Positions 1-7,132 are shown, counted from the stretch's first letter. The stretch is DNA of 7,132 nt from a bacterium (GCA_025774205.1 JALGWK010000131.1:1-7132), one strand, 5' to 3'. Notes: generated by a model from the sequence alone, not told the origin. Translations and numbers: made by a program.

Positions 1-318
1 CTGAAGAAGGATCAGAAGGGATTCGGGATCACGAGTACCAGGATCGCCGAGGAGATCGGCCGGGTCATTGTGCAGAACATCGTGATGCTCGGTTTCTTCG
101 CGGCCGTGACGAAGCTGGTTTCAAAGGAGGAATGGGAGCGCTCGGTGATGGATTCGGTCCCGGCGGGGACGGAGGACCTGAACATGAAGGCGTTCCACGC
201 CGGCTGGGACTACTTCGAGGAACACTACGGCGAGGGACCACAAAAGCAGGAACAGGCGGAAGCGCCGGCTGAAGAGGACGTGGAGAAAGAGGCGGTCGCT
301 GCGGAGACATCGGAATAA
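1..318 (+). CDS. korC: 2-oxoacid:ferredoxin oxidoreductase gamma subunit (3' part only)
   Basis: This is the C-terminal 105 residues of a gene whose start lies left of the window; reading frame 1 is open from base 1 to a TAA at 316-318. The segment with GITSTRIAEEIG, then QNIVMLGFFAAVTKLV, then VPAGTEDLNMKAFHAG matches the end of the gamma domain of 2-oxoacid:ferredoxin oxidoreductases, which work with the alpha and beta subunits to oxidise a 2-oxoacid plus CoA to acyl-CoA and CO2 while reducing ferredoxin in the cytoplasm. The substrate (2-oxoglutarate, pyruvate or branched-chain) cannot be decided from this piece, so the symbol is tentative. The last 25 or so residues are an added acidic low-complexity tail (8 Glu and 1 Asp against 2 Lys) not expected in the core fold. 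An internal ATG at 79 or GTG at 70 would cut through the conserved domain and is not the real start. The next gene begins 55 bp downstream, so co-transcription with the Hdr genes is plausible. Confidence 0.8.
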   Translation: MKKDQKGFGITSTRIAEEIGRVIVQNIVMLGFFAAVTKLVSKEEWERSVMDSVPAGTEDLNMKAFHAGWDYFEEHYGEGPQKQEQAEAPAEEDVEKEAVAAETSE

Positions 319-360
319 CACGAATGGTACCGGAGCGACATCTGCAAATGCCTTTTGAAC

Positions 361-366
361 GAGGAG
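361..366 (+). promoter_or_regulatory. Ribosome binding site of the first hdrA
   Basis: GAGGAG lies 7 bp before ATG 374, which is a normal spacing. The alternative GTG at 368 would leave only 1 bp, so this site decides the start. Confidence 0.6.
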
Positions 367-373
367 TGTGAGG

Positions 374-3300
374 ATGACCGCTGAAGCCAACGGCATGATC
401 GAAGCGGTGGAAACCCGGGGGAAGCGCGCTGTCGTGATCGGCGGCGGCATCGCCGGGATGCAGGCCGCTCTCGACCTGGCGAACGCGAGGATACCGGTGA
501 CGCTGGTGGAAGCGTCTCCGTCCCTGGGCGGGAGGATGGCCCAGCTGGACAAGACCTTCCCCACCATGGATTGCTCTATATGAATTCTGGGCCCTCGGGC
601 CATGGATGTCGGTCGACATCCGCTGATAGAGGTCGTCACCAACGCCGAGGTCATCGGCTGCGAAGGTGATCCGGGAGATTTCCGGGTCCAGATACGAGCG
701 CACCCGAGGTATGTCGATATCGATGCCTGCGTGGCTTGCGGCATGTGCGTCGAGACCTGTCCGCAGATTGGCGGCAATGAATTCGACATGGGCTTCAAGG
801 CCCGCAAGGCGATCTACCGTCCCTTTCCCCAGTCGGTGCCGTCGGCCTACGTCATCGATCCCGACTCCTGTCTGAATTTCCTGCGTCACCTCACCGACAA
901 GCAGATCAGGAGCATGGAGAAGATCAAGGCCGCCAAGATGAAGCGGCAGCCAGATGTCACCCTGCCCCACCTGCCCTGCGGTCACTGCACCGACACCTGT
1001 GACGTCGGCGCCATCGATTTCGACCAGGTCGCCCGGGATTTCGAGGTGGACGCCGGGTCAATCCTGGTCGCCATCGGTTTCAAGGAGTTCGATGCCCGCA
1101 AACTGGGGCAATACGGCTACGGTCGTTTCCCGAATGTGGTCACCAGCCTCGAGCTGGAGCGGATGCTGAACGCCTCAGGCGTGACCGATGGCCACGTAGT
1201 CCGTCCCTCCGATATGGAGACACCGAAGAATATCGTTTTCATCCAATGCGTCGGTGCCCGCGGTGACGGCGGTCGTCCCTACTGCAGCCGCTTCTGCTGC
1301 ATGAACGCGGTCAAGGACTCGATGCTGATCCGTCAGCACGATCCCGAGGTGGAGGACATCACCATCCTCTACACCGACCTGAGAGCATTCGGAAAGGGAT
1401 TCGACGACTTCGTGGCACGTTCCATCGAGGAGCAGAGCGCCCACTACACACGGGGCCGTCCGGCGAAGATCGAACACCGTCCCGAGGACGACACCCTGGT
1501 GATCCACGTCGAGGACACTATCGAACACGTCCAGAAACAGATCCCGGCCGATCTCGTGGTCCTCTCGGTTGCTGCCGCGCCCAACGACGGCGCCATCGAA
1601 CTGGCGAAGATCCTCGACATCGAGACTGACCGGTACGGATTCGTCAGCCCGCGTGACCCGGCGGTTTCAGCGGTCGAGACCGTCCGCGACGGCATCTATG
1701 TCTGCGGCAGCGCTATCGGTCCGCAGGTTATCCCCGACGCGGTAGCCCAGGCTTCAGCCGCCGCCGCCCGGGCGCAACTCTTCCTGGCCGGCAGCAGAAT
1801 CGATGACGTCGCGGAGAAACCGGAACCGCTCGATCTCTCCGGGCCGCCCCGGGTCGGGGTCCTCGTCTGCAGCTGCGGAGCCAATATCGGCGGTATTCTC
1901 GATGTCGATGACCTCTCCGACTACGCCCTGACCCTGCCCGGAGTTGTCGCCGCCGAACCCTCGATGTTCGCCTGCGCCGAGACCGGTCAGGAGCAGCTCG
2001 TCGACATGATCAGGGAACATCGGCTCAACCGGCTCGTGGTCGCCTCCTGCACCCCGCGGACGCACGAACCGGTCTTCCGGGACGCCTGCGCCATGACTGG
2101 CTTCAACCCCTACCTGCTCGACATGGTGAACATCCGCGACCAGTGTTCGTGGGTGCACGCCAACGAGCCGGTCCTGGCCCAGGAGAAGGCGAAAGACCTC
2201 ATCCGGATGAGCGTGGCCCGCTCACGGAAGCTCGAAGAACTCTACGAGGGAGAGGTGCCGATGTGCCGGCAGGCCCTGGTGATCGGCGGCGGCATCGCCG
2301 GTATCCAGGCCGCCACCGATCTGGCCGAACAGGGATTCCCGGTCGTCCTGGTCGAGAAGGGAGACGCCCTCGGAGGACGGCTCCTGGCTCCGAACCTCAG
2401 GTACCTCTACCCAAACCGGCGCCCCGCCGTCGAGATCCTGGAACGGAAGGTGGGCCGGCTCCTGAAGAGCGACGCCCGGGTGCTCCTCAACGCCGAAGTG
2501 GAGGAGATCACCGGTTTCGTCGGCAATTTCGACGTCAAGCTGAAGGGCGCTGTGGAAGAGGATCTGAAAGTCGGTGTCATCATCCTGGCCTTCGGAGCCA
2601 GCCTCCACGATCCCGGCGATGAGTTCGGCTACGGCACGATGCCGAACGTCATCACCAGCGAGGAACTGGAGAAGAACTTCCACGCCAACGATGACGAGGT
2701 TCTGATCGATGGCAGGAAGCCGACCAGCGCCTCCTTCATCCTCTGTGTCGGATCGCGCGAGGCAGAGGGCTTTACCGGCTGTTCACGCTACTGCTGCCCC
2801 ACCGCGATCAAGCAGGCCATCCATCTTAACTCGCTGGGGATCGACACCACCATTTTCTATCGAGACATCCGCACCGTCTCGGCCGGCGCCGAGGAGATGT
2901 ACCGCGAGGCCCGCGGCAACGGCGTCCTCTTCGTCCGAATCCCTCCGGGTGAGAAACCGGAGGTGATCGGCAAGCAGAAGGTTGAAGCCCTGCAGTGCTA
3001 CGACGAACTGCTCGGCCAGAAGCTGGAAGTGGAGACCGACCTGGTGATCCTGAGCGTCGGCATGAGGCCGCGACAGCCTGAGACCGATCAGTTCCACCTG
3101 ATCCTGAAGGCCAGCCTCGGTCTCGACGGTTTCTTCCTCGAACGCCATCCCGAGCTGGCGCCGGTCGAGACAGCGGTGGAAGGCGTATTTCTGGCCGGCA
3201 CCGTCCAGGGTCCGAAGGATATCGTTGACTCGGTGGCCCAGGCCTCCGCTACGGCCGCCAAGGCTGCCGTCCTCCTGGCCTTCGACAGTGTCCGGATCGA

Positions 3301-3553
3301 ACCGACCGTCTCGGTGGTCGATGAGATCAAGTGCCGCGCCTGCGGGACCTGCGTGGATGTCTGTCCCTACTCGGCGGCCGACCTGGTCGAGATCGACGGG
3401 GAGATGCACGTCGCCCGGATCAACGCTTCGCTCTGCAAGGGGTGCGGCGTCTGCGCTGCCTGGTGTCCGTCATCGGCGATCGATGCCCGCCACTTCACCG
3501 ACCAGCAGGTGATCGCGATGATCGATACCGCCTTCGCGGAGGAGACACGATGA
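374..3553 (+). CDS. hdrA: Tandem HdrA-HdrA fusion flavoprotein, selenocysteine-containing (TGA at 581-583 read through)
   Basis: This is a heterodisulfide reductase subunit A-like flavoprotein of 1059 residues, if the in-frame TGA at residue 70 is selenocysteine. HdrA carries the bifurcating FAD and many [4Fe-4S] clusters and passes electrons between MvhD-type donors, ferredoxin and HdrB/C. Unit 1 (about 1-483) starts directly with the FAD motif GGGIAG (23-28). It then has DCSIUILGP (U70), an inserted double ferredoxin domain (Cys 119, 122, 125, 129; then 166, 202, 205, 209) and the CVG...YCSRFCC cysteines (292, 304, 308, 309). Unit 2 (about 494-1059) has the HdrA N-terminal domain with CSCG (499, 501), Cys534 and CTPRTHEP (Cys559), then a second GGGIAG (638-643). 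It lacks the Sec/Cys loop and the inner ferredoxins, but ends with two CxxCxxCxxxCP motifs (987-997, 1021-1031). ATG 374 is chosen because GAGGAG at 361-366 lies 7 bp upstream; GTG 368 is too close to it. Its stop overlaps the next start as ATGA. Normal HdrA is about 650 residues, and the length resembles duplicated HdrA forms such as BamE (recalled, not searched). Confidence 0.93.
572..595 (+). repeat. 24-bp block around the first Sec codon, identical to 6037-6060
   Basis: The 24 bases spanning the codons for C-S-I-Sec-I-L-G-P, with the last position ending in CCT, are identical to those at 6037-6060. The flanking coding sequence of the two hdrA genes has diverged at many positions. The block includes the Ile codon ATA directly before TGA. 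The identity may reflect recoding constraint or recent gene conversion. Confidence 0.85.
581..583 (+). other. In-frame TGA read as selenocysteine (residue 70 of the first HdrA)
   Basis: TGA replaces the cysteine codon in the HdrA motif DCSI-C-ILGP. The frame before (374-580) and after (584-3550) is the same, and HdrA homology resumes at once with ILGP and then VGRHP. Family knowledge: this HdrA position is Cys in most members and Sec in some archaea and bacteria, and sits near the FAD in an iron-sulfur-binding region. A hairpin that fits a bacterial SECIS follows at 604-621. Confidence 0.9.
604..621 (+). promoter_or_regulatory. Bacterial SECIS hairpin for the first hdrA
   Basis: GGATGTC, loop GGTC, GACATCC form a perfect 7-bp stem with a GGUC tetraloop. 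The loop begins 27 nt after the TGA, inside the 16-37 nt range generally used for bacterial SECIS elements, and GGUC is also the core of the Escherichia coli fdhF SECIS loop bound by SelB. The element lies within the coding sequence for M-D-V-G-R-H-P. A short GGCC/GGCC pairing at 590-601 could form between it and the TGA. Confidence 0.8.
3538..3544 (+). promoter_or_regulatory. Strong ribosome binding site for the mvhD-like gene
   Basis: GGAGGAG ends 5 bp before ATG 3550, inside the end of hdrA. Together with the ATGA overlap (3550-3553) it indicates translational coupling. It also shows that the lysine-rich N-terminus of the next protein is translated, rather than a later internal start being used. 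Confidence 0.75.
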
Positions 3554-4281
3554 CAGCCAAGAAAGCAGCCGCGAAGAAGACGACCGCAAAGAAAGCGGCC
3601 TCGAAGAAGACAGCGGCGAAGAAGACCGCTGCCGGCAAGACATCCGCGAAGAAGACTGTCGCGAAAAAGACCGCCGCAAAGAAGACCGTGGTGAAGAAAG
3701 CGGCGGTGAAGAAGACCGTGGTGAAGAAAGCGGCGGTGAAGAAGACCGTCGACGCAAAGGCTGCAGAGACGCAGGCCACAGAGAAGAAGGTCGTCGTAAA
3801 GGACGCTTCCGGACAGCCCGTGGCTACGGAGCTGCTGGGCCCGGAAGAAGGCCGCTGGAACCCGAACATCTTCGTCTTTGCCTGCAACTGGTGCTCGTAC
3901 GCCGGGGCCGACACCGCCGGGATCTCGCGCATCCAGCACCAGCCCCACTTCCGGACGATCAGGGTGATGTGTTCCGGCCGGGTCCACCCCGGCTTCGTCC
4001 TCCGCGCGCTGGAGAAAGGCGCCGACGGGGTCCTGGTCTCCGGCTGTCATATCGGCGATTGCCACTACATCTCGGGGAACGAGCGTCAGCTCGAGCACTT
4101 CGAGATCACCAAAAGACTTGTCCACCTGATCGGCCTCGAGCCGGGTCGGGTCAGACTGGAGTGGATCAGCGCCGCCGAGGGTCCCCGGTGGGCAAAGATC
4201 ATTAATGAGTTCACCGATCAGATCAGAGCGCTCGGTCCCAGCCCGCTGAAGGGTGAGAAGGACGAGCGCAGGGCAGGATAA
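3550..4281 (+). CDS. mvhD: MvhD-type iron-sulfur subunit with N-terminal lysine-rich histone-H1-like tail
   Basis: The protein has 243 residues. Residues about 102-236 are a full MvhD-like domain: NIFVFACNWCSYAGAD (Cys112, Cys115), RVMCSGR (Cys141), SGCHIGDCHYISGN (Cys166, Cys171) and LEWISAAEG near the end. MvhD family proteins bind a [2Fe-2S] cluster and pass electrons from a hydrogenase or other donor to HdrA; here both flanking genes are Hdr subunits, so it is probably the entry or docking unit of this complex. The canonical protein is about 140 residues. The extra 100 residues at the front are lysine- and alanine-rich, with 26 Lys in the first 70, no aromatic residues, and pairs of Lys every fifth position from residues 4-5 to 64-65 (one pair is GK). 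Such tails are known from histone-H1-like, AlgP-like and HupB-like nucleic-acid-binding proteins. ATG 3550 overlaps the hdrA stop and has a strong ribosome site. Some MvhD relatives carry Sec in the first motif; this one has Cys. A longer frame open from 3331 is only overlap with hdrA. Confidence 0.92.
   Translation: MTAKKAAAKKTTAKKAASKKTAAKKTAAGKTSAKKTVAKKTAAKKTVVKKAAVKKTVVKKAAVKKTVDAKAAETQATEKKVVVKDASGQPVATELLGPEEGRWNPNIFVFACNWCSYAGADTAGISRIQHQPHFRTIRVMCSGRVHPGFVLRALEKGADGVLVSGCHIGDCHYISGNERQLEHFEITKRLVHLIGLEPGRVRLEWISAAEGPRWAKIINEFTDQIRALGPSPLKGEKDERRAG
3679..3749 (+). repeat. 30-bp tandem repeat inside the lysine tail (about 2.4 copies)
   Basis: Positions 3681-3710 and 3711-3740 are identical, and the match extends 2 bp left and 9 bp right (3679-3680 and 3741-3749). 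Each 30-bp unit codes for ten residues, two xxxKK pentapeptides (KTVVKKAAVK). Perfect DNA identity, including codon choice, points to recent slippage or unequal recombination. Confidence 0.9.
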
Positions 4282-4284
4282 CAT

Positions 4285-4288
4285 GGAG
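4285..4288 (+). promoter_or_regulatory. Ribosome binding site of the HdrC-HdrB fusion gene
   Basis: GGAG sits 8 bp before ATG 4297 and 5 bp before GTG 4294. AAGG at 4290-4293 abuts the GTG. ATG 4297 is preferred, but GTG 4294 would add only one residue. Confidence 0.5.
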
Positions 4289-4296
4289 CAAGGGTG

Positions 4297-5439
4297 ATGG
4301 TGGATCTCACTGCGGTCACAAAGAAATCGAGGGCCTGGGCCTGCTACGATTGCGGCAAGTGCACGGCAACCTGCCCCATCGCGCGCGCCGGCGGCTCGTA
4401 CAGTCCGCGCAAGCACATCCTCGACAGCAACACGGGGAATCCGGCCGAGGTGCTCGATCTCAAGACCCTCTTTGCCTGTCTCTCCTGCAGTCTCTGTGAA
4501 CAGCGCTGCCCGGCCCAGGTTGTCTACACCGACCTGGTGCTCAGTCTGCGCGAGCTGGCCCACGATGAAGGGATCGAACCCGATTGTCCCCATGGGGGGA
4601 CGCTGCAGTCACTCATGCGGCTCATGGCCGCCGGTGGAACCGTCCAGAACCGGATGGAGTGGCTCGAGGACGATCTGAATACCACTCCGGCGGAGGGTGA
4701 GGTGTTCTACTGGACCGGTTGCGCCATGTACTACGACGCCCTCTTCCCCGACTACGGCGCCCGTCCGATTCAGGGCACGAAGGCCGCCGTCAGACTGTTC
4801 AATAAACTCGGTGTCACACCGGTTGTCTCCCCTGATGAGCGCTGCTGCGGGCACGACCTGCTCTGGAACGGGGACCGCGAGAACTTCGAGAAGCTGGCCC
4901 GTCATAATATCGAAGTCGTGGAAAAGAGCGGCGCCTCGGTGGTGGTGACCTCCTGCGCCGAATGTCTGCGCACCTGGTCGAAGGATTACGGGTCGCTCAG
5001 TGACGGGAAGCTCCCGAAGATCATGCACATGACCGAATACCTCGCCGAGCACCTGCCGGAACTCGACCTGAAGGAGAACGGCGGCCTGAAGGTGACCTAC
5101 CAGGACCCGTGTCGTCTGGGCCGGCAGCTCGGCATCTACGACCCGCCCCGCGAAGTCCTGGAGGCTCTGCCGGGTGTGGAACTGGTGGAGATGCGCCACT
5201 CGAAGCAGGGCGCGCAGTGCTGTGCCGGGGGGACCTGGTCTAACTGTGACATCTTCGCCAAGCAGATCCAGGTGGACCGTCTGCGCGAAGCCCGCGCGAC
5301 GGGAGCTGAAGTGATGGCCACGGCCTGTCCGAAGTGCCAGATCCACTTCAGCTGCACGATGAAGGATCCTCTGCTGAAAGAGGAAATCAAGATCGAGATG
5401 AGGGATGTCGCTGAGCTGGTGCTCGACCTCATCTCATAA
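4297..5439 (+). CDS. hdrD: HdrC-HdrB fusion (HdrD-like) iron-sulfur subunit
   Basis: A 380-residue soluble protein. The HdrC-like front part holds two [4Fe-4S] ferredoxin motifs, CYDCGKCTATCP (Cys16, 19, 22, 26) and CLSCSLCEQRCP (Cys61, 64, 67, 71). The HdrB-like back part holds two complete CCG domains: Cys142, Cys183-Cys184, CAEC (220, 223); and Cys272, Cys308-Cys309, CPKC (344, 347). In HdrB these motifs bind two noncubane [4Fe-4S] clusters that cleave the CoM-S-S-CoB heterodisulfide. In bacteria the substrate of such proteins is usually unknown, so no substrate is claimed. The order HdrC then HdrB in one chain is that of HdrD, and of related units in bacterial complexes. No membrane segment or signal peptide is visible, which speaks against a quinone-linked Qmo or DsrMK arrangement. 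It lies 15 bp after the mvhD-like gene and 30 bp before the second hdrA. Confidence 0.92.
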   Translation: MVDLTAVTKKSRAWACYDCGKCTATCPIARAGGSYSPRKHILDSNTGNPAEVLDLKTLFACLSCSLCEQRCPAQVVYTDLVLSLRELAHDEGIEPDCPHGGTLQSLMRLMAAGGTVQNRMEWLEDDLNTTPAEGEVFYWTGCAMYYDALFPDYGARPIQGTKAAVRLFNKLGVTPVVSPDERCCGHDLLWNGDRENFEKLARHNIEVVEKSGASVVVTSCAECLRTWSKDYGSLSDGKLPKIMHMTEYLAEHLPELDLKENGGLKVTYQDPCRLGRQLGIYDPPREVLEALPGVELVEMRHSKQGAQCCAGGTWSNCDIFAKQIQVDRLREARATGAEVMATACPKCQIHFSCTMKDPLLKEEIKIEMRDVAELVLDLIS

Positions 5440-5455
5440 ACGAACCATTTCCCGG

Positions 5456-5465
5456 AAGGAAAGGG
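5456..5465 (+). promoter_or_regulatory. Purine-rich ribosome binding region of the second hdrA
   Basis: AAGGAAAGGG ends 4 bp before ATG 5470; its AAGGA part has 9 bp spacing. The 30-bp gap from the previous stop leaves little room for a promoter, so the second hdrA is probably read from the same transcript. Confidence 0.5.
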
Positions 5466-5469
5466 ACAG

Positions 5470-7132
5470 ATGGTAGCCAACGCATCGAATGGCGATGAAC
5501 TCCGGATCGGGGTAGCAGTCGACACCCTGGCCGTCACGGAGTACGCCTTGACGCTGCAGGATGTGGTGTGCGCGGTACAGAACAAGTACACGTGCGCCGA
5601 TCCCGGACAGAACGAGATCAAGGACGCGATCAAACTGCACAATTTGAACCGCGTGGTCGTCGCGTCGTGCACGCCGAGACAGCATGAACCGACATTCCGG
5701 CAGTGCGTCCATGAGGCGGGCCTGAATCCATATCTCATGGAGATGGCCAACCTGCGCGAACACTGTTCGTGGGTCCATCCGAATGATTGGGACGGAGCCA
5801 CCAGCAAGGCGAAGGATCTCGTGGCCAGTGCCGTAGCCCGAGCCCGCTTCCTGCAGAGTCAGGAAGAGATGGCGGTCCAGGTCACCCAGCGGGCGCTGGT
5901 TATCGGGGGCGGGATCGCGGGGATCGAAGCGGCTCTCGAGCTGGCGGAACAGGGACACAAGGTCACGCTGGTCGAGAAGAGCGCGACCATCGGTGGGATC
6001 ATGGCTCAGCTCGACAAGACCTATCCCACGATGGACTGCTCTATATGAATTCTGGGCCCTAAGGCCATCGATGCCGGTCGGCATCCGAATATAGAGCTTC
6101 TCACTTACGCCGAGGTCGAGGCGGTCTCCGGTTACGTAGGGAACTTCTCGGTCACCATCCGGAAAAAGGCCCGGTACGTCGACCTCGATCTGTGCAATTC
6201 CTGCGATGAGTGCGCCAAGGTCTGTCCCCAGGTGGTACCCGACGAGTACCAGATGGGTCTGTCGTCACGGAAGGCGATCTACATCCCCTTCCCCCAGGCG
6301 GTACCCAGCGTCTACGCGCTCGACATGGAGAACTGTCTCGGGAACAATCCGATCGCGTGCGGTAAGTGTCAGGACGTCTGCGAGCAGAAGGCCATCGACT
6401 ACGACGACCAGGACGAACTGATCACCCGGGAGGTCGGCGCGGTCGTCGTGGCCATCGGTCTCGATGTCTACGACCCGACCGAGATGGACGAATACGGCTA
6501 TACCCGTTTCGAGAACGTCATCACTTCGATGGAGTTCGAACGCCTGATGATCTGTGCCGGTGGTCCCACCGACGGTCACTTCGTGCGTCCGGGTGACATG
6601 GAGCGACCGAAGAAGATCGGGTTCATCCAGTGCGTCGGTTCCCGTAATCCTGCCATCGGGAGACCGTACTGCTCGAACATCTGCTGCATGAACACCATCA
6701 AGGACACCCTCCTGCTGGCCGACCATTATCCCGACACCGAGAACGTGGTCTTCTACCAGGACATCCGGGCGTTCGGCAAGTCGTTCGAGGACATGTTCCA
6801 GCGTTCGAAGGAGATGGGCGTCCGGTACGTGCGAGGCCTCCCCGGCGACATCGAGGAGGACCCCGAGACCGGGAACCTGATCGTTACCGTGGAGAACACG
6901 ACCTCCGGGAAGCTCGAGCGACACGAGCTCGACATGGTCGTACTCTCCGTCGGCGTCATCCCGCCCGCGGATATGAAGAAGATCTCCAGCCTGCTGACCC
7001 TGTCGAAGACCTCTGATGGTTTCTTCATGGAGTCGCATCCGAAACTGAAGCCGATCGACGCGCCCACGAAGGGCGTTTACTTCGCTGGTTTCTGCGAATC
7101 ACCGAAGGACATCAAGGAGTCGGTCTGCCAGG
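5470..7132 (+). CDS. hdrA: Second HdrA, selenocysteine-containing (TGA at 6046-6048 read through), 3' truncated by window edge
   Basis: The frame from ATG 5470 stays open, apart from one TGA at residue 193, to the end of the window (554 residues seen). It has the normal HdrA order. The N-terminal domain (about 11-135) has YTCADPGQ (Cys42), ASCTPRQHEP (Cys67) and REHCSWVH. The FAD motif GGGIAG is at 146-151, DCSIUILGP has Cys190 and U193, and the inserted ferredoxins have Cys 242, 245, 248, 252 and Cys 289, 297, 300, 304. FIQCVGSRN...YCSNICC follows, and then GFFMESHPKL and the FAD-closing segment YFAGFCESPKDIKESV at the right edge. Any C-terminal ferredoxins lie outside the window. Compared with unit 2 of the first HdrA, the N-terminal domain lacks the CSCGANIGG stretch, about 13 codons lost in frame, so two expected cluster ligands are absent; Cys34 is a nonconserved extra. 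It probably acts as the second flavin subunit of the same complex, alongside the HdrD-like and MvhD-like proteins. Divergence between the two HdrAs rules out a recent simple duplication. Confidence 0.93.
6037..6060 (+). repeat. 24-bp block around the second Sec codon, identical to 572-595
   Basis: This is the second copy of the identical block spanning the codons for C-S-I-Sec-I-L-G-P. The base before it differs (GAC here, GAT in the first gene), as do the bases right after it (AAG versus CGG). Confidence 0.85.
6046..6048 (+). other. In-frame TGA read as selenocysteine (residue 193 of the second HdrA)
   Basis: Same motif position as the TGA at 581-583. HdrA homology continues in frame from ATT at 6049 (ILGPKA, then AGRHPNIEL) to the window edge without another stop. 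A SECIS-type hairpin follows at 6070-6085. Confidence 0.9.
6070..6085 (+). promoter_or_regulatory. Bacterial SECIS hairpin for the second hdrA
   Basis: GATGCC, loop GGTC, GGCATC form a perfect 6-bp stem. The loop starts 27 nt after the TGA, exactly as in the first gene. Relative to the first hairpin, the stem pair T609-A616 has become C6074-G6081, a compensatory change. The seventh, outermost pair of the first hairpin is not kept here (C6069 opposite C6086). Confidence 0.8.

Follow-up and report, generated by a model that had tools for sequence, protein, structure and literature searches.

A conserved kor-hdr operon with two predicted selenocysteine-containing HdrA genes in bacteria of several phyla

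Gene content of the locus

The window analysed here is an entire contig (C395, 7132 bases) of a 3.09-Mb MAG from an uncultured bacterium, estimated to be 85.85% complete. The window encodes the following genes and features, with the selenocysteine (Sec) and SECIS assignments predicted.

1..318, plus strand: korC, C-terminal part (2-oxoacid:ferredoxin oxidoreductase gamma subunit; PF01558 POR, NCBIfam PRK08537); the start lies beyond the contig end
374..3553, plus strand: hdrA1, tandem (type II) HdrA of 1059 aa with predicted Sec at residue 70 and a TGA terminator (NF040770 matches in both halves, PDB alignment, 27-orthologue alignment)
581..583, plus strand: in-frame TGA read as Sec, HdrA1 U70 (aligned with 5odc residue 197)
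604..621, plus strand: putative SECIS hairpin of hdrA1, GGATGTCGGTCGACATCC, loop GGTC
3550..4281, plus strand: mvhD (FlpD domain) with a lysine/alanine-rich N-terminal extension (PF02662, E 5e-50)
4294..5439, plus strand: hdrD-like fused HdrC-HdrB protein with two CCG domains (PF02754 in two stretches, Fer4)
5470..7132, plus strand: hdrA2 with predicted Sec at residue 193 (NF040770); the 3' part lies beyond the contig end
6046..6048, plus strand: in-frame TGA read as Sec, HdrA2 U193 (aligned with 5odc residue 197)
6070..6085, plus strand: putative SECIS hairpin of hdrA2, GATGCCGGTCGGCATC, loop GGTC, with a compensatory change relative to hdrA1

The related locus L017 encodes a complete korC and has the gene order marR, korD, korA, korB, korC, hdrA1, mvhD, hdrD, hdrA2-mvhD fusion, hdrC, hdrB. 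Its hdrA1 is 91% identical to that of the window. Its hdrA2 encodes an HdrA-MvhD fusion of 819 aa and is 96% identical to the window gene. Against the curated NF040770 cut-off of 1100 bits, the full-length L017 HdrA2 scores 1136, the window HdrA1 1011 and the contig-cut window HdrA2 796.

Compared with L017, the window hdrA2 lacks 33 nt (11 residues, FVCDCGLNIAG) at about 5513/5514. The absent segment carries a CxCG motif with two likely N-terminal cluster cysteines, and this motif is found in every orthologue read. A second hdrA2 copy was not found in the window's genome. The loss could be genuine or an artefact of assembly.

In-frame TGA codons

The hdrA1 frame (374-3553) and the hdrA2 frame (5470 to the contig end) each contain a single internal TGA, at 581-583 and 6046-6048, and no further in-frame stop. 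Both codons lie inside D-C-S-I-U-I-L-G-P, and HdrA homology is continuous on either side. A preliminary description had placed one in-frame TGA per hdrA at this shared motif, spanning 581-6048 and affecting residues 70 and 193, all of which proved correct. The mvhD and hdrD genes of the window contain no in-frame TGA. The preliminary description had also proposed an alignment with Cys-containing HdrA; in gapless alignments, HdrA1 U70 and HdrA2 U193 both fall on Cys197 of the 5odc HdrA from Methanothermococcus thermolithotrophicus.

Besides the window, hdrA1 and hdrA2 both carry the TGA at 32 loci, recognised with one strict pattern, and at L057, recognised by tblastn. Apparent exceptions to the double TGA are contigs that end within the region (L019, L038) and a gene beside a run of N (L042). 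The TGA occupies the identical codon in every relative that has this codon, so it is not a chance occurrence.

A hairpin downstream of each TGA

A hairpin with a 6-7 bp stem and a GGUC loop is located ~20 nt 3' of each TGA, close to GGATGYCGGTCRRCATCC. It is encoded by the codons GAT-(GCC/GTC)-GGT-(CGG/CGA/AGG)-CAT and is paired in 77/77 sequences from the window and 42 loci. The arms combine GCC with CGG in 56 sequences, GTC with CGA in 14 and GTC with AGG or CGG (wobble) in seven, and GCC never occurs with CGA. The association between GCC/GTC and CGG/CGA is strong (Fisher p 1.4e-10, kinship ignored), and the window itself shows both versions (hdrA1 GTC/CGA, hdrA2 GCC/CGG). Selection on the protein does not explain this covariation, since Ala/Val is an amino-acid change and CGG/CGA is silent. 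GGT, GAT and CAT are invariant in the hairpin; the codon-family shares further downstream are 18, 33 and 29%.

Across 41 distinct rows, all 246 of 246 cells are paired, a value reached by no shuffled sequence or slid structure, and the covariation likewise exceeds both controls. In a profile search blind to the TGA, 24/24 Zixibacteria hdrA1 genes had the TGA together with the hairpin. These comparisons identify a putative bacterial-type SECIS hairpin downstream of the UGA that is conserved by covariation. The GGUC hairpin would act as the SECIS for SelB-dependent decoding of UGA as Sec. Rfam returned no SECIS family match at the hairpin sites, and the folding energies of the hairpins were not separated from those of shuffles (z -0.7 and -1.3), a measure that is weak on its own.

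Two further structures were noted here. A small GGCC...GGCC hairpin directly behind the TGA folds in both window genes; the conserved element is the GGUC hairpin. A lower stem between the Ser codon before the TGA and an Ile codon ~45 nt on is paired in 49/94 cases versus a shuffled mean of 34.7, kinship uncorrected, which is no more than suggestive.

Selenocysteine machinery and decoding of UGA

The host encodes a tRNA-Sec (65.9 bits, anticodon TCA) and SelB (342.7 bits together with a neighbouring piece). SelA is present as two pieces on two contigs. SelD is also split over contigs into two pieces, and its N-terminal piece has an in-frame TGA in CAGU; the host SelD is probably itself a selenoprotein. 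The search for selA, selB, selC and selD that had been recommended at the outset therefore recovered all four genes, selA and selD being split over contigs.

Among the 45 genomes bearing relatives of the locus, a tRNA-Sec match above the family cut-off occurs in 38, and in 34 it scores >60 bits; hits of about 50 bits may represent other tRNAs with a long arm. SelB exceeds its cut-off in seven of the 11 genomes that lack a strong tRNA-Sec match, and three more contain SelB-like pieces. One chromosome-level MAG (G028, locus L041, CP070718.1) carries both TGA codons, yet neither tRNA-Sec nor SelB was found in it, which counts against the Sec reading.

Standard gene calling splits hdrA1 into a 71-aa piece and a 983-aa ORF and reduces hdrA2 to a 192-aa piece, as the preliminary description had anticipated. 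This splitting, and the additional 33-nt deletion in the window hdrA2, would be in keeping with TGA codons that are true stops and with hdrA genes that are pseudogenes or are translated in two pieces. Such stops are very improbable, given that every orthologue read, from several phyla, retains the TGA between intact flanking frames, that the hairpin is under RNA-level selection and that the host has Sec machinery. Stop-truncated relatives had been named as a sign against recoding; the relatives instead retain the TGA and the conserved hairpin. We reject the pseudogene reading of both genes on these four grounds: the conserved TGA, the intact frames, the selected hairpin and the Sec machinery.

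Genome-wide reassignment of TGA in the host lineage, for example to Trp or Gly, is more improbable still, and no sign in its favour was found. hdrA1 itself terminates in TGA (3551-3553, overlapping the mvhD start), so TGA is still a stop in this genome and a reassigned code, the other objection raised beforehand, is rejected. Within these frames an internal TGA occurs at one codon only, which matches Cys in homologues, and the host has tRNA-Sec, SelB, SelA and SelD. We conclude that hdrA1 and hdrA2 are very probably two genuine bacterial selenoprotein genes in which UGA would be decoded as Sec.

Selenocysteine and cysteine across the family

All 59 distinct hdrA1 genes with kor within the fetched flank have TGA at this position, and none has a Cys codon. 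In the phylogenetic tree, the kor-linked hdrA1 genes fall into one group of 62 rows (support 98/82) that is entirely Sec; three of these rows have no kor in the short flank fetched. The neighbours without kor include ten Cys and five Sec rows, plus one long-branched Cys row. These 11 Cys and five Sec homologues lie outside the kor-linked clade; the preliminary description had already noted Cys or Sec at this position in different lineages. Nine of the Cys neighbours read DCSMCIESPKF, with the codon TGC, and lack the GGT hairpin. A Cys-containing tandem HdrA also occurs in the window's own genome (C175, FPTLDCASCITTPKM). Cys is thus tolerated in the HdrA family, as the homologues outside the kor-linked group attest, yet it is unseen within that group.

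A conserved operon in several phyla

A tblastn comparison of 45 loci recovered the order korDABC-hdrA1-mvhD-hdrD-hdrA2 wherever the contig was long enough, with few exceptions. In several Zixibacteria hdrCB is located upstream of kor, and a korC match lies downstream in L023 and L024. L035 has kor-hdrA1 (with the TGA) without hdrD or a full hdrA2. KorA and KorD match families of 2-oxoacid/2-oxoglutarate oxidoreductases. The conserved operon is korDABC-hdrA1-mvhD-hdrD-hdrA2(-mvhD)-hdrC-hdrB.

By their MAG labels, which can be wrong, the hosts belong to Zixibacteriota, Planctomycetota, Acidobacteriota, Myxococcota, Latescibacterota, Eiseniibacteriota, Verrucomicrobiota and Fermentibacterota. The kor-hdr cluster, with Sec throughout, occurs in at least seven bacterial phyla. 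Strong matches were found in only 4/392 Planctomycetota genomes, and phyla are interleaved in the tree within a shallow 30-row clade. The interleaving and this patchiness therefore suggest that the operon moved between phyla.

The same two observations would also suit a simpler account, in which Kor and Hdr are mere neighbours that form no common complex and the invariance of Sec reflects the spread of one operon rather than function. We regard this as somewhat unlikely. Gene order is also kept in deep branches of Zixibacteria and Eisenbacteria at 48-50% identity, Sec is retained at that depth, and the sister clade without kor swaps Sec and Cys.

Domain architecture of the HdrA proteins

The N-terminal half of HdrA1 carries Sec70 and has no N-terminal Fe-S domain. 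The C-terminal half possesses an N-terminal domain with invariant C499, C501 and C534, and has neither Cys nor Sec at the position of residue 197 (27/27 rows). HdrA1 is accordingly a type II HdrA, with two thioredoxin-reductase domains between which the N-domain and the Cys197 position are distributed in complementary fashion. HdrA2 combines an N-terminal domain and Sec. The tandem structure of HdrA1 brings the number of flavin units to three rather than two. The preliminary description had stated that both flavin units keep Sec; two units do carry it, but the second half of HdrA1 is a third unit with neither Sec nor Cys.

Counterparts of the FAD residues E356 and K409, which mark bifurcating HdrA (PMC12054007), align in all three flavin units, and the HdrA1 pairs E262/K314 and E766/K813 are invariant. 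An AlphaFold model of HdrA1 has a pLDDT of 78, with low confidence beside the Sec loop (residues 54-67), and its best PDB match is 5odi. The fold is related to thioredoxin reductase.

Proposed role of selenocysteine

According to a published structural comparison, Cys197 of one HdrA is a ligand to the N-terminal [4Fe-4S] cluster of the other, and tandem or fused HdrA have lost the N-domain and Cys197 in complementary fashion (PMC9012536). Sec would replace this Cys197, which one HdrA thioredoxin-reductase domain would provide to the N-terminal [4Fe-4S] cluster of its partner. As the family has two N-terminal domains (HdrA1 C-terminal half, HdrA2) and two Sec (HdrA1 N-terminal half, HdrA2), each N-terminal cluster could have a selenolate ligand. 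The two-cluster scheme may fail in the window's own genome, because its HdrA2 is without the two likely N-terminal cluster cysteines.

Alternatively, Sec could be real but residue 70/193 no cluster ligand, acting instead as a redox-active selenol close to the FAD in a CxxU pair with the invariant Cys67/Cys190. The Cys and Sec of D-C-S-I-U are both invariant, the CxxU pattern is listed for HdrA selenoproteins (PMC13188914), and the relation of the fold to thioredoxin reductase also points in this direction. Two points speak against it. In a solved HdrA, the aligned Cys197 is reported to be a ligand to the N-terminal cluster of the partner (PMC9012536), and the HdrA1 half without the residue has a partner half without the N-terminal domain, as a trans ligand predicts. 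We consider the redox-active selenol rather unlikely and, judging from the alignments, find it fairly probable that Sec serves as a trans ligand of the partner HdrA's N-terminal [4Fe-4S] cluster. An earlier suggestion that the selenol next to the FAD or cluster matters is thereby made more specific, the position being that of Cys197, the trans ligand described in PMC9012536; its extension to "both flavin units" was inexact.

The gene products would form a flavin-based electron bifurcating or confurcating complex. It would join a 2-oxoacid (probably 2-oxoglutarate) oxidoreductase, via MvhD and ferredoxin, to the disulfide-reductase-like arms HdrD and HdrBC. We see an about even chance that Kor, MvhD, HdrD, HdrBC and the HdrAs make up such a predicted complex. 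The most far-reaching form of the proposal is tentative and, on balance, doubtful: a double bifurcating/confurcating complex with a 2-oxoacid oxidoreductase would have Sec-held [4Fe-4S] clusters between its HdrA units, the selenolate would be obligatory, and the operon would therefore be confined to Sec-decoding hosts across phyla.

Relation to known systems

Sec-containing HdrA, several of them per genome and hdrA-hdrA pairs have already been described (PMC1794560, PMC2702500). The Sec-HdrA of Methanococcales/Methanopyrus and of Deltaproteobacteria (Syntrophobacter fumaroxidans, Desulfobacterium autotrophicum) resemble the present proteins in their CxxU, in their number per genome and in hdrA-hdrA pairs beside mvhD/frhD. 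Those operons include hydrogenase genes (frhA/frhG) or a Sec-GlpC, whereas the partner here is a 2-oxoacid oxidoreductase, neither mvhD nor hdrD contains an in-frame TGA, and two distinct types of HdrA have Sec without exception. Neither a kor-hdr operon nor an invariant double Sec in one was found described in the open-access literature.

Sec and Cys usually interchange in HdrA, and the kor-linked clade, which spans several phyla, differs from its sister clade in never having Cys in any gene read. Invariant Sec at both of the positions expected to hold an Fe-S cluster between subunits makes selenium's role in a bifurcation cluster testable. With the operon comes a further conserved module, kor-hdr, whose two hdrA genes are both broken by routine gene calling.

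HdrA2B2C2 of Methanosarcina acetivorans is likewise an HdrA-MvhD fusion with HdrB and HdrC (PMC5296606), and L017 HdrA2 exceeds the NF040770 cut-off (1136 vs 1100 bits). The present version differs in that it is bacterial, contains Sec and has kor genes and a second HdrA as neighbours. MetFV-HdrABC-MvhD of Moorella thermoacetica similarly combines a bacterial fused HdrA, MvhD and HdrBC with a carbon-metabolism oxidoreductase (PMC9012536), which is MetFV there and KorDABC here; the description in PMC9012536 mentions no second HdrA gene.

In archaea, type II HdrA has been described alongside HdrD and a further HdrA (PMC12054007). The clusters of ANME archaea and methanogens share with the present operon the tandem HdrA, the complementary loss of the N-domain and Cys197, and the joint occurrence of MvhD, HdrD, HdrBC and a second HdrA; in some of them the additions are a type I HdrA and HdrD (PMC12054007, PMC9012536). 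Unlike the operon described here, the archaeal clusters use FdhB together with a molybdopterin protein, and Cys197 is the residue described for them. The ANME fusions place the half with the N-terminal domain first, whereas here the Cys197/Sec half comes first.

Probable Sec sites and variant loci

The hdrA TGA also occurs in five homologues without kor genes nearby (L121, L126, L140, L148 and L153), which carry related hairpins; among members of this sister group, Sec and Cys interchange. In a Zixibacteria locus (L040, 4974-15011) the TGA hdrA motif occurs three times, apparently in two copies of hdrA1 and in an hdrA2. Locus L035 (4951-13000), ordered kor-hdrA1-mvhD-hdrC-hdrB, has neither hdrD nor a complete hdrA2 and is a smaller natural form of the operon.

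A possible lower stem around the hdrA TGA gains partial support from third-base pairing among relatives. The host SelD is probably a further selenoprotein.

Window 574-631, candidate lower stem enclosing TGA, CTCTAT/ATAGAG
Window 6038-6097, candidate lower stem enclosing TGA, GCTCTATAT/ATATAGAGC
L064 1-276 (G000:C412:1-276), minus strand, host SelD with its own in-frame TGA, in CAGU

In the chromosome-level MAG CP070718.1 (L041), both hdrA genes have the TGA and perfect hairpins; tRNA-Sec and SelB were both sought there and neither was found.

Differences within the operon proteins

Relative to the orthologues read, hdrA2 in the window lacks, in the region 5505-5525, 33 nt encoding FVCDCGLNIAG, the CxCG cluster motif that they retain. 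This absence may be a real loss or an assembly error.

The MvhD N-terminus (window 3550-3850) bears a long lysine/alanine repeat of the AAKKTAAKK type, common to the window and L017, the locus with a 91% identical hdrA1. The repeat matches PF07382 and resembles histone H1-like proteins.
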